This document shows positions 1-64,000 of a stretch of 64,000 nucleotides of DNA, one piece after another. The stretch comes from Thermococcus thermotolerans (GTDB lineage: Archaea > Methanobacteriota_B > Thermococci > Thermococcales > Thermococcaceae): positions 1,550,001 through 1,614,000 of the forward strand of contig NZ_CP102602.1 of assembly GCF_024707485.1 (NCBI RefSeq). Direction: 5' to 3'. How positions within the stretch are numbered: position 1 is the stretch's first letter; each line of letters begins with the position of its first letter. The notes under the pieces were generated by a model. That model was not told the DNA's origin, did no database searches, and was given only the letters and a program-made list of their open reading frames with translations. Both the position numbers and the translations under genes were made by a program.

Positions 1-369
1 AGGGTAATACTCGAAGTAGACCCCCACAAGGATCCCGGCATATTCCTAAGCAGGTTTATCCAGAAGTTGCGGGAGCGTTACTCGAAAAACCCGGGGACTG
101 TTACGTTGATACTGAACCCCGAAAGACTGATACCACTCCAAAACAACAATAGGCGTTTTATACTTGCCCTATCCAATCTCGCCTCGGCTTTCATCGGGAA
201 CTCCAAAAGAATAACTTTCTATTTTGTCAACCGAGAGATGGTCGAGGGCATGTATCTGGCCCTTCTTGAGGAAGCTTTTACACGCGTCCTCATCGTCAAA
301 AATGATGGGAGGGTTCTAATAGCCAAGTCCCCCCATCTGGAAGAGGAGGGCATGAGCCTGGAAATATAA
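1..369 (+). CDS. C-terminal part of a hypothetical protein, truncated by window edge
   Basis: The frame is open from base 1 to the TAA ending at 369, so only the last 122 residues are present. The visible part alternates hydrophobic beta-like and helical stretches (for example TLILNPERLI and RITFYFVNREMV) and has no membrane segment or signal. It resembles the Rossmann-like, KaiC-derived small proteins common in Thermococcales, such as DUF257 or DUF835 types. One DUF257-type gene lies about 1 kb downstream, which makes that a reasonable but unproven guess. The family cannot be settled without the N-terminus. Confidence 0.7.
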   Translation, partial: RVILEVDPHKDPGIFLSRFIQKLRERYSKNPGTVTLILNPERLIPLQNNNRRFILALSNLASAFIGNSKRITFYFVNREMVEGMYLALLEEAFTRVLIVKNDGRVLIAKSPHLEEEGMSLEI

Positions 370-432
370 CCGCGTTTAGGGATTAAAATTAAAAGGCCAC
401 CACCTCCTCTATTTTCGGTGAGAGAAATGCCC

Positions 433-1350
433 ATGAGGTGCAAGTTCTGCGAGAAGCCAGCTTTCATTAAGCTTCACTACCCAAGAACCTACCTCTGCCC
501 GGAGCACTTCACGGAGTACTTCGAGAGGAAGGTGAAGAGGACAATAGAGCGCTACAAGCTTATCAGACCGGGCGAGAGGATTCTGGTTGTTGTGAGTGGC
601 GGGAAGGACTCAGCGGTTACAGCTTACGTGCTGAAAAAACTCGGCTACGACATCGAGTGCCTCCACATCAACCTGGGCATCGGAGAGTACTCGGAGAAGA
701 GCGAAGAATATGCAAAGAAGCAGTGCGAAGCTCTGGGGGTTCCCCTCCACATCGTCAGGGTTAAGGAGCTTTTGGGCCATGGAATCGGCGAAGTTAGGAC
801 GAGACGGCCCACATGCTCCTACTGCGGCTTAACCAAGCGCTACATCTTCAACAAGTTCGCCTACGACAACGGATTTGATGCAGTCGCCACCGGCCACAAC
901 CTCGACGACGAGGCGAGCTTCATCTTCGCCAACCTGATGAACTGGAACACGCAGTACCTGGCAAAGCAGGGGCCCGTAACTCCTTCCCAGTTCAACGGAA
1001 AGCTCGTGAAGAAGATAAAGCCTCTCTACGAGCTGACCGAGAGGGAGGTCGTGGCGTACGCCCTGGCGAACGGCATAGAGTACCACATCGAAGAATGCCC
1101 CCACGCGGTTGGGGCCCCGACCATAGAGTACAAGGGCATACTCAACGATATGGAGGAGAAGAGGCCCGGAACCAAGATAAACTTCGTGAAGGGCTACCTT
1201 AGGAAGAAGCACATCTTCGAGGCCGAGCTCCAGGAGAAGGAGTTGAGGGAGTGTAAAGTTTGCGGGATGCCATCGAGCGGGGAGGTATGTTCGTTCTGCA
1301 GGTTCTGGCGCATGGAGAAAGCGCTTGATTTCAGCCTCAGAAGGGAGTAA
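433..1350 (+). CDS. ttuA: TtuA-type tRNA-5-methyluridine(54) 2-sulfurtransferase
   Basis: It forms 2-thioribothymidine at position 54 of tRNA, a modification that stabilises tRNA at high temperature. The sequence shows an N-terminal zinc finger (Cys3, Cys6, Cys22, His25), the PP-loop SGGKDS (residues 55-60), the catalytic pair Cys128/Cys131 in RRPTCSYCG, Cys222 in EECPHA, and a C-terminal CxxC...CxxC zinc finger. The three central cysteines sit where the Fe-S-binding cysteines of Pyrococcus and Thermus TtuA lie. I chose ATG 433 because the GTG at 418 falls inside the ribosome site GGTGAG (417-422) and the homologues I recall begin MKCKFC. A paralogue lies at 20875. Length (305 aa) is normal for the family. 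Confidence 0.93.
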   Translation: MRCKFCEKPAFIKLHYPRTYLCPEHFTEYFERKVKRTIERYKLIRPGERILVVVSGGKDSAVTAYVLKKLGYDIECLHINLGIGEYSEKSEEYAKKQCEALGVPLHIVRVKELLGHGIGEVRTRRPTCSYCGLTKRYIFNKFAYDNGFDAVATGHNLDDEASFIFANLMNWNTQYLAKQGPVTPSQFNGKLVKKIKPLYELTEREVVAYALANGIEYHIEECPHAVGAPTIEYKGILNDMEEKRPGTKINFVKGYLRKKHIFEAELQEKELRECKVCGMPSSGEVCSFCRFWRMEKALDFSLRRE

Positions 1351-1442
1351 TCCATTCCGAAGCACACTTAAACGTTCGATCTTCATCCACAATAGCATAC
1401 TTTATTAAAGATATCAAACCCAATAGGTATAGGTGACCTGCG

Positions 1443-2099
1443 GTGAGTGTCCCAGACGGCCTCATGGATACGCTTTGGGAATCCCTCAAAAGGGGTGAGA
1501 TAGTCCTGATAGAAAGGACAGACAGTGGGGACCAGTACTTTGGGCTATCCCAGTTAATACGGTGGGGAAATGAAAAGGGGTACACAGTGGTGGTTGTGGA
1601 CATTTTTGACTCGCTTTACCTTCTAAAAGCAAAGGCGAAGCTGGCGGGAATAAACGACGAGATTTTTGATAAAGTCAAAGCGATTAAAATAGGGGGCAAA
1701 ATCGAAACTGGAGATATACTGGGGTGGATAAGGGACACCTCCGAACCTGTCATACTGGCAAAGAAGTTTGAGGAAACTTACGAGGAAGTCCTAAATTCAG
1801 AAGCCCCATTACTGACCGTGGCCGTGGGGCTTGAAAAGCTCTTTGTAACCTCAGAATTCTACCCAAGGAACATTCAGGCCATAATAACCGCCATATCGAG
1901 ATATGTTGGGGACGAAAGGAGGCTTTCAATACAGTTTCTGAAGGCCAAGGTAATTGACTCATCAAGGAGGTCCGTTGTGGACATCCTTGAGGATATTGCC
2001 ACCACAGTGATAAGGGTTTCGAGGAAAGACAAGGTTACTGAGTTTTACGTCATAAAATCAATAAACAAGAGCCTGGAAGGACTAACAATCAGGGTTTAA
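1443..2099 (+). CDS. DUF257-family protein
   Basis: This is a 218-residue soluble protein of a family known almost only from Thermococcales, with no assigned function. The fold pattern is that of a KaiC/RecA-like domain (GEIVLIERTDSG where the P-loop would be, then YTVVVVDIFDS and ITAISRYVG), but no GxxGxGKT Walker A is present, so ATP hydrolysis is doubtful. GTG 1443 is preceded by AGGTGA at 1431-1436. Its stop overlaps the stop of the convergent membrane-protein gene by 4 bp. Family assignment is from overall pattern and size. Confidence 0.75.
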   Translation: MSVPDGLMDTLWESLKRGEIVLIERTDSGDQYFGLSQLIRWGNEKGYTVVVVDIFDSLYLLKAKAKLAGINDEIFDKVKAIKIGGKIETGDILGWIRDTSEPVILAKKFEETYEEVLNSEAPLLTVAVGLEKLFVTSEFYPRNIQAIITAISRYVGDERRLSIQFLKAKVIDSSRRSVVDILEDIATTVIRVSRKDKVTEFYVIKSINKSLEGLTIRV

Positions 2100-2584
2100 A
2101 GGGCCATCCCCATGTGCTTCTTCGCTTTTCTTCTTATTCTGTACATCTCTGGAATCGAATAGTAGCCGTATATCACCATGACCCTGCCCGCTATGATGAG
2201 GAGCACCCCGATGTAGACAAGAAGGAGCGGGAGCCCAAGCAACATAAGACCGTACCCCCATATCACCGCGGGAACACCCGAGGCACGGTACAGGTAGTAG
2301 TTGGCCAGTATCTCGAAGAGGTACGCCACCGCCAAGAGAACCAGGCCCGCCTTGGCGGAACCGGCCAGAAGAACCAGGACAGCGGCCAGCGATGTTACAA
2401 CCGCAAACACGACGAATCTGAATATCCTGCTATCCCCGAAAACCTCCGCAAAGCCGTTCATCCCGAGGGCGTACGCTCCGAATCCAAAGAGTGAAACCAG
2501 AAAGCCCAGAAAGCCCCCAGCAAGTCCTGCCAGTATCAGCACAACCTGACCTATGACGGCGTTCCTCGCGGCATCCTCTATCAT
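2096..2584 (-). CDS. Four-helix membrane protein, possibly DUF996-like
   Basis: A 162-residue protein with about four hydrophobic segments: residues 10-30, 55-75, 78-95 and 108-138. A basic C-terminal tail (RIRRKAKKHMG) is predicted to be cytoplasmic. ATG 2584 follows GGTGAT at 2588-2593 (read on the minus strand), a standard site. Membrane topology resembles the archaeal DUF996 group, but I see no diagnostic motif. It is the last gene of its strand before the convergent DUF257 gene; function unknown. Confidence 0.75.
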   Translation of the reverse strand: MIEDAARNAVIGQVVLILAGLAGGFLGFLVSLFGFGAYALGMNGFAEVFGDSRIFRFVVFAVVTSLAAVLVLLAGSAKAGLVLLAVAYLFEILANYYLYRASGVPAVIWGYGLMLLGLPLLLVYIGVLLIIAGRVMVIYGYYSIPEMYRIRRKAKKHMGMAL

Positions 2585-2657
2585 CGTATCACCATTTGAA
2601 GTAGAAAATCAGACTTAAAAATATTTTGGAAAATTGTGAGAATGGAGAGTTAAAAAC

Positions 2658-4616
2658 TTAGAGCTCCCTGAATCTAATCCGGAACCTCAGTTCACCGTCC
2701 ACCGGGAACAGCAGGGTATAGCTGACGCCCTGCTGGATGAAGTCCCATCCAGCTTCGCTCTGACTGAGGGTCTTTATTGGATACTTCCAGACCCTTGCGT
2801 TTCTGTCGAGCTCTATCTTCACTCTCCCGATTCCGTAGGGGTCGTTCACCTCAAAGCTTTTCGCCCCGAACTCCTCGGGTTTCTCCATAACGCTGTGAAC
2901 GGCCAAGTTCAGCTCAACGCCGAAGAGGGCCTTGGCGTCACTCTTTACTGCGTAGTCAACGGCAAAGCCATCATCTTTCAGGTGGAAGACCTTCTCAACC
3001 CTCGCAGCCCTTCCCGAGACAGTCCCATCGCGCCAGAGGGCGATGCCCCCATCGGAGGTGCTGTAGTCGTATGCTCCCTTCACGAAGTCACCGAGCTCCA
3101 GGTATCTCGCAAGGCGGTACTCATCTATAGCCGTTTCCGGGTCGAGGAAGTGATCCTGAAGGAGCGCCCTGAGGTGGTTGTCGTAGGCAAGTTCCCGCCG
3201 TATTTCCTCTGGAATCTGCTTGCCAAGCTCGTGTATGCTCGCAACCCCCTCATCGCCCCCCTCTTCAGGGGTGGCCGCCTCGGGGACTTCGTGGTAGTGC
3301 TCCCACCGCCTAGCGAGAACGTCGTTGTAGTTGACCGCCCGTTTCTTTGAGCTGAGCTCGAACAGCGCTCCACCGTAGGAGGGTTTAAACACCGCGTAGA
3401 AGCTCTCGTTCTCCAGAAAGACCTCATCGTGGCCGTCGAAGTCTATGTCCCTCACGAAAGTTCCAACCTTCACATGGCTATTCGCCCTGATGATGTTCTC
3501 CCAGACCGCCCTCCTGAGGTGGGGGAGGTAGACGCCACCGAAGACGCCGTGCCAGTAGGCGTCGTTGCACTGGGCCTTGAGGATGAACTTTCTCGCCTCG
3601 GGGTTTTCCCTCACCAGCTTGCTCACCATCAGCATTCTCTTGTGCATGTAGTTGCTCTCGGGGTACTTGAAGAAGAAGTTCTTCCAGATTCCGCCGCGGA
3701 CGAAAACCCTGTATTTCTCAAACTTTCCGTGCTTCTTCAGTGTCTCCACGAATTCAACGAAGAGCTTCGCCTGCTCCGCCGGAAGGCTCCACTCGCTCAT
3801 CTCGAAGTAGGAAGCTATCGGGAGGTACACAATGCCCCTCGGCTTAAATCTCGAAAGGTACTCCGAGTAGAGGGTCAGGCTTATCCTCTCATCGCTTGAA
3901 ACTCTATCAAAGAACTCCCTGAGCCAGCCCTTTTCATACACCCACTCGTATGTTCCGGGCCAGACCCCGAACTTCTCACCGTCGTCGTGGAAGACAGCAA
4001 CCTTGCTCCCGTCGCCGTCGTCGAGGGAATGGAGGTACTCGATTGTCTTCTCAACCGGACGGAAGGGTATAAGGTAGCGCAACTTCTCGTCTATCGGAAA
4101 AACGGCTATTACCTCCCCGCCGTCCTCCGTGTAGTAAGGCCAGAAGAGTTCTTCCTTGCTCAGACCGGCGCTCATAAAGTGGTAGTCGTCAACGATGACG
4201 TACTCTATACCAGCCTGGCGGAGGCTCTTTACGAGCTCCGGCTGCCACACACGCTCGGTAAGCCAGACGCCCTTGGCATCGTAGCCGAGCCTCCTGGCGA
4301 AGTCCTTGAGGAGTTTTATCTGCTCTATCCTGTCCTCCTTCGGAATCGCCGCCAGAACGGGTTCATAAAAGCCCGCAACCACTATCTCAAGCTGTCCTTT
4401 CCGAACAAGGGAACGGAGAAGGTCAATATACTCGGGACGGTTCTCCTCCAGCCATTCAAGGAGGGGACCGCTTATATGGACCGCGACCTTCATGTTCGGG
4501 TAGTCTTCAAGTATCTCCATGAACGGCCGGTAGGAACGCTCGTAGGCACTCTCCAAGACCCAACCGAAGTTACCGAGAGGCTGATGGTTATGGATCCCGA
4601 ATATGAAGTTCACCAT
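2658..4616 (-). CDS. 4-alpha-glucanotransferase (GH57)
   Basis: It transfers alpha-1,4-glucan chains between maltooligosaccharides in the cytoplasm, feeding starch breakdown products into glycolysis. At 652 residues it aligns from end to end, by recollection, with the structurally known T. litoralis enzyme (659 aa). Seen here: FGIHNHQPLGNFGW at the N-terminus, the nucleophile Glu121 in GVWLTERVWQPE, and the acid/base Asp212 in VFHDDGEKFG. I chose ATG 4616 because homologues begin just before NFIFG and GGGGTGGTT precedes it; the longer frame to 4637 would run into the TGM operator at 4632-4648. That operator lies between TATA box and start codon, the layout of a gene repressed by TrmBL1/Tgr when maltodextrins are absent. 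Confidence 0.96.
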   Translation of the reverse strand: MVNFIFGIHNHQPLGNFGWVLESAYERSYRPFMEILEDYPNMKVAVHISGPLLEWLEENRPEYIDLLRSLVRKGQLEIVVAGFYEPVLAAIPKEDRIEQIKLLKDFARRLGYDAKGVWLTERVWQPELVKSLRQAGIEYVIVDDYHFMSAGLSKEELFWPYYTEDGGEVIAVFPIDEKLRYLIPFRPVEKTIEYLHSLDDGDGSKVAVFHDDGEKFGVWPGTYEWVYEKGWLREFFDRVSSDERISLTLYSEYLSRFKPRGIVYLPIASYFEMSEWSLPAEQAKLFVEFVETLKKHGKFEKYRVFVRGGIWKNFFFKYPESNYMHKRMLMVSKLVRENPEARKFILKAQCNDAYWHGVFGGVYLPHLRRAVWENIIRANSHVKVGTFVRDIDFDGHDEVFLENESFYAVFKPSYGGALFELSSKKRAVNYNDVLARRWEHYHEVPEAATPEEGGDEGVASIHELGKQIPEEIRRELAYDNHLRALLQDHFLDPETAIDEYRLARYLELGDFVKGAYDYSTSDGGIALWRDGTVSGRAARVEKVFHLKDDGFAVDYAVKSDAKALFGVELNLAVHSVMEKPEEFGAKSFEVNDPYGIGRVKIELDRNARVWKYPIKTLSQSEAGWDFIQQGVSYTLLFPVDGELRFRIRFREL

Positions 4617-4631
4617 GGCAACCACCCCTGT

Positions 4632-4648
4632 TATCACTACCAGTGATA
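4632..4648. promoter_or_regulatory. Perfect Thermococcales Glycolytic Motif (TrmBL1/Tgr operator)
   Basis: The sequence TATCAC-N5-GTGATA is an exact 17-bp palindromic TGM. On the minus strand it lies just downstream of a TATA box (about 4659-4668) and overlaps the expected transcript start of the glucanotransferase. For this regulator family, a site downstream of TATA means repression and one upstream means activation. Confidence 0.9.
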
Positions 4649-4655
4649 TGGAAAG

Positions 4656-4670
4656 AAAAGCATATAAACC
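4656..4670. promoter_or_regulatory. TATA region shared by two divergent genes
   Basis: The stretch AAAGCATATAAACC on the plus strand reads as BRE plus TATA for the secreted protein gene starting at 4744. Its complement contains TTTATATGC, which serves as TATA for the glucanotransferase. Inferred transcript starts are about 4690 (plus) and 4640 (minus). Confidence 0.65.
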
Positions 4671-4683
4671 TTTTTCTCTAAAT

Positions 4684-4700
4684 ATTCACTAACGGTGACT
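4684..4700. promoter_or_regulatory. Degenerate TGM-like operator
   Basis: ATTCAC-TAACG-GTGACT keeps the TCAC-N5-GTGA core of the TGM but loses the outer bases. It lies at the expected start of the plus-strand transcript for the gene at 4744, so it could give weaker co-regulation with the glucanotransferase. Confidence 0.4.
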
Positions 4701-4743
4701 ACCGTACACCCTTGGGGATTATGCACCACTGGAGGTGTGTAGA

Positions 4744-7700
4744 TTGAAGAAAAAGGTAGCGCTGGTATTGATGGCGGTTCTCGTTCTCAGCCTGGTGCCC
4801 TTTGGCAGGTTTGCAAGTGCCCTCTATGGAACCAAGATCATAGACGGAAGTTTAAGCGACTGGACGGCCTCGGATTTGATAGCTACAGGAGTTCCAAGTG
4901 GTATTCCTGGAGCAGATTTGGACAGGCTCTATGTGGCATGGGATGACCAGTACCTGTACATTGCCATTAAAACAAACAATACTGCCAAATACTGGCCCGA
5001 CTATGGCATAGCCATTGATATTGACCCGGGGAGTGGTAATGGGGGAACCACTGACCCCTGGGCAAAGAACATACAGTTTTCGGGGCAGTTCCTTCCAGAT
5101 TACATAATCTACGCTGAGGCTCAAGATGGACAAATTGTCTGGATGGGGATGCACGACTGGACAGGAAGTGGATGGGGAAGCATGGGGAATGTAAAGGACA
5201 TAGGAGATTACGCTTACGTTGGTGGGAACCAAGGAATCCAGACTATAGAGATAAAAATCCCATGGAACACCATAGGAGGAAAGCCGAACAGCATCGGGAT
5301 AATTGTGTGGGCTGCTGGAAACAATGATGGGGACTCGGCAGTTGATACACTTCCCGTTGATCCAGCTATAGACTACTCAAATATAAACAATGAATGGACT
5401 GATCCAGACACACTCACCAACTTTGCAGAGATATACGTCGGCGCTAAGACCATAGACGGCGACCTGAGTGATTGGAGTGCCAACGAGTTAGCCGCAGAAG
5501 ATACCATCGGAGCCGGAGAACGGGGAGGCAACCTCACAAAGCTCTACGTCTCATGGGATGACCAGTATCTCTACATAGCCATTGAAACGAACAACACTGA
5601 GAACGCGGGCCCTTGGGGAATGGCATATGGCTTTGGAATTGACGTTGACCCCGGAACCGGAAATGGCTATACAGGAACAAGCGACGCATGGGATAGAAGC
5701 ATAAGCTTCGGAAACGGGTACGCCATAGATTATGAAGTTTATTTCTGGTGGGATCAGGGAAGTGCATCAATAACAACTGCACAGCTCAACACATACAACG
5801 GTGGCTGGGACTGGCCAAATCTCGTTGACAGGGGAGGCAAGTATGCATACATGGGGGACTCTACCAACGGCCTTAAGACCCTCGAAATAGCCATACCCTG
5901 GTCAGCAATTGGAGGCAAACCCAAAAAGCTTGCAATAGCTGCGTGGGTGACGGGAGACAGCGGCAGTGCCGTGGATATACTCCCGGATGAAAGTGCCGCA
6001 AATGACAGCCCGGATGAGAGAACCGACAGCGACACAATAACAAAAATGGCGGACTTTGAAATATTCATCCCAGTTCCTGAGTTAACGATTTCCCTCAGTG
6101 GCCCGAGTGTCGTCGGCATCAATAGAGTCGCAAGGTACAATATCACCGTTGAAAACAAGGGATCCGTGGCTACTACAGGCGCAACTGTCAGGGTATACAT
6201 CAACGGCAACATTTACGCCAACTGGACAACCGATCTCGCGGCCGGGGAGAGCAGGTGGTTCCTCTTCAACTGGAGCCCGAACGCCGCAGGGACGTACACC
6301 ATAAGGGCAGTCGTTGACGAGGACAACCTCATCCCCGAGGCCAACGAGAACAACAACGAGTTCACTATGGACGTCCAGGTTGTCTGGGTGGGCAGCATAG
6401 ACGTCGACGGGAACCCCGACGACTGGCCGGCGGTTAGCATCGCCCCGAACTCATACACTGTCCAGAACGGCGTCTTCGTATGGAGCGACGCTACGAACGA
6501 CCAGAAGCACGACAAGGATCAGTGGCTACCAGGAGGGACTTCAGCCCACGCTGACCTGACGGAGGTTGGCGTCACCAAGGACGACCGCTACGTGTACTTC
6601 CTCTTCAAGTTCGCCAACATGAGCAACATAAAAATCGGGGACAACGGTGCCACGTTCATAGCCGTTCCAATAGACTATAAGGACGGTGGAGCTACGTGGT
6701 TCGCCGGTGAAATGGACACCAACGGGGTCCTTCAGTGGGACATCCAGATGGCCATAAACCTCGGGGGGAGCCAGTACACGGGCCAAACCTCAGCCGTAGC
6801 CTCCGCCGGAACGGGCAAGACCTCCCTGCTGTACTTTGTAGATCCCGCCGGAAACATCGTGCAGGTCAGCGGCGCCCTCGTTGGAATTAACCTCCACAAG
6901 AACACTGTTGAGGTTAGAATCCCGCTGAGCGTCTTTGGAGGAGCCAAGGAGTTCAGCTTCCAGGTTGCAACGGGCTTCAGCTACGGTCCGGCCGTCTGGA
7001 ACTTCGGAGACCCGTTCGCGAACGATGGAATAAGCGACATAGTTGATACCATAACCAAGGAGCCGAGCACCACAGAGGAGCTCTCCGATAACATCCCCGA
7101 TTACTACATCAGGATCAGAATGGACAACATCGTTGAGAGTGCCACTCTGGTCAGTGTCAAAATGCAGAGGCTAATCCAGTACCAGAACTCCTTTGTCATG
7201 CTCAACAGGTTCTACGGTATACGGCATTTCGAAAGGGACTACTCCAGCTACAGCACCCTCATGGAGAAGCTGAGCAATATGCCGCTCACTGACGACATGA
7301 AGGACAGGCTCAACGAGCTCAAAAATGAGGTCATGGATCTCCTGAAGCTCTACAACGAGGGCAAAGAGCTGATAGACAGCCCGAACTATGCGTTCGGTGC
7401 CTCACTTAAGATATACCGGGCCTACACCGGAATGAAAAAGATAGTCAGAGAAATGGAGTCAATGGTCGAAAAGGCCCAGAGCGGCGAGCTGGAAAGGGAA
7501 AAACACATGCAGGAGCTCGCCAAGAACCTCACCAAGACCATAGACGGCAACCTCGACGACTGGAACGTCCAGCCCATAGCCGTTGATGAGACCGGCTACG
7601 GGCAGGACGGTGCAAACCTCAAGGCCCTCTACGTCGACTACGACGACCAGTTCCTCTACATAGCCCTCACCACGGAGAACAAGGCATCGTGGAGGGTTGC

Positions 7701-8160
7701 CTACGGCATAGCGATGGACTACAAGGACGGAGGCTACACTGCCGGAACCGACGCATGGGGCAGGAAGGTTGGTTTCAGCCAGGGCGTGGACGCGCAGCTG
7801 TACTTCTTCTGGAACGGTGAGTTCTTCGGAGACAAGGGAACCAGCAACATAACCAGTGCACAGTTTGTCGTATGGGACGGTTCGGCATGGAAGTACGAGG
7901 AGCTCAAATGGGTTGGATTCTACGCCTACACAGGGGGAGCGGAGAACGGACTTCAGACCCTTGAGATAGCCATCCCCTGGGAGGCCCTCGGAGGAAAGCC
8001 GGAGAAGCTCAGTATGGTGGCATATGTAACGGGACAGGGTGCCGGCGATTCTGCCGTTGACAGCCTGCCGCTCCAGGACGCCGTCAAGGACAAAGCGCCC
8101 GGCGAAGAGTGGGGCGACGAGGACACGTTTACCAAGTTCGCCACGGTCACCATAGAGTGA
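4744..8160 (+). CDS. Large secreted multi-domain DOMON/CARDB protein, probable extracellular glucan-binding protein
   Basis: 1138 residues with signal peptide MKKKVALVLMAVLVLSLVPF. Modules in order: two DOMON-like/glucodextranase-C-type repeats (about 30-220 and 225-440, each starting KxIDGxLSDW and containing SWDDQYLYIAI and EIxIPW), a CARDB domain (about 445-545, VENKGSVATTGATVRVYING), a third divergent DOMON repeat (550-790), a helical linker (795-920) and a fourth DOMON repeat (925-1138). No glycosidase catalytic domain or C-terminal anchor is visible. The same modules occur at the C-terminus of archaeal pullulanases, so starch or maltodextrin binding outside the cell is inferred. Start TTG 4744 has GGAGGTG at 4731-4737; the GTG at 4735 is inside that site. 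Codons in repeats 1-2 look AT-richer than in the rest. Confidence 0.85.
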   Translation: MKKKVALVLMAVLVLSLVPFGRFASALYGTKIIDGSLSDWTASDLIATGVPSGIPGADLDRLYVAWDDQYLYIAIKTNNTAKYWPDYGIAIDIDPGSGNGGTTDPWAKNIQFSGQFLPDYIIYAEAQDGQIVWMGMHDWTGSGWGSMGNVKDIGDYAYVGGNQGIQTIEIKIPWNTIGGKPNSIGIIVWAAGNNDGDSAVDTLPVDPAIDYSNINNEWTDPDTLTNFAEIYVGAKTIDGDLSDWSANELAAEDTIGAGERGGNLTKLYVSWDDQYLYIAIETNNTENAGPWGMAYGFGIDVDPGTGNGYTGTSDAWDRSISFGNGYAIDYEVYFWWDQGSASITTAQLNTYNGGWDWPNLVDRGGKYAYMGDSTNGLKTLEIAIPWSAIGGKPKKLAIAAWVTGDSGSAVDILPDESAANDSPDERTDSDTITKMADFEIFIPVPELTISLSGPSVVGINRVARYNITVENKGSVATTGATVRVYINGNIYANWTTDLAAGESRWFLFNWSPNAAGTYTIRAVVDEDNLIPEANENNNEFTMDVQVVWVGSIDVDGNPDDWPAVSIAPNSYTVQNGVFVWSDATNDQKHDKDQWLPGGTSAHADLTEVGVTKDDRYVYFLFKFANMSNIKIGDNGATFIAVPIDYKDGGATWFAGEMDTNGVLQWDIQMAINLGGSQYTGQTSAVASAGTGKTSLLYFVDPAGNIVQVSGALVGINLHKNTVEVRIPLSVFGGAKEFSFQVATGFSYGPAVWNFGDPFANDGISDIVDTITKEPSTTEELSDNIPDYYIRIRMDNIVESATLVSVKMQRLIQYQNSFVMLNRFYGIRHFERDYSSYSTLMEKLSNMPLTDDMKDRLNELKNEVMDLLKLYNEGKELIDSPNYAFGASLKIYRAYTGMKKIVREMESMVEKAQSGELEREKHMQELAKNLTKTIDGNLDDWNVQPIAVDETGYGQDGANLKALYVDYDDQFLYIALTTENKASWRVAYGIAMDYKDGGYTAGTDAWGRKVGFSQGVDAQLYFFWNGEFFGDKGTSNITSAQFVVWDGSAWKYEELKWVGFYAYTGGAENGLQTLEIAIPWEALGGKPEKLSMVAYVTGQGAGDSAVDSLPLQDAVKDKAPGEEWGDEDTFTKFATVTIE

Positions 8161-8228
8161 CCTCCATCCACTCTTTTCTACCATTTTATGCGGTCTCATT
8201 GATGTACATTGAGAACGTAGAATAAAAA

Positions 8229-8882
8229 TCAGGCCAGGAAAAGCGCCGCGATATACAGCACAACCGCTATCGCCAGCTGGTTTGAAAAGTTGTCATCCAG
8301 CTGTTCCCCCGGATCCTTCCCCGGCGGGAAACCATAGAACTCCACAAGCATGCCAGTTAGAGAACCAAGGACTGCCAAAAGGGGCCCTACAAGGGGCCAG
8401 AGCGTCAGAAGTCCGGACAGGAAATACGCGGCACTGCCCTCAAGGCTCTTGCCGTTGCTGAAGCGATGCCTGCCCAGGGATTTGCCGACTATAGCCGCCA
8501 GGGCATCCCCCACGGTTGCAACCGTGATGGCCCCTATCGCTATCTCCATGGGAAAGAAGTAGACAATGATAAACGCCGCCGCGGCAAAGTATATGTGGGC
8601 TGCCACGCGGTAGCGTTCGTGCTCCCTCGTTATCTCCCGTATCTGCTTCTCCAGAACCTCAACGCGCTCGAAGACGTCGTTGTCAACGTATATCTTAAGC
8701 CTCCTCTTGATGTTGTCCCTCAGCTCCTCGATTATCCTGAAGGGTTCGAGCACGACGAAAAGGAAAAAGGCCACGCCTATGAGGGTGAGGGTGACCTCCC
8801 TGCCGAAGAGCAGGTACGAGACTGGAACAAGAAGGCCGGTGAGGTGAAGGGACTTACGCTTCAGCTCGTTTTTCATGCTCAC
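8229..8882 (-). CDS. CTP-dependent polyprenol/diacylglycerol kinase-family membrane protein
   Basis: A 217-residue membrane protein of the Dgk1/SEC59/VTE5 superfamily. These enzymes phosphorylate dolichol, phytol or diacylglycerol with CTP; in archaea the likely substrate is a polyprenol or archaeal lipid alcohol. The family signature is seen as KRKSLHLTG at the N-terminus and TVGDALAAIVGKSLGRHRF followed by GKSLEGSAAYF near residue 140-165. A charged loop (residues 50-90) separates two hydrophobic blocks. GTG 8882 is best spaced from GGAGGTGAT (8889-8897); ATG 8876 is an alternative. The start lies inside the 3' end of the HAD gene, so the two are probably co-translated. The substrate is not known. 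Confidence 0.8.
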   Translation of the reverse strand: MSMKNELKRKSLHLTGLLVPVSYLLFGREVTLTLIGVAFFLFVVLEPFRIIEELRDNIKRRLKIYVDNDVFERVEVLEKQIREITREHERYRVAAHIYFAAAAFIIVYFFPMEIAIGAITVATVGDALAAIVGKSLGRHRFSNGKSLEGSAAYFLSGLLTLWPLVGPLLAVLGSLTGMLVEFYGFPPGKDPGEQLDDNFSNQLAIAVVLYIAALFLA

Positions 8883-9552
8883 GCCTTATCACCTCCAGGG
8901 CCTCCATGAGGTCTTTGACCACGTAATCGGCGTGCTTTGCGAGCCTCCCCTTGAAATACCCCCTGCTGACGAGTATTGTAACGGCCCCTATTTCCCTCCC
9001 GCCCCTCATGTCAGTGTCGTCCCTGTCGCCGACCATGTAGACCTCGTCCTCGTGGGGAAAGAGCCGCCTAGCCAGGCGAAAGTTGTGGGGGTCGAGCTTG
9101 CTGTGCCCGGTCTCTCCGCTGATTACAAGTGCATCGAAGTAGTCCTTTATGCCGAGGTATTCGAGCTTCTTCCTCTGCCATCTGGTCGAGGAGTCAGTTA
9201 CGAGCACTATCCGGGCACCCATCCCTCTGAGCCCCTCAAGGAAAGGAACCGCGTCCGGGAACAGCTTCAGGTTTGAGAAAAAGACCCTGTCCACGAGCTC
9301 CTGTATCTCATCGAGCTCCTCCGGCGAGATGCCAACGTATATCTTTCTGAGGAGCCTCTCCACGATTTTATCGAGGTCCATCATGTGGAGCTCCCGGGAC
9401 TGCTCAAGCTCGCGGTAGCGGGCGGTGAGTATGTAGAAGAACGCCTTAAACTTCCTCCGTTTCAGAAGGAAAGGGATGAGACGGAGTATCGTATATTTTC
9501 CGGCCTCCCACGTGTTGCAGAGGGTATCATCCAGGTCAACGAGCACAAGCAT
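8854..9552 (-). CDS. HAD-superfamily hydrolase, probable phosphatase
   Basis: A 232-residue haloacid dehalogenase fold protein. Motif I is DLDDT (nucleophile Asp6, acid/base Asp8), motif II TDSS near residue 125, motif III the lysine of HSKLDP, and motif IV GDRDDTD. A helical cap of about 80 residues lies between motifs I and II, as in subclass I. Substrate cannot be predicted. A minus-strand TATA box (GGGTTTAAATGCC, about 9576-9586) sits about 27 bp before ATG 9552 with no ribosome site between, so the transcript is probably leaderless. It overlaps the polyprenol-kinase-like gene by 29 bp. Confidence 0.87.
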   Translation of the reverse strand: MLVLVDLDDTLCNTWEAGKYTILRLIPFLLKRRKFKAFFYILTARYRELEQSRELHMMDLDKIVERLLRKIYVGISPEELDEIQELVDRVFFSNLKLFPDAVPFLEGLRGMGARIVLVTDSSTRWQRKKLEYLGIKDYFDALVISGETGHSKLDPHNFRLARRLFPHEDEVYMVGDRDDTDMRGGREIGAVTILVSRGYFKGRLAKHADYVVKDLMEALEVIRREHEKRAEA

Positions 9553-9626
9553 GTTGGAGAATTTGGCTCCCCGGCATTTAAACCCTTTGGATAAGTTTTA
9601 AAAGATGACGGAAAAGTCTTCAACGT

Positions 9627-9875
9627 ATGGATAAGGGGAGCCTGCTCATACTGGCCGGCATGGGAATGATACTGCTCGGATTCCTGCTAGTCTTTATTGG
9701 AACAGCAGTTTTGGCCCTCGGCGGTGAAGGCGAAGTGGAGGGCGGCGGGGTTATAATGATAGGCCCGGTGCCAATAATCTTCGGGACGGGCAGGGGCGTG
9801 GGCATTGCAGTGATACTCGCGATAATACTGATGGCACTCTGGATAATAGGGGCTCTGCTCGCGAGGAGGGGATGA
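9627..9875 (+). CDS. Small two-helix membrane protein, TIGR00304 (DUF131) family
   Basis: 82 residues: a hydrophobic segment at 7-30, a glycine-rich link (GGEGEVEGGGVIMIGPVPIIFG) and a second segment at 57-78. This matches the small archaeal TIGR00304 proteins of unknown function. TATA GTTTTAAAAG at about 9595-9604 places the transcript start within a few bases of ATG 9627, so it is likely leaderless. The stop is one base before the antiporter start, so the pair is one operon. Confidence 0.8.
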   Translation: MDKGSLLILAGMGMILLGFLLVFIGTAVLALGGEGEVEGGGVIMIGPVPIIFGTGRGVGIAVILAIILMALWIIGALLARRG

Positions 9876-9876
9876 C

Positions 9877-11052
9877 GTGGACTTTCTGCCTGCGCTGGCA
9901 ATTCTCCTAGTCGTTGCAAAGAGCATCGAATGGCTCTTTGAGCGCGTCAACATACACCCGATAATAGCCCACGTCCTGACCGGTGTTCTGCTGGGGCCCT
10001 TCGTGCTGGGCGTCATCGAACCGACGGAAGAGCTGGGGGTTTTGGCGGAGTTTGGGCTGATAATGATGATGCTCTACATGGGACTCACCAGCAACTTCTC
10101 GGCGATAGCACAGAACACCAAGAAGGCAGTCGTGGTCGCCAGCCTTGGGGTTGCGTTCTCGTTCATCCTGGGCTTCATCACTGTGATGTACTTCGGCAAG
10201 GGCACAACTGCGGCAATATTCATAGGAATAACTCTCGGAAACACGGCCATAGAGGTGACAAGCGGGGTCCTGGCCAAGGAACGCGTCAAGAGGGAAGTCT
10301 CGTCAATTATCATGGGTGCAGCGTTCGCCGACGACATAATGGCAGTCTACCTCATAGGCATCATAACGGCCCTCGCCGGAGGGGGCCTCGACATAGTCTC
10401 CTTTGGAATTTTGACCGTCAAGATATTCACGTTCATAGCGGCCACTCTCCTCATCTCCGAGTACGTCTTCAAGAGGGCAAGGTGGTTCTACTCAATCGTC
10501 AGGAACCTGAACGTCTTCTTCACATTCACCCTCATCCTGACCTTTGCACTCGCAATCATAGCCGAGAAAGCCGGCCTCAACCAGATAATCGGTGCCTACC
10601 TGGCCGGTCTCACAATAAGCCGGCTGAGGGAAAGGAAGGACCCCCTTGTGGTCACCCGGATAAAGCTGAACGAGCTCATAGAAGACCTGCAGGTGGTCCT
10701 CACCGAGTTCTTCATACCCCTGTTCTTCATCTACGTCGGGCTCATGTTTAACCCCCCAACGGCAGGAATGAGCCTTACACTCATAGGGGCCCTTTACCTC
10801 TCAGCAGTTCTCGGGAAGCTCCTCGGGTGCGGCCTGGGGAGCAAGCTCTTCGGCCTCAGCTGGAGGGACTCAATACTGGTCGGCATAGGCATGGGGGGAA
10901 GGGGAAGCCTGGAGCTGGCCATACTGACCTTCGGCCTTTCAGCGGGGCTGATAGACCAGGTTCTCTTTGCCAGCTTCATAGCCGTCTCGATGCTGACCGC
11001 GCTGACGACCCCGCTGTTCTTCAAGGCCTATATCCAGAGGGCAAAAGCTTAA
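9877..11052 (+). CDS. Cation:proton antiporter (CPA2/NapA-like)
   Basis: A 391-residue polytopic protein with about 12 hydrophobic segments, exchanging Na+ or K+ for protons across the cytoplasmic membrane. The ion-binding double aspartate is seen as Asp152-Asp153 in GAAFADDIMAV; other family features are HPIIAHVLTGVLLGPFVLG at residues 27-45 and GMGGRGSLELAI in the C-terminal half. No C-terminal TrkA/RCK regulatory domain is attached. The start GTG 9877 follows GGAGGGGATGA at the end of the preceding small gene. Double aspartate usually indicates electrogenic exchange; the transported ion is inferred only. Confidence 0.9.
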   Translation: MDFLPALAILLVVAKSIEWLFERVNIHPIIAHVLTGVLLGPFVLGVIEPTEELGVLAEFGLIMMMLYMGLTSNFSAIAQNTKKAVVVASLGVAFSFILGFITVMYFGKGTTAAIFIGITLGNTAIEVTSGVLAKERVKREVSSIIMGAAFADDIMAVYLIGIITALAGGGLDIVSFGILTVKIFTFIAATLLISEYVFKRARWFYSIVRNLNVFFTFTLILTFALAIIAEKAGLNQIIGAYLAGLTISRLRERKDPLVVTRIKLNELIEDLQVVLTEFFIPLFFIYVGLMFNPPTAGMSLTLIGALYLSAVLGKLLGCGLGSKLFGLSWRDSILVGIGMGGRGSLELAILTFGLSAGLIDQVLFASFIAVSMLTALTTPLFFKAYIQRAKA

Positions 11053-11089
11053 ATCCCTCCCCGAGGAGTAGTGCCAGGCTGGTGAGAGG

Positions 11090-12244
11090 ATGTTTCCGAG
11101 AAAAGGTGCGGGCGAGGAAGAGGTTCTGGAGGAGCTTGAAGAAAAAACATCTTTAGATCTGACATTCGACTCCGGAAGGATACTCGGCTCGATGTGCACT
11201 TATCCCCATCCCTTTGCCGTTGAGATCGTTAGGAGGTACATAGACAGGAACCTCGGCGATCCCGGTTTGCACGTGGGCAGCCAGAGGATCGAGGAGGAAG
11301 CAGTTGGGATGCTCTCGAACCTCCTGGGCCTAGAGAAGGGCTACGGACACATAGTCTCCGGCGGCACGGAGGCCAATATTCTGGCGGTGCGGGCCTTCCG
11401 GAACATCGCAGAGGTCGAAAGGCCAGAGCTGGTTCTTCCGGAGAGTGCCCACTTCTCCTTCCTGAAGGCAAGCGAGATGCTTGGGGTCAAACTCGTCTGG
11501 GCAAAGCTGAGGGAGGACTACTCCGTCGATGTTGATGACGTTGAGGCTAAAATCACGGACAAGACCATAGGAATAGTCGGAATCGCGGGGACAACGGGGC
11601 TCGGCGTTGTGGATAATATTCCCGCTCTGAGCGACCTGGCCATCGACTACGGCCTTCCGCTCCACGTTGATGCGGCCTTTGGCGGCTTCGTGATACCCTT
11701 CGCCAAGGAACTCGGCTACGACATCCCCGACTTTGACTTCAGGCTGAGGGGCGTGAAGAGCATAACCATAGACCCCCACAAGATGGGAATGGTGCCCATC
11801 CCTGCCGGGGGGATAATCTTCAGGGAAAAGAAGCTCCTTGAGGCAATAAGCGTTCCCGCACCGTACCTCGCAGGGGGCAAGGTCTGGCAGGCCACCATAA
11901 CCGGAACCAGGCCGGGAGCAAGTGCATTGGCCGTGTGGGCGATGATAAAACACCTCGGCTTCGAGGGCTACAAGGAGATCGTAAGGGAGGCTATGGATCT
12001 TAGCAGGTGGTTCGCGGAGGAACTGAAAAAAATCCCCGGAGTTTACCTCATCAGGGAGCCCGTTCTCAACATAGTATCCTTTGGAACCAAGAACCTTGAG
12101 GAGGTCGAGGAGGAACTGAAGAGGCGCGGCTGGGGCATAAGCGCCCACAGGGGCTACATCAGAATCGTCATGATGCCCCACGTGAAGAGGGAGCACCTGG
12201 AAGAGTTTTTGAAGGACCTGAGGGAGGTCGTGCTGGGACGTTAA
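11090..12244 (+). CDS. mfnA: L-aspartate/L-tyrosine decarboxylase, MfnA type
   Basis: A pyridoxal-phosphate group II decarboxylase. In Thermococcales the MfnA homologue makes beta-alanine from aspartate for coenzyme A, whereas in methanogens it makes tyramine for methanofuran. The PLP lysine is Lys231 in SITIDPHKMG; other conserved pieces are VSGGTEANILAVRAFRN and HVDAAFGGF. The length, 384 residues, is typical. ATG 11090 follows GGTGAGAGG directly. Substrate preference (aspartate) is inferred from the lineage, not from a residue I can see. It lies about 40 bp downstream of the antiporter and may be transcribed with it. Confidence 0.93.
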   Translation: MFPRKGAGEEEVLEELEEKTSLDLTFDSGRILGSMCTYPHPFAVEIVRRYIDRNLGDPGLHVGSQRIEEEAVGMLSNLLGLEKGYGHIVSGGTEANILAVRAFRNIAEVERPELVLPESAHFSFLKASEMLGVKLVWAKLREDYSVDVDDVEAKITDKTIGIVGIAGTTGLGVVDNIPALSDLAIDYGLPLHVDAAFGGFVIPFAKELGYDIPDFDFRLRGVKSITIDPHKMGMVPIPAGGIIFREKKLLEAISVPAPYLAGGKVWQATITGTRPGASALAVWAMIKHLGFEGYKEIVREAMDLSRWFAEELKKIPGVYLIREPVLNIVSFGTKNLEEVEEELKRRGWGISAHRGYIRIVMMPHVKREHLEEFLKDLREVVLGR

Positions 12245-12281
12245 TAACACGATTTAATATCCCGATACTAAAACTGAGACA

Positions 12282-13142
12282 TCACTCCGTAACCCCCTTT
12301 ATGTCGACGTGGACGAAGGCGACCTCCACCTCGGGGATTTCCTCTATCCTCTTCTTGACCTCCTCGCTGATATCGTGGGCCTCTTTCAGTGTGAGTTCCG
12401 GAGGCACCTCTACGTGGAGCTCAACATGGAGCTTGTTCCCAACGTAGTGGGCCCTCAGGTCGTGGACGCCGAGGACGTTCGGAACGTTTAAGGCGGTCTT
12501 CTTTATCCTCTCACACACCTCAAAGGGTGGAGCCTGGCCGGTCAGGTAGCCGAGGTTCCTCAGGATTATATCAAAGGAGACCCTCACAAGAAATAGGGCC
12601 ACGACAAGGCCCGCAAGGGAGTCGCCGTAACCAAACCCAAACCTCTGGGCCACAAGCCCAACGAGAACGGCCACGCTGCTCAGCGCGTCGCTCCTGTGGT
12701 GGTAGGCGTCCGCTATGAGTATCTGACTGTTGAGCTTCTTACCAACGTAAACCGAATAGCGGAACATGGCTTCTTTGGAGAGGATGGACAGAACCGTGAC
12801 GCCGAGCATTATGGAGTTGACCTGGATAGTGCCCCCGTGGAGGATACGGTAAACCGCATCCCTGCCTATCTCGTAGGCCACTATGAGGAGCGCCTCACCG
12901 ATTAAGAACGCCACCAGAGGCTCGAAGCGGGAGTGGCCAAAGGGGTGGCTCCTGTCAGGCGGTTTGGAGGATATCTTTATCCCAGCGTAGCCTATGACGC
13001 TTGTGATGACATCGCTCAAGGAGTGGACTCCGTCCGAGATGAGGGCTATGCTCGAATACATGAGCCCTACGATGACCTTGATGAGCGAGAGCACCACGTT
13101 CCCTGCTATGCTGACCCCTATCGGCCTGTATATTTCCTCCAC
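12282..13142 (-). CDS. Cation diffusion facilitator (CDF) metal exporter
   Basis: Exports divalent metal such as Zn2+, Fe2+ or Mn2+ using the proton gradient. The 286-residue protein has six membrane segments. Metal-site residues are seen in ISDGVHSLSDV (TM2) and ADAYHHRSDALSS (TM5), and the C-terminal cytoplasmic ferredoxin-like domain ends VAFVHVDIKGVTE. An upstream ATG at 13175 is possible, but the TATA box at 13174-13185 puts the transcript start near 13155, downstream of it. GTG 13142 follows GGTGATACC and is preferred. A 14-bp palindrome lies between TATA box and start, suggesting metal-responsive repression. Confidence 0.9.
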   Translation of the reverse strand: MEEIYRPIGVSIAGNVVLSLIKVIVGLMYSSIALISDGVHSLSDVITSVIGYAGIKISSKPPDRSHPFGHSRFEPLVAFLIGEALLIVAYEIGRDAVYRILHGGTIQVNSIMLGVTVLSILSKEAMFRYSVYVGKKLNSQILIADAYHHRSDALSSVAVLVGLVAQRFGFGYGDSLAGLVVALFLVRVSFDIILRNLGYLTGQAPPFEVCERIKKTALNVPNVLGVHDLRAHYVGNKLHVELHVEVPPELTLKEAHDISEEVKKRIEEIPEVEVAFVHVDIKGVTE

Positions 13143-13158
13143 GGTATCACCACAATTT

Positions 13159-13172
13159 TGTGCATATGCACA
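13159..13172. promoter_or_regulatory. Palindromic operator candidate of the CDF exporter
   Basis: TGTGCATATGCACA is a perfect 14-bp palindrome. It lies directly downstream of the minus-strand TATA box (GGTTTAAATATT, 13174-13185) and upstream of the expected transcript start, where a bound repressor would block transcription. The regulator is unknown. Confidence 0.5.
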
Positions 13173-13173
13173 C

Positions 13174-13185
13174 AATATTTAAACC
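13174..13185 (-). promoter_or_regulatory. TATA box of the CDF exporter gene
   Basis: Read on the minus strand the sequence is GGTTTAAATATT. Its distance fits a transcript start near 13155 and translation from GTG 13142. Confidence 0.6.
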
Positions 13186-13273
13186 TTGCCATCACCATTC
13201 GGATATTTAACTTTATTAGGTTTTCCAATTTTGTTAGACTAATTTAATTCAAGAGGGCATAAAAATAAGGCCA

Positions 13274-13333
13274 ACGGTCAGTCCGTCACTCCATCATCAC
13301 GAGCCTCAGACAAGGCTGAAGTCATCATCCCGG
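13274..13333 (-). ncRNA. C/D box sRNA (2'-O-methylation guide) 1
   Basis: Read on the minus strand: C box ATGATGA (13322-13328), 12-nt guide CTTCAGCCTTGT, D' box CTGA (13306-13309), 5-nt spacer, C' box GTGATGA (13294-13300), 12-nt guide TGGAGTGACGGA, D box CTGA (13278-13281). Boxes and spacings are exactly those of archaeal C/D sRNAs. The D' guide complements CAAGGCTGAA, which I recall in archaeal 16S rRNA just before AACTTAAAGG; the fifth-base rule would point to a G at about E. coli position 902. The D guide target is not known to me. A TATA-like CCTTTTAAGG (13351-13360) lies about 24 bp upstream. Ends are estimates. Confidence 0.87.
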
Positions 13334-13337
13334 GAAA

Positions 13338-13459
13338 GGTTGGAGATGGGCCTTAAAAGGGTTGCTCAGCGATCACCTTTCCTTCCTCACCGATCGGTTC
13401 GCCCATCACTCATCATCGCGATTGGGTGTTGGAAGAGGGGCTTAAAACGGTTGCTCAGC
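13338..13459 (-). repeat. Two copies of a ~33-bp repeat carrying the sRNA promoters
   Basis: Copies at about 13338-13370 and 13427-13459 share GTTGGA, a CTTAAAA core and GGTTGCTCAGC. In each, the core is the TATA element of the sRNA gene that follows on the minus strand, and GCTGAGCAACC joins it to the D box of the unit before. This suggests tandem duplication of an sRNA gene with its promoter. The stretch 13460-13572 may hold a decayed third copy; no C box is left there. Confidence 0.6.
13362..13421 (-). ncRNA. C/D box sRNA 2, with degenerate internal boxes
   Basis: Read on the minus strand: C box ATGATGA (13410-13416), 12-nt guide GTGATGGGCGAA, D' CCGA (13394-13397, one change from CTGA), 3-nt spacer, C' GTGAGGA (13384-13390, one change), 14-nt guide, D box CTGA (13366-13369). 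C-to-D length is 51 nt, the same as sRNA 1. TATA-like CGTTTTAAG lies at 13441-13450, about 24 bp upstream. Internal boxes often deviate, so this is probably real; targets are not identified. Confidence 0.65.
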
Positions 13460-13572
13460 AAGGGCTGTCTGAAGACAGTTGAATACTTCAAACACATGTC
13501 AATATCCACTGCACAGAATCACTTCTGAATACACCAAGAACAGCCATCTTAAGTAGCAACACTGACGGGCAC

Positions 13573-14562
13573 TCATTTAAACGGAGGCCGCCATTTCAAC
13601 AGCGCATCGTAGTCTGGCTCCGGATCCTCTGTGTAGAAATCGAGTCCGAACCATGAGACTACTTCCAGAATGTCTTTAACCTGCCTCTCACTAAGCTTTT
13701 CGCGCCACTTTATCAGCTGCCTGGGGGTACCTATGTAGTCCCTTCCGTAGGTCTTCCTGGTTACTTTGCTGGGCGTTTTTATCCGCCTTACGGCCCCCTC
13801 TGGCACTTCCTCTCCGATGTATCCAAAAATTGCCTTCAGCTCCCCCTCCGGATTCACAACGAGACGCTCATAGATCACAGTATACCATGGATGTGGCTTC
13901 TTGGAGGCCAGAGGAATGTAGTTTTCAAAGGCCCAGATGGCCGCCAAGAGTTCTATCTGAGAGTTAATGCCCGAAAGCCTGTCCATCAACCGCTCGCTCT
14001 CAGCCAGCTCCGGCACCTTCTGGATTTCACTCAGGAACTGTTCCTTGGTTATCCGCGAGAAGTATCCAGTCGCAAGCTGGGAGGCTATCGTTGCACAGGG
14101 ATGACGTATTATGAAGTAGATGGCCCTTAGATTGAACGTGTTCGCAATCCACAGAAGCATTGTGTTTGCCCTGACGAACTTAACGACGAGCTTGGATGCA
14201 TTGAAACGGCGGATTATGATCCCCATTCTAAGGTACTGCCTGTGGGGGAATTGGGCTCCCACCCGACCGGTAAAAACCTTCTCCAAATATGCCCTCAGCT
14301 TCGGGTAGTTCTCCTGTGTGGGAACGTAGGGGTCGTAGGGTATGCCGAGCTTTCTGAACTCTGGATACCATGAGGGGTGAAATGGCTCAAAGACGGATTT
14401 GTATTCGGGAAGAGACTCCAAAAGCTCCATGAGCCATGTAGAACCGGACCTGCGGGTTCCAAAGATTCCCACAGTATCCTCAATTCTAAAATCATGTAGT
14501 CGCATGGTGATTAAATCCAAGATATAATTGGTTCTAGAAACAAAGAACGAGAGCGGCCCCAT
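13573..14562 (-). CDS. Sulfotransferase-family protein
   Basis: Transfers sulfate from PAPS to a hydroxyl or amine, here probably on a surface glycan or lipid. The 329-residue protein has the PAPS 5'-phosphosulfate loop GIFGTRRSGSTWLMELL (about 32-48) and the 3'-phosphate region RAIYFIIRHPCATIASQL (about 145-162), as in the Sulfotransfer family. There is no signal peptide or membrane segment, so it acts in the cytoplasm. ATG 14562 follows GGAGGGG. It is divergent to a glycosyltransferase operon. The acceptor is not predictable. Confidence 0.87.
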   Translation of the reverse strand: MGPLSFFVSRTNYILDLITMRLHDFRIEDTVGIFGTRRSGSTWLMELLESLPEYKSVFEPFHPSWYPEFRKLGIPYDPYVPTQENYPKLRAYLEKVFTGRVGAQFPHRQYLRMGIIIRRFNASKLVVKFVRANTMLLWIANTFNLRAIYFIIRHPCATIASQLATGYFSRITKEQFLSEIQKVPELAESERLMDRLSGINSQIELLAAIWAFENYIPLASKKPHPWYTVIYERLVVNPEGELKAIFGYIGEEVPEGAVRRIKTPSKVTRKTYGRDYIGTPRQLIKWREKLSERQVKDILEVVSWFGLDFYTEDPEPDYDALLKWRPPFK

Positions 14563-14682
14563 TATTTTCCCCTCCGATGATACTCAAAACATGCGTTAAC
14601 GGGGGCTACTTAAATAGTTTGCGACATCCGCCTAGCTATCTTTTTAAACTGTTCCAGGGTTCTCATTTTGATAGTGATGCCC

Positions 14683-15684
14683 ATGTCCGTATCAGTTATC
14701 ATATCAACACTCTACAAACGTCCCAGAGAGTTCAAAGAGTGTCTTGAGTCTATAATTGAACAGACAGTCCACCCAATAGAAGTCATTATCCTTAATGGCA
14801 GCTCCGATAGTTCATGGGAAATAGTGAAGGAGGAGTCCGATGACATCTTCAAGAAAATGCGAGACGCCGGAATCGCCGTGAAGCATGTTGCCCTCCCCGG
14901 CGCCAGCCTCCCCCACGCTAGAAACGCCGGAGCAAAGATAGCAAGGGGCGAGATAGTGCTCTTCCTGGACGATGACGTCGTTCTTGAGAGAGATTATATA
15001 AAGAACCTCATCAAGGTGTATGTGGAATACCCAAACGCCATGGGTGTTCAGGGTTTTATAGCCAACAGGATAAACCCAAACAACCCGCTCATCCGGTTCG
15101 GTTTTCTGAAGTTTCTCTGGTGGCTCCTCCAGCGCGGCTACTACGAGGTCGATGTTCACAAACAACTCCCCTCACTCTTTGAGGTTCTCCCCTACCGTGT
15201 TATCCGGGTGATAAGGCGAGAGAGCTTCAGCGGAACGAACATGTCATACCGGAGGGAAGTATTTAAAAGTCTCGAATTCGACGAGCGCCTCAAGAGGTAC
15301 GCAATAGGGGAGGACAAGGACTTCTCATACAGAGTTCACAAGCTCTTTCCGGGTTCGCTCTATCAGACTCCCCATGCGAGGCTGGTGCATAAGGAGGCCC
15401 CAGCAGGAAGACTTCCATCAAAGCAGTTCGAAACCATGAAACAGGTCTATCACCTCTATCTGTTCTACAAGCTCTTCGAACAGAACGCTAGAAACAAGGC
15501 CATCTACGTTCTTGGCAGGATTGGAGACCTCCTGCTTCACTCCATACTCTTCGTGACTTCCGGCTTCAAAAAGGAGAAAGCCCTCAAGATCATCTACATG
15601 ATTGAAGCCATGTGGCTTGCCCTCTCAAACCGAAACAGGATTAAGAAGGGAGAGGTAAACTTCTGGGCAAACCGGGGGAACTGA
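14683..15684 (+). CDS. GT2-family glycosyltransferase
   Basis: An inverting nucleotide-sugar glycosyltransferase of GT-A fold. It begins SVSVIISTLYKRPREFKECL, has ARNAGAKIARGEIVLFLDDDV carrying the metal-binding DxD, and an RRESFSGTNMSYRREVF acceptor-side region followed by GEDKDFSYRV. No transmembrane helix is obvious. TTG 14668, GTG 14674 and ATG 14677 are also in frame; I prefer ATG 14683 because GTGAT at 14674-14678 can serve as its ribosome site and homologues start at this point. A TATA-like TTTTTAAAC lies at about 14640-14648. It is the first of five closely packed surface-glycan genes. Confidence 0.88.
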   Translation: MSVSVIISTLYKRPREFKECLESIIEQTVHPIEVIILNGSSDSSWEIVKEESDDIFKKMRDAGIAVKHVALPGASLPHARNAGAKIARGEIVLFLDDDVVLERDYIKNLIKVYVEYPNAMGVQGFIANRINPNNPLIRFGFLKFLWWLLQRGYYEVDVHKQLPSLFEVLPYRVIRVIRRESFSGTNMSYRREVFKSLEFDERLKRYAIGEDKDFSYRVHKLFPGSLYQTPHARLVHKEAPAGRLPSKQFETMKQVYHLYLFYKLFEQNARNKAIYVLGRIGDLLLHSILFVTSGFKKEKALKIIYMIEAMWLALSNRNRIKKGEVNFWANRGN

Positions 15685-15686
15685 CG

Positions 15687-16553
15687 ATGGGAAGGATAGT
15701 CATACTCGGGATAGACGGGCTCGAATACAACCTCGTTGAAGAGTGGAATCTCAAGCACCTCAAACAAAGGGCCTACACCAAGACGGATCTTTCAGACTTC
15801 AAGGTCATAGTCACTCCTCCAATATGGGCCTCCATGCTCACCGGCAGAAAGGTTCCTGAAATAGAGGAACCCTTCGTCAAGAGGCAGAAGTTCATAGCCC
15901 GGCAAACGGCCATTGCGAAGGACATTAAAAAGCCTATTTATGTTAAAATCGGGGCCAAGATACTGCCGAAGAACATCAGGCGAAAGATTGGAAACCTGCT
16001 GGCTCCCAACCCTTTTGAACAGACCTACGACTATCTGCTCAGGACACGGAAGTATAAGACCATCTTCGACTACTTTGACAAAACCTGGACCAACGGCGTT
16101 CCATCGTATGGCAGGAATGTCTCAAATCCCGAGGTAAGGGCCGCAATGAAAGAGGCCGTAAATGGCAACCTCAAATCCCTCGTGGAATACGCAATGGCGA
16201 CTTATGAGCAGGATAGGAGAGCCCTCTTTGAGGCGCTTGATGGAGACTACGAGCTTATCTTTTGGTATACACCCTTCCTCGACGAGATTTCCCACTTCTA
16301 CATAAGGAAAAAGCTAAAGCTGATGAACCTCTACTTTGATGTGAACAAGCTTGTCAAAGAAGTCTCAGAGAAGCTGGACGACGGTGATGTACTCTACATA
16401 ATTTCCGACCATGGAATGGAGCCGATTCCCGGCGACCCGCGCGGTGGAGATCACTCCGACCACGGGTTCTTCAGCAGCAACACTGGAGAGCTTATAGAGA
16501 GGCCTCAAGATTTGTTTAAGCTGGTCGTTGAGAAGGCGGAGGGGAGGAAGTGA
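15687..16553 (+). CDS. Alkaline-phosphatase-superfamily phosphodiesterase/phosphatase
   Basis: A 288-residue metal-dependent hydrolase. N-terminal ILGIDGLEYNLV carries the first metal aspartate, VTPPIWASMLTG holds the probable nucleophile in the T-P-P-I-W-A-S region, and the C-terminal YIISDHGMEP plus HSDHGFFSS give the remaining metal ligands. It resembles type I phosphodiesterase/nucleotide pyrophosphatase proteins. There is no signal peptide, so it probably acts in the cytoplasm on a phosphorylated glycan intermediate; this is inference. The gene starts 2 bp after the preceding glycosyltransferase and overlaps the next one by GTGA. Confidence 0.8.
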   Translation: MGRIVILGIDGLEYNLVEEWNLKHLKQRAYTKTDLSDFKVIVTPPIWASMLTGRKVPEIEEPFVKRQKFIARQTAIAKDIKKPIYVKIGAKILPKNIRRKIGNLLAPNPFEQTYDYLLRTRKYKTIFDYFDKTWTNGVPSYGRNVSNPEVRAAMKEAVNGNLKSLVEYAMATYEQDRRALFEALDGDYELIFWYTPFLDEISHFYIRKKLKLMNLYFDVNKLVKEVSEKLDDGDVLYIISDHGMEPIPGDPRGGDHSDHGFFSSNTGELIERPQDLFKLVVEKAEGRK

Positions 16554-17500
16554 GAAAGCCGAGAAGTTCCAGAACAAGGGGCTACATCATCGTAACTCCC
16601 GCAAAAAACGAGGAAAAAAATCTGCCTCTGTTAGCCAAGAGCGTCATAAACCAAAGCGTTAAGCCAAAGTTGTGGCTTATTGTGGACGACAACAGCACAG
16701 ACAGGACGGGAGAGATAGCGGAAGCTCTCTCAAGAGAGTTCAACTGGATTGAAGTCCTCCACCTCAGGGACAAAGTCACCGGCTATGACCTCAGATACAG
16801 GTATTCCGTTGTCGTTAGAAAGGGATTCAGGCATGCACTCAAAATGGCCATAGAGCGACGAACAGTCTTTGGCTACATCGGAGTTCTCGACGCGGACTTC
16901 ATCCTCGAAAGGAAGTTTTTTGAGAAGCTGATTGACGCATTCCACAAAAACAACAGACTCGGAATAGTGAGCGGGGGAGGATACTACATCAGAAACGGCC
17001 GTCTCGTATGGGAAGGAACAGACCCAAGGAGACCCAAAGGAAGCCCGAGGCTATTCAGGAGGGAGTGCTTCAGAGAGGTCGGGGGATACCGGGAAGGCCC
17101 AAGTCCCGATACGGTATCCCATTACCTTGCCAGGTTCCTTGGATGGGAGACGGGGCAGATCGTGGACGCCATAGCAGTTCAGCTCAGGGAGACAGAGGGT
17201 AGGTTCGGCTTTTTGAGGGGTTACGAGATGCTCGGATGGTCAAACTACAAGCTCGGAGCTACCTTCACTTCGATACTCGCAAGGGCAGCGTTCCTCATGC
17301 TGGACAATCCAGTCAAAGCCTACGGCCTCATTGCGGGGTACTTAAAAGCGTTTAAAGCCCGGGAGATAAGAATTGAGAACGGAGACCTCAGGGAGATGAT
17401 AAGGCGCGACCTCTCGTTCCGTAGCAACGTGGAGAAGCTGAAGAGGATAAAAGCCGCGGCGAGAATCGTTCCAGTTAAGGAGAGTGGTGTCCGTGGATAG
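16550..17500 (+). CDS. GT2-family glycosyltransferase
   Basis: A 316-residue GT-A fold enzyme. RGYIIVTPAKNEEKNLPLLAKS and IVDDNSTDRTGEIAEAL form the nucleotide-sugar site, FGYIGVLDADFILE holds the DxD, and a short GSPRLFRRECFREVGGY motif follows. A hydrophobic stretch near residue 240 may associate with the membrane. GTG 16550 overlaps the previous stop as GTGA, which indicates translational coupling. The sugar is unknown. Confidence 0.88.
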   Translation: MRKPRSSRTRGYIIVTPAKNEEKNLPLLAKSVINQSVKPKLWLIVDDNSTDRTGEIAEALSREFNWIEVLHLRDKVTGYDLRYRYSVVVRKGFRHALKMAIERRTVFGYIGVLDADFILERKFFEKLIDAFHKNNRLGIVSGGGYYIRNGRLVWEGTDPRRPKGSPRLFRRECFREVGGYREGPSPDTVSHYLARFLGWETGQIVDAIAVQLRETEGRFGFLRGYEMLGWSNYKLGATFTSILARAAFLMLDNPVKAYGLIAGYLKAFKAREIRIENGDLREMIRRDLSFRSNVEKLKRIKAAARIVPVKESGVRG

Positions 17501-18764
17501 GCCGAACGTAATTCTCATAGTCCTCGATACCCTCAGAAAAGACTACAGCAAAGATATAGAGCGGATGTTAGTGGAGAATTTCGGCTTTACGAGCTATGAA
17601 AACGCCGTAGTCCCGTCTCCATGGACTATCCCGAGTCATGCATCGATGTTCACTGGCCTCTACCCCCTCTATCACGGCGTGCACGAGGGCAAAAAGAGAA
17701 AAGTGCCGGACGTGAGGTTCAGGGAAGACGGAACGTATCTGCACGAGGTTTTAGCTTCCTTTGGATATACAACCTACCTCTTCACTGCAAACTTCTTCAT
17801 TGGGCCAGACTTTGGGATAAAGGGCTTTTCCGAATTCCACGACACGCTAAAGCCCCTCATCGAGGACCGGGACAGAGAGGAGCTCAACAGGGTGCTCAAA
17901 AAGTATCAGCCCAAAAATGGGCTGGAACTTGTCAAAGCCCTGATGAAGGAGAAGAAGTTCGTCCTGCCTTTCAAAGTCCTCTGGAGAATCATAAGCAGGT
18001 ACGGAGAAGGGTGGCCAAAGGATAAGGGCGCAAAAGTTACGAACGAACTCCTCAGGGAACTCAACTTTGAGGCTCCATCCTACATCTTCATCAACCTGAT
18101 GGAAGTCCACGAGCCCTACTCCCTCTTTGAAGGGTTCACAGATGCCCCCGTGGTCAACAGACTCCTCGGAGAAGAGCCCGAGCTGGTGGAGAAGTGGAGG
18201 AAAGGGTATCCAGAACAGGTTAAATACCTTGAAAAAAGACTCGTGGAGATGCTCAGTATCCTTCAGGAAAAGGGGATACTCGAAAACTCCATAACCATAG
18301 TGACCAGCGACCACGGCCAGCTGCTCGGGGAATATGGGGGAAAGCTCGGACACGGCGTTTTTCTCCATGACGAGCTTTTAAGAGTTCCTCTTCTCATCAG
18401 ATTGCCCAATGAAGAACCCCTCGAGAAGGAAAACGGATACATCAGCCTTGCAAGGATAAAGCCCCTAATTTTAAGCACTATTCAAGGCAAGGAGTTCAGT
18501 CTTACATCAGAGTACGCCATAGCGGAGAGCTTTGGCACCCACTATCCGTATCCAAACCTGGCAAAGGATAAAAAGGAGCTCGTCCATGAGCTTGAGAAGT
18601 ACAGGCTGAAGCTATACCACAGGGACGGCACGGCAGTCTTCAACGTTGAGGACTGGCGCTTTGAAGAAATAAACGCAGAGAACGAAGGAGAGTTCAGGAA
18701 CATCGCCAAAAAGCTCATAGTCAAACACCTGAGCCTTTTCGCAGGCAGGGGGGTGGCCAAGTGA
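17487..18764 (+). CDS. Sulfatase-like (alkaline phosphatase superfamily) hydrolase lacking the CxPxR motif
   Basis: About 425 residues with the sulfatase fold: RPNVILIVLDTLRKD (metal aspartates) at the N-terminus, YIFINLMEVHEPY, and TIVTSDHGQLLGEYGGKLGHG as the second metal site. The active-site stretch reads PSPWTIPSHASMFTG. Classical sulfatases have (C/S)xPxR there, which is converted to formylglycine; this protein has neither the modifiable Cys/Ser in register nor the arginine. A threonine (about residue 47) is the likely nucleophile, so a phospho-transfer or phosphodiesterase role is as likely as desulfation. Three GTG starts (17484, 17487, 17493) are possible; the ribosome site GGAG at 17479-17482 favours 17487. 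Confidence 0.82.
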   Translation: MSVDRPNVILIVLDTLRKDYSKDIERMLVENFGFTSYENAVVPSPWTIPSHASMFTGLYPLYHGVHEGKKRKVPDVRFREDGTYLHEVLASFGYTTYLFTANFFIGPDFGIKGFSEFHDTLKPLIEDRDREELNRVLKKYQPKNGLELVKALMKEKKFVLPFKVLWRIISRYGEGWPKDKGAKVTNELLRELNFEAPSYIFINLMEVHEPYSLFEGFTDAPVVNRLLGEEPELVEKWRKGYPEQVKYLEKRLVEMLSILQEKGILENSITIVTSDHGQLLGEYGGKLGHGVFLHDELLRVPLLIRLPNEEPLEKENGYISLARIKPLILSTIQGKEFSLTSEYAIAESFGTHYPYPNLAKDKKELVHELEKYRLKLYHRDGTAVFNVEDWRFEEINAENEGEFRNIAKKLIVKHLSLFAGRGVAK

Positions 18765-19645
18765 GGCCGGCCGTTTCCGTCGTTATTCCCACATACAACC
18801 GAAACGAGCTCCTAACGCGGGCCATTGAAAGCGTTTTAAGCCAAGAATTCGACGACTTCGAGGTTCTCGTAATAGACGGTGCGCGAAGCAATTCAACGAG
18901 GGAACTCGTGCGCTCGTACGGGGATGGAAGGATCAGATACATCCCCCAGCAGGGAAAGGGCATAGCGAACGCCCGCAATGTAGGTGTTCTTAAAGCGAGG
19001 GGAAAGTTCATAGCCTTCCTCGATGATGATGACCACTGGCGGGAGAACAAGCTGGAACGTCAGCTGGAGCTCTTTAAGGAGCTTCCAAAGGAATACGGCC
19101 TCATATACACGGCCTTTACGTATTACTACCTTGAACGGAATAAAATCCTCGGAATAAAGCACCCGCGAGCGAGTGGGAACGTCTACAGGTACATGCTCAA
19201 GGACAACATAACAGGAACATCGACCATAATGGTGAAGAGGGAGTGTTTCAAGAAGGCGGGACTTTTCAGGGAGAGCTTCCCGACTTGCGAGGACTGGGAC
19301 ATGTGGCTGAGGATGTCAAAGATATGCCTTTTTGGGGCGATAGATGAGCCGCTGGTAGATTATTCTATACACTCGGGCCAGTTCTCTTTTGCAAAGTACC
19401 TTGCAGGGAGGTACCGGATGATAGAGGAGCACGGTGATATAAAGCACGACCCGCGAGTGCTCAGCTACCATCTCCTCCAGATAGGACTCCTGAAGGTCTT
19501 CGGGGGTGACAGGAGCGGCGCCAAGGACATACTCGAAGCCTTCCGCCTTAACCCCTCCATGAGGGGGAACCTCGCCGATGTCCTGGGGTCTTTCCTTGAC
19601 GTGAGAACGAAGATATACATCCTTAAGTTTCTCGGCAGGCTCTAG
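18761..19645 (+). CDS. GT2-family glycosyltransferase
   Basis: A 294-residue enzyme. RPAVSVVIPTYNRNELLTRA starts the GT-A fold, ANARNVGVLKARGKFIAFLD leads into the acidic DDDDHW cluster with the DxD, and the GLFRESFPTCEDWDMWLRM motif is typical of glycan side-chain transferases. GTG 18761 overlaps the preceding stop as GTGA. It is the last gene of the surface-glycan operon; the short gap before the site-2 protease gene contains a TATA-like TTTTTAAACC. Confidence 0.9.
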   Translation: MRPAVSVVIPTYNRNELLTRAIESVLSQEFDDFEVLVIDGARSNSTRELVRSYGDGRIRYIPQQGKGIANARNVGVLKARGKFIAFLDDDDHWRENKLERQLELFKELPKEYGLIYTAFTYYYLERNKILGIKHPRASGNVYRYMLKDNITGTSTIMVKRECFKKAGLFRESFPTCEDWDMWLRMSKICLFGAIDEPLVDYSIHSGQFSFAKYLAGRYRMIEEHGDIKHDPRVLSYHLLQIGLLKVFGGDRSGAKDILEAFRLNPSMRGNLADVLGSFLDVRTKIYILKFLGRL

Positions 19646-19693
19646 CCCGATTACTTTTTAAACCTCCCTCCCAAAATCCGTTAGGTGGCCCAA

Positions 19694-20827
19694 ATGAATC
19701 AAACTCTGGTAGCAATCATCGCGGGCATCGCTGCCTTCTGGGTAATCCTCTACGCCCTCTTCGGGAAGAGAGAGGAGAAGGGAGAGGGCCTGGCAGTTGA
19801 CATGTTCATTGCCATGTGGAGAACCAAAAAGCTTCTAGGCCTTATAGACAGGATTGCAGGCAAAAATAAACGCTTCTGGAAGGTTTATTCCGATGTCGGG
19901 ATAGCCCTTGGCTTCATGGGCATGGCCTACGTCTTTTATGCCCTCCTCAAAACCGCCCTGCAGACCATCCAAACTGGCGGTGAGCAGGCGGGGGTTCAGC
20001 TCGTCATTCCAGGGGTAACGATACCCCTCTGGTACGGCCTCATTGGCCTCGCCGTCGTCATGGTCGTCCACGAACTCAGCCACGGGATCGTTGCGAGGGC
20101 AGAAAACCTGCCCCTGAAATCAGTCGGTCTGGTTCTCCTCGCTGTAATACCTGGAGCATTCGTCGAACCGGACGAGGAGGAGCTTGAAAAAGCCCCACTC
20201 CGGTCAAGGCTCCGTGTTTATGGAGCAGGCTCGCTGGCAAACGTTGTGACGGCCATCCTCGCGCTCATCATAATAAACTTTGCAATAACCCCCATCCTCC
20301 AGCCGGCGGGAATACTCGTCTCCGGCGTTCTTGAAGACGGCCCGGCCTTTGGAGTCCTCCAGCAGGGTGACGTCATAATCGCCATGGACGGGGAGAGGAT
20401 AACCGACATGGAGAGCTTCATAAACTTTATGAACACGACCAAGCCCGGACAGCTCGTGACACTCACGGTGCTCAGAGATGGTGAGGAAATAACCCTTCAG
20501 CTGAAACTTGGAGCCCACCCCGATAATCCTGAAAAGGGATATATCGGTATCTATCCAGCCCAGCACGTGGTCTCAAAGATAGGTTACGAGAACGTGGTGC
20601 TGCCCCTGTTCTTTACGCTCTACTGGATTTACGTGCTCAACCTGGGGATAGGCCTGATGAACCTGTTCCCGCTGGTGCCTCTCGACGGGGGCAGAATGCT
20701 CGATGATGTCGTCAGAACCTACCTGCCAGAGAAGGTCGCCAAGCCGGTAAGGTACTTCACAATAGGTGTCGGGCTCTCCCTTCTGGCACTGAATCTGTGG
20801 CCTGCACTGGCAAACCTGGTGGGCTGA
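19694..20827 (+). CDS. Site-2 protease family (M50) intramembrane metalloprotease with PDZ domain
   Basis: A 377-residue membrane protease that cleaves substrates within or near the membrane. HELSH (126-130) supplies two zinc ligands and LVPLDGGRM in a later helix the third. A PDZ domain lies between them (about 215-280, SGVLEDGPAFGVLQQGDVIIAMDG). There are about five hydrophobic segments. I chose ATG 19694 because AGGTGG (19683-19688) precedes it; the GTG at 19685 is inside that site. Its substrates are unknown; related enzymes process anti-sigma factors or signal-peptide remnants. Confidence 0.92.
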   Translation: MNQTLVAIIAGIAAFWVILYALFGKREEKGEGLAVDMFIAMWRTKKLLGLIDRIAGKNKRFWKVYSDVGIALGFMGMAYVFYALLKTALQTIQTGGEQAGVQLVIPGVTIPLWYGLIGLAVVMVVHELSHGIVARAENLPLKSVGLVLLAVIPGAFVEPDEEELEKAPLRSRLRVYGAGSLANVVTAILALIIINFAITPILQPAGILVSGVLEDGPAFGVLQQGDVIIAMDGERITDMESFINFMNTTKPGQLVTLTVLRDGEEITLQLKLGAHPDNPEKGYIGIYPAQHVVSKIGYENVVLPLFFTLYWIYVLNLGIGLMNLFPLVPLDGGRMLDDVVRTYLPEKVAKPVRYFTIGVGLSLLALNLWPALANLVG

Positions 20828-20874
20828 GCCCAACTTTTTTAACCCCTCCGTTTCCGGCCTAAATAGGTGAGCGA

Positions 20875-21843
20875 ATGAAGTGCTCAAAGTGCGGCCGTGA
20901 AGCTGTATACCACGCACACTACACGGGCAGGTACTACTGCAGGAAACACTTCAACGAGATGATGGAAAAGAAGTTCAAGGAGACGGTGAAGAAGTACCGC
21001 CTCATCGGGAAGGACGAAAGGATAGCCGTTGGAGTGAGCGGCGGAAAGGACAGTGTCGTCCTCATGCACCTTCTGGCGAAGCTTCGCGAGAAGTTCCCCT
21101 TCGAGCTGGTCGCAATAACTATCGATGAGGGGATAGCAGGCTACCGCCCTCCAAGCGTCGAGATAGCAAGGAGGAATGCCGAAAAGCTGGGGATAGAGCA
21201 TCGCATCTACTCCTTCAAGGACCACATCGGCTTCACCCTCGACGAGACGGTGGAGATAATGGGGAGCTTTGAAAAGGGCGAGCGCGTTGGAGCGTGCTCC
21301 TACTGCGGCGTCTGGAGGCGCTGGCTACTTAACTATGCGGCCAAAGATGTTGGGGCAGATAAACTGGCCGTCGGCCACAACTTGGACGACGAAGTCCAGA
21401 TGTTCCTAATGAACATCATGAGGGGGGACATAGCGCGCCTCGGGAGAACCGGTCCCTACTACGAGGAGATCCATCCCGAGCTGGTTCCAAGGATAAAGCC
21501 CCTCAGGGAGATCCCGGAGAAGGAGATAGTCCTCTACGCTGTCCTGAACAACATTGAGGTTGACTTTAGCGAGTGTCCCTACGCGGTGGAAGCCTTTAGG
21601 GCCGAGATAAGGGACTGGATAAACGAGATGGAGGAGAAGCACCCGGGCACCAAATACCAGATACTGAGGAGCTACGACAAGCTCTTCCCGCTCATAGCCA
21701 GGACATACACAAAGAAAACTAACGAACTCAACAGGTGCAAAATCTGCGGTCAACCAACAACCAGCGAGATATGCAAGGCCTGTACATTCAGAATCCAAGT
21801 GGAGAAAAAATCAAAGGGGCATGAGTTCCACACGTCCCCCTGA
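20875..21843 (+). CDS. NcsA/Ncs6-like tRNA 2-thiolation protein (TIGR00269 family)
   Basis: Activates a tRNA uridine by adenylation and inserts sulfur, probably at wobble U34 as does eukaryotic Ncs6/CTU1. The 322-residue protein has the zinc finger Cys3/Cys6...Cys21/His24, PP-loop SGGKDS (54-59), GACSYCGVWRR with the catalytic cysteine pair, SECPYAVEAFRAE with the third cysteine, and C-terminal zinc knuckle CKICGQPTTSEICKAC. It is a paralogue of the TtuA at 433. Assignment to U34 rather than U54 is by elimination and resemblance to Ncs6. ATG 20875 follows AGGTGAGCG. Its 3' end overlaps the convergent gene by 33 bp. Confidence 0.88.
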   Translation: MKCSKCGREAVYHAHYTGRYYCRKHFNEMMEKKFKETVKKYRLIGKDERIAVGVSGGKDSVVLMHLLAKLREKFPFELVAITIDEGIAGYRPPSVEIARRNAEKLGIEHRIYSFKDHIGFTLDETVEIMGSFEKGERVGACSYCGVWRRWLLNYAAKDVGADKLAVGHNLDDEVQMFLMNIMRGDIARLGRTGPYYEEIHPELVPRIKPLREIPEKEIVLYAVLNNIEVDFSECPYAVEAFRAEIRDWINEMEEKHPGTKYQILRSYDKLFPLIARTYTKKTNELNRCKICGQPTTSEICKACTFRIQVEKKSKGHEFHTSP

Positions 21844-22557
21844 AAGCCTGAACCTGTACTGGCTCTTCAGTGGGTTGAAGTCAGGCAGGGGGGACTTTCT
21901 TATCACCATCGTCTCCTCAAAGGGCGCGTTGGGGGAAACGAACTCAATTACATACTGGCTGTACAGCGATACCCAAGAAACCAGTTTTTCGGAGGCCCTC
22001 CCCCTGTTCAGGAGAAAGATATTGAGTGGCCTCTTTCTTTTTTCGGTTATCCTTGCCCTCTCCTTCTCCGCCATGAGCCTCTGAAATATCGAGATGAAGT
22101 TCTCGGTGCCGAGCAGGAAAGCAATCCCATCAATGGTGACGTCAATCCCAACGGGCCGTCTGTTTCCAATGCGTTCCCTCAGGATTCTACGATATACCCG
22201 TTCATACTTTGGAAGGAACGTCCCGGGGTCTATGTCAGCCGTGTAAATAAACTCCCTGGAGTACTTCACCCCATAGAACGAAGAGAACAGGTCTATAATG
22301 GCAAGATTTCCCTCTCGTCCCCGGCCTTCCAAGTCAAAATTGACCGCTTTCAGTTCCATGGCCAGCGCCGAAAAGGGAAGAACTGAATCAATTATGACCC
22401 CGAAGTCCCCGAGCTCCATGCGGTTTTTTAGTATTTCAAAGGCCAGTGCCCACCCCCTGGAGTACTGGCTGTAGAGGATCAGAAGGTTGCTGTCCTCCAA
22501 AAGGCCGCCCCCAAGGGCCTCGTCAAGAACAGGTATCCCCGTGCTCAGAAGCTCCAT
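21811..22557 (-). CDS. KaiC/RecA-like protein with degenerate P-loop (DUF257-like)
   Basis: 248 residues. The N-terminus, TGIPVLDEALGGGLLEDSNLLILYSQYSRGW, is the classic KaiC/RadA opening, but the Walker A that should follow is replaced by YSQYSRGW, without G-x-G-K-T. VGIDVTIDGIAFLLG stands where Walker B would be. It is therefore probably a non-hydrolysing relative. Such proteins are abundant and uncharacterised in Thermococcales. ATG 22557 follows GGTGGTGACG. A minus-strand TATA (TATTAAATAC) lies at about 22592-22601. Confidence 0.78.
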   Translation of the reverse strand: MELLSTGIPVLDEALGGGLLEDSNLLILYSQYSRGWALAFEILKNRMELGDFGVIIDSVLPFSALAMELKAVNFDLEGRGREGNLAIIDLFSSFYGVKYSREFIYTADIDPGTFLPKYERVYRRILRERIGNRRPVGIDVTIDGIAFLLGTENFISIFQRLMAEKERARITEKRKRPLNIFLLNRGRASEKLVSWVSLYSQYVIEFVSPNAPFEETMVIRKSPLPDFNPLKSQYRFRLSGGRVELMPL

Positions 22558-22705
22558 GACGTCACCACCAATCCAAGATAAACGGTTGCACAGTATTTAA
22601 TAGTATCTTCCCATGTCTGCATCGAAGGGACTGAATGTATTCTGAAGTGCAGAGAGACCCCACCCTATAAATAATCCACCGCCCTATTCTCGACCGGTGG
22701 GACGT

Positions 22706-23320
22706 ATGGAGGAAGTTAGGGAACTAAAGGACGTTCTTGAGAGGGTGGAGGGAAGGCTGATAGCGGCGGGAAAGATGTACGGGGCGATGAACTTCGGGGC
22801 CTGGCTCTCGGTGATGCTGTTCTACTACGTTATCATAGGCGTGTTCAGGCCTCCCTGGCAGTTCAACCTGATCTACTGGCCCCTCGCCTTCATCGTTGCC
22901 ATGAGTTTTACCGGAAGGGTGTGGAAGAGGCTCCAGAGGCTCGGACGGGTCACGGGCAGGGAAGCGGAGGTCTCAGGGAAGGGGGGGATTCTGATAACCC
23001 TCGCCTGGATCACAGGGATAGTCCTAGGGTGGGGCGTTATACCCGGCATGAACGTAGGGGTCAACGCTGAAGCAAGCATGGCCGTGGGGTTCCTGAGCTT
23101 CATAGCCTTCTCGGTTTTCACGATGTGGCTGGTCTTTGCCAAGTACGGCGGAATCGAGCGCGAGATAATCCCGGCGTTCCTCATCCCGGCCATTGGAATA
23201 CCCATCGCCAGAGGCCTGGAAACCGGGGCAATGGCCTGGGCGGGGTTCATCGTCAGTTTGGGGTTCTCACTGACAGTGGTCGCCTACATCTACTCGGCCT
23301 TCAGGGCGATAGAGCGGTGA
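22706..23320 (+). CDS. Hypothetical five-helix membrane protein paired with a regulator
   Basis: 204 residues with a charged amphipathic N-terminus (EVRELKDVLERVEGRL) and about five hydrophobic segments starting near residue 30, 55, 90, 125 and 155. The family is not recognised beyond archaeal membrane proteins that sit before a winged-helix gene. ATG 22706 is preceded by GGTGGG (22696-22701), and a plus-strand TATA (CCTATAAATAATCC) lies at about 22668-22681. The regulator gene starts 5 bp after its stop, so the two form an operon and may act together as sensor and regulator; this is inference. Confidence 0.75.
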   Translation: MEEVRELKDVLERVEGRLIAAGKMYGAMNFGAWLSVMLFYYVIIGVFRPPWQFNLIYWPLAFIVAMSFTGRVWKRLQRLGRVTGREAEVSGKGGILITLAWITGIVLGWGVIPGMNVGVNAEASMAVGFLSFIAFSVFTMWLVFAKYGGIEREIIPAFLIPAIGIPIARGLETGAMAWAGFIVSLGFSLTVVAYIYSAFRAIER

Positions 23321-23324
23321 TAGC

Positions 23325-23633
23325 ATGGAATCGCTGAGGGAGCTGAGCAGAAACCACGTCCTTGGAAACCCGATAAGGCTAGGAATAATGCTCTACCTCC
23401 TGCCAAGGGAGAAGGTTCTATTCAAGGAGCTCCTGGAGGTTCTTGATGTAACACCCGGGAACCTCGATTCCCATCTCAAAGCCCTCGAAAAGGCCGGCTA
23501 TATTGAAATCTACAAGGTCATAGCGGACAGACCGAGGACGGCCGTGAGGATAACGGAAAAGGGCGCCGAAGAGACTGGAAAGTATCTGAAGGCTCTGAGG
23601 GAGGCTCTATCCCTCATTCCCGCAGAAGGCTGA
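23325..23633 (+). CDS. Winged-helix transcriptional regulator (PF13601-like)
   Basis: A 102-residue single-domain DNA-binding protein. NPIRLGIMLYLLPREKVLFKEL begins the helix-turn-helix, VTPGNLDSHLKALEKAGYIE is the recognition helix, and a wing (VIADRPRTAVRITEKG) follows with a C-terminal dimer helix. It belongs with small MarR/ArsR-like regulators often encoded beside a membrane protein. It starts 5 bp after the membrane-protein gene. Targets unknown; autoregulation is likely for such pairs. Confidence 0.85.
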   Translation: MESLRELSRNHVLGNPIRLGIMLYLLPREKVLFKELLEVLDVTPGNLDSHLKALEKAGYIEIYKVIADRPRTAVRITEKGAEETGKYLKALREALSLIPAEG

Positions 23634-24231
23634 AGGGATAACCCTTTTTAGTGACCATCCAGAGGCCAAAGAGCGCCCCCAGGGTGTCCATAATGACGTC
23701 CCGGGCCTTGTTCAGGAGGCTTTCATGTATGAAGGATATTGAACCCTCGCTGAGCTTTTCGGCCACCTCCCATCCCAGGGCGAGTGCATAGAAAACCAGG
23801 AACGAATAGAGAACCACCTCCCTTCTGGAAATTCTGAAACGGGCACCGCCCAGGGAGCGAATTATCTCCGCGATCATTAACCACAGTGTAAGCCCACCCA
23901 GGAGATGGCTTATGATGTCGGCGTTTCTCCAGTCCCTGTGGAACAGGTCGTAGTGCGTGAATGGGACGTTCACGAGGGATACGTGAACGGATATAAAGAC
24001 CGAAAGTATCATCATGGTCCGCGGGTCGTAAAGCGGTGCAAGATATGGGTCAAACGTTTTCGGGGGATCCGGGAAGGCTCTTGGAATCACAAGGGGAAGA
24101 GACAGGCCTATCATGGCAACAGTAGTCCTGTAAACGTGATCCACCCTGCCGTTCATCAGAGCCGTAATGAAACCCAGAAAAACCACGAAGATTGAAGTCA
24201 AGATTATTTTCTCCTCCCTCTGTATGCCCAT
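23614..24231 (-). CDS. Predicted membrane protein, DUF2238/YjdF-like
   Basis: About 205 residues with six hydrophobic segments. The pattern DIISHLLGGLTLW, then GWEVAEKLSEG and DVIMDTLGALFGLW, resembles the DUF2238 (YjdF) group, which is related to VanZ-type membrane proteins; function unknown. A TTG at 24255 would extend it by eight residues, but no ribosome site precedes either start. A weak TATA (GATTTTTACG) about 26 bp before ATG 24231 suggests a leaderless transcript. Its 3' end overlaps that of the convergent regulator by 20 bp. Confidence 0.72.
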   Translation of the reverse strand: MGIQREEKIILTSIFVVFLGFITALMNGRVDHVYRTTVAMIGLSLPLVIPRAFPDPPKTFDPYLAPLYDPRTMMILSVFISVHVSLVNVPFTHYDLFHRDWRNADIISHLLGGLTLWLMIAEIIRSLGGARFRISRREVVLYSFLVFYALALGWEVAEKLSEGSISFIHESLLNKARDVIMDTLGALFGLWMVTKKGYPFSLLRE

Positions 24232-24265
24232 CACCTTTAGTCCGTTGGACGTCAAACGTAAAAAT

Positions 24266-26296
24266 CTACCGATGCTTGCTTTCCTCCTCCGCCTTTCTCC
24301 TCAGCTCTTTCATGCGCTCTATTCTGTACTCCTCCACGAGGCGGAGGAGTCTCTCCGCCTCCCTCTCCCTGTCCTCTTCTTTCCACTCGGCCAGAAGTGC
24401 CTCTATGGCCCGCTCAAGGGTTTCCCGCTCCACAACCGCGAACTCATCGACGCGCTTGACGTCGAGTTCATCTCCTGTGAAGAAGGGAAGGTGTGCCTCC
24501 CTGAAAACCTCCCTGACCGGCTCCGGAAGGGGTTTCTCCGTTATCAGCGCCCGGATTCCCTTCTCAACCAGCTCCTCCGCTATGGCCCTTCCCGCTCCAG
24601 CAGGATTAATCACGAACAGAACATCGCCCCTCTTTACGCCGATCTCACGCTCCAGCTTTTCGAGCTCGCGCCAGCTGAGGACGTTCATGACCTTCAGGGG
24701 GACGGCGGAGCCCCTTATCTCCACCACGTTCATCCTCTTTACATGAACAAGATCCCTGCTCAACCTCTCTATGACGGCCTTTGCTTCGCGGAGCTGCTTC
24801 TCAAGGATCTCTATGCGCTTCACCTTCGCCTCAAGCTCCCTCTCACGGAGAACCTTCCTCCGGACCTCCTCATCGTAATCCACGAGCCGTCTCTCAAGTC
24901 TGCCTATCGTCTTCCGCTGCTCCTTTATTATCTCCCTCAGCTCGGCGTTTTCCCTCTCAAGGAACTCTACCCTCCTCTCCAGCTCACGGATACGTTTGAT
25001 GTAGGGCCCAACATCGATGCTGGGCTTCTCCTCGGGCTTTTCTTCCCCCTTAGGCCTCTCACGAAGGGTAACCCGCTGCATGGCCTCGCCGAGGTTGTAG
25101 CCCTGGATGACCAAGGCCTTGACTTCCTCGGCCTTACTGGTCAGCCCAGCCTCCCGGAGCTTAGCGTCAACGTGCTCAAGCTTGGGCTTCAGCCGAAGGT
25201 AGGCCTTGTAGGCCGCAGCCAGAGCGTCGCGCTGGTGGTCGTCGTCTACGCTTATCCCCAGGTTCCGCAGGAGTTCGTTCTTCTCCTCAACGCGGAGGCT
25301 CTCCCTGGGAACGAAAAGGCTGGCCTTGAAGGAGCGGGCTATCTTCTCGACGAAGCCAGGCGCCGGGTTCACGTCGGTGGCCACAACAACGGGGTGTCCA
25401 ACGTCGCTTATAAACCGGAAGACCTCGCCGACCGGCATGTTCCTCTCGCTGTGGAGGGCAACGATGCGGCCGTTTAGGTCTATGGCAGCTATGCCGACGG
25501 TTATTCCGGGGTCTATGCCCACTATGATACTCCTCCTCTCGCGTATAGCCTCCTCGCCCTTCAGGGGAGCGAAGCCGAGCTCGGCCCTCTCGACCGGCTG
25601 GATCCTCACCTCGACGTCCCCACCACGGGTGGGCTTTATCAGTCCAGCCAGCTCTTCCCTGCTGGCGTAGACCTTGAACTCGCCCTTGGCCAGGCCGTAG
25701 TCCTTTTCCTCAACTTCCAGGTCAAAAGGTATGTCGGCCCTCCTGAGCCTGTCCTCTATCTCCCTCACCTTGTCGCGGACGAGGTTGTGAACCCTTTTCC
25801 GATAGCGGTCCTGGCTCCAGCCACCCTTCCCGTGGCTTCTCCCCCGGGTTACCTTGATTATCACCTCGTCCTCGAAGGCAAGAACCTCGTAGCCGACCCC
25901 CTTGCTGGCCAGTAAAGCTGAAAGCTTGGCCTCCTCGTAGGGGTCGAACCTGTCGGTTATCCTTATCCCGTGCTCCTTAGCTAAACTCTGGAGGCTCCTC
26001 TGCTCGCCCGGCCTTCCGGTTACCTGGACGAGCTTCGTGCCGCCTGGAAGGGAGCGGAGGAACTTCCTGAGGTCGTCGCCGAGCTCGGTAACGCTGTCTA
26101 TGGCCACTATATCCGGCCTCTTGGACTGGATAAAGCGAATTAGTCTGTATAAGGTGAACTCACCCTTTTTCTCAAGCCTGCCGTTGAACCAGCTTACCAC
26201 CGCAAACCTCTTGGGGTTCTCGCTTATTATGTCCACTCCGAGGATTAGAATAGGCCTCACCCTCTGGGGGTTCTGTAAGAAGGTTGGAGGGGCCAT
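24266..26296 (-). CDS. DUF460 predicted nuclease with two RNase H-like domains (COG2433)
   Basis: 676 residues of an archaea-specific family. Two RNase H-like modules are visible: about 16-110 (ILGVDIISENPKRFAVVSWFNG) and about 250-360 (IIVGIDPGITVGIAAIDLNG...DDDHQRDALAAAYKA), the second with an intact Asp-based RuvC/YqgF-type site. A long coiled coil (about 430-520) and a C-terminal domain follow. It is presumed to act on structured nucleic acid, but no function is proven. The start is uncertain: ATG 26296 has no ribosome site, and a TATA-like TTTTTAAA directly before it could place the transcript start inside the frame. Confidence 0.85.
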   Translation of the reverse strand: MAPPTFLQNPQRVRPILILGVDIISENPKRFAVVSWFNGRLEKKGEFTLYRLIRFIQSKRPDIVAIDSVTELGDDLRKFLRSLPGGTKLVQVTGRPGEQRSLQSLAKEHGIRITDRFDPYEEAKLSALLASKGVGYEVLAFEDEVIIKVTRGRSHGKGGWSQDRYRKRVHNLVRDKVREIEDRLRRADIPFDLEVEEKDYGLAKGEFKVYASREELAGLIKPTRGGDVEVRIQPVERAELGFAPLKGEEAIRERRSIIVGIDPGITVGIAAIDLNGRIVALHSERNMPVGEVFRFISDVGHPVVVATDVNPAPGFVEKIARSFKASLFVPRESLRVEEKNELLRNLGISVDDDHQRDALAAAYKAYLRLKPKLEHVDAKLREAGLTSKAEEVKALVIQGYNLGEAMQRVTLRERPKGEEKPEEKPSIDVGPYIKRIRELERRVEFLERENAELREIIKEQRKTIGRLERRLVDYDEEVRRKVLRERELEAKVKRIEILEKQLREAKAVIERLSRDLVHVKRMNVVEIRGSAVPLKVMNVLSWRELEKLEREIGVKRGDVLFVINPAGAGRAIAEELVEKGIRALITEKPLPEPVREVFREAHLPFFTGDELDVKRVDEFAVVERETLERAIEALLAEWKEEDREREAERLLRLVEEYRIERMKELRRKAEEESKHR

Positions 26297-26308
26297 TTAA
26301 AAAGATTA

Positions 26309-26911
26309 TCAGGCCTTTAGGGAGGTTCTGATGGCGACTTCAAAGGCCTTCTTTATGGTCTCAACGGCCATTGAGGGCCTTGGCTTTTCTAAGGCCTGTT
26401 CGTGACTGAAAGGAACGTGGATGAAGCCCGCCCTAGTCTCCATTCCCGCAACGGCTATCGTGTGGAGCGCCGTGAACATTGCAGTATTACAGACGTAGGT
26501 GCCAGCGGTGTTGGAGATTCCGGCGGGTATTTTTGCCTCCCTCAGAGCGCTCACGATGGCCTTTATCGGGAGTGTTGCGAAGTATGCAGCGGGAGCACCA
26601 TCAAAGACAGGCTCGTCCTCAGGGGCAAAGCCCTCATTGTCGGGCATCTTACTGTCCATGACGTTTATCGCAACGCGCTCGACGGTTACGTTTGGCCTCC
26701 CGCCGGCCTGGCCCGTCAGGATAACCACGTCGGGTCTCTCATCGACGATAAACTTTGGGAGAATCTTTCTGACGCCGTTGAAGGTCACCGGGAGCTGGCG
26801 CTTTACTATCTCTGCACCATCGATCTCGTCCGGAAGCCTTGAAACGGCCTCCCATGAGGGGTTTATCTCTTCACCCCCAAAGGGCTCAAATCCCGTCACG
26901 AGCACTTTCAT
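26309..26911 (-). CDS. pcp: Pyrrolidone-carboxylate peptidase
   Basis: Removes N-terminal pyroglutamate from peptides in the cytoplasm. The 200-residue protein has the full cysteine-peptidase triad: Glu79 (VTVERVAINVMD), Cys141 (TYVCNTAMF) and His165 (GFIHVPFSHEQ), the same spacing as in the P. furiosus enzyme. The N-terminus MKVLVTGFEPFGG is canonical. ATG 26911 is preceded by GGTGG-like bases read on the minus strand. It is adjacent to the DUF460 gene and probably co-transcribed with it. Confidence 0.97.
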   Translation of the reverse strand: MKVLVTGFEPFGGEEINPSWEAVSRLPDEIDGAEIVKRQLPVTFNGVRKILPKFIVDERPDVVILTGQAGGRPNVTVERVAINVMDSKMPDNEGFAPEDEPVFDGAPAAYFATLPIKAIVSALREAKIPAGISNTAGTYVCNTAMFTALHTIAVAGMETRAGFIHVPFSHEQALEKPRPSMAVETIKKAFEVAIRTSLKA

Positions 26912-26971
26912 GGTACCACCGGAAAGGTTAGGTTTTTAGGTTTTAAAACGCACTCCCCCCGGTGGGTGAGG

Positions 26972-28084
26972 ATGAGGTACGACGTTCTTATCATCGGTGC
27001 CGGGCCGGTTGGCAACTACCTCGCCAACCTGCTCGCGAGGGACTTTAAAGTAGCTGTGGTGGAGAGGAAGGGCTCCTTCGGGGGGAAGGCCTGCACCGGA
27101 ATAATAGGGGCCGAGAACTACGAGAGGCTCGGTCTTCCGGAGAGTGTCGTTTTGAACAAGCTCCGCGGAGCGGTTTTTTACTCCCGGATACAGAGCTTCG
27201 AGATAGAGAGAAAATCGCCGCAGGCTTACCTCGTGGACAGGAAGGCCCTTGAGAGGTGGCTGGCAGAGAGGGCCGTGGGGAAGGGCGTGGACTACTACAT
27301 GGCGACGACCTTTCAGGGATTCAGGAACGGGAAGGCGGTTCTACAGCACCTCGGCGAGAGGATCGAGATCGAGGCCGACTTCTACATCGGGGCAGACGGT
27401 GTGAACAGCACCGTAGCCAAGGCGATAGGTGTTCAGACGAAAGCGGAGTTTCTGAGCGGCTACGAGGCTGAAGTCGTGGGGGAGTTCAATCCGGACTTCG
27501 TCGAGGTGTGGGTAAACCGGGAGATAAACCCGGAGTTCTTCTTCTGGGTGGCTCCGGTGAACGAGAGCGTAGCCAGAGTCGGAACCCTCGGGAGCCTCGA
27601 TGCCTTCCACAGATTCCTGAAGATAAGGATGCTGAAGCCAACCTCGATAGTCGAGTTCAAAGCAGGCTCAGTTGCCTTCGGTGTGAGGAAGCCCTGGGTC
27701 AGGGGCAACGTTGCGCTCGTTGGGGATGCGGCGCTTCAGATAAAGCCAACCACCGCAGGGGGAATAGTCTACGGGATGTACTGTGCCCATGCCCTAAGGA
27801 GGGCACTCCTCGACGGAAGGTTAAGGGACTACGAGAAGGGCTGCTCCTTCGTGAAAAAGCAGATCAGCTTCGGGCTCAGGTTTAGGAAGGTCTTCCTCGG
27901 CATGAGCCAGGACGACATCGAGAGGGTCTTCGAAGTCCTCGGAAGTCCCGAGGCAAGGGAGGTCATAGAGGGCCAGGCTGACTTCGACGATCACGTGAGA
28001 ACCGCAAAGGCAATCCTTAAGAGGCCGAAGCTTCTCGCGAGGCTGATAAAGATAAGTCCCGCCATCGTCAGAACCCTCCTGTGA
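26972..28084 (+). CDS. FAD-dependent oxidoreductase, geranylgeranyl-reductase-like
   Basis: A 370-residue flavoprotein of the digeranylgeranylglycerophospholipid reductase/FixC superfamily. YDVLIIGAGPVGNYLANLLA is the Rossmann dinucleotide-binding motif, GADGVNSTVAKAIG the middle signature, and VALVGDAALQIKPTTAGGIVYG the FAD-ribityl-binding GD motif. Some members hydrogenate isoprenoid chains of archaeal lipids; the exact substrate here is unknown. ATG 26972 is chosen because GGTGGG (26961-26966) is well placed for it. It is followed 9 bp later by an ASCH-domain gene. Confidence 0.85.
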   Translation: MRYDVLIIGAGPVGNYLANLLARDFKVAVVERKGSFGGKACTGIIGAENYERLGLPESVVLNKLRGAVFYSRIQSFEIERKSPQAYLVDRKALERWLAERAVGKGVDYYMATTFQGFRNGKAVLQHLGERIEIEADFYIGADGVNSTVAKAIGVQTKAEFLSGYEAEVVGEFNPDFVEVWVNREINPEFFFWVAPVNESVARVGTLGSLDAFHRFLKIRMLKPTSIVEFKAGSVAFGVRKPWVRGNVALVGDAALQIKPTTAGGIVYGMYCAHALRRALLDGRLRDYEKGCSFVKKQISFGLRFRKVFLGMSQDDIERVFEVLGSPEAREVIEGQADFDDHVRTAKAILKRPKLLARLIKISPAIVRTLL

Positions 28085-28093
28085 GGTGGTTCC

Positions 28094-28441
28094 ATGGCGA
28101 CCTGGCGAATGGGACTTCAGGAGGAGTACCTCAAAGCTATAGCCGAGGGCAGGAAAAGGGTCGAAGGCCGCCTGTACGACGAGAAGCGGCAGGGGATACG
28201 GCCCGGGGACACGATAATCTTCGAGAACAGGCTGATGTGCGTGGTGAAGGACGTAAGGGTTTACTCCTCCTTCAGGGAGATGCTGGAGAAGGAAGGCCTT
28301 GGGAACGTTCTACCTGGAATTGAGAGCATCGAGGAGGGCGTTAAGGTGTACCGCCGCTTCTACTCCGAGGAGAAGGAGAGGAAGTATGGGGTCGCTGCCA
28401 TAGAGGTCGAACCGGTCGGGTGGATTGGGGAGTCTAAATGA
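28094..28441 (+). CDS. ASCH-domain RNA-binding protein
   Basis: A 115-residue single-domain protein. ASCH domains form a PUA-like barrel that binds RNA or modified nucleosides; some hydrolyse N4-acetylcytidine. The sequence shows LQEEYLKAIAEGRKRVEGRLYD at the start of the fold, GIRPGDTIIFEN and the closing strand YGVAAIEVEPV. ATG 28094 follows GAGGTGG. The last 8 bp overlap the convergent toxin gene. Function is not defined beyond the fold. Confidence 0.87.
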   Translation: MATWRMGLQEEYLKAIAEGRKRVEGRLYDEKRQGIRPGDTIIFENRLMCVVKDVRVYSSFREMLEKEGLGNVLPGIESIEEGVKVYRRFYSEEKERKYGVAAIEVEPVGWIGESK

Positions 28442-28802
28442 TGTAAACTTCAAAGCCCAATTCCTTCAAAACCTCGAAGTCGCTGTCCAAGGTTATTATT
28501 GGAAGGCCGTTGACAATCGCAATTGATGCTATGAACAGGTCCCTAAAGGACATGGGATTTCCCTTTTCCCACAGTTTTTTATGGAGGTACGCCGCCACCT
28601 CTGCACATTTTCCATCAAACGGGAGCTCAATGAGTGTTTCAAGCCATATGAGCTCGTCTTTCTTGGGCATTCCAAGGAGAATCTCGAACTTAGTTATTGA
28701 GGTTATGTAGAAAGTGTTGTCCAAAGCCGTGATTTTTTCAAAGACTTCATCGTTGCCCCTGGCGATCTCGATTATCACGTTTGTGTCAAGGACTGCCCCC
28801 AT
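28434..28802 (-). CDS. vapC: VapC-type PIN-domain toxin RNase
   Basis: A 122-residue PIN endoribonuclease. Acidic metal-binding residues are present: Asp6 (AVLDTNVII), Glu40 (TKFEILLG), Asp88 (SFRDLFIASIA) and Asp106/Asp108 (TLDSDF). VapC toxins cut tRNA or rRNA and stop translation until neutralised. The start lies inside the antitoxin gene (28-bp overlap), the normal toxin-antitoxin arrangement. The site appears intact, so the pair is probably functional. Confidence 0.92.
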   Translation of the reverse strand: MGAVLDTNVIIEIARGNDEVFEKITALDNTFYITSITKFEILLGMPKKDELIWLETLIELPFDGKCAEVAAYLHKKLWEKGNPMSFRDLFIASIAIVNGLPIITLDSDFEVLKELGFEVYII

Positions 28803-29011
28803 TTCTCAAACTCCTCCTCGATCTCCCTGAGCCTTCTCTTCGTCTCCCGATACTCCTCCTCGCTCAATATCCCATACAGGTGACGCAGGGCGTCGACGTT
28901 TCCCTTTCTTTCCCTTAAGAGCTCCCGAAACAGCTCGCTGAAGGATTTTTTACCCTTAATCCGGACGAGTTCGTTGTAAACGTCATCCGAAATGGTTATC
29001 GTCTTGACCAT
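28775..29011 (-). CDS. vapB: VapB-type antitoxin (DUF217/PF02697-like)
   Basis: A 78-residue antitoxin. VKTITISDDVYNELVRIKGKKSFSELFRELL is a ribbon-helix-helix-like DNA-binding N-terminus, and the charged C-terminal helix (REIEEEFEKWGQ) would occupy the toxin active site. I chose ATG 29011 because GGTGGG lies just upstream and homologues begin MVKTI; the longer frame to 29053 crosses the TATA box (CTTAAATATG, minus strand, about 29042-29051). GATGCATGC and nearby bases between TATA and start could be the autoregulatory operator. Confidence 0.88.
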   Translation of the reverse strand: MVKTITISDDVYNELVRIKGKKSFSELFRELLRERKGNVDALRHLYGILSEEEYRETKRRLREIEEEFEKWGQSLTQT

Positions 29012-29062
29012 GTTCCCACCAATACATTGTGTGCATGCATCATATTTAAGCATTATTCCCCA

Positions 29063-29165
29063 CTTCTCCTCGCCAACTGCTGGAGCTTTGAAGAAATCAT
29101 GGAGAACTATCCCTGAATCACAAAGGAGGATCTACTGGCGGTCATTGAACACGTTCCGTCTCATG
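29063..29165 (+). pseudogene. Remnant of a DUF433-family antitoxin gene
   Basis: On the plus strand one frame reads LLLANCWSFEEIMENYP, then a TGA at 29114-29116, then ITKEDLLAVIEHV. This is the core of DUF433 proteins (LLANGxSxEEIxxxYPxITxEDIxAxxxY), with one in-frame stop where a glutamate codon is expected and no N-terminal half. DUF433 proteins usually pair with PIN-like toxins. It lies between an intact vapBC pair and a small unknown gene. Confidence 0.68.
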
Positions 29166-29173
29166 ACTCCTCC

Positions 29174-29377
29174 CTAAAAATCAGGTCCAAATTCTTCACG
29201 AAGTCTCTTTTCTATCGTTTTCAGCAGTTCTGGAGGAATGTCTTCACCAGTCAATGCTTTGTAATACCCCTTAACCCAGTTCAACGAGCTTTCAATAACC
29301 CGATCTTCTTTGTCGGGATAACGACGGAGATATGCCCGTCCCCAGTTGACGGTAATCTCTATCAAACCCTCGTACAT
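29174..29377 (-). CDS. Small hypothetical protein
   Basis: 67 residues, charged and helical (GRAYLRRYPDKEDRVIESSLNWVKGYYKALTGEDIPPELLKTIEKR...), with no membrane segment. A strong ribosome site (GGGGGGAGGG) precedes ATG 29377, which argues that it is translated. The family is not recognised. It lies in a patch of toxin-antitoxin genes and remnants and could be an antitoxin-like partner, but nothing in the sequence shows this. Confidence 0.6.
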   Translation of the reverse strand: MYEGLIEITVNWGRAYLRRYPDKEDRVIESSLNWVKGYYKALTGEDIPPELLKTIEKRLREEFGPDF

Positions 29378-29413
29378 CGCCCTCCCCCCTAAAAATTTTA
29401 AAAAATATGAAAA

Positions 29414-30910
29414 TCACAGATACCTCTCCTTCACCCACCTTATGAAGTAGTCCGGGTTCAGCTCCTCACCGATGGACTTCTTAAGCAGCTCCTTCGGCGG
29501 ATAGATTGAGCCGTACCTGTGAACCTTCTCGCGGAGCCAGGCCTTTATCGGCTCGAAGTCCGCATTGGCGATGTGCTCTTCCACGTTGAGGTCCTTCTTC
29601 ATGTGGTAGTAGAACTGCGCCGCCAGGAGCGTTCCGATGCTGTAGGTCGGGAAGTAGCCGACCGTTCCGTGGGCCCAGTGGATGTCCTGGAGGATTCCTT
29701 CTACGTAGGTTTTCGGCCTTATGCCGAGGAGGTTCTCCATCTCGTCGTTCCAGAGCTCCGGGAGGTCTTTGGCCTTGACGCCCTCGTTGAGCATCATCCT
29801 TTCGAGCTTGAAGCGGAGGAGTATGTGGAAGTTGTAGGTGACGACATCTGATTCAGTCCTGATGAAGTCAGGCCTGACCATGTTGAAGTAGAGGTAGACG
29901 TCCTCCGGAGTGTAGTCCGCCATGAAGGGCAGATTCTCCCTCAGGACGGGGTGGATGAGGCCGGCAAACTCCCTGGAGCGGCCGACGATGTTCTCCCAGA
30001 ACCTGCTCTGGCTCTCGTGGATGCCGAGGCTTACTCCACCCGCAATCGGACTGAACATGAACCTTTCGTCCTGCTGGAGCTCGTAGAGTGCGTGACCGAA
30101 CTCATGGACGGTGCTGAGAATGGTCCTCCTGAAGTCGTAGCCTTCATACCTGGTGGTTATCCTGACATCACGGATACCAAACTCGGTGGTGAAGGGGTGG
30201 GCTGATACGTCGAGCCTTGAACGCACGCCGAGCGGGTAGCCAAACTTCTGGAGTATCCAGATGTTAACCTTCTCCATACACTCCCGCTCATACTTCTCCT
30301 TCTCAAGCGGGTGGCTCTGCGGGACTTTACCCTCCTCCATTATCCTCTCAAGGAGGGGTTTGAGCTCCTTCTCAAGCCTGCCGAACATCCTTTCAACTTC
30401 CCTGGTTGTGAGGCCCTCCTCGAACATGTCAAGGAGAGCATCGTAGGGCTCGTCTTCGTAGCCGAGATATTCGGCGGCGCGCTTTGCGAGATCTATAATC
30501 CTGTCCAGCCAAGGCTCGAACTTGGAGAAGTCGTCCTTTTTCTTGGCCTCCTCCCAGGCCTTGGTGGCCTGGCTGGTCACCTCGCTCATCTCCCTCAGGA
30601 ACTCCGGCGGGAACGAGCGGCTTATCCTTATCGAGCGGTCGAGAACCCTGACAACGCCCCTCTCGTACTCGTTGAGGCCTTCTATGGATTTAGCCTTCTC
30701 CACCAGCTCGACGAACTCCGGCTTGAGGAGGAACTCCTGGGAAAGCACGGAGAGCTCGCCCTGGGCAACGGAGCGCTCAAGGATTCCCTCCCTCGGCATG
30801 TTGACCTCCATGTCCCAGCCGAGGACGCTCTGGGCGTGGCCTATCGCCCAGATACGGCGGTATCTCGTAAGTATCTCCCTGACGGTCTCGTTCTGGAAGA
30901 CGCTTTCCAT
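29414..30910 (-). CDS. Thermostable metallocarboxypeptidase, M32 family
   Basis: Removes amino acids one at a time from peptide C-termini in the cytoplasm, using Co2+ or Zn2+. The 498-residue enzyme has HEFGH (269-273) with the downstream glutamate in SLGIHESQSRFWEN, and the family motifs DxRxTxRY and GxxQDxHW (seen as VRITTRY and ILQDIHWAHG). It resembles the P. furiosus carboxypeptidase throughout. ATG 30910 is preferred because GGGGTGG precedes it and the homologue begins at this point; the longer frame would add 22 residues without a ribosome site. Confidence 0.95.
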   Translation of the reverse strand: MESVFQNETVREILTRYRRIWAIGHAQSVLGWDMEVNMPREGILERSVAQGELSVLSQEFLLKPEFVELVEKAKSIEGLNEYERGVVRVLDRSIRISRSFPPEFLREMSEVTSQATKAWEEAKKKDDFSKFEPWLDRIIDLAKRAAEYLGYEDEPYDALLDMFEEGLTTREVERMFGRLEKELKPLLERIMEEGKVPQSHPLEKEKYERECMEKVNIWILQKFGYPLGVRSRLDVSAHPFTTEFGIRDVRITTRYEGYDFRRTILSTVHEFGHALYELQQDERFMFSPIAGGVSLGIHESQSRFWENIVGRSREFAGLIHPVLRENLPFMADYTPEDVYLYFNMVRPDFIRTESDVVTYNFHILLRFKLERMMLNEGVKAKDLPELWNDEMENLLGIRPKTYVEGILQDIHWAHGTVGYFPTYSIGTLLAAQFYYHMKKDLNVEEHIANADFEPIKAWLREKVHRYGSIYPPKELLKKSIGEELNPDYFIRWVKERYL

Positions 30911-31068
30911 GGAAACCACCCCATTTTCTTTGATAAAATCTTTCCCTTCGGCGCTTTTAACCTTTTCGACGTTCATCTAAACGTGTGGGTAGAAGCCGAT
31001 TACTCTAACCGGAAATCGCTTAAAGGGGTGGGCACAAGTCCCTGAAAAAGCGAGTGCTGGTGATGATC

Positions 31069-31902
31069 ATGAAGCTTGACCTGGCGGTGCTCGGCCACGT
31101 CTCAATAGACTACATTAGGTTTCCGAAAAGGGAGGAGATAGTCTACCCCGGTGGTGCGGCCGCGGCGGTTGCCACTTCGGCGGCGCTGGCCGGCGCGAGG
31201 GTTGGTTTGATAACCAAAGTTGGGGTGGACTTTCCGAGGGAATGGCTCGAAAAGCTCGCCTCAATCCTCGACATCAAGGGCGTTCAAATCCTGCCCGGTA
31301 AAACAATCCACATATACATGATATACCACGAGGACGGAAGCGTTGAGGCCCCGGTTGACATGGGGATCGCTGAGAAAATGGGCGAGACCCCAATCCCCGA
31401 GAATTACCTGGACGCGGGGCTGTTCCACATAGCCCCGATTCCGCCGGAGGAACAGCTCAAGGCCCTGAAAAGGCTGGAAGGCAAGACGGTAAGCCTCGAT
31501 TTCAACCCAACGTACATGGAGGACTACGAAAAGAAAACCGGGCTTATGAGGGAGATAGTATCGAGGGTCGAGGTCGTATTCCCCAACGAGAGGGAAGCGT
31601 TGACGATAACAAAAGCCAAAACCGTGGAAGAGGCCGCCAAAATCCTACACGGATGGGGTGCAGGGCTGGTTGTGATAACGCGCGGTGAGAGAGGGGTTCT
31701 CGTCTACGATGGCGAGTTCAGGGAGTTTTCGGCACTTCCGATAAGCCCCGAGGAAATCGTTGACCCCACCGGTGCCGGGGATGCATTCGCGGGCGGCTTT
31801 CTGGCGATGTACTCCAGGGGAAAAGGAGTTGAAGACTGTGTTAAAAAAGGACTGGAGAGGGCCAGGGAGGTTCTGAAAAAAACGGGGAGCTGGAGCATCT
31901 AA
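31069..31902 (+). CDS. PfkB-family carbohydrate/nucleoside kinase
   Basis: 277 residues of the ribokinase fold. LAVLGHVSIDYIRF and YPGGAAAAVATSAALAGARVGLITKVG form the substrate side, and DPTGAGDAFAGGFLAMY is the PfkB signature with the catalytic aspartate. It phosphorylates a sugar or nucleoside; the substrate cannot be read from sequence. ATG 31069 follows GGTGATGATC, so the upstream GTG and ATG codons are not used. The stop overlaps the convergent membrane-protein gene by 4 bp. Confidence 0.87.
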   Translation: MKLDLAVLGHVSIDYIRFPKREEIVYPGGAAAAVATSAALAGARVGLITKVGVDFPREWLEKLASILDIKGVQILPGKTIHIYMIYHEDGSVEAPVDMGIAEKMGETPIPENYLDAGLFHIAPIPPEEQLKALKRLEGKTVSLDFNPTYMEDYEKKTGLMREIVSRVEVVFPNEREALTITKAKTVEEAAKILHGWGAGLVVITRGERGVLVYDGEFREFSALPISPEEIVDPTGAGDAFAGGFLAMYSRGKGVEDCVKKGLERAREVLKKTGSWSI

Positions 31903-32321
31903 GAGGCCATGAACCGGGCAAAGAGGTACAGCACCACCAGGAGTAGAGCGGCCAGTGCAGTTACCTCAAACCTTGGGAGCGCGGGGGAGAGCATTGACAT
32001 CAGCAAATAGGTCGGGAAGGACATTGCCACCGCCGCGATCAGGATGAGGTAGTGGTCCCTTGGAGCGCGCTCCCTGTCAAGATATCCCATCTCAAGGGCA
32101 AGAACCGCCAGCGCCATCACAGTGAGGCCGTAGAGGCCGCCAGTCCTCGTGTAGAGGAGAAAGACCGCCGTCACCAGCAGGAAAAGTACGCCCAGGAAGT
32201 ACCACTGGACGGCCATGAGGGCCAGCGGCACCAGCAGGAGCGTTCTGATGTCACGCGTCCCAAGGAGTACGAAGAGGGGAATCAGGGGTATGAGGGAGTA
32301 GAGCCTTCTCTTAATCTTCAC
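31899..32321 (-). CDS. Small membrane protein, last gene of the MoxR/DUF58 operon
   Basis: 140 residues with about five short hydrophobic segments and no recognised domain. GTG 32321 overlaps the DUF58 stop as GTGA, so the two are translationally coupled. Its place at the end of the DUF4129-MoxR-DUF58 operon suggests it belongs to the same membrane complex. Function unknown. Confidence 0.75.
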   Translation of the reverse strand: MKIKRRLYSLIPLIPLFVLLGTRDIRTLLLVPLALMAVQWYFLGVLFLLVTAVFLLYTRTGGLYGLTVMALAVLALEMGYLDRERAPRDHYLILIAAVAMSFPTYLLMSMLSPALPRFEVTALAALLLVVLYLFARFMAS

Positions 32322-33613
32322 AGCCCAACCACCTCCGCGATAGCGGCCTCAAGGGGCTTTCTGACATCCCAGTCGATAATGATGCCGTAGGCAGACATCT
32401 TCATCAGCATTGCCCTCCTCTGGAGGGTAAGGAGCTTCACCGCCAGCTCCTCCTCACGGCCCTTCGGCTCAACCGCCGTGTAGGGATTCGGACTTATGAC
32501 CACGACTTTGTAGCCGTACCGGGCCATTATTTTAAGCGCCTCCCTGCTCTCCTCTGTGAGGAGGGGGGAGAAGTATAACAGCTGGGCTTTAGCGGGGAAG
32601 CGTGCCTTTATCAGGTGCTCGACCTGGTAGGCTATCATGTTGTTCTTGTCCGGCTTTGCAGTGCTCAGGAAGTCTATGCACTTGAAGAAGTGCCTCTTGC
32701 CGTAGTCAACGCGAATCCAGAGCGGAACGTCTTCGGCCAGGAGAAGGCCAAAGCTGGTTCCGTTGTTGAGGGCGTTTAGCATGAGGGAAGCGGTTGCTCT
32801 AATCAGATGGTCAAAGACGAGACTGCCGGTGTAGGAGGCATCGACGATGAAGACGACATCGACCTTGCGCTCGCTCTCGTACTCGTTGGCCATTATCCTG
32901 CCTGTCCTCGCGGTGGCCTTCCAGTTAATTATCTTGAGCGGGTCTCCCGGCTGGTACTCCCTGATCGCGTGGAACTCAACCCCCTCACCGACCCTCGGAG
33001 AGGGGAGCGGACCGACGGTTATTTTAGTCCCCCTGGTGGAGTAGGGCGTTGGGACGTCAGTGATTATCGGAACGCCCACTATCTCGCTGTAGACGTCAAC
33101 CTTCCTGTCGACCCTGAAGAAGCCGAACGGATCGCGATAGCTCAGCTTTACCCAGTTGAACTCGTGGATTCCGCGCTTAACGCGAACCCTGTACCTTATC
33201 TCCCTCTCCTCTCCCGGCCGGAGGGAGAGGACGTGCTCTCTCCGCCCATCCACAAGCTCCAAGCCAGGGGGGATGTCCTCGGTGATCTTCAGGGTGGGTA
33301 TCCTCTCGTGTGATTTAATCCTGAGGACTATCTCAATTTCAGTTCCTTCAAGGAAGCGGTTGTGGGGAATCAGGCGTTCTATCTCAATGTCGAGGCGTGG
33401 TTTGAAGAAGAACACCGCCACAAAGAGGAGCCATATTATCGGCAGCGTCAGATACACCATCTCCCAGCGCAGGAGAAGGAAGGCAAACATAACGATGAGC
33501 CAGAGAGCGATGAGAATCTCCTCTGCCTTCTCCGTTGGGAGCATCTCATCTGTGGGCGCCTCCTCCCTCTCCTCAACGTGAGCGGTGCCGTAGAGCGGGG
33601 GTTGGGCCTGCAC
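32318..33613 (-). CDS. DUF58-domain membrane protein
   Basis: 431 residues. An N-terminal pair of membrane helices (about 33-75) is followed by a beta-rich extracytoplasmic-type region with RVKRGIHEFNWVKLSYRDPFGFFRVDRKVDV. Then comes the DUF58 core YQPGDPLKIINWKATARTGRIMANEYESE and a von Willebrand A-like domain starting DVVFIVDASYTGSLV. DUF58 proteins are encoded with MoxR ATPases and are thought to be assembled or remodelled by them. Start GTG 33613 follows GAGGTGAAAAG. Confidence 0.9.
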   Translation of the reverse strand: MQAQPPLYGTAHVEEREEAPTDEMLPTEKAEEILIALWLIVMFAFLLLRWEMVYLTLPIIWLLFVAVFFFKPRLDIEIERLIPHNRFLEGTEIEIVLRIKSHERIPTLKITEDIPPGLELVDGRREHVLSLRPGEEREIRYRVRVKRGIHEFNWVKLSYRDPFGFFRVDRKVDVYSEIVGVPIITDVPTPYSTRGTKITVGPLPSPRVGEGVEFHAIREYQPGDPLKIINWKATARTGRIMANEYESERKVDVVFIVDASYTGSLVFDHLIRATASLMLNALNNGTSFGLLLAEDVPLWIRVDYGKRHFFKCIDFLSTAKPDKNNMIAYQVEHLIKARFPAKAQLLYFSPLLTEESREALKIMARYGYKVVVISPNPYTAVEPKGREEELAVKLLTLQRRAMLMKMSAYGIIIDWDVRKPLEAAIAEVVGL

Positions 33614-33622
33614 CTTTTCACC

Positions 33623-34576
33623 TCACTCAAACTTGGGAACCGGAACGCGCTCAAGGAGCTTCTCCATTATGCTCTCCTGGCTGACCTTCGTGTACCACAG
33701 CTCCCTCTTGAGGATGAGCCTGTGGCTCAGCGCTGGAACGGCGACGGCCTTTACGTCGTCGGGAATGACGTAGTCCCTGCCCTCCAGAGCGGCGTACGCC
33801 CTAGAGAGCTTGAGCAGGGCAAGGCTACCCCTGGGCGAGGCTCCAACCTCTATCTCCTTCTTGTCCTCCCTCGTCGCAAGGACCACATCGGTTATGTACT
33901 CCAGGATCGCGTCGCTGACGTAAACGTCCTCTATCGTCCTCTGCATCTCAACGACCTCCTCGGGGGTCAGGATGGGCGTTATATCAACCTCCTCCTTCTT
34001 CCTGGCCATCCTCCTCCGGAGTATCTCGATTTCCTCACGCCTACTCGGATAGCCAACACGGAGCCTGACGAGGAACCTGTCCAGCTGGGCCTCCGGGAGC
34101 GGATAGGTGCCCTCCTGCTCTATCGGGTTCTGGGTGGCGATGACTATGAAAGGCCTCTCCAGCTCGTATGTGCTCCCCTCAACTGTGACCTGCCTCTCCT
34201 GCATGGCCTCAAGTAAAGCGGACTGGGTCTTCGGCGGGGCACGGTTGATCTCGTCGGCGAGGAGTATGTTCGTGAAGATTGGGCCCTTCTTAAACTCGAA
34301 CTCGAGGGTCTTCTGGTTGAAAACGCTGACACCCAGGATATCGCTGGGGAGTAAGTCCGGTGTGAACTGGACGCGCTTGAACCTAACACCCAGAGCGGTG
34401 GCGAAGCTCTTCACCATGAGCGTCTTTGCTAAACCGGGCAGGTCTTCGAGGAGTATGTGCCCATCGGCCAAAATCGTCGTCAGTATGAGCTTCAGCACCT
34501 CGTCCTTTCCTACTATCGCTTTCTTGACCTCCTCAAGGACGGCATTACCCTTGGAGCTTACCTCCTCTATCTTCAT
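33623..34576 (-). CDS. MoxR-family AAA+ ATPase
   Basis: A 317-residue AAA+ chaperone-like ATPase. Walker A appears in the MoxR form EDLPGLAKTLMVKS (about residue 39-52), Walker B as ILLADEINRAPPKTQSALLEAM (about 105-126), sensor 1 as VIATQNPIEQEGTYPLPEAQ and the arginine-finger region as RFLVRLRVGYPSR. ATG 34576 lies within the 3' end of the upstream gene and has GGAGGATATCT before it. It probably remodels the DUF58/DUF4129 membrane partners. Confidence 0.95.
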   Translation of the reverse strand: MKIEEVSSKGNAVLEEVKKAIVGKDEVLKLILTTILADGHILLEDLPGLAKTLMVKSFATALGVRFKRVQFTPDLLPSDILGVSVFNQKTLEFEFKKGPIFTNILLADEINRAPPKTQSALLEAMQERQVTVEGSTYELERPFIVIATQNPIEQEGTYPLPEAQLDRFLVRLRVGYPSRREEIEILRRRMARKKEEVDITPILTPEEVVEMQRTIEDVYVSDAILEYITDVVLATREDKKEIEVGASPRGSLALLKLSRAYAALEGRDYVIPDDVKAVAVPALSHRLILKRELWYTKVSQESIMEKLLERVPVPKFE

Positions 34577-34994
34577 AGATATCCTCCTCCAGGATTTCTA
34601 GAGCCTTTTCAAGGTTATCGAGAAAATCCCCCTCCGAACGGAGGGCTTTGATTGCCTCGTTGGGTTCGGAGGTGAGGGAATGAAAAGCCTTGTTATAATC
34701 GTCAGAGAGCGTGGCGTATATTCCCACTATCTTCTCCTCAAGAAGGGAGCGGGCGACCTTTCCTTTCTTGGCGCGCTCTATGAGGGTCACCATCCTCTCA
34801 ATGTCTGTTTTTCTCTCGACCCTAAGCCGGCGCTCCTTCTTGGGCAGGGGGACATGTATCTCAAAACCAAAGAGGAGAAAGGCCAAAAGACCGCCCAGAA
34901 TCAGGACGGCGAGCCATCTAATCATGTATGACCCGGCGATTATAGCGATGAGCAGAGGAATCACGGCTATCGCAAGGGCATAATTAAACCTCAT
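34545..34994 (-). CDS. Hypothetical membrane-anchored protein of the MoxR operon
   Basis: 149 residues: two N-terminal membrane helices (5-45) and a soluble helical domain (60-149). A short charged link KKERRLRVERKTDIERM lies between them. No family is recognised. It overlaps both neighbours (DUF4129 upstream by 11 bp, MoxR downstream by 32 bp), showing tight co-translation. ATG 34994 follows GGAGGGG. It probably contributes to the same membrane complex. Confidence 0.75.
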   Translation of the reverse strand: MRFNYALAIAVIPLLIAIIAGSYMIRWLAVLILGGLLAFLLFGFEIHVPLPKKERRLRVERKTDIERMVTLIERAKKGKVARSLLEEKIVGIYATLSDDYNKAFHSLTSEPNEAIKALRSEGDFLDNLEKALEILEEDIYEDRGGKLQG

Positions 34995-35835
34995 TCACAC
35001 CCCTCCGCATCGTGCGGTAAACTTCGAGGGCCCTCCCGGCGTCATCCCAAGTTATTTTCTCAGGGGCATACTTTGCCTTTTCGAAGAGCCTGGTGAGTTC
35101 GAGGAACGCGTCGTGCATGTATTTCACATGCCGGGCATGCTCCCAGTGCGTCCAGCTCTCCTCGTAGGGAATCCCCAGGTAGTTGAGCCAGAGAACGGCG
35201 TTCTTGTATATCCCTACGATAGCCTCTCTTGGGTTCTCGAACATCTCAAGTCCAAGCTCATCAAGCTTCTTATCGAACAGCTCGGCCCGGAGCTTCATCT
35301 CCTTACGCTCCTTTTTCTGCAGGTATTCGCGATACTGAATCACGGCAAGGTATGCAAAGACCGCTATTGCAACCACAAGGAGGGCATAGAGAAGGTACTG
35401 GGACGGCAGAGGATGCCTAAACGTGGGTGCCAGCGGGGTGTTGTTGTAGTAAACGGGGGACTGGGTGGTGGACTGAAGGGGAAGTGAACCGTTCACCGAG
35501 CCGTTCACAGAAGTATCGTTGGCTGGAAAACCCTGGGGGCGCTTTTTCATCATGCGGAAAACAACCCCTCCCACGATGCCACCGAGCACAATGGCAAAGT
35601 AAGTCAGGAAACCGAAGCTACCGCCCTCATCCCGCCTGAAAGGATCCCTCCACCCAAGAAGGACGCCGATGATAACGAAAAGACCAACTATCGCGAGAAC
35701 GATAAGAAGGACGCCTGTCCAGGGCGCAGAACTGCCCTCAGATGCGCTCAATGTAGTTGCGCTGTAATTAATCATGAGCGTCATCAGTGAAAACAGCAGT
35801 CCAGAGAGGGCCAAGAATTTTACCCTGGTGGACAT
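34984..35835 (-). CDS. DUF4129-domain membrane protein, first gene of the MoxR operon
   Basis: 283 residues with an N-terminal signal/anchor (residues 7-28), hydrophobic segments at about 42-63, 75-98 and 150-168, and a cytoplasmic C-terminal DUF4129-type domain. That domain has AIVGIYKNAVLWLNYLGIPYEESWTHWEHARHV and FLELTRLFEKAKYAPEKIT. DUF4129 proteins accompany MoxR-DUF58 pairs in many prokaryotes. A TATA (CTTTTAAACC, minus strand, about 35861-35870) lies about 30 bp before ATG 35835 and no ribosome site is seen, so the operon transcript may be leaderless or nearly so. Confidence 0.82.
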   Translation of the reverse strand: MSTRVKFLALSGLLFSLMTLMINYSATTLSASEGSSAPWTGVLLIVLAIVGLFVIIGVLLGWRDPFRRDEGGSFGFLTYFAIVLGGIVGGVVFRMMKKRPQGFPANDTSVNGSVNGSLPLQSTTQSPVYYNNTPLAPTFRHPLPSQYLLYALLVVAIAVFAYLAVIQYREYLQKKERKEMKLRAELFDKKLDELGLEMFENPREAIVGIYKNAVLWLNYLGIPYEESWTHWEHARHVKYMHDAFLELTRLFEKAKYAPEKITWDDAGRALEVYRTMRRGVNEV

Positions 35836-35904
35836 TTTTATCGAAAAGTGTAGAGAGGGCAGGTTTAAAAGCTTTTACCCCCAGGTAAAGGTCAGGTGAT
35901 GACG

Positions 35905-36399
35905 GTGGAGAGGGTTCCGAAGCTTTACGTTGAAGCTCCTCCGGAGGAATGCATCGAGGGAGGAAAGGCGATAAAAGACTGCGTGATCATCAGCGGGAAC
36001 GTTGAGGTATGGCTGAAGAAGGGTGAAACCGTTCCCGACTTCGTTGAGGCGGAGGGTGCCAAGTTCCTCGCGAAGGAAGTTTACGACAGGTTCTACCTCT
36101 ACGTTGACAGAATTGAGGGAAAGCTGCTCGCGGATGCGGTTCTGGTGCTCCCTGACGGAAGGACGAGAATATACCTGAAGAAGGGCGACGAACTGCTCCT
36201 GCTCCCCGTGGAGGGATACACAAAGACCCTGATAGCGAACGTGGGGAACAGGGTAAGAACGGGCGACGCCTTCGCGGCCATAACCACGAGAAAAGGTGAA
36301 GTTCACTACCTCAAGCCCCCCAAGACCGGGACGGTTGTGTTCATAGACGAGGTAACGAACAGGCCGCACTACGTTTACTACATCCTTCCCGAGGAGTAG
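35905..36399 (+). CDS. DUF2118-family protein with biotinyl/lipoyl-like fold
   Basis: About 164 residues. The C-terminal half (VEGYTKTLIANVGNRVRTGDAFAAITTRKGEVHYLKPPKTGTVVFIDE) has the repeated beta-hammerhead look of lipoyl/biotinyl carriers, but the modifiable lysine motif is absent. The family is archaeal and uncharacterised. Start choice is uncertain: GTG 35905 has GGTGAT at 35895-35900, while ATG 35899 and GTG 35896 lie inside or before that site. It is single, between divergent and convergent neighbours. Confidence 0.78.
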   Translation: MERVPKLYVEAPPEECIEGGKAIKDCVIISGNVEVWLKKGETVPDFVEAEGAKFLAKEVYDRFYLYVDRIEGKLLADAVLVLPDGRTRIYLKKGDELLLLPVEGYTKTLIANVGNRVRTGDAFAAITTRKGEVHYLKPPKTGTVVFIDEVTNRPHYVYYILPEE

Positions 36400-36408
36400 G
36401 CATCCTCT

Positions 36409-36702
36409 TCATTCTTCCATTCCTACAATTATCGCATCTATGCTGGACTTGAGGGCCAAGGTTATCCCGTCGATGGGATCCATGCCCTTGAGGGTCCTGG
36501 TGTGCCTAGCGCTTGTTATTATCAGCGACCACCTGAACAGGTTTTCCTTCACTTTACGGCTCTGGAACATGGCTATGAACCTCTTGCCGTCCTTTGAGGC
36601 CTCAATTATCTCAACATCGGTGTCCCCTAGCTTCGTGGAATACACGTCCCTAACGGTGAGGTCGCTGTATTCTCTCCTGAGGGTTTCGGATAGGTACCCC
36701 AT
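36409..36702 (-). CDS. Hypothetical small protein
   Basis: 97 residues with a mixed alpha/beta pattern: an N-terminal helix (YLSETLRREYSD), strands VEIIEASKDGKRFIAMFQSR and RWSLIITSARHTRT, and a C-terminal helix. No family is recognised and there is no membrane segment. ATG 36702 is preceded by GGGGGTGATATC and a TATA-like TTTTAAA, so expression is well supported. It is convergent with the DUF2118 gene and divergent from the FKBP gene. Confidence 0.72.
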   Translation of the reverse strand: MGYLSETLRREYSDLTVRDVYSTKLGDTDVEIIEASKDGKRFIAMFQSRKVKENLFRWSLIITSARHTRTLKGMDPIDGITLALKSSIDAIIVGMEE

Positions 36703-36835
36703 GATATCACCCCCTTTTAAATGGTGTGACGTTCTTTATATAGTTGCCGTGTTTATCGTTCAAAGTGGAAAAACCAAAACCGTTATAAGGCGCCGGGTCA
36801 AGCCCCCCATGAAGAGAATTTTGGAGTTGAAGGAA

Positions 36836-37330
36836 ATGAAGATTGAAGCTGGAGATTTTGTGGTGTTCCACTACGTGGGCAGATTTGAGAACGGTGAAGT
36901 TTTTGATACCAGTTACGAGGACATCGCCAGGGAAAACGAGATATACGTGGAGGAGAGGGAATACGGCCCCCTCGGCGTCAACGTCGGAGTTGGCGAGATA
37001 ATTCCCGGCCTTGACGAGGCCCTTATCGGCATGGAGATTGGGGAGAAGAAAACGGTTACGATACCTCCAGAGAAGGCTTACGGCATGCCGAACCCAGAGC
37101 TGGTTATAGATGTTCCAATCTCCGAGTTTACCAGCGCGGGCCTGGAGCCGGTTGAAGGGATGTACGTCATGACAGACTCGGGGATAGCCAAGATAGCCAA
37201 GGTCGGCGAGGAGAGCGTCACCCTCGACTTCAACCACCCGCTCGCAGGGAAGACCCTCATCTTCGAGGTAGAAATAGTGGACGTCCAGAAAGCTAAAGAA
37301 GAGGCCTCAGATTCCAATATTGAGGCCTGA
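36836..37330 (+). CDS. FKBP-type peptidyl-prolyl cis-trans isomerase (SlyD-like)
   Basis: A 164-residue prolyl isomerase and chaperone. KIEAGDFVVFHYVGRFENGEVFDTSY starts the FKBP domain and VGEIIPGLDEALIGMEIGEKKTVTIPPEKAYG forms its active-site side. An insert-in-flap chaperone domain (about 85-125) precedes the SlyD signature LDFNHPLAGKTLIFEVEI. There is no His-rich tail. ATG 36836 is preferred: the TATA element CGTTATAAGG at 36781-36790 puts the transcript start near 36810, at the alternative ATG 36809. The last 24 bp overlap the convergent secretion gene. Confidence 0.93.
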   Translation: MKIEAGDFVVFHYVGRFENGEVFDTSYEDIARENEIYVEEREYGPLGVNVGVGEIIPGLDEALIGMEIGEKKTVTIPPEKAYGMPNPELVIDVPISEFTSAGLEPVEGMYVMTDSGIAKIAKVGEESVTLDFNHPLAGKTLIFEVEIVDVQKAKEEASDSNIEA

Positions 37331-38209
37331 AGTCCCCTGGAAGACCACAATACCCATCACCATTAGCAGCAGGCTATATTTGATGCCTGCTGAGTATTTC
37401 CCTTCTCTTATGACACCAATCCCCAAACCTGAAACTATGGCCTGGAGAGCAACAAAAGCCAAAAGTATCGTCCGTATAGTACCAACCGGAAAAGTCACGT
37501 TCCCAGTACTCATCGCGAACATGACCTGAGCGACTATTCCCAATATCAGGGGGCCGATAAATCCACTGGTTATTATGAAGAACATAACCTGCATGCCGGT
37601 CGAGGCTTTTCTCTCCTGCTTTATCCTGAGTATTTCTCTCACGTCGTTTCCGACATAGACCAAGACATCGCTCATAGGTGCGCCCCTCTCAAGGGCCTCA
37701 ATAATTATCATCATGGAACGATAAATGACGGGAGATCTCATATTCCTTATCGCAAAGGCACGAAGTGCCTCAGATGTTGGACGACCTTTCTTTATTTCGG
37801 CGACAGTCCTCCTGAACTCTTCCGTAAGTGCACCAAATTTAGTCGTCGTTAGCTCCTCCAGCGCCTCCGAGAAAGAGATCCCCGCCCTAAGAGAACTGGC
37901 CAAATAAAAGAATGCATCAGGCAACATTTTCTCCATATCCTCTATGCGCTTGCTGATTTTCCAGTATGGATAACCAAAGGCTATTGCCGCAAAAAGTGCT
38001 ATGAACGTTGCAACGGCATACACTGGATGAAGGAATAGCTCAATAACAAGACCTCCTATTATCCCAATCAGCAGGGACACTATAAGGTACTCTGCAGCGA
38101 GGAAGTTTATACCGGAAGAGTATATGAAAACCTCATAACGCCTCATCCAGCGCTTGGGAACTATTCTCTCGACGATTTTTATCAACGCTGAAGACAATCC
38201 ACCGGCCAT
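37307..38209 (-). CDS. TadC-like type II/IV secretion inner-membrane protein (T2SSF)
   Basis: A 300-residue GspF/FlaJ-family membrane platform protein. The cytoplasmic core reads MEKMLPDAFFYLASSLRAGISFSEALEELT, followed by FRRTVAEIKKGRPTSEALRAFA. Membrane helices lie at about 40-80 and in the C-terminal 100 residues. It forms the membrane platform with the TadB-like gene just upstream. ATG 38209 follows GAGGTGA; GTG 38218 is inside the ribosome site. Last gene of the five-gene operon. Confidence 0.88.
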   Translation of the reverse strand: MAGGLSSALIKIVERIVPKRWMRRYEVFIYSSGINFLAAEYLIVSLLIGIIGGLVIELFLHPVYAVATFIALFAAIAFGYPYWKISKRIEDMEKMLPDAFFYLASSLRAGISFSEALEELTTTKFGALTEEFRRTVAEIKKGRPTSEALRAFAIRNMRSPVIYRSMMIIIEALERGAPMSDVLVYVGNDVREILRIKQERKASTGMQVMFFIITSGFIGPLILGIVAQVMFAMSTGNVTFPVGTIRTILLAFVALQAIVSGLGIGVIREGKYSAGIKYSLLLMVMGIVVFQGTSGLNIGI

Positions 38210-38214
38210 CACTG

Positions 38215-39279
38215 TCACCTCGGCTCTCCCTTCTTGATCATGCTAACGATTATAAACGACAGGGCAGGGAAAGCGAAGAGAAGTATAACCGCCAGAGTCT
38301 CCGGGGGCAGTATTAGCTGCTGTGCCATCACAGACCCTGCCAATATTCCAACCACAAACATCGTGGGTAGGACTATGGTCATAAACATGTATATGAAAGC
38401 TATACCATTGACTTTCTGGACATACTCCACCAGTTTCATTCTGTATTCAAAGGCAAAGTCTTCCGCCAGCTTATAGAGGATCTCGGAGAGGTTTCCACCG
38501 AACTTTATTGCCCTGAGTATCTGCTTGACGACACGGCTGACGTTTTCCGAACCCATCTTCTCATCAAACTTTGTAAGGGCATCCTCAAAGGACGAACCTG
38601 TCCTCATGTCCCTCAATATTAGCTCAAACTCCTCAGAGATGACACCGTAATCAGCACGGGCAACGGAGAGAAGGGCCTCTGAAATACCAACACCCGCACT
38701 CAGGAGGGACGCTATGTGCCTCAGGGCATAGGGCATGGCCCTTTCCACCTCAACGATCCTGCGCTTCCAGACCATCCTTGGGTAGTACCTCATGTACATA
38801 AAGCCACCCACAAAACCCAGGAACCCCACCAGAGCAGACATATCAACAGGGACGTACAGGAGATATGCAAAGAGAAACCCAAAAATGCCCGCAAAAATTG
38901 CAACTGCAAGCATCAGGGCAACATACTTTTCTTGGGGCATTAATATACTTGCCCTGTAAAGATCCTGATCAAGCCCTCTCAGCGAGTTTGTGAGTGTTTC
39001 CACTGGGCCTTTAAAGTAGCGAAGCACAGTCTCGGCAAGTCTCTCGGAGAAGGGCTTTTGTATTTCCTTTTTTCTCCATTCAAGCAGTTCTTCCAGTTCC
39101 TTTTCCTTCTTTTCCATGGTTTTTTCTTTTTCAACCTCTTTCTGGAGCTCTTTAAGGGCCCTAAGCCTCTCCTGAACACTCTTACCCTGGGGGATTCTCC
39201 TTATGGGCTTCTCGGCTACCTCAACAGTTTTCCCACCTAGGCGCTCCAAAAAGTCAGTAATGGCTTTAACAACGCCCAC
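38215..39279 (-). CDS. TadB-like type II/IV secretion inner-membrane protein (T2SSF)
   Basis: 354 residues. A charged N-terminal region (about 1-85, coiled-coil-like ERLRALKELQKEVEKEKTMEKKEKELEELL) precedes a T2SSF core: MPYALRHIASLLSAGVGISEALLSV and FELILRDMRTGSSFEDALTKF. Two membrane helices lie before the core and two after it. GTG 39279 is preferred: GGGTGGT is placed just before it, and the GTG at 39288 overlaps that site. It lies between the ATPase and TadC-like genes. Confidence 0.88.
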   Translation of the reverse strand: MGVVKAITDFLERLGGKTVEVAEKPIRRIPQGKSVQERLRALKELQKEVEKEKTMEKKEKELEELLEWRKKEIQKPFSERLAETVLRYFKGPVETLTNSLRGLDQDLYRASILMPQEKYVALMLAVAIFAGIFGFLFAYLLYVPVDMSALVGFLGFVGGFMYMRYYPRMVWKRRIVEVERAMPYALRHIASLLSAGVGISEALLSVARADYGVISEEFELILRDMRTGSSFEDALTKFDEKMGSENVSRVVKQILRAIKFGGNLSEILYKLAEDFAFEYRMKLVEYVQKVNGIAFIYMFMTIVLPTMFVVGILAGSVMAQQLILPPETLAVILLFAFPALSFIIVSMIKKGEPR

Positions 39280-39289
39280 GATTACCACC

Positions 39290-41152
39290 CTAAACCAGGT
39301 TCCTAACCTGCCTGCTAGTCTCTACGCCACTCTCTGCCTGGATTCTCCTGAACAGTGCCTCCTCATCTATGTAAAACTGCCTTATGTAGTACCCAACCTT
39401 CTCAATGCTTCGTATACCCCGTTCTATCATCCAGTCGAGGATTATCTTACGCTTCTCCTTTTCGAACTCAAGCTCCGATACACTCATCCCGGTATGGTGG
39501 GCAAGGGTGTTAAGAGTCTTACTCGGGACTCCAGTGGGGATGAGCTCGTCCTTCGCGGGATCGTACTTGTATAGCTTGTTCAGCTGGACGCTTTCCCCTT
39601 CTATACCCGATACCTCTGCAATCTCAGTAATGCGCCTTATGGTGCCCTTCTTTCTGCTGTGGAACCTTACCTGCATTATAATAATATCAAGAGCCGGTAT
39701 CATTATCCTTGGAACATTCATTGGGGGACTCTCAAGGCGGACTATAGTCTCCCTCGCACTGTTGGAGTGGATGGTTCCCATACATCCATCGTGCCCCGTG
39801 TTCATGGCGGTGAACATCGTTCTGGCTTCGGGGCCACGAACCTCACCGACTATGATTCTGTCGGGACGCATACGAAGGGTGTTCTTCACGAGGTCATCCA
39901 TCGTGATTTCTCCCCTGCCCTCAACGTTGGGGGGCCTTGTCTCAAGCCTGATCCAGTGTTCGACCGGGAGCTGAAGCTCGGCGGTGTCCTCTATCGTAAT
40001 AACACGCTCACTTGGAGGTATGAACATCGCCAGGGAGTTCAGGGTGGTCGTCTTTCCGGAACCTGTACCTCCAGCCACGAGAACGTTGGCGGGTTTAACT
40101 CCGAGACCGTCAACGAATATCCAGAGGAGGGCAGCTATCTCTGTATTCATGGTTCCGTATTTTATGAGGTCAATTATCGTGAGCGGATCTTTTTTGAACT
40201 TACGGATGGTTATGGTTGGGCCGTCGAGACTTATGGGGGGTATCGTGGCGTTGACACGGCTTCCGTCAGGAAGGCGTGCATCGAGGAGCGGGCTCTGCTG
40301 GTCTATCCTCCTGCCCACCTCCCTTGCAATGCGTTCTATTATGTTGAGTATCTCCTTCTCCTCTTGGAAGGTTATGTTTGTCTTACACATGTTAAAGCGC
40401 CTATGCCAGACGTAAACAGGCCTGTTCGTTCCGATAACCATTATCTCCTCAAGGTTGTCGTCCCTAACCAAGGGATCGAGCTTGCCGTAGCCTATCATGG
40501 ACTGGACTATCATCTCCGTGAGAACCTCAATCCTGCCCTCGGAGAAATGGGGAGCCTCGTCCTTAATCATCCGCCTGACGGCGTTCATGAAGACACGCCG
40601 GCGCTCCTCCACGTCGGGGAAGGCAGTGGGGTCAATTTGAAGTTCAGTAATTGCCCGATCCTTTATCCTTTTGAACAGCTCTTCCTCCTCACGGCTCAGC
40701 TTGGGAAGGCGTATCTCATATATTGGAACAGGCTCGCCCTTTACACGGAGTATACGGACGTTTCCGTAGGCATCTAGAACCTCGGCCTTCCCGGCGTAGG
40801 TGGCCTCCTCCGAGCGGATCGAAGAACCCAGTATATCCTGGAGGGTTGAAGGTGGCCTTGGCTTCGGAGCGGGCTTGGAACCTTCGGTAGGGGCTTTTTC
40901 CTCTTTTACCAAAATCTCCCCCAAGATGTCTGCCCCAGTAGGTCTGCTGGTTATAGCTTCCTCCGGAGAGGGACGACTGAGTATCTCCTCAAGATCAATG
41001 CCCCCCTCTTCCTTCACAAAGGGGAGCTGCTCCTCCTCATCCTCCATCTTCTTGTCTTTTTTGAGTACGTTCTCAAGGAGGTCATCCTCTCCGCTCAGGA
41101 TCTCATCAATCCACGATACCGTTTCCTTCTTCTTTTTCTTCTCGCCCAGCAC
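39290..41152 (-). CDS. Secretion/pilus assembly ATPase (VirB11/TadA/GspE family)
   Basis: A 620-residue motor ATPase. A 130-residue acidic, low-complexity N-terminal extension (KKKKKETVSWIDEILSGEDD...) is longer than in typical archaellum FlaI. The N-domain (about 150-320) and the C-terminal ATPase follow: Walker A GGTGSGKTT (about 362-370), an Asp-box region ITIEDTAELQLPVEHW, Walker B DRIIVGEVRGPEA and a His-box GHDGCMGTIHSNSA. It powers the assembly machine encoded with it. GTG 41152 follows GGTGAG with 5 bases between; TTG 41155 is too close. Confidence 0.93.
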   Translation of the reverse strand: MLGEKKKKKETVSWIDEILSGEDDLLENVLKKDKKMEDEEEQLPFVKEEGGIDLEEILSRPSPEEAITSRPTGADILGEILVKEEKAPTEGSKPAPKPRPPSTLQDILGSSIRSEEATYAGKAEVLDAYGNVRILRVKGEPVPIYEIRLPKLSREEEELFKRIKDRAITELQIDPTAFPDVEERRRVFMNAVRRMIKDEAPHFSEGRIEVLTEMIVQSMIGYGKLDPLVRDDNLEEIMVIGTNRPVYVWHRRFNMCKTNITFQEEKEILNIIERIAREVGRRIDQQSPLLDARLPDGSRVNATIPPISLDGPTITIRKFKKDPLTIIDLIKYGTMNTEIAALLWIFVDGLGVKPANVLVAGGTGSGKTTTLNSLAMFIPPSERVITIEDTAELQLPVEHWIRLETRPPNVEGRGEITMDDLVKNTLRMRPDRIIVGEVRGPEARTMFTAMNTGHDGCMGTIHSNSARETIVRLESPPMNVPRIMIPALDIIIMQVRFHSRKKGTIRRITEIAEVSGIEGESVQLNKLYKYDPAKDELIPTGVPSKTLNTLAHHTGMSVSELEFEKEKRKIILDWMIERGIRSIEKVGYYIRQFYIDEEALFRRIQAESGVETSRQVRNLV

Positions 41153-41158
41153 CAACGC

Positions 41159-42139
41159 TCACCGCCCCTCAGTCTTCCAGCTAACGTGGTAGGTTATATC
41201 CACACCCTTGCCCATGAATATTATCCAGATGGGGAAGTCAAAGCCCGCATACTCTGGCGGTTTAATCTCGGGGATTCCAACCGATACACCGCTTATAAGG
41301 CTGTTCGAGAGCTGGAACATTCCGGGCATTGAGGGAAGAGGCTGTGGCTGGGTCTTCTGGGGTGGGTTGAGACCCTTGTACTTCCAGATGAACTCCTCCA
41401 TATAGTCCCTGTAGGTCATCGTATAGTTCGGGGTGAAGTCGGTCATGTTAGCCCCATTAAATATGACCGGTATCGCAGCTGCAAAGAAGGTGTTGAATAT
41501 CCCAGCCTCGTTTGGAACGTTGGTGAGGCGGAAGGTAACGTCCCCCTCATACCCGAGGATTTTTATGTGACCATCAATAATCGGGAACATGCTCCGCATG
41601 TAGATAACTTTCGGGGTGTTTATAAGCTGGGGATACACCACTCCACAGCTTAAAACGCCTATATCATCGAGGTCCTGGACGACTCCACTGACACTGCTTC
41701 CATTGTACTCAACGGATGTTATTTTGGCTGAGTCACCGCACACCGTCTGGTAGTCGATGGTGGGTATGATGTATGAGTAGTGGGACGTTATCCTAAAGTT
41801 GACGACAACGGTTTCATAGGGCATTATCCAGAAGCCGGTGTAGTAGTTGAGGGTTGTTCTCTGGACGTTCGAGATGTTATGGACAACGGTATCCCCCAGA
41901 AGAAAGGCCTGAACGCTCTCACTGTTATCCAGCCTGTAAACGGTGAAGTCATAGCGCGGGTTAACGACGATGAACTTGGGGAACGGAGCGGTGTTTACAA
42001 TAGTCACGTTTAGGTTTATCATCACCTCCCCCATGACTCCGATGTTGTTGTAAGTGTCACCAGGGAGGGTGTAGGTAGCCGCACTAACTAGAGATGAAGC
42101 TAACAAAAGAATAAAGAGAGATGCTGCGAGGCGCTTCAT
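41159..42139 (-). CDS. Secreted/surface protein of the Tad-like operon
   Basis: 326 residues starting with signal peptide MKRLAASLFILLLASSLVSA. The mature part is beta-rich with several N-glycosylation sequons (NVT, NIS, NGS, NMT, NYT) and a proline-rich link (PPQKTQPQPLPSMPG) before a C-terminal hydrophobic stretch (YAGFDFPIWIIFMG). It is not a pilin: there is no short class III signal with a +1 hydrophobic helix. It is likely an extracellular component or adhesin of the apparatus. ATG 42139 follows GGTGATCATA. Confidence 0.78.
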   Translation of the reverse strand: MKRLAASLFILLLASSLVSAATYTLPGDTYNNIGVMGEVMINLNVTIVNTAPFPKFIVVNPRYDFTVYRLDNSESVQAFLLGDTVVHNISNVQRTTLNYYTGFWIMPYETVVVNFRITSHYSYIIPTIDYQTVCGDSAKITSVEYNGSSVSGVVQDLDDIGVLSCGVVYPQLINTPKVIYMRSMFPIIDGHIKILGYEGDVTFRLTNVPNEAGIFNTFFAAAIPVIFNGANMTDFTPNYTMTYRDYMEEFIWKYKGLNPPQKTQPQPLPSMPGMFQLSNSLISGVSVGIPEIKPPEYAGFDFPIWIIFMGKGVDITYHVSWKTEGR

Positions 42140-42149
42140 TATGATCACC

Positions 42150-43586
42150 TCAGGTAGCGACCTTAGCGATGTAAAGGTACTGCTGGTTGGAGAGTATGTC
42201 CGGCACGAATATCGAGGGCACCTTCACTATTATCAGGAACTGGGTGTTCGGATCGAGCACGAGCATGCCCGATTCCTTCTCAAGGTCAACTATCTCCCAG
42301 CCGTATGCCCTGAGCTGCTCCTTGACGTCCTCGCTGGCCTGTATCTTGCCCGCCGCGATGGCCTTGAGGATCTCCGTGAGGTCAACCGTGTAGCTGTAGC
42401 TGGCGGAGGCACTCTGGCTGGCCGTCTGGGAGTTGGTGTATATGTCGCTGATGGCCTGTCCGTTGGTTATGGAAGTATCTCCCGGCGTGTACTGGGTGTT
42501 GTGCTGCTCGGTGTACTGGGTTGATGAAGTGGTGCTCGATGAACTCGTCTGGCTCTGCGCCTCGTTGACGGATATGGTTCCGGCCTGGGTCGGCAGGAGA
42601 ACCAGCTCAACGTAGCCCTCGTTGACTATCTCCTTGAAAGGCGCGTTGGTCGCGTTCTTCGCGAATATCATAATCTTGTCTCCCGGAGCGAGGAAGGCAC
42701 CATTTATCTTGTCCCTTGAGAGGACGAGGGCGATGTCAACGAACTCGACCTTATAAACCTTGTACTGGATGAGCTCCCTGTAGTCGAGTATGCCTCCTAG
42801 AGCGGATTTGGCCTCGGCCTTGGTGACTATCTTTTTGACGTTGTCCCTCTCAAGGATGACGTTCTGGGTCGGGATCGTGTCAATGACGTAGTAGTAGTAC
42901 TCCCTCCAGAGTTCCAGGAGATACGGGTCGGCGTTTACTGCGTTGACCTGCTGCTCGGTGGTGGCGCTCATGACCTGCTCTTCAAGGCTGTTCAGGGAGT
43001 CAATAACCTTCTTCTTGAGATCGTCCGGCAGCGGCATTGCGAGAAGCTGGCTAAACTGAGCCTCGATCTGACTTATCTTCTCCTTCTTGGTCTGATTGAG
43101 CTGCCGCTCCATCTCAAGACGCTTCTGCTCCTCAAGATATGCCTGGTACTGGTTCCATGCCTCCTGATAGGCAGCTTTGACATCTATCGACTGAACCTCC
43201 TCAACCGTTTGGGCAGCGTTTATCTTTCTGATCAGCTCATCACGGGCATTTTTTCCAAACGTTGTGTTCATGAGCTCGCTCCCGGGCTTAAAATAAGAGT
43301 TGACTTCTGCGAGTTTTTTGTTCTTAGCCTGGGTGAGCTCCTCTGCGGCCCGGTTTTCCATGTAAATGTAAGCCCCTATAGAAATTATCAAAATCACGAG
43401 TATGACTATTGATGCACCAATGAGAATGCGTTTTCTTCTTTCTCTCTCCCGGATACTGCCTACGGGACGGGGCTTTTTAGGGGGTTTCCTGACAGGGGGT
43501 TTGGCAGTTTTAGGAACTTCAGGCTCTACGCTGGCTTTACCCAGCTCTCTAAGGCGGCGGATTTTCGCCTCAATATCCTCGGACAC
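42150..43586 (-). CDS. DUF515-family membrane protein, first gene of the Tad-like operon
   Basis: 478 residues. It has a basic, proline-rich cytoplasmic N-terminus (RKPPKKPRPVGSIRERERRKR), one membrane helix (about 58-78) and a helical extracytoplasmic region (85-220). A beta-rich part and a Ser/Thr/Gln-rich stretch (about 345-395, SQTSSSSTTSSTQYTEQHN) follow, then a C-terminal domain. DUF515 proteins of Thermococcales and methanogens accompany secretion ATPases; CpaB-like function is a guess. GTG 43586 is chosen since GGTGGTG (about 43593-43599) lies six bases before it. Confidence 0.8.
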   Translation of the reverse strand: MSEDIEAKIRRLRELGKASVEPEVPKTAKPPVRKPPKKPRPVGSIRERERRKRILIGASIVILVILIISIGAYIYMENRAAEELTQAKNKKLAEVNSYFKPGSELMNTTFGKNARDELIRKINAAQTVEEVQSIDVKAAYQEAWNQYQAYLEEQKRLEMERQLNQTKKEKISQIEAQFSQLLAMPLPDDLKKKVIDSLNSLEEQVMSATTEQQVNAVNADPYLLELWREYYYYVIDTIPTQNVILERDNVKKIVTKAEAKSALGGILDYRELIQYKVYKVEFVDIALVLSRDKINGAFLAPGDKIMIFAKNATNAPFKEIVNEGYVELVLLPTQAGTISVNEAQSQTSSSSTTSSTQYTEQHNTQYTPGDTSITNGQAISDIYTNSQTASQSASASYSYTVDLTEILKAIAAGKIQASEDVKEQLRAYGWEIVDLEKESGMLVLDPNTQFLIIVKVPSIFVPDILSNQQYLYIAKVAT

Positions 43587-43967
43587 GTTGAGCACCACCA
43601 TCAATCGTTATCATAACCAGCTTCTCATGTCGAATAGTTTTTTGAACTTCAATCTTTATTTAGGTTTCGGTGAGATGTATGGAGCGGTTAGAGATTAGAG
43701 TAATAAAAATCCGGGGGAAATGTCCCGTTTTTAGCCCAGGGAACAGAATAGTGATCGAGGGGGCAAGGGTAAATCTGGACGAAACCGATGCCATATGCAC
43801 CCACGCCTTCGCATCACTACTGCCGTACATACTCGCACTGCGAAAGGGTATTAAGCCCAGTGAACTAGGGCTTGGCAGGGGTGAGAAAGCCTACGTCCAG
43901 TGCCTTGACCCTGGACCGCCATACACCGACGGCGGTACAGTAATCTTTGAGATAACGGTGGTGAGAG

Positions 43968-46144
<2,177 letters not shown>

Positions 46145-46186
46145 CGGGATCAAGTGGACATCAAAGGGAAAGAAAAAATTTTAGGC

Positions 46187-46699
46187 TCAGACCTTCAGCG
46201 CCTTGACCGCGCTGAGGGTCTCCTTGAGATCGTCGTAGCCGTAGCGGAGGTACTTCCTTCCCTCTTCTTCGTAGCCGTCAGCGAAGGCGCTCCAGGCCCT
46301 GTTGAGGGCCCTCTCACCCCTGCTGAAGACGCTCATGATGGTTCCGTAGGTCATGAGACCCTCTATCCTGAGGGGCTGGGCCTTTTCGGCGAACTCGTCG
46401 AGTTCTTCGAGTATCTTCGTAAGTTCCGCCGTGGCTCTTTCGCCGGAGGCGTCCATTATCGCCTCAAGCCTTCCGAGTGCATCTGAAAGGAGCCTTTCAA
46501 GCTCCCTGACGCCGCCGGTTCCGGTCTGGGCCGCCCTGTGGAGCTCCTCCTTCGCACCCTGGCGCCTGAGGAATATTCCGACACCCATCACCGCGAGGGA
46601 AACTGCCAAACCACCCCACATGGGCGGTATCCTGGCGGCGGTTATCGAACCTGCGACGAGGCCTACCGTGAGCAGGACGTTTCCAAAGAGCTTCTTCAT
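46187..46699 (-). CDS. Hypothetical membrane-anchored helical protein
   Basis: 170 residues with two N-terminal hydrophobic segments (about 5-20 and 25-42, GLAVSLAVMGVGIFLRR) and a long helical, charged soluble part (GVRELERLLSDALGRLEAIMDASGERATAELTKILEELDEFAEK). No family is recognised. ATG 46699 follows GAGGTGATGGAG and is 11 bp after the transporter stop, so it is co-transcribed with the OPT gene and may be an accessory to it. Confidence 0.75.
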   Translation of the reverse strand: MKKLFGNVLLTVGLVAGSITAARIPPMWGGLAVSLAVMGVGIFLRRQGAKEELHRAAQTGTGGVRELERLLSDALGRLEAIMDASGERATAELTKILEELDEFAEKAQPLRIEGLMTYGTIMSVFSRGERALNRAWSAFADGYEEEGRKYLRYGYDDLKETLSAVKALKV

Positions 46700-46709
46700 C
46701 TCCATCACC

Positions 46710-48461
46710 TCACGGGTGGAGCACTCCAAGCACTGTGAGGACCGCGAAGAGGAGCGTCATTGCCGCCTCTCCGACCATCAGTCCGGCCGCGACCGGGAGC
46801 ACCTTCTCGGTTATGAACTCGTTGCCCTTCCTCCTCTTGGCGATCTCGTGGACGATACAGCCGAGTCCGTAGGGCAGGATGTAGAGCATCGGCAGGTACA
46901 TCGACAGGCCAACGAGGACGCCGAGTCCCGGTATTCCGCTCATGGAGAGGGCGAAGCCGAGTATTCCTCCGGCGATGAACTTGTCCACTGGAACGTTGCC
47001 CCCGAGGATGGCCTCGACCATGGACTTGAGGGCCATGGCCTGCGGCGCCGGAACGGCCTCGTTTCCTATTCCGTAGGCCTTCCAGATGAGTCCGACGACG
47101 GTGAGGGCTATTATCGGCCCTATCCAGGCTGTGAGGAGCTCGACCTTCTGCTGCCTGGAGGGAATACCCCCAACGAGGTGACCGGTCTTGAGGTCCTGCA
47201 TCATGTCGGCGGCGCCGGAGATGGCTACACCGACGGTGGCTCCGAGGAGTATGGTGAGCGGAACCTGCTTGCCGGTGAGGTAAAGGAGTATCATGACCGA
47301 CACGAGCGAGAGGCCGGAGACAGGGCTCCAGTCGGTCATTCCTGTGGACATGGCCACGAGCAGTGAAGCGACGAATATCCAGGCGACGCCGACGAGGGCG
47401 GTGAGCAGGCTCCTGCCGATGCCCAGGTTACCGAGCTGGTAGGTGGTGACGAGGAGCAGCAGGAAGGCGAGGGTTATTCCGGCGTAGAGGTATTTTATGG
47501 GAAGCTCCTCGTTCCTGCCGGTTCCGAGCTTGCTCGCGTTGGCTATGCTCCTGAGGGCAACTATGATGACGGGCATCGAGAGTATGAGGCCCGCTATCGA
47601 GCCGCCGAGGAGCATTCCGATACCGAGCGGCCTGGTCATGTTGGCGTAGACGAAGCCGCTAATCGCTCCACCGGTGACGTCGCTCGGGAGCCAGCCGAGG
47701 GCCTTGACTATGGGGGTGATGATGTAGTAGGAGAGTATTCCGCCGGCGAGGACTATGAGGCCGTTCCTTCCGGTGATGAGGCCCATTCCAAAGACCATCA
47801 GCGAGAGGGCCATGGCGAGGCTGACCCACTCGGGGAGGTGGAGTATGGCTCTAAGGTCGACGTACTCGGGAATAATCTCCGGAAGGCCGAGCACCGGGAA
47901 CTGCTGGACCAGATAGACGGCCGTGCTGACGGCCATGCCGAGGAAGAGCAGCCTGGCCTTCTCGATTCCACTTCCCGGGGTCTTGAGGACGGTGGCAACG
48001 GCTGTTCCGGTCGGGAAGCGAAGCCTGTCGATCTCGATCATCTGCTTCCTCAGCGGGATGATGAAGGTGATTCCGAGTATTGCTCCGGCCGCGGTGGCGA
48101 GGAAGAAGTAGGTCGTGTTTATCTCCTGGTGCAGGCCCATGATGTAGAGCGCTGGTATGGTGAAGATGACTCCAGAGACGGAGATGTTGACGGCAGAGGC
48201 TATGGTCTGGACGATGTTGTTCTCGACGACGGTTCCCTTCTTGAGGATTCCGCTGAGGACTCCCCAGCCGACGATGGCAGCTATGGCCGAACCGCCGGAG
48301 GTGAAGCCCATTATCATCCCCGCGTAGGTGAAGCTGGCCGCCATGAAGGCGCCCCAGACAACACCCAGTATTATAGCGGCGGGCGTCACTTCGCGGTAGG
48401 TCTCGTCAGAATTGCCACGCTTCCATCCAGATGACCTCAGTTTCCAGTTGGCATCAGCCAT
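46710..48461 (-). CDS. OPT-family oligopeptide/metal-chelate transporter
   Basis: 583 residues with about 14-16 membrane segments. OPT family features are YREVTPAAIILGVVWGAFMAASFTYAG at the N-terminus, the RFPTGTAVATVLK motif and ISGAADMMQDLKTGHLVGGIP in the second half. It imports small peptides or peptide-like metal chelates with protons. ATG 48461 follows AGGAGGTTGGGAG; the longer frame to 48575 would include the promoter (TATA at about 48543-48552). Thermococcales grow on peptides, so this is a probable nutritional importer. Confidence 0.92.
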   Translation of the reverse strand: MADANWKLRSSGWKRGNSDETYREVTPAAIILGVVWGAFMAASFTYAGMIMGFTSGGSAIAAIVGWGVLSGILKKGTVVENNIVQTIASAVNISVSGVIFTIPALYIMGLHQEINTTYFFLATAAGAILGITFIIPLRKQMIEIDRLRFPTGTAVATVLKTPGSGIEKARLLFLGMAVSTAVYLVQQFPVLGLPEIIPEYVDLRAILHLPEWVSLAMALSLMVFGMGLITGRNGLIVLAGGILSYYIITPIVKALGWLPSDVTGGAISGFVYANMTRPLGIGMLLGGSIAGLILSMPVIIVALRSIANASKLGTGRNEELPIKYLYAGITLAFLLLLVTTYQLGNLGIGRSLLTALVGVAWIFVASLLVAMSTGMTDWSPVSGLSLVSVMILLYLTGKQVPLTILLGATVGVAISGAADMMQDLKTGHLVGGIPSRQQKVELLTAWIGPIIALTVVGLIWKAYGIGNEAVPAPQAMALKSMVEAILGGNVPVDKFIAGGILGFALSMSGIPGLGVLVGLSMYLPMLYILPYGLGCIVHEIAKRRKGNEFITEKVLPVAAGLMVGEAAMTLLFAVLTVLGVLHP

Positions 48462-48542
48462 CTCCCAACCTCCTGTACAGTCATGAGCATTTATGTCCAC
48501 ATGCCTATAGGACGTGCAACCCTTAGATATCGCCCCTTTCCA

Positions 48543-48552
48543 AAATATAAAG
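48543..48552 (-). promoter_or_regulatory. TATA box of the OPT transporter operon
   Basis: Read on the minus strand, CTTTATATTT lies about 85 bp before ATG 48461 and gives an expected transcript start near 48522, hence a leader of about 60 nt with a strong ribosome site. Confidence 0.6.
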
Positions 48553-48559
48553 TTTTTCA

Positions 48560-48802
48560 GACCCGTAAAGGTCAAGAAAGCGAAGTTAAAACCAGAAACG
48601 GGTTAAAAAAGACTTTTATGCCGTTTTTAGCGTCAGCATGAATAAAAATTCATCAGTGAGATGAACAGGTGAACACCAACGCACATTACGACATTAAGGG
48701 CTCGAAGGGTGTTTAATGTGCCGTTTAATCCGCCGAACCATGGTTAGTTGAAACTTGAAAAGGCTGAAGTGATTTAGGAAAAGCCCGGGAAAAAACGAAG
48801 GC
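48560..48802. other. Intergenic stretch without a recognisable gene
   Basis: No credible reading frame, tRNA, or C/D box sRNA was found. An inverted repeat ACATTAA (48691-48697) / TTAATGT (48713-48719) with a 15-nt loop is present; it may be chance. The stretch contains several short AT-rich tracts that could be promoters for unseen small transcripts. Confidence 0.3.
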
Positions 48803-49141
48803 TCATGCCCTCAAGGTCACGTCAATGACCGCAGTCTCGTTGCCGGGGTTCCTCACCACAACTTTCCAAGTACCCCCTGGAAGCTCAACAACAGCGTTCA
48901 CTTCCCTGACGGTTCCGAAGTCCCTCAGCACAGCGCCGTCAGAGGATACCACCTTCACCTCAAGGGGAACGTTTGAGGTAATCTTCACGGTCAGGTTCGC
49001 CGGACCCTTGAAGAACCACTCCCTGCTCTCCCCGGCTGGAACGCCTTTTTCCCTTGCATAAACGAAGTTGTTGTAGAGACAGCCGGCCGTTACAACGGAG
49101 AGAACCAGCAGGAAGACAACCACTGAACGCGCCCGTTCCAT
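48803..49141 (-). CDS. Small secreted lipoprotein-like hypothetical protein
   Basis: 112 residues. The N-terminus SVVVFLLVLSVVTAGC is a lipobox-type signal with the lipidated cysteine near residue 21. The remaining 90 residues are beta-rich (ANLTVKITSNVPLEVKVVSSDG, GGTWKVVVRNPGNETAVIDVTL), like a single immunoglobulin-like or peptidase pre-C-terminal-type domain. ATG 49141 follows GGTGGTGCT. The function is unknown; an externally exposed, membrane-anchored protein is predicted. Confidence 0.78.
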   Translation of the reverse strand: MERARSVVVFLLVLSVVTAGCLYNNFVYAREKGVPAGESREWFFKGPANLTVKITSNVPLEVKVVSSDGAVLRDFGTVREVNAVVELPGGTWKVVVRNPGNETAVIDVTLRA

Positions 49142-49186
49142 AGCACCACCAAAGATAGTTAAATGCTAAAAACTTAAAAAAGTTTC

Positions 49187-49864
49187 TCAGCAGAGTATCG
49201 AATCCTCGGCCAAGACGTCCTCCTCAAGCTTTCCTATGCCCTCTATCCAGGCCTCCACCTTATCTCCGTGCCTCAGCGGGCCGACTCCAGCTGGAGTTCC
49301 GGTCGCTATTATGTCCCCCGGCTCAAGGGTCATTATTCCCGAGACGTACTCGATTATCTCCGGGATTTTGAATATCATTTCGCTTGTTCTTGCAAGCTGT
49401 CTGAGCTCACCGTTGACCTTCAGGCCCAGCTCCAGATCGCTCACGTCCAGCTCGCGTTTGTCAACCACTCTCGGACCAACCGGAGCGAAGGTGTCGAAGC
49501 CCTTCGAGACCGTCCAGGGAAGGCCCCTTCGCTTTGCTTCCCACTGCAGATCCCTGGCCGTTATGTCCATCAGAATTGTATAGCCCAAGACGTAGTCCAT
49601 AGCCCTTTCCCTTGGAATTCTCTTGCCTCGCTTTCCGATTATCACGGCCAGCTCGACCTCGTGGTCAACGTGCTTGCTTTTCCTCGGCAGGATTATCGCC
49701 TGCTTAGGTCCTATGAGCGAACTCGGTGGCTTGAGGAAGATAACGGGCTCCTTCGGAACCTCATGGCCAAGTTCCTTTGCGTGCTCGGCGTAGTTCCTGC
49801 CGAGGCAGATTATCTTGCTCGGTTTTACCTCGTAAAAGCCGTCACGGAAGGGAAGACGAATCAT
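49187..49864 (-). CDS. Fumarylacetoacetate hydrolase-family protein
   Basis: A 225-residue single-domain FAH-family enzyme, which hydrolyses or decarboxylates beta-dicarbonyl acids using Mg2+ or Mn2+. The metal site is seen in VDHEVELAVIIGKRGK and the preceding KPPSSLIGP; the lid and C-terminal regions are ITARDLQWEAKRRGLPW and GDIIATGTPAGVGPL. Substrate is unknown; hydroxyhepta-dienedioate isomerase or acylpyruvase are possibilities. ATG 49864 follows GGTG, with a minus-strand TATA (GGTTTATAACC) at about 49890-49900. Upstream in-frame codons up to 50395 are antisense to the next gene and ignored. Confidence 0.9.
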   Translation of the reverse strand: MIRLPFRDGFYEVKPSKIICLGRNYAEHAKELGHEVPKEPVIFLKPPSSLIGPKQAIILPRKSKHVDHEVELAVIIGKRGKRIPRERAMDYVLGYTILMDITARDLQWEAKRRGLPWTVSKGFDTFAPVGPRVVDKRELDVSDLELGLKVNGELRQLARTSEMIFKIPEIIEYVSGIMTLEPGDIIATGTPAGVGPLRHGDKVEAWIEGIGKLEEDVLAEDSILC

Positions 49865-49958
49865 TTCGAACACCAAGAATAGTTCGTTGGATGGGTTATA
49901 AACCCCTCGTGGGGAAAGGTAATAAGGTCCAGACTCCAAAACACAAACGGTGAAACTC

Positions 49959-50923
49959 ATGAGGTTCTCCGTTCTCAAGGAGAGGGAGAGCACAGTTGGG
50001 CTGATATTTATGCTCATTTTTGAACTGTTCCTTCTGGCACTCTTGGCTTTCATAATATTCAACGTGGATGAAAACAGAATCTTCACCATAGGGGTCTTCG
50101 CTTTCTTTCTCCTGATAACACTAAGCGGAATTAGGGCTCTCATGAAGAAGAGGAGAGAATACCGGCGTGCCGAAAACTTCGCGAACCTTGCGAACTTTTC
50201 CGAATCGGAGGTAACCTTTCCGGAGGAGCTCGAACTCGAGAGGGGGACGCTCGAGATAAGGGGATACTGGGTCAGGAGCGGAAGGAACAGGAGATACCAA
50301 GTGGAGAGGAAGTTCCTTCCCGGGGAAAGGAAGAGAGCCTCACGGGTCCCTTTCATGGGCTCACCGTTCAAAGTGGCCGTTTCCCCCGACGGCACAGGCT
50401 TCGTAAAGGCTCCCGCCGTGAGAATAACCGACGGGCTTTACAAAAACGTCCTGGTGCTATTTTTCACCGATGAGGGTGAAGTCAGAGGTAGCGGCACGGT
50501 AACCGTTGCCACCGAGAGCGATTCCGTCCAAATAAACTTCAGAGGGGACGGAAAATTTATCCGGGGAATGTTTACTCCGCCCTCACGAAAGGGAAGAGCG
50601 TTAAGGTAGCCCTCACCGCTGAGGACTTTGAGTACAAGAAGGTCATCGGGAAGGGCAGGAGCTTCGAGTTCCGGGAAAGGATGCTCCCGGAGGAGAAGGT
50701 CATCATGGTGGGAACCTACGGGACGGTGACGCCGAGGATGGTGGCAAAGGCTCTCGGTGGGGGGACAGTACTCCTCGGCCACGGCGAGTTCATGATCCGC
50801 GGCATTCTGGACATAAGGCTGAGGCCGGACGTGAAGGCAGAGGAAACCTTCAGGGTCGAGCTGAAGGGAGAAGAAATCGAGGAAGAAAAGGAGTTCGAGG
50901 AGGAGTGGGGGTTCAGGGACTAA
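49959..50923 (+). pseudogene. Membrane-anchored hypothetical protein, interrupted by a frameshift
   Basis: The first frame, from ATG 49959 (after GGTGA), gives two membrane helices (about 18-65) and a beta-rich soluble part, and ends at TAG 50607-50609 after an abrupt loss of sense. A second frame, one base back, continues the protein smoothly: KIYPGNVYSALTKGKSV, then MLPEEKVIMVGTYGTV to TGA/TAA at 50923. The switch point is at the AAAA run 50552-50555 (GACGGAAAATTT). One missing A would explain it. The full protein would be about 321 residues. It could be a real disruption, a sequencing error in the run, or (less likely) programmed slippage. The family is not recognised. Confidence 0.72.
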
Positions 50924-52016
50924 CCCCAGATCTTACTTTCTTTTCAAAAATTCTCACTACCCATTCCATCTCACTTGCAGATGGAGGATTCCTAGATAGT
51001 TCAACGACAAACCTTGAGCCACTGGACAGCTTTTCGGTTTTTATATACAGATACAGCTTTTCTCTTTCTTCAAACCCAAGGGACTCCAAAAATTCTCCCA
51101 TTGCACCAGAGATGGCCCTAACCTGAATAAACCGTACTTTGTCGTGTTTTTCCTGAAGATACTCTATCAACTTCTTGAAGGCCTTAGCCACGTTTTCATC
51201 GTCAGTTTTTGTCAAAAAGGGATTTGGTGAAAAATCAAAAACAATAAGCCGCGAACCCTCGATAAAATATCTAACACCCAAGAGGTAGTTTGAAAGTGCA
51301 CCCGTTCCATCACCGTAGTGAATACTTAGACACTGGAACTCATTTTCTCCGTGGAACATCTCCAAAAGTCTGTTTTCAATTTCCATCTTAGCCTTTCTGC
51401 GAGCCACGTACTCAACCCAGCGTGCCTCTTCAAAGAACCTACAGGAATTCTTGCCTGAAACAACAAAAAACTCCCCACCAACATAATCCTCGTTTAATAT
51501 TCTAAGCTCTTGGTCATGCCTCAATGAGAACACTGCCCCATATAGAGGAATAGCACGATCGAGAAAAGTCTTCCAATCAAACTTTCCCAGGAATCCCCTA
51601 ACCCCCTCAATCAAGTCAATCCCAAGTAGGACAATATAGGGGCAGAACTTGTACGACAATTCTGAAAACTCAAACTTCTGCTCTTTGGAATCAGCTAGGT
51701 GTTTCAAAGCATTGAGTTCTCTACGTAGAGAGTGAAACTTCTTCCAGCACTGGACAATCTCTTTGGCTTTTTCGGGATCCCATATGAGCTTGTAGAGTTT
51801 AACTCTCCTACGGCCTTTTTGAAGATTTTCCTCCAGAGAAGGCTTGGACAGGACTTTTAAACGTACAAGTTCATCTAAAATCCTTCTGACAGTCTCCGGT
51901 CGCTCTTCAAGCTTTTTCGAGAGACTATACACCGTAAGCTCATTACCATCGTGTGCAAAGTCAATTATTTTGTATGCAATCTTTGTGAATTTCTCAGTAT
52001 CTTTAGGTCTCACCAT
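50913..52016 (-). CDS. Winged-helix N-terminal hypothetical protein, divergent to the viperin operon
   Basis: 367 residues. The N-terminus (about 1-70) is a winged helix: KFTKIAYKIIDFAHDGNELT, then SLSKKLEERPETVRRILDELVRLKVLSK. The remaining 300 residues are unrecognised; the last part (about 285-350, FIQVRAISGAMGEFLESLGFEEREKLYLYIK) resembles an acetyltransferase-like C-terminal strand-helix-strand, but this is a weak impression. ATG 52016 is preferred to GTG 52046 because GGGGT precedes it. It is visibly AT-richer than the flanking genes and shares its upstream region with the SMP-viperin-exonuclease operon, so it may regulate or belong to that system. Its 3' end overlaps the frameshifted gene by 11 bp. 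Confidence 0.78.
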   Translation of the reverse strand: MVRPKDTEKFTKIAYKIIDFAHDGNELTVYSLSKKLEERPETVRRILDELVRLKVLSKPSLEENLQKGRRRVKLYKLIWDPEKAKEIVQCWKKFHSLRRELNALKHLADSKEQKFEFSELSYKFCPYIVLLGIDLIEGVRGFLGKFDWKTFLDRAIPLYGAVFSLRHDQELRILNEDYVGGEFFVVSGKNSCRFFEEARWVEYVARRKAKMEIENRLLEMFHGENEFQCLSIHYGDGTGALSNYLLGVRYFIEGSRLIVFDFSPNPFLTKTDDENVAKAFKKLIEYLQEKHDKVRFIQVRAISGAMGEFLESLGFEEREKLYLYIKTEKLSSGSRFVVELSRNPPSASEMEWVVRIFEKKVRSGVSP

Positions 52017-52075
52017 ATATACCCCATAAGTTTGGCGAATATTCACAAAAAAACGTTTCTTTTCGAGAATACTTC

Positions 52076-52085
52076 CTTATAAAGT
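52076..52085 (+). promoter_or_regulatory. TATA box of the viperin operon
   Basis: CCTTATAAAG lies about 50 bp before ATG 52128, giving an expected transcript start near 52106 and a leader of about 20 nt that contains GGGGTGAG at 52116-52123. Confidence 0.6.
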
Positions 52086-52127
52086 AAATCGCGGAATAAC
52101 TATTGACAGCTCTTAGGGGTGAGCCAG

Positions 52128-52280
52128 ATGGGAAAGAAGGGTTCCAAACCCATGACCTGGGAGGCCGCGAGGAGGATACAGAGCGCAGTGGACAGCGGGA
52201 GAGCCGTTAAGGCCGACGAGGGTTTCAAGGCCAGGGCAATGAGCGCAGCCGCAAGGAACTCAAAGGGTGGGAAGAAATGA
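52128..52280 (+). CDS. 50-residue SMP (seed maturation protein)-like protein
   Basis: The protein runs MGKKGSKPMTWEAARRIQSA, then a Gly/Lys-containing turn, then FKARAMSAAARN and a lysine-rich end. This matches the short repeat of the plant SMP/LEA family (TxEAAxRIQSAxxxxGxxxxxGFxARAxSAAxxN), which also occurs as stand-alone small proteins in prokaryotes, without known function. GGGGTGAG gives a good ribosome site. Its stop overlaps the viperin start as ATGA (52277-52280), so the two are translationally coupled. Its base composition is like the host genome, unlike the viperin; it might be an older resident gene that the viperin was placed behind. Confidence 0.8.
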   Translation: MGKKGSKPMTWEAARRIQSAVDSGRAVKADEGFKARAMSAAARNSKGGKK

Positions 52281-53161
52281 ACACCTCACCCCTTTCAATT
52301 TTTGAAACGACTCCACTGGCTGTCAACTGGCATATGCTCGAAAGGTGCAACTATCGTTGCAGGTTCTGCTTCGCAAAGTTCAGAGGAGCGCCAGAGCTCT
52401 GCAGAGACATCGAAAAGTCAAAGATCCCAATAAGCAAGCTCAGGGAGAGCGGAATTGAAAAGATAAACTTCACCGGAGGTGAGCCACTACTCTGTGAAAA
52501 CCTCGGGGAGCTGATAAAATACGCCAAGGAGCTTGGCATGGCAACGTCGATAGTCACCAACGGCTACTATCTCGTGGAAGACCTCGGAAAGGAATTCCTG
52601 AAAGAATATGGAAGATACCTTGACTGGATTGGCATCAGCCTTGACAGCGGAAAGGAAGAAGTCGAAGTTGCACTCGGCAGGGGTTATGGTGATCACGTCA
52701 AAAGGGTTCAAGAAGCAGTCAAAATAATAAGGAAGCTTCATCCCCACATTGGAGTCAAGATAAACACAGTAGTTACCAAATTAAACTGGCAGGAGGACAT
52801 GCATGACATCATCAGGGAACTGTCACCAGACAGATGGAAAGTTTTTCAGCTAAAAATAGTGCAGGGAATAAACGAAGAAAGCATAGAGCTGGCGATTACA
52901 GAAAAAGAATTCCAATCATTTGTTGAACGTCACAGCGACCTGAAACCAGTAGCAGAGGACAACGAGCTGATGACCGGTTCATATTTAATGATGGATCCCT
53001 ATGGAAGGTTCTATGACGAGAACACCCAGGCCAACAATCACCGGCCTTCCTTGCTGGAAGTTGAACTGAATGAAGCATTTGATGGGCTGAGATTTGACGC
53101 ATCGAAGTTCGTTCTCCGCGGAGGGATTTATAACTGGAGGAGGGGTGGAAATGAGGTTTAA
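52277..53161 (+). CDS. Prokaryotic viperin (radical SAM ddhNTP synthase)
   Basis: Viperins use a [4Fe-4S] cluster and S-adenosylmethionine to convert CTP, UTP or GTP to 3'-deoxy-3',4'-didehydro nucleotides that terminate viral RNA chains. In this 294-residue protein the cluster motif is CNYRCRFC (Cys24, Cys28, Cys31) in VNWHMLERCNYRCRFCFAKF. Family-specific blocks follow: KINFTGGEP (62-70), WIGISLDS and LGRG (117-136), KINTVVTKLNWQEDM (161-175), RWKVFQ (186-191), EDNELM...SYLMMDPYGRF (227-245), and the C-terminal FVLRGGIYNW, which matches the RGGxYxW tail of animal viperin. These go far beyond general radical SAM similarity. It overlaps the SMP-like gene by ATGA and the exonuclease-like gene by 11 bp. 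It is AT-richer than its surroundings, which suggests transfer. Nucleotide preference cannot be read. Confidence 0.93.
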   Translation: MNTSPLSIFETTPLAVNWHMLERCNYRCRFCFAKFRGAPELCRDIEKSKIPISKLRESGIEKINFTGGEPLLCENLGELIKYAKELGMATSIVTNGYYLVEDLGKEFLKEYGRYLDWIGISLDSGKEEVEVALGRGYGDHVKRVQEAVKIIRKLHPHIGVKINTVVTKLNWQEDMHDIIRELSPDRWKVFQLKIVQGINEESIELAITEKEFQSFVERHSDLKPVAEDNELMTGSYLMMDPYGRFYDENTQANNHRPSLLEVELNEAFDGLRFDASKFVLRGGIYNWRRGGNEV

Positions 53162-53840
53162 ACATGGAGTTACACACGTGATTTTCTTCGATATCGAGTA
53201 CTACGTTCCGGAAGAACACAGAAACCGGCCGGGACTAAAGGCCAATCCATATCTGAATGGAGGCTTCGTCATTGGGGGAGTTTTCCAGAGGTATTTCCCA
53301 ATAGAAAACAAATTCGAGAAAAAGGAGGAGTTCTGGATATGGGAGATGAATGGAAAAGACATACAGGAAAAAGAAAGGGAGCTTCTCAGGAAGATCTACT
53401 ACTATTTCCGGGAAAGCTGGACGAGACTGGAAGTGTTTGGAAACGGCCCCCGGCTCACGGAACCGATAGCTGCAGGATTCGGAATAGCCCGCTTTGACAT
53501 ACCGGTGCTCTTCGTAAGAAGCCTGATTCATGAAATCGCTGAGCCAGAGAAACTGTATGAAACATATTTCAAGATGAGACATCTTGATCTCAGCGTTGCT
53601 TCCGTTCCATTGACTCCAGAAAGAAAATATCCAGAGGTACTGGCTCCGGTATCTCAGAACTGGGTGATTAAAAACCTGCTCATGATTGAAAACAAAAAGC
53701 CAAGCGGAACTGAGGTGTGGGATTTTTATGATAGGTCAGAGCATGATAGAATCCGGAAGAGAACCATAGAAGAAATCGAGATTTCAAAGGATGTGTACTT
53801 CAAGCTGAAAAAGATTAGAAATAAAAGGAATAGAGAGTAG
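53151..53840 (+). CDS. DEDD-fold (RNase H-like) 3'-5' exonuclease-like protein coupled to viperin
   Basis: 229 residues. The first acidic pair is Asp14/Glu16 in VIFFDIEYYVPEEH (ExoI). GFGIARFDIPVLFVRSLI holds Asp116 (ExoII), in the GxxxxxFDxPxL pattern. Then come RHLDLSVA (Asp146) and a C-terminal RKRTIEEIEISKDVYFKLKK with Asp214 (ExoIII). The overall order matches PolB-exonuclease-like/RNase_H_2 families that trim nucleic acid 3' ends; the usual Tyr or His four residues before the last Asp is not obvious, so activity is not certain. ATG 53151, after GGAGGGGTGG, lies inside the last codons of the viperin gene. I infer removal of incorporated ddhNMP, or degradation of terminated transcripts. 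The family could not be named exactly. Confidence 0.75.
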   Translation: MRFKHGVTHVIFFDIEYYVPEEHRNRPGLKANPYLNGGFVIGGVFQRYFPIENKFEKKEEFWIWEMNGKDIQEKERELLRKIYYYFRESWTRLEVFGNGPRLTEPIAAGFGIARFDIPVLFVRSLIHEIAEPEKLYETYFKMRHLDLSVASVPLTPERKYPEVLAPVSQNWVIKNLLMIENKKPSGTEVWDFYDRSEHDRIRKRTIEEIEISKDVYFKLKKIRNKRNRE

Positions 53841-53858
53841 ACCTTTCTTTTTATCTCA

Positions 53859-55637
53859 TCAATTCACCTTCACCTCAACCCCATTGACCTCGAACTCCCT
53901 GTTTATGTTGGCCATTACCTCATCGGGGTCGATAACTATCCTCATCGGCCTGGAGGGGAGCTCAAGGTCCACCGTTGCCGTTCCGTTAACCCAGACCGTC
54001 CTGTCAACATAGCTCCCGTCGTCGAGGTAAATCCGCACCGGGACGGGCATCGTGAAGTTGCTGGCGTCGGCGATGGTAAAGGTCATGCTGTAGCCGTTGC
54101 CCGTCGAAGAGAGGCCCAGGTGGGTGATGTTGTAGTCCGGGAACAGCGTGGAGTTGAACCACTCGTCGAAGAACCAGCCGAGGTCTTCACCGGAAACGTT
54201 CTCAACCGTTCTGATGAACGCCGTGTAGTTGCAGTGGGAGCCGTGGCACTCCCCAAGGACATCGTGAAGGGCCCTGTTGAAGGTCTCGTTTCCGACGATG
54301 AAGCGGAGGGAGCGGAGCATGAAGGCGCCCTTCCAGTAAAGGGTGATTCCGGAGCGTCGGTACTTCACTGCATCCCTCACCACCTCGTAGAAGGGCACAT
54401 CTCCCCCATATCTCAGCGTCGTGTACTCGTTTTGGTTCAGCCAGGAGAGATAGCCCTCGGGATTCCACCTGCCGTACGCCTCCATCTGCATAAAAGTTGC
54501 CAGCGGTTCGTTGAAGTAACCGAAGGAAGCGTAATAGCCGGCCCATTCATGGGCAAGCTCGTGGAAGATTATGGAGGCGTAGTTTACAGCGGAGTCGTTC
54601 ATGCCAACGAGGCATTCCACGAGTATAACGTGTCCCAAATTCAGTCCAAAGGGCTTCTTTCCAAAGCGTTTGTACATCATCCTCTGTAACCCTGGGAAGA
54701 AGACGGCATCAAACCTTTCAACCGGAAGAATCCCGGTCAGGTTGCTGTACAGCCCCATGGCAAAGGTGAACTCCCTTTTAACCAAGTCAAAGCCTTCCTC
54801 GTTATATATACCCTTGGTGAAATAGACGGTGAAGTTCACCCCGTTCCACTGAAAGCCCTTCCATTCCATGTCCGGGATGTAGAGCGTAAAGCCCTCGTAG
54901 GGTTTAAGGGAGGCGTTGTAAACGACCTTCATTCCCGAACGGACTATGCCCCACTCTGACAGCACAAAAACCGTGTTCTCTGGAAACGTGGGGATTACCG
55001 TGATGGTTGCATTCCTCGAAGCAAACTCCCACCAGGAAAAGTCGGTTCCAATGAGAACGTTCTTCCTCCACATCTCACGCAGGTAGTCCTCGTTCTCAAG
55101 GTAGCGGAACTCGTAGTGGGCAACCCCGTGGAGCTCGCTAAGATTCGTCGAGACGTTGACCGCGTAAATCTCAATGCCAACGCCATCTTCATTAACCCAC
55201 CGGTAGACGTCCATGCGGGAAAGCTCAAGAGGGACGCCCTCGATGGTGACGTTGAGGGTTATAGGATCCTTCGGGGTGACGAGGAGCACCAGATAAAGCG
55301 TTCCAGAGGTGAAATTTGTAAGGACGAACTCGTACCTGCCCCTGAAGGTTCCATCCGTGTAGTTCACGCTTATGTTCCCGTACTGGGAATAAGGCACGGC
55401 AGAATACGTCTTCCAGAAGAATTCGGTCATGTTTTCAAAGCTCATGTTTACGTCAGCCCGCTCTTCAGGGTAGAGGAACTTCAGCGGCGTCTTGTGCTGA
55501 GAAGCCGGTGATTGAAGGGACGAAACTGTGTTCGAGGCCGATCCAGTTGATGTCGTTCCAGTCGTCGTATTCCCACCGAGACAGCCGCTCACGAGAACCA
55601 TGAAAACAACCAGGGAAGCAAGAACCGCCTTCCTCAC
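53859..55637 (-). CDS. Membrane-anchored M1-like metallopeptidase (gluzincin) lipoprotein
   Basis: 592 residues. The signal MRKAVLASLVVFMVLVSGC ends in a lipobox, followed by a Thr/Ser-rich linker (GGNTTTGTTSTGSASN). The catalytic domain has HELAHEWAGYYA (HExxH) and, 18 residues on, NEPLA with the third zinc ligand Glu, as in M1 aminopeptidases. A C-terminal beta domain ends the protein, and many N-glycosylation sequons are present. It is likely an extracellular peptidase that supplies peptides for uptake. GTG 55637 is chosen since GGTGGGTT precedes it, with a minus-strand TATA (CTTTTTATAC) at about 55672-55681; the frame further upstream is antisense to trpS coding. Confidence 0.87.
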   Translation of the reverse strand: MRKAVLASLVVFMVLVSGCLGGNTTTGTTSTGSASNTVSSLQSPASQHKTPLKFLYPEERADVNMSFENMTEFFWKTYSAVPYSQYGNISVNYTDGTFRGRYEFVLTNFTSGTLYLVLLVTPKDPITLNVTIEGVPLELSRMDVYRWVNEDGVGIEIYAVNVSTNLSELHGVAHYEFRYLENEDYLREMWRKNVLIGTDFSWWEFASRNATITVIPTFPENTVFVLSEWGIVRSGMKVVYNASLKPYEGFTLYIPDMEWKGFQWNGVNFTVYFTKGIYNEEGFDLVKREFTFAMGLYSNLTGILPVERFDAVFFPGLQRMMYKRFGKKPFGLNLGHVILVECLVGMNDSAVNYASIIFHELAHEWAGYYASFGYFNEPLATFMQMEAYGRWNPEGYLSWLNQNEYTTLRYGGDVPFYEVVRDAVKYRRSGITLYWKGAFMLRSLRFIVGNETFNRALHDVLGECHGSHCNYTAFIRTVENVSGEDLGWFFDEWFNSTLFPDYNITHLGLSSTGNGYSMTFTIADASNFTMPVPVRIYLDDGSYVDRTVWVNGTATVDLELPSRPMRIVIDPDEVMANINREFEVNGVEVKVN

Positions 55638-55708
55638 CTTTAACCCACCGGTAAAAGTTAATCCCAGCCAGTATAAAAAGTTTCGTGAAAATGGATTAAA
55701 AATCCGGC

Positions 55709-56863
55709 TCAGCCCCTCAGCGGCTCCGGGATGCTCTTCTCCCACTGCTCGCGGGCGAGCTCGCCAGTGTACTTGAACTTCTCGACCTTCTTCTCGGCCT
55801 CCTTGCGCTTCTTCTGGTGCTCTTTCAGGAAGTCCTGAACCTTTTCGATGAGGTAGCGCTTGCACTGGCCGCAGAGGAGCTCGCCGTTCTTACATGCATG
55901 GTAGCGCTCCATGAGCTTCTTGTCGTCGGGCTCGAAGAATATCTCCAGCCACTTGAAGACGACACACTTCTCGGGCTCGCCGCCCTTCTCGCGCTGCTCC
56001 TTGGCGGTTGCCCTGCCTCCGGTTAGGGCGTACTTCCATATCTTCCTGCCAGCCTCCTCCGGGTCGTCGGTGAGGTAAATGGCCGTCTCAGGCTTGCTGG
56101 CGCTCATCTTGCCCTCAAGGCCCATCAAACCGGGCACGAACTTGGAGTGAATGGCAGCGGTCTTGTAGTAGCCGAGGCTCTCTGCAAAGTCCCTCTGGAG
56201 CCTCCAGTATGGATCCTGGTCTATGGCCGCAGGGATTAAACACCTTTTCTTCTCGAAGAAGGTCGGCGCTGCCTGTATCGCCGGGTAAAATATCATCCCA
56301 ATCTTGCTCTGGTCGGTGAAGCCGAAGACCGCCCTGGCCATCGAGTAGTTTATCTTTTTCGCTATCGGTATCGCCATCTCGTATATCTTGGTGAACTCGC
56401 TGTCCTGGAAGATGAAGGTTTTATCCGGATCGAAGCCGACGGCTATAATGTCCAATATGTTGTCGTAGGCCCACCTCTTGGTGTCGTCGAAGGTGAGCTT
56501 CTCCTTGAAGAGGAACTTCTCGTCGTCGGTTATCTGGATGTAGAGGTTGACGCCGAACTTCTCCTGGAGCCACTTGGTGGCGAAGAAGGGGATGATGTGG
56601 CCGATGTGCATCGGCCCGCTCGGGCCCCTTCCGGTGTAGAGGAAGAAGCCCTTTCCGCTCTCGTAGTCCGCTAAAACTTTATCGTAGTCCCTGTGGGAGA
56701 AGAAGAACCTCCTCCGGAAGTAGATGGGAAGCTCGCTCTTCGTCAGCTCTGCGGTTTTCTCTATCAGCTCGTCCGTGAGCGGACTCGTCCCGAACTCCTC
56801 TATCAGCTTAGCGTAGTCCACTACGCCTTCAACGTCCCATGGGGTGACCTTAAAGTCGTCCAT
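55709..56863 (-). CDS. trpS: Tryptophanyl-tRNA synthetase
   Basis: Charges tRNA-Trp with tryptophan. The 384-residue class I synthetase is of the archaeal/eukaryotic type: the N-terminal extension VTPWDVEGVVDYAKLIEEFG, HIGH motif as GPMHIGH (about residue 82-88), and KMSKS motif as GKMSASKPE. ATG 56863 is preceded by GGAGGTGTTTTG. A possible TATA (ACTTTAAATC) lies about 120 bp upstream, so the leader may be about 95 nt. Confidence 0.96.
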   Translation of the reverse strand: MDDFKVTPWDVEGVVDYAKLIEEFGTSPLTDELIEKTAELTKSELPIYFRRRFFFSHRDYDKVLADYESGKGFFLYTGRGPSGPMHIGHIIPFFATKWLQEKFGVNLYIQITDDEKFLFKEKLTFDDTKRWAYDNILDIIAVGFDPDKTFIFQDSEFTKIYEMAIPIAKKINYSMARAVFGFTDQSKIGMIFYPAIQAAPTFFEKKRCLIPAAIDQDPYWRLQRDFAESLGYYKTAAIHSKFVPGLMGLEGKMSASKPETAIYLTDDPEEAGRKIWKYALTGGRATAKEQREKGGEPEKCVVFKWLEIFFEPDDKKLMERYHACKNGELLCGQCKRYLIEKVQDFLKEHQKKRKEAEKKVEKFKYTGELAREQWEKSIPEPLRG

Positions 56864-56879
56864 TCAAAACACCTCCATT

Positions 56880-57060
56880 TCCAGTGGAAACGAAACTCAG
56901 GGCTAAGGCGGTCAAGAAGAGGTCGGTTTCACCAGGGCCAAAAACGACCACCGCGCATGGGAAGAGAAAGGGAAGAAGGGGATTTAAAGTTTTTGGAGGT
57001 GCATTAACTTAAACTGCAAACTATAATCACGATTATATAATCATATTTAGAGTATCCAGG
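56880..57060. other. Leader/promoter region upstream of trpS, otherwise without a gene
   Basis: Contains a possible minus-strand TATA (about 56978-56990) and an AT-rich tract (57018-57052, with ATTATATAATCATATT on the plus strand). A GGTCG/CGACC stem at about 56928-56955 is visible, but I see no C/D or H/ACA boxes and no attenuator-like ORF. Confidence 0.3.
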
Positions 57061-57115
57061 GAGGAGGTGTTGGAGAACTGCCAGAGAGGCGTAAAGAGCA
57101 CTTCGGGAGGGAAGA

Positions 57116-57247
57116 ATAAAAGAGAGATACCATCTGCTCCCAAACGATGCGCTCATAGTATCAACTTGCGAGTTCTACGGGATAGACAAGATGGCAACTT
57201 TTGGTGTGGACTTTAAAAGGGTAAAAACTATGAACATAGTGAAAAAA
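57116..57247 (+). pseudogene. Remnant of a PIN-domain (VapC-like) toxin gene, C-terminal part
   Basis: On the plus strand the frame reads ERYHLLPNDALIVSTCEFYG, then IDKMATFGVDFKRVK. This is the C-terminal signature of PIN toxins (LLPNDALIAAxxxxxGxxxxAxxDxDFxxV). No start, no N-terminal catalytic Asp region, and no stop of its own before it runs antisense into the acyl-CoA synthetase gene. The stretch 57060-57115 (EEVLENCQRG in another frame) may be a further decayed piece. Confidence 0.62.
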
Positions 57248-57262
57248 AGTCTGAAAAGCTCA

Positions 57263-58675
57263 TTAGAGCTTCCCGTTCTCCCTCAGCCACTCGCCGTACT
57301 TGACGAGGGCATAGACGGCATCGACGCCATCCTCGACGGTCTCGTAGACTGGAACGCCGGCTTCCTTCTCTATCCTCCTGGCCATCCTGTGCGGGTAGTC
57401 TCCACCGGGGGCCACGAAGACTATGGGCTTGCCGTATTCCCTCATTCTCCCCATCGCCTCGACGATTCCCTCGTCGAGAGCCGGACTCTGGAAGAGGGCT
57501 ATGACGACGAGGACATCAACGTTCGGGTCTTCGAGAGCGTAGCGCATGGCTATCTCGTACCTGCTCGACGGGGCGTCGCCTATGATGTCTATCGGGTTCT
57601 TGTAGCTCATGTGCTCGGGAAGTTCCCTCCTCTCTATGGCCCCCTTGAACTTTCGGTTTGTCTCCTCGCTCAGCTCCGCGAGCTTCATGCCGCGCTCAAG
57701 CAGGCCGTCGCTCATCATGACTCCTGCTCCACCGCCGTTGGTGACTATCGCAACCCTGTTGCCCTTCGCCGGCTTCTGCATGGCTAAAGCTTTGGCGTAG
57801 TTGAAGAGCTGGCGCATGCTCTTGGCGCTCAAAACGCCGGTCTGCTCGAAAGCGGCCTCGTATATCTTGAACGAACCCGCGAGGGAACCTGTGTGGCTTG
57901 CGGCCGCTTTGGCGCCGGCCTCGGTCCTTCCGGCCTTAAGGATGATGATGGGCTTCTTGAGCGTGACCTCCTTCGCTATGTTGAAGAACTTCCTACCATC
58001 CTTGACGCCCTCAATGTAGCCGGTGATGACGCCGGTCTTCTCATCCTGGCCAAGGTACGCTATGAAATCGCTCTCGTCGAGGTCGGCCATGTTGCCGAGG
58101 CTGATGAACTTGCTCATGCCTATCTCATGGTTGGCCGCCCAGTCGAGGATTGCAGCGCCGAAGGCGCCGCTCTGGCTCATGAAGGCGATCTTTCCAGCGG
58201 GCGGTCTTGCCTGCCTCTCCGGCGGGTTGAAGTTGCAGTCGAAACCGTTCTCAAGGTTGGTGACGCCGAGACAGTTGGGGCCGACGAGCCTGATGCCCCA
58301 CTTCCTGGCTCTCCTTACGAGCTCCTCCTCAAGTTCGACCCTTCCGGCCTCCTTGAAGCCAGCGGAGATGACAACGGCGCCTTTAACACCCTTCTCGCCA
58401 CACTCGTCGATGACATCTGGAACGAACTTCGCGGGAACCGCTATGACGGCCACATCTATCTCGTCCGGTATCTCCTTGATACTCCTGTAAACGGGGAACT
58501 TCTTCCCGTTGACCTCGACTTCGCCACCCTTGACGTTGACAGCGTAGACCTTTCCATCGAATTTGAGCGTTATTGAGCGCATTATCGAGTTCCCTATCTT
58601 TCCTGGGACGTTTGACGCCCCGATGACCGCGACGCTCCTTGGATAAAACAGGAAATCGAGCTTTGGAGCCTCCAT
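57263..58675 (-). CDS. acdA: Acyl/acetyl-CoA synthetase (ADP-forming), alpha subunit
   Basis: Converts acyl-CoA, ADP and phosphate to acid, CoA and ATP, the main substrate-level phosphorylation step of peptide and sugar fermentation in Thermococcales. The 470-residue alpha subunit has an N-terminal CoA-binding domain (FLFYPRSVAVIGASNVPGKIG), a ligase-CoA region (FMSQSGAFGAAILDWA) and the phosphohistidine site AAASHTGSLAGS. The beta subunit (ATP-grasp) is not in this window. ATG 58675 follows GGAGGTGG. Minus-strand TATA GGCTTAAATATGG lies at 58707-58719. The exact isoenzyme (acetate, indole or phenyl acids) cannot be told. Confidence 0.9.
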   Translation of the reverse strand: MEAPKLDFLFYPRSVAVIGASNVPGKIGNSIMRSITLKFDGKVYAVNVKGGEVEVNGKKFPVYRSIKEIPDEIDVAVIAVPAKFVPDVIDECGEKGVKGAVVISAGFKEAGRVELEEELVRRARKWGIRLVGPNCLGVTNLENGFDCNFNPPERQARPPAGKIAFMSQSGAFGAAILDWAANHEIGMSKFISLGNMADLDESDFIAYLGQDEKTGVITGYIEGVKDGRKFFNIAKEVTLKKPIIILKAGRTEAGAKAAASHTGSLAGSFKIYEAAFEQTGVLSAKSMRQLFNYAKALAMQKPAKGNRVAIVTNGGGAGVMMSDGLLERGMKLAELSEETNRKFKGAIERRELPEHMSYKNPIDIIGDAPSSRYEIAMRYALEDPNVDVLVVIALFQSPALDEGIVEAMGRMREYGKPIVFVAPGGDYPHRMARRIEKEAGVPVYETVEDGVDAVYALVKYGEWLRENGKL

Positions 58676-58790
58676 CTTATCCACCTCCGAAGGTTTTTCG
58701 GAAGACCATATTTAAGCCTTCCTCCACAGATGGGTACATCCGGAAAGACTGGATATTTTGTCCAGCAAGGGTACAGGGAGAAAGCAGCCT

Positions 58791-58802
58791 TTACATATAT
58801 AA
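58791..58802 (+). promoter_or_regulatory. TATA box of the ArsR-DUF211-ArsR operon
   Basis: ACATATATAAAG is a strong plus-strand TATA element about 95 bp before ATG 58897; the transcript would begin near 58822, upstream of the GAACGTT repeats. Confidence 0.5.
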
Positions 58803-58852
58803 AGTTACCGGGGGGTTTTGAGGAGGAACCAAAGCAAAAGAGTTAAATTCTC

Positions 58853-58880
58853 GAACGTTCAAAAAACCATTAGAACGTTT
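58853..58880. promoter_or_regulatory. Paired GAACGTT repeats, candidate operator
   Basis: GAACGTTC (58853-58860, itself a palindrome) and GAACGTTT (58873-58880) are repeated exactly 20 bp apart, two helical turns, just before the first ArsR-like gene. This spacing suits a dimer-of-dimers regulator and hence autoregulation. Confidence 0.5.
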
Positions 58881-58896
58881 AAATTGGGTGATGGGA

Positions 58897-59472
58897 ATGG
58901 CGAAAGTGAAGGTCATAACAGACCCTGAAGTAATAAAGCTGATGCTTGAGGACACGAGGAGAAAGATCCTCGGACTGCTCCGCAACAAGGAGATGACCAT
59001 CTCCCAGCTGAGTGAGATACTGGGCAAGACGCCCCAGACCATATACCACCATATCGAGAAGCTCAAGGAAGCGGGCCTGGTCGAGGTCAAGAGGACGGAG
59101 ATGAAGGGCAACCTTGTGGAGAAGTACTACGGGAGAACGGCCGATGCGTTCTACATAAACCTCTATCTCGGGGACGAGGAGCTGAGGTACTTTGCCCGCT
59201 CCAGGCTGAAGACAAAGCTCGAAGTCTTCAAGGCGCTCGGATACGAGTTTGACGATGAAGAACTTCTCAACACGATGGACGAACTGCTGAAGAAGGAGCA
59301 CGAGTTTAAGACTGAAATATCCCGGGAGATAGAGGAAAACGAGGACAGGCTCAGGGACTTCTCCAACGAGGACATCATCCACGCCATCGAGTGGCTCGCC
59401 ATGGCGAGGATGGGGCGCGATGAGGAGGCAATGGAGCTCCTCAAGAGGCTCGGGAAAATACTTAAAAAGTGA
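58897..59472 (+). CDS. ArsR-like winged-helix transcriptional regulator
   Basis: 191 residues. The N-terminal HTH reads DPEVIKLMLEDTRRKILGLL, then MTISQLSEILGKTPQTIYHHIEKLKEAGLVEV, a clear ArsR/GntR-like recognition helix. The C-terminal 110 residues are helical and acidic (LLNTMDELLKKEHEFKTEISREIEENEDRL) and may form a dimer or ligand domain. No metal-binding cysteine pair is seen, so metal sensing is unlikely. ATG 58897 follows GGGTGATGGG. It is related to the regulator at 59804, from which it is separated by the DUF211 gene. Confidence 0.88.
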   Translation: MAKVKVITDPEVIKLMLEDTRRKILGLLRNKEMTISQLSEILGKTPQTIYHHIEKLKEAGLVEVKRTEMKGNLVEKYYGRTADAFYINLYLGDEELRYFARSRLKTKLEVFKALGYEFDDEELLNTMDELLKKEHEFKTEISREIEENEDRLRDFSNEDIIHAIEWLAMARMGRDEEAMELLKRLGKILKK

Positions 59473-59496
59473 TGGGGAAAGGAGAAGCGATGGGAT

Positions 59497-59802
59497 ATGG
59501 CGAAGGGGATACGACTTCTAGTCCTGGACGTGCTCAAGCCACACCAGCCCATGGTGACGGAGCTGGCGCTTGGACTCAGCGAGCTTGAGGGCGTCGACGG
59601 CGTCAACATAACGCTGGTGGAGATAGACAAGGAAACGGAGAACGTCAAGATAACGATGGTCGGCGACAACCTCGATTACGATGAGATAGTCAGAACCATC
59701 GAGGAGTTCGGCGGGGTAGTCCACAGCATAGACATGGTCGCGGCGGGCAAAAAGATAGTTGAGGAAGGAGAAACTCCCCAGGACAAGCTGGAGGAGTATT
59801 GA
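59497..59802 (+). CDS. DUF211-family protein
   Basis: 101 residues of an archaeal ferredoxin-like-fold family with known structures but no proven function. Seen here: RLLVLDVLKPHQPMVTELAL, SELEGVDGVNITLVEIDKETENVKITMVGDNLDYDEIV and the C-terminal FGGVVHSIDMVAAGKKIVEE. It is enclosed by two related HTH genes, so it may act as a co-sensor or be their shared partner. The next gene starts one base after its stop. Confidence 0.9.
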   Translation: MAKGIRLLVLDVLKPHQPMVTELALGLSELEGVDGVNITLVEIDKETENVKITMVGDNLDYDEIVRTIEEFGGVVHSIDMVAAGKKIVEEGETPQDKLEEY

Positions 59803-59803
59803 G

Positions 59804-60361
59804 TTGAGGGAAGTTCTAATTATCACCGAGCCCGAAAAGGTCAAGGTTCTCTCCGAGGAGACGCGCTTTAAAATCCTTCAACTGCTCAGAGACAGACCAA
59901 TGACGATCAACGAGCTCAGCGACGCCATAGGGAAGGACAGAACGACCATATACAGGCACGTGAAGATGCTTGAATCAGCGGGCCTCGTGGAGGAGCTGGA
60001 GATTCACGGGAACGAGAGGGTCTACGCAAGGGCTGCGAGGATATTCCTCATAAAAGCAGACCCGGATGAGAGCATCGAGGAGTTCAGACAGGCGTACCTG
60101 CAGGTTGAGGCAGAGAAACTTGTCCAGATTCTGGAGAAGGCAGGATTCCGGATAGAGGACAGGGAGATGCTCAAGAAACTGGCGAAGGAAGTCCTGAACG
60201 AGATAGAGCTCAACTCCCAGCCCATAATCAAAATGATATCCCAGGCCGACGTTGACCTCACGGAGATAGAGCTCTTCCATCTCCTCAACATGCTGGTCTT
60301 CCTCCAGAGCTGCGAACTCTGTGAGAAGGCAAAGGAAGTGAGAAAGCTGGTTGGGTTCTAA
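59804..60361 (+). CDS. ArsR-like winged-helix transcriptional regulator
   Basis: 185 residues. EPEKVKVLSEETRFKILQLL and MTINELSDAIGKDRTTIYRH form the HTH, with wing GNERVYARAARIFLI; the helical C-terminal half contains CELCEKAKEVRKL with a CxxC pair near residue 170 that could bind metal or form a disulphide. TTG 59804 is the start: GGAGGAGT precedes it, and it lies one base after the DUF211 stop. It is a paralogue of the regulator at 58897. Confidence 0.87.
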   Translation: MREVLIITEPEKVKVLSEETRFKILQLLRDRPMTINELSDAIGKDRTTIYRHVKMLESAGLVEELEIHGNERVYARAARIFLIKADPDESIEEFRQAYLQVEAEKLVQILEKAGFRIEDREMLKKLAKEVLNEIELNSQPIIKMISQADVDLTEIELFHLLNMLVFLQSCELCEKAKEVRKLVGF

Positions 60362-60453
60362 ATTTTTTACTCACCTAACATGAAACATGACGTTTCGTTT
60401 TTGGCCCCGATTATAATGAACAATTACGCTCCTTAATGTACATTAGCGATAAA

Positions 60454-60462
60454 GCTTAAATA
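60454..60462 (+). promoter_or_regulatory. TATA box of the alpha-amylase gene
   Basis: GCGATAAAGCTTAAATAT includes a BRE-like AAAG and the TATA element CTTAAATAT; the transcript start is expected near 60484, 23 nt before the start codon. Confidence 0.65.
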
Positions 60463-60479
60463 TTTCACCATCGGTGATA
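60463..60479. promoter_or_regulatory. TGM operator (11 of 12 bases) at the alpha-amylase promoter
   Basis: TTTCAC-CATCG-GTGATA matches TATCAC-N5-GTGATA except for one base. It lies immediately downstream of the TATA box, the position for repression by TrmBL1/Tgr when maltodextrin is lacking. Confidence 0.82.
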
Positions 60480-60506
60480 TATTATGACCACCCGGTGGTG
60501 ATTGCC

Positions 60507-61880
60507 ATGGCCAGGAAAGTGTTGGTTGCACTTCTCGTACTTCTGGTATTTCTCAGCGTCTCGGCAGTTCCGGCAAAGGCGGAAACCCTTGAGAACGGCG
60601 GCGTTATAATGCAGGCCTTCTACTGGGACGTTCCCATGGGCGGTATCTGGTGGGACACGATAGCCCAGAAGATACCGGACTGGGCGAGCGCCGGGATTTC
60701 GGCGATATGGATTCCTCCCGCGAGCAAGGGCATGAGCGGAGGTTACTCGATGGGCTACGACCCCTACGACTACTTCGACCTCGGCGAGTACTACCAGAAA
60801 GGAACGGTGGAGACGAGGTTCGGCTCGAAGCGGGAACTCATAAACATGATAAACACCGCCCACGCCTACGGTATGAAGGTGATAGCGGACATAGTCATCA
60901 ACCACCGCGCCGGCGGCGACCTGGAGTGGAACCCCTTCGTGAACGACTACACCTGGACCGACTTCTCGAAGGTCGCGTCGGGCAAGTACACGGCCAACTA
61001 CCTTGACTTCCACCCGAACGAGCTCCACGCGGGCGATTCCGGAACATTCGGAGGCTACCCAGACATATGCCACGACAAGAGCTGGGACCAGTACTGGCTC
61101 TGGGCGAGCAGCGAAAGCTACGCGGCTTATCTCAGGAGCATCGGCATCGACGCCTGGCGCTTCGACTACGTCAAGGGCTACGCTCCCTGGGTCGTCAAGG
61201 ACTGGCTGGACTGGTGGGGAGGCTGGGCAGTTGGAGAGTACTGGGACACCAACGTTGATGCCCTTCTCAACTGGGCCTACGCGAGCGGTGCCAAGGTCTT
61301 CGACTTCCCGCTCTACTACAAGATGGACGAGGCCTTCGATAACAACAATATCCCAGCACTTGTCGATGCCCTCAGATACGGACAGACCGTGGTCAGCCGC
61401 GACCCGTTCAAGGCGGTGACTTTCGTAGCAAACCACGACACCGACATAATCTGGAACAAGTACCCGGCCTACGCCTTCATCCTCACCTACGAGGGTCAGC
61501 CCATGATATTCTACAGGGACTATGAGGAGTGGCTCAACAAGGACAGGCTCAGGAACCTCATCTGGATACACGACAACCTCGCGGGAGGGAGCACCGACAT
61601 CGTTTACTACGACAGCGACGAGCTTATTTTCGTGAGAAACGGCTACGGGAACAAGCCGGGACTGATAACCTACATCAACCTCGGCCCAAGCAGGGTCGGA
61701 AGGTGGGTCTACGTCCCGAAGTTCGCCGGCTCGTGCATACACGAATACACCGGCAACCTCGGCGGCTGGGTGGACAAGTACGTCTCCTCCAGCGGCTGGG
61801 TCTACCTTGAGGCCCCGGCCCACGACCCGGCCAACGGCCAGTACGGCTACTCCGTCTGGAGCTACTGTGGGGTGGGCTGA
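60507..61880 (+). CDS. Extracellular alpha-amylase (GH13)
   Basis: Cleaves internal alpha-1,4 bonds of starch outside the cell. The 457-residue protein starts with signal peptide [19 protein letters not shown] (cut near residue 25). The GH13 conserved regions are [19 protein letters not shown] (nucleophile Asp), WAVGEYWD (acid/base Glu) and FVANHDTD (Asp). A C-terminal beta domain with GSCIHEYTG and SYCGVG could form a disulphide. It closely resembles the Thermococcus/Pyrococcus secreted amylases. ATG 60507 follows GGTGGTGATTGCC; the longer frame from 60474 would start inside the TGM operator. Confidence 0.96.
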
Positions 61881-61916
61881 GGCCACACCCCAGCTGTTTC
61901 TATTCTTCTCGTCTGT

Positions 61917-62291
61917 TTACGACGACACTTGATTGGCTCCCTTTCTCGCGAATCCTGGCCAGAGAAACTCAAAAATCCCACTGAGAAGCCAGGCCGTGAA
62001 GAACATCATCATTTCCTTGGAGACCCCATAGACGCTCTCTTCAAGGAGCAGGTACTCCGCCCTAACGAGAACCACCAAAGCAGTATACAGAAGGACATTC
62101 CGTAGTAAAAAGGCCCCCTCCAGTTTTCCGTTCCGGAACTCCCAGGCGCGGGGGAGGAGGGCACCCGCGATCCAGAGAAGTACTAGAACGAGCATCGTCT
62201 CAGGAGAAAACCCTCTAACCACGAGGACAGCTACCGCAAGGATAACGGCCGAAACCGAGATAAGCACCCGAACCGCGTTTTCGGAGGCCAT
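61917..62291 (-). CDS. Hypothetical membrane protein
   Basis: 124 residues with about four hydrophobic segments (8-26, 30-46, 60-80, 92-112). No family is recognised. ATG 62291 follows GGTGATGAAAA. It is the last of three small membrane-protein genes in one direction, with short gaps; the first (62738) has a similar size and topology, suggesting related or paralogous proteins. Confidence 0.72.
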   Translation of the reverse strand: MASENAVRVLISVSAVILAVAVLVVRGFSPETMLVLVLLWIAGALLPRAWEFRNGKLEGAFLLRNVLLYTALVVLVRAEYLLLEESVYGVSKEMMMFFTAWLLSGIFEFLWPGFARKGANQVSS

Positions 62292-62312
62292 TTTTCATCA
62301 CCCGTCGTTTTT

Positions 62313-62717
62313 TTAGTATTTGTGACCTGCCCTATTATTATCCACAAGGCCAAGCGTTTTTTCAGCCCCTCGAGCCAGCCCAACCCTAAAGAGCAGGAGT
62401 GTCCAGAGGAGCGAGATTACCGCGGTGGAGTACGGATAAAACCCGAAAACCCACACGAAAACATTAGACGCCGGAACCACCCCGGAGAACACGAACCACA
62501 GACTGCTCTCCAGCGAGCAGTACTCCGAATCCCTGTAGGCGGAGCACATGAGCCACATCAGGGCCGGGAAGGCCAACCAGTAAAAACCCGTGACAAGAAG
62601 GGCCTCAGGACAAAACCCATCACTTCCAAAGTACCCACCGAGGAGTGCCAGGGCCAGCTTGGCAATCCACCAGCGCAAAAATAAGATGAAAGGAACTTCA
62701 GTTCCGTAGAGCCTCAT
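62313..62717 (-). CDS. Hypothetical membrane protein
   Basis: 134 residues with about four hydrophobic segments, and cysteines in a short extracytoplasmic-type loop (AYRDSEYCSLESSLW). No family is recognised. ATG 62717 follows GGTGGTGAAA and is preferred over the frame start at 62735. It is the middle gene of the three-gene set. Confidence 0.72.
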   Translation of the reverse strand: MRLYGTEVPFILFLRWWIAKLALALLGGYFGSDGFCPEALLVTGFYWLAFPALMWLMCSAYRDSEYCSLESSLWFVFSGVVPASNVFVWVFGFYPYSTAVISLLWTLLLFRVGLARGAEKTLGLVDNNRAGHKY

Positions 62718-62737
62718 TTTCACCACCTTTAGCACCC

Positions 62738-63169
62738 TTAGCCAAATTCCATCCTGAATATCCTCTCTTTTTCCTCTTTGCTGAGGGGATAACCGGCATC
62801 GGTGAGGAGCTTTGCCGCCAGCAGTGCAAAGAGAACGCCTGCCGGGCCAAGGAGTATCAGGTTTCCATCGAACCAGCTTCCCAGTATTGCGGCGGTTATT
62901 GGTATGAACCCTATCATATAGCGCGCCATCAGGAGGTTGTTAGCTATTCTGTCAGCATCTCTTGGAGGATACACCTTTGACAGCGTTTGCCACTCCGCTC
63001 GATACAGGTATAAAATGATTGGGGTCATCGCAAGCAACCACAGGATGCCATACTGCAAACTCTTCTCAGGGATCGCGTACTTTCCAAAGATTACAAATAA
63101 TATCTCTGCCGCAACCAACCGTGTAAGAAAATTATGGATGAACTTTCTGTTGTGAATGTACTCCCTCAT
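62738..63169 (-). CDS. Hypothetical membrane protein
   Basis: 143 residues with four hydrophobic segments (about 15-30, 40-55, 85-105, 108-122) and a charged C-terminal tail (PLSKEEKERIFRMEFG). Three consecutive ATG codons (63175, 63172, 63169) follow GGGGGT; the third has the best spacing. No family is recognised. Confidence 0.7.
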   Translation of the reverse strand: MREYIHNRKFIHNFLTRLVAAEILFVIFGKYAIPEKSLQYGILWLLAMTPIILYLYRAEWQTLSKVYPPRDADRIANNLLMARYMIGFIPITAAILGSWFDGNLILLGPAGVLFALLAAKLLTDAGYPLSKEEKERIFRMEFG

Positions 63170-63298
63170 CATCATACCCCCAAGTTTAACACAGGAAATT
63201 AAAAGCAAAAGAGCTTTAAGTATCTTCACCACTTCTGAATGCTGTGTGATGTGGGGCATATTCCTCTAAAACACCCAGGATTAGGAGGATCTGTGACC

Positions 63299-64000
63299 TC
63301 AGGATACGCACTGTATGACATTATTTGCCTCTCCCGTGGTAGACTTATCCCAACCTTTGATTCCTGTGACCGATCCTATTAACTCTCCAATGCTCCATGA
63401 AACTATTCCTGATAAAATCTTTACCCCTGTTGTTCCAAATACCCTAACCGCAATCTGTTCTGGGAAAAATAATGAGACTGCGACCCTTCCAACTGCGTTA
63501 AGAGCACTCCCCCAACTGTACGTGTGAATATAGTACATGACTGTTGTCAATTTGAGTCCCTGATACTCAGGTTTAGGTCTGACACCGATGTATATATACC
63601 CGCTCGAAACGTCATCATCAACTGGGATTTTTATCCTTAAGAACTTGAATTCGTGTCCACCAATTATCTTGGACTTAATATCAACTCCAAGAATAACCGG
63701 CCGACCCACTGAACCATCAGATGGGTAAGTTATAACATCTGGAGTTTCATTCTCATAAAATATGTCATCCCAATGGCCGTCTTTGAGACGGATTTGCCAA
63801 GGTATTGTTATCGTTATGTAATCAGAGGACCCATCCAATAGTTTCTCAGTATGGTCCCATTCCCAGTGATACGCTAGGTATATCCTACCCTTGTATACAT
63901 AAAAGAGATACGGTTCAACACTAAGATGAAGCTCACTCTTGTCTCCGAATATCGTAGGCTGTATTGGCGTTTCTGCTAATGGTGCAGCCATCGCACTTCC
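63299..64000 (-). CDS. Hypothetical protein truncated at its N-terminus by the window edge
   Basis: The frame is open from base 64000 to its stop at 63299, giving 233 residues. It is beta-rich (HLSVEPYLFYVYKGRIYLAYHWEWDH, SDYITITIPWQIRLKDGHWD) with a conspicuous C-terminal hydrophobic region (ALNAVGRVAVSLFFPEQIAVRVFG and ILSGIVSWSIGELIGSVTG). It is AT-richer than its neighbours. It looks like the end of a secreted or surface protein; the family is not recognised. An internal ATG at 63991 exists but there is no reason to think it is the start. Confidence 0.65.
   Translation of the reverse strand, partial: GSAMAAPLAETPIQPTIFGDKSELHLSVEPYLFYVYKGRIYLAYHWEWDHTEKLLDGSSDYITITIPWQIRLKDGHWDDIFYENETPDVITYPSDGSVGRPVILGVDIKSKIIGGHEFKFLRIKIPVDDDVSSGYIYIGVRPKPEYQGLKLTTVMYYIHTYSWGSALNAVGRVAVSLFFPEQIAVRVFGTTGVKILSGIVSWSIGELIGSVTGIKGWDKSTTGEANNVIQCVS

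Follow-up and report, generated by a model that had tools for sequence, protein, structure and literature searches.

Organization of the locus

The window, that is, the whole stretch of 64,000 nucleotides analysed here, belongs to a complete genome of 2.07 Mb and carries a compact cassette of three plus-strand genes, read in the order small gene, viperin, nuclease-like gene, opposite a divergent gene on the minus strand (Table 1). The stop codon of the small gene and the start codon of the viperin overlap as ATGA, with the viperin ATG at 52277, and the viperin stop ends at 53161, giving an overlap of 11 bp with the nuclease-like gene, whose ATG lies at 53151. These coordinates were correctly given in an earlier note made from the same letters, which had described a compact operon of the three genes; the putative divergent regulator, the shared promoter element, the trpS hotspot and the 50-residue gene as the constant part go beyond that first reading. 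The reading frames can be taken as real, since the trio recurs in the same order in three other genomes (G053, G072 and G077) and the dN of the viperin is about a tenth of its dS. The listed ORF of the divergent gene extends to a GTG at 52046, and its homologues begin at the ATG at 52016.

Table 1. Genes and promoter features of the cassette and its right-hand flank (positions in the window).
Feature	Position	Strand	Remark
Divergent gene, winged-helix N-terminus and large unknown domain	50913..52016	-	Probable regulator
Candidate operator AATATTCAC-N-GAGAATAC	52038..52072		Conserved promoter element, imperfect inverted-repeat arms
TATA-box-like TTATAAAG	52077..52084	+	About 50 nt 5′ of the small gene
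Gene for 50-residue SMP-like protein	52128..52280	+	Constant cassette member
Viperin (radical-SAM nucleotide dehydratase), 294 residues	52277..53161	+	CX3CX2C motif CNYRCRFC
Nuclease-like gene, 229 residues	53151..53840	+	Stand-alone relative of the family-B DNA polymerase 3′-5′ exonuclease domain
M1-type peptidase gene	53859..55865	-	ORF start over-extended; variable neighbour between trpS and cassette
trpS (tryptophanyl-tRNA synthetase)	55709..56863	-	Read from sequence; right-hand hotspot anchor

The viperin

Judged by its sequence, the middle gene (52277-53161) encodes a genuine viperin. Its product scores 302 bits (2.8e-90) against the NCBIfam model NF038283, for which the cut-off is 180, and 288 bits against the PADLOC pVip model, but only 72 bits against the MoaA model, and its closest PDB structure is 5VSL (E 5e-54). 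The CX3CX2C motif occupies residues 24-31 and the C-terminal RGGxYxW, here RGGIYNW, residues 281-287; the cluster cysteines and RGGIYxW are conserved in all four Thermococcus orthologues. A tree was made of the Thermococcus copies, nine annotated plasmid viperins and, from Thermococci genomes, 12 radical-SAM paralogues; in it the viperins form one clade (support 100/100), the four Thermococcus copies making up a single group. Profile scores and tree together exclude MoaA or another radical-SAM enzyme, and the identification made in the earlier note stands. The dN/dS of the viperin is about 0.1 in those pairs for which a long-distance dS can be estimated, and 0.25 for the close pair G072-G077.

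The nuclease-like protein

The third protein of the window scores 19.6 bits against PF10108 (cut-off 24) and its G053 orthologue 30.1, while a distant Thermococci homologue (G004) lies above the cut-off of PF03104. Its AlphaFold2 model (pLDDT 80.9, pTM 0.81) finds family-B DNA polymerase exonuclease domains as top Foldseek matches (E 3.8e-5, probability 1.00), with TM values of 0.56-0.59 for several of them; polymerase alpha gives the lowest E-value, and the ASFV, RB69 and HSV exonuclease domains score almost as well. The modelled protein has an RNase H-like exonuclease fold of the PolB type.

Among the ten homologues aligned, ExoI (D14xE16) and ExoII (D116) are invariant. The Tyr-x-x-x-Asp of ExoIII was not found in the alignments of the window protein, and its place is taken by R204-T-x-x-E208, with Arg for the catalytic Tyr and Glu for the metal-binding Asp. 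E208 is invariant, and R204 is present in all aligned homologues except the distant G004, which has Tyr there. All four carboxylate positions are acidic in every homologue examined, from Thermococcus to a bacterial prophage. The acidic set is therefore complete but altered: catalytic activity, as predicted from these residues, is plausible, and the double substitution could lower or abolish it. What the earlier note called “DEDD exonuclease-like” is thus borne out for the fold and not for the third exonuclease motif, which is non-canonical.

R-T-x-x-E also occurs in a 29%-identical protein of the bacterial prophage contig (L079:4977-5762), encoded by a gene adjoining an integrase; no viperin lies on that contig. 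This prophage protein was the one homologue from viral contigs, and tblastn returned no nuclease-like gene from plasmids or phages. It could be the sign of a broader family, as yet unnamed, that mobile elements carry.

The small protein

The small gene is present in 13 of 115 Thermococci genomes, its products being 85-100% identical. With dN of about 0-0.14 and dS mostly of 0.4-1.5 between different lineages, it is the best-conserved gene of the cassette. At E up to 10, the window protein matches nothing in Pfam. Its nearest plasmid relatives, the best of which is 51% identical over about 42 residues (tblastn E 0.2), match the SMP domain PF04927 weakly, at E 0.007 and 0.03, below the cut-off. 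The label “SMP-like” given in the earlier note is therefore earned through plasmid and bacterial relatives and not by the window protein itself. A long form of the protein, with an acidic tail ending in FD(I/M)GNWF (L064, L066, L067, L068, L061 and L063), characterizes the four genomes without the nuclease-like gene, plus G039 and G073; the tail is absent from the small protein of the four viperin genomes and of G054, G055 and G106. A Salinimonas plasmid (L111:2489-4069) carries an SMP-like small gene and, after it, a gene whose 457-residue product weakly matches TPR.

Divergent genes and promoter elements

The winged-helix divergent gene occurs in nine of the 115 genomes, each of which also has the small gene. 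Residues 17-87 of its product are modelled as a wHTH with fair to high confidence and the remainder poorly, and the protein weakly matches the wHTH end of CARF3 models; it is probably a regulator. Four other genomes, including G053, G072 and G077, carry instead a divergent gene for a protein of about 760-800 residues without a significant Pfam match, whose N-terminus we read as RHH-like. The 13 small-gene genomes are exactly these nine plus four, the two regulator types being mutually exclusive.

Each type has its own promoter element. All nine winged-helix genomes retain ATTCACAAAAAA...GAGAATAC; the four genomes of the other type lack it and share a different element of their own. In the window, the element lies directly upstream of the TATA box; at a distance of 50-54 nt from the start codon, eight of the nine winged-helix genomes have TTATAAAG and the remaining one TTATATAG. 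The divergent proteins would bind their respective elements.

Genomic position

Wherever the flanks suffice, the cassette is bounded by trpS on one side and an FAA-hydrolase gene on the other (the contigs of G073, G077 and G106 are too short to display both anchors), with the exception of G054, which is rearranged on the regulator side. In that genome the small gene adjoins a broken winged-helix gene, of which the first 249 residues are in place (regulator at 7824-8636 of L065); the last 117 match some 10 kb off (G054:C1:1605806-1606156), a split that points to rearrangement of the locus. trpS was found in 55 of the 61 genomes of the genus, and the cassette lies beside or near it; the position of the M1 peptidase relative to the cassette varies between genomes. 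In 20 Thermococcus genomes lacking the cassette, other genes follow trpS, the commonest being those for an M1 peptidase, a membrane protein or the FAA hydrolase. This fits a hotspot for accessory genes at the trpS site. Two genomes, G039 (L061, about 420-4000) and G054 (L065, 1162-2828), have CRISPR arrays at a distance of a few kilobases, and a direct-repeat search found none at 49-64 kb of the window.

The window has a GC content of 0.529. The AT-richness that the earlier note read as a sign of acquisition holds for the viperin (GC 0.462) and the nuclease-like gene (0.435), as it does for the divergent regulator (0.416); the small gene, by contrast, is GC-rich (0.588).

The membrane-protein gene beside the cassette (49950-50923, plus strand) consists in the window of two frames, 49950-50609 and 50681-50923; set against the single 325-residue frame of G053, it looks disrupted here.

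Distribution and history of the cassette

The viperin is confined to four of the 115 Thermococci genomes (G000, G053, G072 and G077), in all of which the order small gene, viperin, nuclease-like gene is kept, across two regulator types. Nine of the 13 small-gene genomes have the nuclease-like gene and four of those nine the viperin; a further four have the small gene and regulator alone. The viperin is thus an optional part of the cassette and the small SMP-like protein its constant part. Purifying selection acts on all three cassette genes.

Five genomes (G039, G054, G055, G073 and G106) have the nuclease-like gene without viperin, 44-46 nt 3′ of the small gene. The G106 copy contains an in-frame stop. 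The intact copies have dN/dS of about 0.1-0.2 (0.12-0.20) with dS up to about 0.9, as in the pair G039-G054 (dN 0.098, dS 0.81). Being kept under purifying selection there, the nuclease-like gene has a role when the viperin is absent.

A single acquisition within one genus accounts for all four viperin copies; their linkage to the nuclease-like gene is therefore conserved but not independently repeated, and may be plain co-inheritance since all copies come from one lineage. The chance of all four viperins falling among the nine nuclease-bearing of 13 cassettes is 126/715, about 0.18, and not significant. Outside the group, a single scan of genome contigs for viperin returned only close Thermococcus relatives, the named ones being Thermococcus MAGs, and one weak radical-SAM match; none was found in the phages or viral contigs searched, nor in 384 Omnitrophota genomes, a check made without a positive control. 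Recurrence of the neighbour pair in unrelated genomes would, according to the earlier note, support a system; as far as these searches reach, the pair recurs in G053, G072 and G077, and none of nine plasmid viperin loci has the nuclease-like gene.

As to the direction of change, the five viperin-less nuclease-like copies form one clade (99/99), and a tree test did not reject the viperin-bearing copies as one group either (p-AU 0.40). Compared with the local background, only the spacers of G039/G073 (3′ side) and G054 (5′ side) stand out among the 44-46 nt spacers; such possible remnants hint weakly at viperin loss in the viperin-less clade. In translation the spacers strikingly resemble deletion scars of the viperin, but most of this resemblance is due to a common ribosome-binding site, to T-rich sequence and to the beginning of the gene that follows.

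Relation to known systems

Archaeal viperins are already well known (PMC12988326, PMC11291487). With the prokaryotic viperins (pVip; NF038283, PADLOC PDLC02903/02904) the window protein shares the full-length match, CX3CX2C, RGGxYxW and the clade; its neighbours differ, being an SMP-like small protein and a PolB-exonuclease-like protein instead of a nucleotide kinase. A kinase lies directly upstream in three of the nine plasmid loci, and profile searches of the four cassette proteins of the window gave no kinase-like match. An archaea-only viperin system with a TPR protein has been described (PMC12988326). It resembles the present cassettes in joining an archaeal viperin to an accessory protein, and the RHH-like protein found in G053, G072 and G077 has a length of about 760-800 residues; however, the two RHH-like proteins tested gave no TPR match, and the window has a winged-helix gene instead.

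The nuclease-like protein resembles the PolB 3′-5′ exonuclease domain (PF10108, PF03104) in predicted fold, the ExoI DxE and the ExoII Asp, and differs from it in standing alone and in having R-T-x-x-E instead of Y-x-x-x-D. SARS-CoV-2 nsp14 ExoN, an exoribonuclease, excises ddhCMP from RNA 3′ ends (PMC9415739); it is viral and opposes the host viperin, and is cited as chemical precedent only. No viperin-exonuclease pairing was found in the literature searched, outside the scope of which fell the two main prokaryotic-viperin papers. The cassette is, mechanism aside, a real new variant of the viperin cassette, any claim to priority being limited by that scope.

Interpretation

Viperins make a chain-ending ddh-nucleotide, and a still open question in viperin immunity is how a cell tolerates chain terminators of its own making. 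The explanation that we favour, at a probability of roughly 0.45, is that of a regulated, modular accessory cassette at the Thermococcus trpS hotspot, probably antiviral. The antiviral role is suggested by the viperin, the patchy presence and the hotspot. In such a cassette, the divergent winged-helix protein and the conserved promoter element would control one transcript, of which the small SMP-like protein would be the constant product. Where present, the viperin would convert a nucleoside triphosphate to its ddh form, ending the chains of viral or plasmid polymerases. The last protein would be an unusual polymerase-type nuclease, acting at nucleic-acid 3′ ends in a role of its own; RNA or DNA as its target is a guess. 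Beside a viperin, it may also trim ddh-terminated host ends. In these genomes viperin never occurs without the nuclease and the nuclease also occurs without viperin, which fits a nuclease with its own job from which viperin also benefits, an asymmetry that rests on one lineage.

The earlier note had proposed that a maker of chain terminators is coupled to an enzyme acting on 3′ ends. The pair does recur in three other genomes, but the nuclease-like gene is also kept without viperin, in five genomes, with a dN/dS of about 0.12-0.20 among the intact copies, and in a prophage. In its strict form, that the nuclease exists to cope with the product of viperin, the proposal is not supported. A dedicated safeguard, freeing host RNA or DNA of 3′-terminal ddh-nucleotides and so preventing self-poisoning, would agree with the constant presence of the nuclease-like gene beside viperins of this class, with the 11-bp overlap in the window, with the removal of ddhCMP by a viral exoribonuclease (PMC9415739) and, if the suggestive remnants are trusted, with descent of the viperin-less genomes from viperin-bearing ones. 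As the nuclease-like gene also occurs, under purifying selection up to a dS of about 0.9, without viperin, as its prophage homologue has none on the contig, and as viperins elsewhere do without it (0/9), we consider a sole safeguarding function unlikely.

Equally unlikely, in our estimate, is a catalytically dead protein serving as a nucleic-acid-binding or regulatory subunit. The exonuclease domain of eukaryotic DNA polymerase alpha is inactive, and it is polymerase alpha that gives the best Foldseek E-value; the replacement of the catalytic Tyr by Arg and a Glu as fourth metal ligand point the same way. Decay, however, would not keep four positions acidic from Thermococcus to the prophage, and the active domains of ASFV, RB69 and HSV score nearly as well. 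That the genes are mere passengers sharing a hotspot and a promoter, the real business being that of the small protein and the regulator, could be read from the four genomes with these two alone, from the five with the small and nuclease-like genes and no viperin, and from the high conservation of the small gene; the overlapping start and stop codons and the unvarying order in the four viperin genomes, under either regulator type, make this quite improbable. Returning to the modular cassette, a bolder version of it, which we hold to be rather unlikely, would have the SMP-like protein and the R-T-x-x-E nuclease form an undescribed archaeal immune module under a virus-responsive regulator, with viperin as an add-on effector, the toxic product of which would also be removed from host 3′ ends by the nuclease.

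The question of self-survival becomes testable where, as here, a viperin is co-translated with a relative of 3′-end nucleases in hyperthermophiles, for some of which genetic systems exist. The nested cassettes of related genomes (small gene; with nuclease; with viperin) allow a natural comparison of the presence and absence of each part, and the conserved promoter element offers a route to what the cassette senses.

A further observation concerns the first codons of the viperin (52277-52330, and likewise in G053, G072 and G077), which are T-rich and might act as a leaky terminator lowering viperin expression; in the viperin-less genomes a T-rich stretch lies at this place, directly 3′ of the small-gene stop.

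Follow-up and report, generated by a model that had tools for sequence, protein, structure and literature searches.

The gene that directly follows viperin in Thermococcus thermotolerans appears to encode an exonuclease domain like that of the family-B DNA polymerases (PolB), diverged in sequence and standing alone. We suggest that the protein serves as a general 3'-end nuclease of a variable, probably antiviral gene cassette in which viperin is optional, a reading to which we attach about as much belief as doubt.

Results

The exonuclease-like gene and its neighbours

In the window (the whole stretch of 64,000 nucleotides that was analysed) the gene is the last of an operon with the order small ORF, viperin, exonuclease, and a divergent gene lies on the opposite strand:

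50913-52046, minus strand: divergent protein of 377 aa, a possible winged-helix regulator, with weak, below-cut-off similarities only
52128-52280, plus strand: small basic protein of 50 aa, present in all nine genomes with the exonuclease-like gene; its stop codon and the start codon of viperin overlap in an ATGA
52277-53161, plus strand: viperin, a radical SAM enzyme (NF038283 score of 302 bits, cut-off 180; pVip by PADLOC; PDB viperins as best relatives; gene junctions)
53151-53840, plus strand: exonuclease-like protein of 229 aa (ORF and translation; weak PF10108 match; hhalign comparison between the family and the exonuclease domains of PolB)

The 229-aa gene is a real gene. The original prediction had called this ORF within the same limits, with D14, E16, F115-D116, L145-D146 and D214 numbered as the translation has them, and this holds. 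Viperin lies immediately 5' of it, the start of the ORF sharing 11 nt with the end of the upstream gene as read at the junction. This upstream gene is a bona fide viperin, the translation of which contains the radical SAM cysteines C-x3-C-x2-C (C24, C28 and C31).

Motifs of the exonuclease-like protein

The protein was aligned with seven Thermococcaceae relatives, 64-68% identical to it, and with L059 (31%), a distant relative that shares their class but not their family and that came up in a search with the family profile (E 5.7e-10); the L019 copy was omitted. The motifs are as follows:

53190-53198, plus strand: motif I, D14-I-E16, invariant in nine of nine sequences and paired with the DIE of PolB ExoI
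53481-53498, plus strand: motif II, G111-I-A-R-F-D116 (N-x-x-x-F-D in PolB), placed by hhalign, with D116 invariant
53586-53588, plus strand: D146 of HLDL, invariant, by hhalign the counterpart of the Asp of PolB HxDL
53760-53774, plus strand: motif III as reassigned here, R204-T-I-E-E208 (Y-x-x-x-D in PolB), placed by conservation and hhalign
53790-53792, plus strand: D214, formerly taken for the last Asp of the series, an unconserved column outside the motif

D14, E16, D116 and D146 are invariant in all nine sequences and are thus not there by chance. To this extent the DEDD order that had been proposed (D14xE16, D116, D146, D214) stands; its last member does not, since the column of D214 reads D, K, R, K, K, R, E, K and A across the alignment, and D214 was dropped as the last catalytic Asp. 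The invariant acid of the same C-terminal helix is E208 (9/9). The third motif reads R-T-x-x-E instead of the Y-x-x-x-D of PolB, Tyr being replaced by Arg and Asp by Glu; R204, T205 and E208 are invariant in the Thermococcaceae, and L059 has Y-C-x-x-E at this place. The expected Tyr is therefore missing, as had been noted, its place being taken by Arg204, but the motif concerned is RTIEE (residues 204-208), upstream of the EISKD (210-214) that had been named. The Asn of PolB motif II is replaced by Gly in the eight Thermococcaceae sequences and is present in L059. As L059 has the Asn and the Tyr and yet has Glu, the Glu of motif III looks older than the changes of Tyr and Asn, judging from this sample of one.

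Kinship with PolB-type exonucleases

The nine-sequence family profile, L059 included, was compared by hhalign with the exonuclease domains of ten PolB sequences of the same class, among them that of the window's own genome. The score was 44.0 against a maximum of 22.6 in 100 column shuffles, and two unrelated alignments used as controls gave 15.3 and 16.4. Over 166 aligned columns, with all motifs in register, D14 and E16 pair with ExoI, D116 with the Asp of ExoII, D146 with the Asp of HxDL, R204 with the Tyr of ExoIII and E208 with the Asp of ExoIII, which bears out the earlier claim of an unusual third motif. When L059 is left out the score falls to 19.3, which is not significant; 4 of 100 column shuffles were equally high, so that this profile by itself is no proof.

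Support independent of hhalign comes from Pfam. Seven of the eight Thermococcaceae sequences give weak, partial matches to PF10108 (DNA_pol_B_exo2, a predicted 3'-5' exonuclease related to PolB); the window protein scores 19.6 bits (E 7.7e-4), under the curated cut-off of 24 bits, and L017 is the sole one of the seven close relatives to exceed it (30.1 bits). In L059, PF03104 is above cut-off. At the level of sequence, these matches uphold the PolB-type DEDD kinship that had been suggested for the protein. It shares with the archaeal PolB exonuclease domain (PF03104) the order and spacing of DIE, the motif II Asp, the Asp of HxDL and, towards the C-terminus, a third acidic motif, whereas it has no polymerase domain and departs from that domain in the Asn to Gly change of motif II and in the change of YxxxD to RTxxE. 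It thus possesses the D-x-E of motif I and the motif II Asp of the PolB-type DEDDy exonucleases and lacks the Tyr-x-x-x-Asp of their motif III. A PDB sequence search with the exonuclease-like protein returned no relative, and PHROGs gave no useful match to the window protein.

Catalysis or binding

All four metal-site positions (D14, E16, D116 and E208) are still acidic, and nuclease activity is plausible for a protein with such a sequence. The alternative that survives best, possible but in our opinion rather unlikely, is a binding-only protein, an option already raised in the original prediction, in which the fold would have been kept and catalysis lost through the replacements of Tyr by Arg, Asp by Glu and Asn by Gly, and which would cap or sense 3' ends or act as a scaffold for the small protein or viperin. 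These three departures from the PolB motifs are invariant in the Thermococcaceae, and the Asp to Glu change at the position of Klenow matching E208 nearly abolishes the exonuclease, the loss of activity exceeding 96% by the figure that PMC7654266 quotes. However, metal-site positions that are all acidic, invariant and under purifying selection are needless for mere binding, and the coronavirus nsp14 ExoN (DEEDh), an exonuclease of the DEDD superfamily in which one Asp is naturally Glu, is active (PMC7654266). The likeness to nsp14, which excises ddhCMP from RNA (PMC9415739), is drawn from papers only, and it is incomplete in that the Glu of nsp14 lies in motif II and its His is present.

The L019 copy contains an internal TAG and reads Gly at the position of D116; it was rejected as an intact copy and judged to be decaying or mis-assembled.

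Association with viperin

In a survey of 94 Thermococcaceae genomes the exonuclease-like gene was found in 9, viperin in 4, the small gene in 13 and the gene of the 377-aa protein in 9. All four viperins directly precede the exonuclease-like gene, with overlapping codons, and in this sense the earlier description of the protein as viperin-coupled is correct. It is not correct in the opposite sense: viperin was not found (E up to 1e-40) in 5 of the 9 genomes that carry the gene, and three of these five consist of one or two contigs and are 99% complete. No motif is lost in the intact copies without viperin, which are under purifying selection, with a dN/dS of about 0.12-0.22; the only viperin-linked pair below near-saturation gave 0.28, most other pairs being saturated. 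The four rows without viperin group as a single clade (95/99) in an unrooted tree, and the pattern can thus be accounted for by either a single gain or a single loss of viperin.

The conserved viperin-free copies, together with the tie to the small basic protein (9/9), argue against a role confined to 3' ends carrying ddhNMP, and the proposed specialisation for such ends is accordingly unsupported; the removal of ddhNMP as one use among others is possible, the superfamily being capable of it (nsp14, PMC9415739), but nothing here points to it in particular. We regard as improbable the explanation that the protein is a dedicated partner of viperin which strips ddhNMP from the 3' ends of cellular RNA or DNA and thereby shields the cell from the chain terminator that it makes itself. 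The position of all four viperins directly before the gene speaks in its favour, and the unrooted tree would fit a history in which viperin came first and was lost later, but the gene is not confined to genomes with viperin (4 of 9), its intact copies are conserved where viperin is absent, and five plasmid-borne viperin loci of other organisms have no relative of it nearby.

On plasmid pMETHO01 of Methanomethylovorans hollandica (L090:6923-7816) the viperin gene is followed by that of a SEC-C motif protein, with no exonuclease. The search for exonuclease-like relatives covered the window's genus, family and phylum, viral contigs, phages and plasmids, and in addition one shallow genome scan; no relative was found in the phages, plasmids and viral contigs at the limits used. 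A match in G046 (35 residues, 46%, E 8e-4) is on the strand opposite a long ORF that has an ATPase motif, and was discarded as a chance match.

The operon resembles the prokaryotic viperin systems (pVip) in that NCBIfam, PADLOC and the PDB relatives all identify its middle gene as a viperin, but it contains no nucleotide kinase gene, and an exonuclease-like gene follows viperin instead. The word "exonuclease" is absent from the paper on archaeal immunity PMC12988326.

The variable cassette

In the window and in the seven other loci long enough to be read (L012, L013, L014, L017, L048, L049 and L050) the cassette is flanked by trpS-like genes and a fumarylacetoacetase-like gene, both names being based on sequence resemblance with no profile test. 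The divergent slot is occupied either by the 377-aa protein, possibly a winged-helix regulator, or by a different protein of about 790 aa. The gene of the former always occurs alongside the small gene, and the window is the sole genome of the set in which it is found together with viperin.

The larger protein takes its place at L012:8216-10570, L017:10048-12444, L018:2601-4997 and L051:8358-10805; it has no Pfam match above cut-off, and viperin is present in three of these four loci. PMC12988326 mentions a viperin system that is restricted to archaea and includes a TPR protein. In G033 the gene of the 377-aa protein is split into two parts (L015:9824-10636 and L015:2-157), about 10 kb apart and on opposite strands with CRISPR-like repeats between them, in keeping with what an inversion would leave.

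The small basic protein (52128-52280; L001, L013, L048-L051) exists in two forms, with or without an acidic C-terminal tail. The tail-less form is found in all four viperin loci and in three others; the form with the tail, which ends in GNWF, is found in all four loci without the exonuclease-like gene and in two with it. The idea that the small protein is a plant-type SMP domain was dropped, no Pfam or NCBIfam match being obtained. The G+C content is 0.42-0.47 across the cassette (51001-54000) against mostly 0.50-0.58 around it, which is in keeping with a foreign origin.

Discussion

Given the persistence of the exonuclease-like gene in related genomes that have no viperin, the probable role of its product is that of a general nuclease in a defence cassette of changing content, as opposed to a partner of viperin alone. 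The direct basis of this reading is formed by the motifs, the profile kinship, the gene overlaps, the association pattern and the purifying selection, and from these we infer a fold, metal binding, nuclease activity, a substrate and an antiviral role. The protein is predicted to have an RNase H-like, DEDDy-related fold of the family-B DNA polymerase exonuclease type, in which D14, E16, D116 and E208 would hold two metal ions and Arg204 would stand in for the usual Tyr, and it would trim the 3' ends of nucleic acids. The cassette, at a fixed site of the Thermococcus chromosome, consists of the small basic protein, the exonuclease-like protein and a divergent, possibly regulatory gene; viperin is an optional member that takes the middle position and is translationally coupled. 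The nuclease may act on the nucleic acid of invaders or on stalled 3' ends; in genomes with viperin it may encounter ends capped by ddhNMP as well, with no dependence on viperin.

Slightly less credible even than a dedicated viperin partner is, in our estimate, an undescribed class of exonucleases (D-E-D-E, with Arg for Tyr) that edits the ddhNMP 3' ends made by viperin, with viperin as one of several exchangeable modules of the cassette. The least probable explanation is that the resemblance to the PolB motifs is coincidental and the fold a different one, for although the hhalign result is insignificant without L059 and the PDB holds no relative by sequence, PF10108 is found in 7 of 8 members with one above cut-off, PF03104 is above cut-off in the relative that the family profile itself retrieved, and the motifs are all in register.

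The product of viperin is a set of chain-terminating nucleotides, and how a viperin-producing cell handles 3' ends blocked by its own chain terminators is, to our knowledge, an open question. The presence of a gene resembling those of 3'-end nucleases, overlapping the codons of viperin, makes this question testable in a genetically tractable group. At the same time the cassette, in which viperin appears as a module that can be exchanged, next to a small basic protein and divergent genes that alternate, may offer a lead to an undescribed defence system of the archaea.
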